A stretch of 6,263 nucleotides of DNA from Chloroflexota bacterium (lineage in GTDB: Bacteria > Chloroflexota > Anaerolineae > UBA3071): the NCBI GenBank assembly GCA_014383605.1, contig JACNHM010000207.1, positions 1 to 6,263 on the forward strand, written 5' to 3'. Below are positions 1 to 6,263 of the stretch, one piece after another. The notes beneath the pieces are model-generated. The model ran no database searches, was not told where the DNA came from, and was given only the letters and a program-made list of their open reading frames with translations. A program made the translations under genes and the position numbers. Each line of letters begins with the position of its first letter. The stretch's first letter is position 1.

Positions 1-829
1 CTATCGCCCGCAACGGGCGCTGTGGCCGCGCCGTGAGTCAGATAGACGTCCACCCCAGGGCAGCTTGAACTGCCCATGCCATGAAACTGCAAGTGATAGA
101 ATGCAGTGCCGAGGCTCTCGTAGTACTCCATCAGCTCCGCCACGGTGGCGTAGAACATGTGCTCCGTGTCGTGCGCAGCGTCGGACCGTTTGCCGTCGGG
201 CTGGCCTGGCACCCGCTGTCCACGTCACTGGCATAGCGATGCGCACCGTTCATCAGGAGCGTGCGGCTCTGGGTGCGCTTGAAAATGCCAGCAGCCTCGC
301 GGTCGGTCCAGGCCTCGTATTTGACGTGCGGCGCACCGATGCTGAGTTCCCGCAGAGGGACCGGGTTGTAGATGAACGTGCCCCACCCATGGGCCAGGCG
401 AGGCCCCGCCGGATCGGGATAGGTTTCGTACCTGGTCTCCATCAAGATGCAGTAGCTGCTGCCAACCTCGACATCGGCAAACGTGGTGACCGTGAAATCG
501 CCGCCCCAGTCGTAGGCGCTCAAGTCAATGGTCTCACATTCGCCATCCATCATTCGCTCTACCACTTCACGCCATTGCATCAGTTCCTCTGGCGTGGGCA
601 CATCGAAACCATCCCGGCCATCCTTGCTATAACGGTCAGGCACGTAGTCGTAGAAGCAATAGACCAGGTCTTCCAACGTGTCACTGGTGCTCAGACAAGG
701 CACAGAACCCTGCTGAGTCACCGGGCTGCTCTCCGCAACAGACGAAACGAATGACAGACACAACAGAAGAACAACTGCTACCGACGCTAACGAGAAACGA
801 CGACGAACTCTCCTGTCTCTGATGCTCAT
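1..829 (-). CDS. Exported protein of unknown function, frameshifted and cut by the window edge
   Basis: The start is the ATG read from 829 down to 827. It is preceded by a strong ribosome binding site (GGAGGTGAG on the minus strand) and opens with basic residues (MSIRDRRVRRR) followed by a hydrophobic stretch (VAVVLLLCLSF) ending near VAES, a clear Sec-type signal peptide. The mature part has several Cys, then RTLLMNGAHRYASD at about residues 190-205. At about 214-200 the frame breaks. Reading on in the frame shifted by one base gives coherent protein (SDAAHDTEHMFYATVAELM, then FYHLQFHGMGSSSCPGVDVY) to the window edge, while the original frame degenerates and stops at 131. One missing base would repair it. 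Conserved-looking His residues (AHR, AHDTEH, QFHGMG) suggest a secreted metal-dependent hydrolase; this is inference and I cannot name the family. About 275 residues are visible. It may be a pseudogene or a sequencing error. Confidence 0.72.
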
Positions 830-931
830 ATCTCTCACCTCCAGGTTGCTCTTTTTTCTGGATCGGCGTGAAAACGGACAGCGCCTGTTTCGGGGGGCGT
901 ACACCAAGAGCGCACGCGGCTCTCGCAGAGG

Positions 932-960
932 AGTATAGCACAATCGGGCCAGTGCTGCAA
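932..960 (-). promoter_or_regulatory. Sigma70-type promoter for the exported protein gene
   Basis: On the minus strand a -35 box TTGCAG (960-955; TTG matches, the last three bases do not) is followed after exactly 17 bases by TATACT (937-932; five of six match TATAAT). Transcription would start near 925, leaving a leader of about 95 nt before the ATG at 829. Its position directly upstream of the only minus-strand gene with a signal peptide supports the assignment. The weak -35 leaves some doubt. Confidence 0.55.
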
Positions 961-966
961 CAGGAG

Positions 967-1035
967 GAAGCCCGGTCAGAGCGCGGGGCTTCGTTGAGAG
1001 GGAGTTGCACTCCCGACGACGGCAGTACAACTGCC
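967..1035. repeat. Three consecutive short palindromes (hairpin cluster)
   Basis: Three perfect inverted repeats lie head to tail. GAAGCCC (967-973) pairs with GGGCTTC (986-992) around a 12-nt loop. GGGAGT (1000-1005) pairs with ACTCCC (1009-1014) around TGC. GGCAGT (1021-1026) pairs with ACTGCC (1030-1035) around ACA. The last two share the same design: 6-bp stem ending in AGT/ACT and a 3-nt loop. The cluster ends exactly where the stop codon of the neighbouring gene remnant lies (1036-1038). No T-run follows on either strand, so it is not a classical intrinsic terminator. It may be a small intergenic repeat element; its copy number elsewhere cannot be seen here. Confidence 0.6.
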
Positions 1036-1191
1036 TCATTCCCGATATCGTTCATAAGCATCCCAGGTGCAGACGAACGTGACCGGCGTCCGGAATCCCT
1101 TCTTGATCAGGAACCGCAGGTTGCTGGCCTTAGCGCCGATGGTGGTCGGCAGCCTGGCCTCCCTCAGGTCAAACAGACAACGATGGCGCAC
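1036..1191 (-). pseudogene. N-terminal remnant of a PEP/pyruvate-binding (PEP synthase / PPDK-like) enzyme
   Basis: Read on the minus strand from a GTG at 1191 to a TGA at 1038-1036, the sequence encodes about 51 residues: LFDLREARLPTT, then IGAKASNLRFLIKKGF, then RTPVTFVCTWDAYERYRE. This matches the opening of the PEP/pyruvate-binding (ATP-grasp) domain of PEP synthases and pyruvate phosphate dikinases, where a GGKxxNLxxL...GFxVPxGFVxTxxAY pattern is typical; here the GG is IG-A. Those enzymes are many hundreds of residues long, so this is only the first piece. GAGGA upstream of the GTG could serve as a ribosome binding site. The stop abuts the hairpin cluster at 967-1035, and no frame beyond it continues the domain. 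It is most likely a truncated remnant; a functional small peptide is unlikely. Confidence 0.68.
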
Positions 1192-1273
1192 GGGTCATCC
1201 TCGATGGCCAAAAGGATCATAGCTCGCTAGCGTGAAGACGAGAGATATGGTATGATGGTGGTGAACCCGGCAC

Positions 1274-1302
1274 ATGATACACAAATGGCGCGCCCCTGTC
1301 AA
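1274..1302 (-). promoter_or_regulatory. Near-consensus sigma70 promoter reading toward the PEP-binding remnant
   Basis: On the minus strand a perfect TTGACA (1302-1297) is followed after exactly 17 bases by TATCAT (1279-1274; five of six match TATAAT). Transcription would begin near 1267 and reach the GTG start of the PEP/pyruvate-binding remnant at 1191 after about 76 nt. It points away from the peroxiredoxin-like gene. It looks like the original promoter of the truncated enzyme, left intact. Confidence 0.65.
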
Positions 1303-1351
1303 GAATACCACAACGTCACCAACCTGGCCTGACCACGGGTGATCACGCAGC

Positions 1352-1474
1352 ATGGCCGGCGAGCTGCCCAACGGTGAATTGGTGGTGATCCCCAACTGCG
1401 GCCACGTGCCCCAGGAGGCGTGCCCGCAGCCGTTCCTGCAGGCGGTGACCGCTTTTCTGGACAGGCTTCCGTAG
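1352..1474 (+). pseudogene. C-terminal fragment of an alpha/beta hydrolase
   Basis: From the ATG at 1352 to the TAG at 1472-1474 the frame encodes 40 residues ending in a typical alpha/beta-hydrolase tail: GELVVIPNCGHVPQE, then PQPFLQAVTAFLDRL. The GH in PNCGHVPQE is the usual position of the catalytic His of this fold, and the following helix (FLxxVxxFL) is characteristic. The rest of the enzyme (about 200 or more residues with the nucleophile and acid) is missing: an in-frame TGA sits at 1340-1342, and upstream is a minus-strand promoter and another gene remnant. Traces such as VITQH just upstream in another frame hint at further decayed sequence. The fragment ends 18 bp before the peroxiredoxin-like gene, so the two may once have been co-transcribed. 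There is no evident ribosome binding site at 1352. Confidence 0.7.
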
Positions 1475-1492
1475 AACACGAGAGGAGAGGAC

Positions 1493-1966
1493 ATGGCCAA
1501 GAGAGTACAGATCAACACACCGGCTCCGGGCTTCACCCTCGATGATTTCCGAGGGCGGGCAGTGAGCCTTTCGGACTTCGGCGGCGAGAAACACGTTTTC
1601 CTGGTGTTCAACCGCGGCTTCGCCTGACCGTTCTGCCGCCGGCACATGGCGCAGTTGCGCCAAGACTACGGGGAGTTCGTGGCACGAGACGCTGAGATCG
1701 TGGTCGTCGGTCCGGAAGACGCGGAGGCCTTTGAGCGTTACTGGACGCAAGAGAACCTGCCTTTCGTCGGCCTGCCCGACCCCAAGAACAGCGTGCTCAA
1801 GCTGTACGGTCAGGAGGTCAAGCTCTTCAAACTGGGCCGCATGCCCGCGCAAGTGCTCGTGGACAAGCAGGGCACAGCACGTGATGTCCATTACGGCCAT
1901 TCCATGAGCGACATCCCGCCCAACGAGGAGCTTCTGGCCTTGCTGGACGAGTTGAATGGGGGATAG
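1493..1966 (+). CDS. Peroxiredoxin-like selenoprotein with UxxC active site (TGA at codon 45 read as Sec)
   Basis: A GGAGAGG ribosome binding site (1484-1490) precedes the ATG at 1493. The frame encodes 157 residues if the single in-frame TGA (1625-1627) is read through. The N-terminus (PAPGFTLDDFRGRAVSLSDF) and strand VFLVFNRGF are typical of the AhpC/TSA thioredoxin-like fold. The motif reads A44-[TGA45]-P46-F47-C48-RRHMAQLR, where cysteine relatives have W-C-P-F-C. The TGA therefore replaces the first catalytic Cys of a CxxC redox motif, the classic sign of selenocysteine. Downstream the fold continues intact: EIVVVGPE near 68-75, a thioredoxin-fold cis-proline candidate P118 in GRMPAQVLVD, and a C-terminal helix. 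Likely role: cytoplasmic peroxide or disulfide reduction. It needs the Sec machinery (SelA/SelB/SelC/SelD) encoded elsewhere. The alternatives are a nonsense mutation or sequencing error. Starting at the ATG at 1646 would remove the active site. Confidence 0.8.
1633..1662 (+). promoter_or_regulatory. Candidate bacterial SECIS element
   Basis: Two mutually exclusive hairpins follow the TGA at 1625-1627. The first has CTG (1633-1635) paired with CAG (1652-1654), a bulged C1636, CGCC (1637-1640) paired with GGCG (1648-1651), and a loop GGCACAU (1641-1647). This architecture (3 bp, one bulged base on the 5' side, a short upper stem, a loop starting GG) resembles the minimal fdhF SECIS of E. coli, although its loop begins only 14 nt after the TGA, slightly close. 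The second is TGGCGC (1647-1652) paired with GCGCCA (1657-1662) around AGUU, 25 nt after the TGA, with a G at loop position 2. Either would bind SelB in principle; which one forms cannot be decided by eye. Confidence 0.55.
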
Positions 1967-2039
1967 CCCAGCCCCTTGTGTCCGTCTTGGACGCTCACAG
2001 GACGCAGGGGCGGTTCTGAGACCACTGGGAGGACAAGCC

Positions 2040-3467
2040 GTGTCCCGACCTGTAGAAGCGATCATGATCGGCGCCGGGCAGCGCGGCACCGAAGCCTACG
2101 GCCCCTACGCTTTGCAGCATCCCGACGACCTGCGCTTCGTGGCCGTGGCCGAGCCGCAGGCAGCGCGGCGGGCCCGCTTCGCCCAGGCTCACCACATCCC
2201 CCCGCAGCGGCAGTTCCACACCTGGGAAGAGCTGCTCGCTCAGCCGCCGATGGCCGAGGCTGCGCTGGTCTGCACGCTGGATCACCTCCACGTCGGCCCG
2301 GCGGCCGCCGCACTGGAAGCCGGCTACGACGTCCTGCTGGAAAAGCCCATGGCCACCACGCTGCCGGATTGCCTGCGGCTGGTGCAGACGGCCGAGCGCA
2401 CCGGCCGCATCCTGATGATCTGCCACGTGCTGCGCACCACGGATTTCTTCACCAAAGTGCACGAGATCGTCACCTCCGGCCGCCTGGGCGACGTCATCAC
2501 CGTCGAGCATCGCGAAAACGTCGCCTACTGGCACATGGCCCACTCCTACGTGCGGGGCAATTGGCGCCACAGCCAGACGGCCAGCCCCATGATCCTGGCC
2601 AAGTGCTGCCACGACCTGGACATCCTCTTCTGGAACCTGGGCCCGGTGCGGCGGCTCAGCTCCTTCGGCTCGCTCAGCCACTACCGGGCCGAGAACGCGC
2701 CGCCCGGAGCGCCCGAACGCTGCACAGATGGCTGCCCGCACGAGGACACCTGTCCCTGGCACGCGCCACGGCTCTATCTGGAGATCATCCCGCTGATGCA
2801 GGCGGCCCGGCAGGCCCGCTCGCCAGCGCAGCGGCTGGCGGCCAGCCTCTACCTCGACCACCGTCGGATCGTCGAGTTGACCCGTCGCTTGATCCCGCCG
2901 TTGGATGGACTGCTCGACTACCGGGGCTGGCCCATTTCCGCCATCTCCGAGGACAGCAGCCCCGCGGCGCGGCTGCAGGCCCTGCAGAGCGGCCCTTATG
3001 GCCGCTGTGTCTACCGCTGCGACAACGACGTGGTGGATCACCAGACGGTGAACATGGAATTCGAGAGCGGAATCACGGGTGTGCTCACCATGCACGGTCA
3101 CGCGGACGAAGAGGCGCGCACCATGCGCTACGACGGCACGCGGGCCACGCTGCGCGGCAAGTTCGCCATGATGGGCTTCCAGATCACCCTGCACGATCAC
3201 CGCACCGGCCAGATGGAGACCATCGCTCCGCCGGGGACGCTGCGCGGGCATGGCGGCGGCGACGCGGCCTTGCTGGCCGCTTTCGTGCGCACGGTGCGCC
3301 AGGGGCAGGCTGACCCGCTCACCTCCGCTCGCGCCTCCCTGGAGAGCCATCTGCTGGCCTTCGCCGCCGAGCAGTCGCGCCTGCAGGGCGGGGCGGTGGT
3401 AGAGATGGACGCCTATCGGCGGAAAGTGGAAGCCCCGACTTTGACAAGGCAGGCGAATCCGGTATAA
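2040..3467 (+). CDS. Gfo/Idh/MocA-family NAD(P)-dependent oxidoreductase
   Basis: The GTG at 2040 is chosen as start because GGGAGGA (2027-2033) lies 6 bp upstream and the Rossmann fold begins at once (AIMIGAGQRG, residues 7-16). An in-frame ATG at 1956 overlaps the previous gene and would add 28 unlike residues. The protein has 475 residues. Family hallmarks: dinucleotide-binding GAGQRG, E101-K102-P103 (the EKP motif), and K188-C-C-H191-D192, where His/Asp act in catalysis and substrate binding. The family oxidises or reduces hydroxyl groups of sugars, cyclitols and related compounds in the cytoplasm. It is longer than the usual 340-390 residues because of an insertion after about residue 228 with Cys at 228, 232 and 238 (CTDGC, then CPW). 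The following sugar ABC transporter suggests it acts on an imported carbohydrate; the substrate is unknown. Confidence 0.93.
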   Translation: MSRPVEAIMIGAGQRGTEAYGPYALQHPDDLRFVAVAEPQAARRARFAQAHHIPPQRQFHTWEELLAQPPMAEAALVCTLDHLHVGPAAAALEAGYDVLLEKPMATTLPDCLRLVQTAERTGRILMICHVLRTTDFFTKVHEIVTSGRLGDVITVEHRENVAYWHMAHSYVRGNWRHSQTASPMILAKCCHDLDILFWNLGPVRRLSSFGSLSHYRAENAPPGAPERCTDGCPHEDTCPWHAPRLYLEIIPLMQAARQARSPAQRLAASLYLDHRRIVELTRRLIPPLDGLLDYRGWPISAISEDSSPAARLQALQSGPYGRCVYRCDNDVVDHQTVNMEFESGITGVLTMHGHADEEARTMRYDGTRATLRGKFAMMGFQITLHDHRTGQMETIAPPGTLRGHGGGDAALLAAFVRTVRQGQADPLTSARASLESHLLAFAAEQSRLQGGAVVEMDAYRRKVEAPTLTRQANPV

Positions 3468-3468
3468 T
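3441..3468 (+). promoter_or_regulatory. Perfect-consensus sigma70 promoter overlapping the oxidoreductase stop codon
   Basis: TTGACA (3441-3446) and TATAAT (3463-3468) match the sigma70 consensus at all 12 positions with a 16-bp spacer. The boxes lie inside the last codons of the oxidoreductase gene, and its TAA stop (3465-3467) is part of the -10 box. Transcription would start near 3475 and run through a long leader into the solute-binding protein gene at 3770. This suggests the transporter has its own strong promoter rather than relying on read-through. Confidence 0.8.
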
Positions 3469-3519
3469 AGATCAGCCGTCATTTGCCTCGCCGTTCTCAG
3501 CAATGAACCAGGGCATTGG

Positions 3520-3596
3520 GGCAGAAGCCGCACGTGGAGCAGCCTTTCCAGGCTGCTCGGCAGGCTCGAAAGCCTGCCCCACGTGTCACTTCTGCC
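3520..3596. repeat. 77-nt three-way-junction palindrome (cloverleaf-like structured element)
   Basis: Four perfectly paired segments nest. GGCAGAAG (3520-3527) pairs with CTTCTGCC (3589-3596). After a symmetric 3x3 internal loop (CCG/TCA), CACGTGG (3531-3537) pairs with CCACGTG (3579-3585). Inside are two hairpins: AGCAGCCT (3538-3545) with AGGCTGCT (3550-3557) around TTCC, and GGCAGGCT (3559-3566) with AGCCTGCC (3571-3578) around CGAA. Only C3558 at the junction is unpaired. About 31 bp of perfect pairing in 77 nt cannot be chance. It looks like a compact, possibly mobile intergenic repeat unit or an RNA element of the transporter leader. Confidence 0.85.
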
Positions 3597-3639
3597 ATAG
3601 TGCGAACCAGGAGAAGCCCCGGCGAGACCGTTTTCCACA

Positions 3640-3656
3640 CTCCTGCACGGCAGGAG
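3640..3656. repeat. Short hairpin in the transporter leader
   Basis: CTCCTGC (3640-3646) pairs perfectly with GCAGGAG (3650-3656) around a 3-nt loop ACG. It lies 43 bp after the three-way-junction element in the same leader. No U-run follows, so it is not an intrinsic terminator. Confidence 0.5.
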
Positions 3657-3715
3657 CCTCAGCGGAGAAAGGAGGGATGCCGCGGCCATAAACCATACCT
3701 CTGCACACCCCGTCC

Positions 3716-3734
3716 GGCGAGAACCTCTCTCGCC
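3716..3734. repeat. Hairpin shortly upstream of the binding-protein ribosome binding site
   Basis: GGCGAGA (3716-3722) pairs with TCTCGCC (3728-3734) around ACCTC. It ends about 19 bp before the AAGGAAGGAG ribosome binding site of the gene at 3770. A second copy of the left arm (CCGGCGAGA at 3619-3627) could compete for the same right arm. A CT-rich tract follows instead of a U-run. Confidence 0.45.
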
Positions 3735-3769
3735 CCAGAAGTCTCTCTCTCTAAGGAAGGAGTGAAAAA

Positions 3770-5113
3770 GTGAAAAGGCTATTTGTTCTGACATTAGTGC
3801 TGGCGCTGCTGCTCGCCGCCTGCGCACCACCAGTTGCTCCCCCACCCGCCGAGTCACCCCCTGAGCCAGAAGAGGTGGCCCCAGAGCCGGTGACCCTGAA
3901 GTACTTCATGTGGGACCCCGACCTGGAAGAACTCGAGATGAGCATCATCAACGAGTACACAAGCATGAACCCCCACGCCACCATCGAGTTCGAGGCGCTG
4001 GTTCCCGACGAGTACTGGCCCAAGATGAGCGCCTTGGCCGCAGCCGGGGAGATGCCCGACGTGTTCAACATGAGCTCGGGCTTCGTGGACGAGTATGCCG
4101 CCAAGAACCTCCTGGGCAGCATCCAGCCCTACATTGACACAGACATCAACCCCGACGATTACTTCAGCGGCATCTTCAGTGCCGTGCGCTATCCGGATAA
4201 GGAGAAGGGCGACATGGTGGCCATGCCCTTCGCCTGGGTGTGCACGGTGCTCTACTACAACAAGGACGCTTTCGACGAGGCCGGGCTGGACTATCCCGGT
4301 GTGGGCTGGACCTGGGACAACTTCCTGGATGCGGCCAAGAAACTGACCGTAGACAAAGACAGCGATGGCACCATTGACCAGTACGGTTTCTGGTTCTATG
4401 GACGCTACGCCCAAACCGAGTCCTGGATCTACCAGAACAACGGTCGTTTCCTGAACGCCGCCAAGACCCGCTTAGAGCCGGACGACAACGCCATCGAGGC
4501 CCTGGCGTTCCTGAACAGCCTGATCCACGAGCATGGCGTGGCGCCCATGCCCAAGGAGATGGAGGGCATCCGCCAGCAGGACATCTTCCCCCAGGGGATG
4601 GCGGCCATGTGGGTGGACGGGTCGTGGAACATCGAGAACACCCGCAACGTGGCTGGCGATTCCTTCCAATGGGGCATCGCACCGATACCACAAGGCCCGC
4701 ATTGGGTGAAGGACACGGCCTACGGCTGGCCCGATAACATCGCCATGTCCCCCACCACGGAGCATCCCGACGAGGTCTGGAACTACATCAAATACCTGAC
4801 CGGACCTGGCCGGCCAACGTCATCCTTCAAGGGCGGCAAGGTGCCCATCCTCAAGGCCACGGCGCTCTCGGAGGAGTTCCTGGAAAAGGATCAGCAGCCC
4901 GACAACAAGGGCTTCCTCCTGGAGTGGGGCGAGAACCTGGGCCCCAACTCCTTCACCCCTGGCTGGGGCGAGTGGCGTGGCTATACGGGTGGAGCAGGGC
5001 TGGAAGCCTGGCTGGATCAGGCCTACAACGGCGCGGTGGATCTGGAGACGGCCATCGCCGAGGCCACCAAGTCCGCCAACGAGGTCCTGACCCGCTTCTA
5101 TCCCGAGCCCTAA
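3770..5113 (+). CDS. ABC transporter solute-binding lipoprotein, family 1 (sugar type)
   Basis: The start is the GTG at 3770, 7 bp after AAGGAAGGAG (3753-3762); an earlier GTG at 3762 hits a stop within four codons. The 447-residue protein opens with a lipoprotein signal (MKRLFVLTLVLALLLAAC). The lipobox LAAC puts the lipid anchor on C18, followed by a Pro/Glu-rich linker. The mature part has the family-1 extracellular solute-binding pattern of maltose/oligosaccharide binders: LKYFMWDPDLEELE at the first strand, PDVFNMSSGFVDEYA, the PFAWVCTVLYYNKDAFDEAG hinge segment with its YYNKDxFxxAG signature, WTWDNFLDAAKKLT, an aromatic-rich middle, and QGMAAMWVDGSWN. It would capture an oligosaccharide, sugar or polyol outside the membrane and deliver it to the permeases encoded next. 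The exact ligand cannot be read from the sequence. Confidence 0.95.
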   Translation: MKRLFVLTLVLALLLAACAPPVAPPPAESPPEPEEVAPEPVTLKYFMWDPDLEELEMSIINEYTSMNPHATIEFEALVPDEYWPKMSALAAAGEMPDVFNMSSGFVDEYAAKNLLGSIQPYIDTDINPDDYFSGIFSAVRYPDKEKGDMVAMPFAWVCTVLYYNKDAFDEAGLDYPGVGWTWDNFLDAAKKLTVDKDSDGTIDQYGFWFYGRYAQTESWIYQNNGRFLNAAKTRLEPDDNAIEALAFLNSLIHEHGVAPMPKEMEGIRQQDIFPQGMAAMWVDGSWNIENTRNVAGDSFQWGIAPIPQGPHWVKDTAYGWPDNIAMSPTTEHPDEVWNYIKYLTGPGRPTSSFKGGKVPILKATALSEEFLEKDQQPDNKGFLLEWGENLGPNSFTPGWGEWRGYTGGAGLEAWLDQAYNGAVDLETAIAEATKSANEVLTRFYPEP

Positions 5114-5115
5114 GA

Positions 5116-5198
5116 CAGATTGAGATAGAGAAAAGAGATAGAGATAGAGAGGCCAGCACAAGCTCTATCTCTATCTCCTCTAGCTCTATCTCCATCTG
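5116..5198. repeat. Long GAGATA-repeat stem-loop between binding-protein and permease genes
   Basis: The stretch starts 2 bp after the binding-protein stop. GAGATAGAGATAGAG (5135-5149) pairs with CTCTATCTCTATCTC (5163-5177) around a 13-nt loop. Outside it GAGATAGAG (5122-5130) pairs with CTCTATCTC (5184-5192), and CAGAT (5116-5120) pairs with ATCTG (5194-5198), for 29 bp in total with small internal loops. The arms are built from a 6-bp GAGATA period. In the known malE-malF arrangement, a structure here protects the upstream mRNA and lowers permease expression. The same role is inferred for this one. There is no U-run, so full termination is unlikely. Confidence 0.8.
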
Positions 5199-5235
5199 CA
5201 CCTGCCCCCCCTCTCCATCTGCTCGGAAGGCTGCT

Positions 5236-6111
5236 ATGCGCTACAGAAGGATCACACCCTATCTCTTCATCCTGCCCATGGTCATCGGGCTGGTTGCCTT
5301 TCGCTATTATCCCATTATCTCCGTTCTGGTGAACAGCTTCCGGCGCTGGCAGATGCCGGCGCCGCCCTACTGGTTCGGGCTGGGCAACTACCGGGAGATG
5401 TTCGGCTCTGCCCAATTCTGGCTCGTGGTCAGGAACACCTTTGTCTTCGTCGGCCTCTACGTGCCCGGCGTGGTGATCGGTGCTCTGTTCCTGGCGCTCC
5501 TGATCTACCAGAAGGTGCCCGGCATCTCTTTCTTCCGCGGCCTCTATTTCATGCCCTACATCACCTCCATGGTGGCCGTGGCCATGGTCTGGAACTGGAT
5601 TTTCGCCACCCGCTTCGGAATCCTCAATTATGTCCTGAAGATCGTCTTCCACGTCACCGATCCCATCGCCTGGCTGGCCGAAAGGCCCTACTCCCTGTTG
5701 GTTCTGATCATCGTCTCCGTCTGGAAGGCGGCCGGGTTCCAGATGCTCGTCTTCCTGGCCGGACTGCAGGCCATCCCCAGGAGCCTGTACGAAGCAGCGC
5801 TGGTGGATGGTGCCACCAGCCGCCAGTCCTTCTTCCGCATCACCCTGCCCCTGCTGTCGCCGGTGAGCTTCTTCATCATCGTCAACTCGGTCATCGAAGC
5901 GTTCCGCACCTTCGAGGTGACCTACGCCATGACCCAGGGCAAGCCGCTGTACGGTTCGGCCACCCTGGCCTATTACGTCTACCAGAACGCCTTCACGTTT
6001 CAACGCATGGGATTCGCCTCGGGATTGGCCTGCATGTTGGTGCTCCTGGTCGGGGTTGTGACGGCAGTCAATTTCCTGTTCAAGAACCGCTGGGTGCACT
6101 ACCAGGCATAG
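5236..6111 (+). CDS. ABC transporter permease, MalF/UgpA type (first sugar permease)
   Basis: The ATG at 5236 follows GGAAGG (5226-5230 region) by 5-6 bp. It begins a 291-residue membrane protein, normal for the family; the frame is open further upstream but that part lies in the previous gene and the repeat. There are six likely membrane segments: about residues 8-30, 64-90, 103-123, 152-172, 206-225 and 258-280. The cytoplasmic EAA loop that contacts the ATPase is clear: E186-A-A-L-V-D-G192, then ITLP at 202-205 (EAAxxxG...IxLP). The N-terminal FILPMVIGLVAFRYYPI and FGLGNYREMF segments are typical of MalF-type subunits. It would form the channel with the second permease at 6212 and an ATPase not in this window. 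It lies 122 bp after the binding-protein gene in the same presumed operon. Confidence 0.95.
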   Translation: MRYRRITPYLFILPMVIGLVAFRYYPIISVLVNSFRRWQMPAPPYWFGLGNYREMFGSAQFWLVVRNTFVFVGLYVPGVVIGALFLALLIYQKVPGISFFRGLYFMPYITSMVAVAMVWNWIFATRFGILNYVLKIVFHVTDPIAWLAERPYSLLVLIIVSVWKAAGFQMLVFLAGLQAIPRSLYEAALVDGATSRQSFFRITLPLLSPVSFFIIVNSVIEAFRTFEVTYAMTQGKPLYGSATLAYYVYQNAFTFQRMGFASGLACMLVLLVGVVTAVNFLFKNRWVHYQA

Positions 6112-6211
6112 AAGAATGAGCCGGTCTGAAAGACTCGGAGAGCCGACATCTTGCCGGCGGCTGGGAGCCACCTCTACGAACTCTCAAGAAGGTCCATAAG
6201 AGAAACAAAAG

Positions 6212-6263
6212 ATGACTGCCAGATCCAGACGTTTGAACATAGCGATCAACAGGACACTGATGT
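6212..6263 (+). CDS. Start of a second permease gene (MalG-type), cut by the window edge
   Basis: An ATG at 6212 opens a frame to the window end: MTARSRRLNIAINRTLM. The basic start followed by the beginning of a hydrophobic stretch is what MalG/UgpE-type permeases look like, and these genes normally follow the MalF-type permease. The ribosome binding site is weak (AGAAACAAAAG before the ATG); a better AAGAAGG at 6187-6193 is too distant. With 17 residues visible, the assignment rests mainly on gene order. Confidence 0.5.
   Translation, partial: MTARSRRLNIAINRTLM

Follow-up and report, generated by a model that had tools for sequence, protein, structure and literature searches.

Comparative evidence for a predicted peroxiredoxin-like UxxC selenoprotein encoded across an in-frame UGA in Chloroflexota

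Results

A reading frame with a single internal TGA

The window, meaning the whole stretch of 6,263 nucleotides that was analysed, contains on its + strand a frame of 157 codons at 1493–1966, which begins with ATG, ends with a TAG stop codon at 1964–1966 and has codon 45 (1625–1627) as its sole in-frame TGA, in the context ...NRGFA-TGA-PFCRR.... The window sequence agrees in this with the first-pass annotation, which had described a 157-codon frame from ATG 1493 with one TGA at 1625–1627. AGGAG at 1483–1487 (+), 5 nt before the start codon, is a probable ribosome-binding site. Read through the TGA, the full frame matched PF00578 with 77.4 bits (cut-off 26) and PF08534 with 58.6 bits. On its own, the 106-residue frame that opens at ATG 1646–1648 (+, Met52), which is not preceded by a ribosome-binding motif, reached 34.9 and 25.1 bits, respectively; it is the form given by the mechanical ORF list and by the database (P0021, 9 contigs), as had been anticipated when annotation was said to yield only a 106-residue protein from 1646. 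TGC codon 48 (1634–1636, +) encodes the partner Cys of a UxxC motif (U-P-F-C) and is Cys in 81/81 sequences; the TGA stands at the first position of this motif, as proposed. R116-M117-P118 is encoded at 1838–1846 (+), and R116 and P118 occur in all 81 aligned sequences. Behind the TGA lies a hairpin at 1647–1662 (+), UGGCGC-AGUU-GCGCCA, with its stem formed by 1647–1652 and 1657–1662 and its loop at 1653–1656.

Ahead of this gene, 1343–1474 (+) carries the last ~40 codons of an alpha/beta hydrolase, a 3'-terminal remnant with a weak Pfam match (15.9 bits, cut-off 26.3) that ends 18 nt before the ATG. The complete hydrolase gene lies directly upstream in several relatives, at the same place in loci L001, L065, L068 and the Thermomicrobium roseum locus L186; its body is missing in the window (381 bp compared with about 1215 in L001), reflecting either a deletion or an assembly join. 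Behind the 157-codon gene, the + strand encodes a Gfo/Idh/MocA-type oxidoreductase, an extracellular solute-binding protein and an ABC permease. The – strand at 3–829 encodes a secreted-looking protein with no Pfam match over cut-off and with an apparent frame change near 131–212, so that this gene may be broken or contain an indel. An imperfect inverted repeat of GAGATA-type units is located between two transporter genes at 5114–5200; the Rfam matches to this repeat were to microRNAs only, and all 12 Rfam matches on the window stayed below the gathering score. No tRNA gene was found in the window. Across the family, no cluster of neighbours exceeded 10 of 81 loci. The neighbours that recurred were DUF4345, DUF1295, DegV, alpha/beta hydrolase and a B12-binding MerR regulator, and their counts are lower bounds, because ORF picking misses genes (such as the L001 hydrolase) and many loci end early. 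In some Anaerolineae (L007, L039, L067, L075 and others), the B12-binding MerR-type regulator, DUF1295 and DegV lie near the gene, perhaps as a light- or stress-response neighbourhood.

Codon 45 among homologs

A genome search returned 432 homologous loci, of which the best 80 were kept; since the query carried Cys at codon 45, the search was not biased towards stops. Codon 45 was TGA in 80/80 of these loci, with one in-frame stop per match, indicating that the TGA in the window is not a chance event. In a sample of 298 genomes from the class of the nearest relative (Anaerolineae, by title), 86 matches of at least 173 bits were found in 85 genomes (29%); all of them contain TGA and two have TAG as well, the exact place of the TGA being checked at those matches whose locus was also read. 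The next-lower match of this sample, L116 in genome G358, has TGC at position 45. To look for Cys orthologs, a Cys homolog (P0065) was used as query against 400 genomes of the phylum, which gave 50 places in 47 genomes; 49 of these have TGA, L116 being the only one without, so that Cys orthologs confirmed in DNA are almost lacking.

A search of 5.8 billion protein entries yielded 7434 hits; the 120 best were listed. Position 45 is W in 61 of these 120, all of them full length, and another 46, including the window's own entry, begin at Met52. We infer that entries with W and truncated entries are what gene callers would produce from a TGA. Cys occurs in nine of the 120, as protein records for which no DNA was read, and some U residues of the sources may have been converted to C in these nine. 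One protein (P0059) is out of frame at this position, and three, known as protein records alone, have neither Cys nor Sec, with R in P0008 and P0055 and L in P0039. The check that had been suggested for codon 45 thus found TGA (80/80 loci) or Cys (the L116 DNA and nine of the 120 listed proteins) at this position, and the UGA aligns with the Cys of homologs, which is a criterion for bacterial selenoproteins. In the loci and relatives covered, none of the results named beforehand as refuting the selenocysteine reading came up.

Constraint on the codons and the RNA hairpin

In 81 sequences, pN was 0.28 compared with a pS of 0.77 before the TGA, and 0.20 compared with 0.76 after it; these ratios, and the counts below, are rough, given a pS close to saturation and sequences that are akin to one another and come mostly from metagenome-assembled genomes (MAGs). 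The sequence had been described as coherent on either side of the TGA, and pN below pS in both parts bears this out. In bins of five codons, pS fell to 0.27 at codons +5 to +9 after the TGA, with 0.59 and 0.56 in the flanking bins and 0.65–0.98 elsewhere, a drop that is due to the conserved core ATGGCGCAGTTGCGYC. At codons +8 to +10, Ala is encoded by GCG in 79/80, Gln by CAG in 80/80 and Leu by TTG in 81/81 sequences, compared with 22, 70 and 23% usage of these codons elsewhere in the same genes, and other conserved Ala, Gln and Leu columns have mixed codons.

A stem of six pairs is complete in 77 of 81 sequences and has five pairs in the other four, compared with six pairs in 7% of controls after synonymous recoding with the codon usage of the same genes. 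Counted from the UGA, the stem begins at 19 nt and the loop at 25 nt, and the loop is AGUU in 80 sequences and GGUU in one. According to a published bSECIS model, the loop has 3–9 nt with a G in its first two positions and lies 16–37 nt from the UGA, with a folding energy of –7.5 kcal/mol or lower (PMC13188914). The hairpin of the window, with 6 bp, the 4-nt loop AGUU 25 nt past the UGA and –10.0 kcal/mol, lies within all these limits of the model (PMC13188914). A SECIS-like hairpin after the TGA had been noticed at the outset, and 1647–1662 conforms to the bSECIS model with a stem that is nearly invariant among relatives. The –7.5 kcal/mol limit was passed by 63 of the 81 hairpins and missed by 18, compared with 4.7% of recoded controls passing. 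Only two cells change on both sides of a pair, since the element hardly varies: G27–C34 is A–U in L006 and G25–C36 is A–U in L067, and both changes alter the protein (R to C and A to T, respectively) yet preserve the stem. None of 500 shuffles reached two two-sided cells, a result qualified by the kinship of the rows; 128 of 500 shuffles matched the number of pair types. The folding energy of the hairpin is unremarkable for its composition (z –0.67; 41/200 shuffles fold equally well), so that minimum free energy alone does not single it out and its significance comes from the comparison between species.

Weaker relatives with predicted Sec or with Cys

From the weaker matches of the class sample, 20 that listed TGA and 20 that listed none were chosen, with stops read as C for alignment. 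Nineteen of the first 20 have TGA at the position aligned to codon 45 and one (L145) has Cys; the other 20 comprise nine with Cys, nine BCP-like ones with Thr or Ser (TPGC and similar) and two that could not be aligned at this position. All 19 TGA loci, at 22–45% identity, have a hairpin with a G in the first two loop positions 17–25 nt after the UGA, three of them weaker than –7.5 kcal/mol. Of ten Cys loci, three pass this limit, with 9-nt loops, and seven fail. Among Cys relatives with known DNA, the one nearest to the window protein is L116 (45% identity), which no longer has the core (CTGACTCAACTTCGG) and in which a hairpin of the type found in the 19 TGA loci is absent at the corresponding place. 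Among 30 loci of the phylum, a pattern search picked 23, of which 22 have TGA and one was a false hit.

Several of these loci differ in their active-site motif or hairpin. A second Prx-like family (L137–L140, L144, L147 and L148) has UMQC, UIQC or ULQC at the site, and its hairpin lies 25 nt past the UGA. No hairpin that passes the –7.5 limit was found in L117–L119, three sister genes of this family with Cys. UGPC or UGVC redoxin domains occur in open frames of 223–598 residues at L141–L143, L146, L150 and L151, and each of these loci contains a TGA that is followed by a hairpin at a distance of 21 nt. L152 has a UPFA site, with Sec and no partner Cys, and an intact hairpin. In the TGA locus L163 the core reads GCGCATTTGCGC, with CATTTG in place of the CAGTTG of others of its type, so that the usual loop loses its G, and the hairpin is weak (–4.3). 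At L155, L167, L172, L175, L179, L181 and L183, the site is followed by LAR-L/F/M-R and the predicted loop lies 16–17 nt, not 25 nt, past the UGA, perhaps by a register switch.

Selenocysteine machinery in the genomes of relatives

SelB was over cut-off in 71 of the 80 genomes of the best loci (35/40 and 36/40), compared with 2/14 controls. Fifty genomes were tested for all four sel genes, namely those of L001–L040 and ten more, of which four were chosen for lacking SelB and six for belonging to other phyla. SelA was over cut-off in 45/50 (controls 1/14) and SelD in 41/50 (controls 2/14), and 40 of the 41 genomes with selD possess a SelD copy with its own TGA. tRNA-Sec (selC) was over the gathering score in 45/50, but also in 5/14 controls; 44/50 genomes had at least 61 bits, and the weaker hits, of 53 bits at most, probably represent other long-arm tRNAs. 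All four genes were present in 32 genomes, three in 12, two in three, one in one and none in two, so that 44/50 have at least three sel genes and 6/50 lack two or more. The two genomes with no sel gene over threshold are G016 (1.7 Mb), in which an incomplete SelB (228 bits) stands at the end of a contig, and G061 (1.8 Mb). The nearest relative, G001 (L001, 87–88% identity), has selA, selB, selC and selD, and for the window's own genome these relatives suggest that sel genes are present. SelA was common generally in the class sample of 298 genomes (250 at E 1e-30, 246 over cut-off); it was found in 80/85 genomes with the TGA gene and 170/213 of the rest (Fisher p 0.0016, kinship ignored), leaving five of the 85 with the TGA gene and no SelA. 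G053 (L053), with a KSB1 title, has a tRNA-Sec match of 71.6 bits, and SelD was not found in it; KSB1 genomes have been reported to have selA, selB and selD but no selC (PMC9012183).

Discussion

Comparison among the close relatives examined shows a UGA that is kept, a frame conserved on both sides of it and a predicted bSECIS element 19 nt downstream. The reading of codon 45 as selenocysteine is strongly supported by these sequences, and the gene very probably encodes a 157-residue, thioredoxin-fold 'Prx-like' selenoprotein, a redox enzyme in which Cys48 would act as resolving residue. SelB with Sec-tRNA(Sec) would read the codon-45 UGA as selenocysteine. In the AlphaFold2 model (pLDDT 89.2, pTM 0.86), a helix starts at residue 46, and Sec45, at the N-terminus of this first long helix, would be the attacking residue that reacts with a disulfide or a peroxide. 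Cys48 would then resolve Sec45 as a selenenylsulfide, which a thioredoxin-type system could reduce. The predicted enzyme would most likely serve in stress defence, by thiol:disulfide or peroxide reduction. The protein is probably cytosolic; no signal-like N-terminus was seen by eye.

Peroxiredoxins are defined by a PxxxT/SxxC(U) motif, in which Sec or Cys is the last residue, and by a catalytic Arg. It is improbable, in our view, that the protein is a true peroxiredoxin in which Cys48 is peroxidatic and Sec45 a helper. Cys48 does align with the peroxidatic-Cys position, but Sec45 aligns with the Thr of the peroxiredoxin TxxC motif, and Thr or Ser stands at this place in nine BCP-like sequences among the 40 weaker matches. 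No PxxxT/SxxU ends at residue 45 in any of the 81 sequences, where residue 38 is V or I throughout; at residue 42, 67 of them have G, 12 have T or S and two have A. In the alignment, P118, presumably the cis-proline of the thioredoxin fold, is located where 2ywn has an Arg, which we take to be the catalytic one. Neither of the two defining features was thus found in the window protein. With Sec45 at the Thr position and Cys48 at the peroxidatic-Cys position, the label 'peroxiredoxin-like UxxC', which had been offered at first reading, agrees with domain and motif, and the plain name 'peroxiredoxin' has to be given up.

A pseudogene, a sequencing error or a 106-residue product from ATG 1646 would each make the TGA a real stop. 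ORF lists and database entries give this form, Met52 is Met in 81/81 sequences, and G016 and G061 are without any sel gene over threshold. We nevertheless regard a real stop as very improbable, as the TGA recurs at 80/80 loci with one stop per match, the codons before it are conserved as protein, the ribosome-binding motif stands at 1483–1487 and none precedes 1646, and strands one to four of the AlphaFold2 model, together with its active-site turn, would be missing from the 106-residue part. A reassignment of TGA to Trp, as in table 4, has a negligible probability: the W in 61 of the 120 best listed homologs, which would speak for it, is best explained, judging from the protein records, by table-4 gene calls on mostly short contigs, TGG was found at codon 45 in 0/80 loci read from DNA, TGG occurs 31 times in the three other genes of the window, where TGA is not used at all, TGA terminates 36 of 80 family genes and is therefore a stop in those genomes, and a conserved hairpin would be needless under a general reassignment.

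By record title, most of the best 80 loci with the putative selenocysteine codon belong to Chloroflexota, and the other titles are Thermodesulfobacteriota, Actinomycetota, Myxococcota, Calditrichota, Spirochaetota, KSB1, GN15 and a Clostridia bin; MAGs, whose bins can contain foreign contigs, account for almost all loci. A tree made by a quick method, in which 52 of 102 inner branches are open and several are long, was used solely to read off nearest neighbours and to see which phyla are mixed. At least seven versions of the motif at the Sec site are found within the PF00578 fold (UPFC, UMQC, UGPC, UPWC, UPHC, UPYC and the Cys-less UPFA), and the main branch has a near-invariant bSECIS core, AUGGCGCAGUUGCGYC, common to several phyla, so that gene and SECIS may have moved as a unit. 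The proposal that Anaerolineae are an overlooked selenoprotein-rich lineage, and that such transfer between phyla took place, is one to which we would give even chances. No relative was found in viral contigs and no match in phages at 1e-10. Three records matched in a plasmid search; one was viewed at the level of its annotated region, and that of the cultured Thermomicrobium roseum was read in detail: its 918-kb plasmid has a homolog with 42% identity over 139 residues, annotated at NC_011961.1 545266–545394 (L186) as TRD_RS15230, a 42-residue 'hypothetical protein' that ends at the UGA. This entry, directly behind an alpha/beta hydrolase gene and with the same hairpin after the UGA, is probably the piece of a selenoprotein that precedes its UGA. 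In the plasmid record, the part of this genome that was searched, selA was not found (0/1 record), and a term search of the text of the T. roseum genome paper gave no 'selen' (PMC2615216).

The kind of enzyme is known, and it is this branch that is often mis-annotated. The active site is missing or miswritten in many of the 120 best listed homologs, 46 of which start at Met52 while 61 have Trp for the redox residue, and in the complete plasmid record of T. roseum the annotated part is just the 42 residues before the UGA. With corrected annotation, many Chloroflexota, most of them uncultured, and some Thermodesulfobacteriota and Actinomycetota would gain a selenium-dependent enzyme. Selenocysteine in Chloroflexi is already known for formate dehydrogenase (PMC5736913), and a survey of 2006 counted three selenoproteins in Chloroflexota (PMC1794560). 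The main text of the deep-Sep paper names neither Chloroflex nor Prx (PMC12013277). Our literature search turned up no paper devoted to the Prx-like selenoproteins of Chloroflexota, although one may exist.

Among proteins of similar fold, the thiol:disulfide oxidoreductases ResA/TlpA have a redox pair spaced as in the UxxC motif of the window protein, with a Foldseek E value of 2.2e-10 to ResA 2h1b (TMq 0.71) and 24–27% identity for the ResA chains in the Foldseek list, whereas a membrane anchor was not seen by eye in the window protein. The best NCBIfam hit was to SelL-related redox proteins (NF040769), with 71.6 bits over residues 10–106 and thus below the curated cut-off of 120; no NCBIfam model exceeded its own cut-off, and the window protein has UxxC rather than the UxxU of SelL. 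Sec-peroxiredoxins (TxxU) share the PF00578 domain, but their Sec is the last residue of the motif, whereas the predicted Sec of the window protein is the first, at the Thr position. In the tree, rows from Smithellaceae, Desulfuromonas and Syntrophaceae, the family of Syntrophus, fall within the subfamily of the window protein. Prx-like selenoproteins have been named for Geobacter and Syntrophus aciditrophicus (PMC1794560), and, given the Syntrophaceae rows, the protein of the latter in that 2006 survey may be the same selenoprotein. PF00578 selenoproteins with UxxC are listed in several reviews and surveys (PMC13188914, PMC9312934, PMC2398784, PMC1088965, PMC5029168, PMC1794560), under the name 'Prx-like 1' in one of them (PMC2398784), and as Prx-like thiol:disulfide oxidoreductases with PF00578, UxxC or UxxU and the representative WP_010940744.1 in another (PMC13188914, Table 1). 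The window protein combines the same Pfam domain, over its cut-off, with the UxxC motif U-P-F-C, a likeness of domain and motif, and its subfamily, compared with the published Prx-like selenoproteins, is mainly one of Chloroflexota. As this kind is established in reviews and surveys and no NCBIfam model was over cut-off, we file the predicted protein, by domain and motif, with the known PF00578 UxxC 'Prx-like' selenoproteins and not with the true peroxiredoxins.
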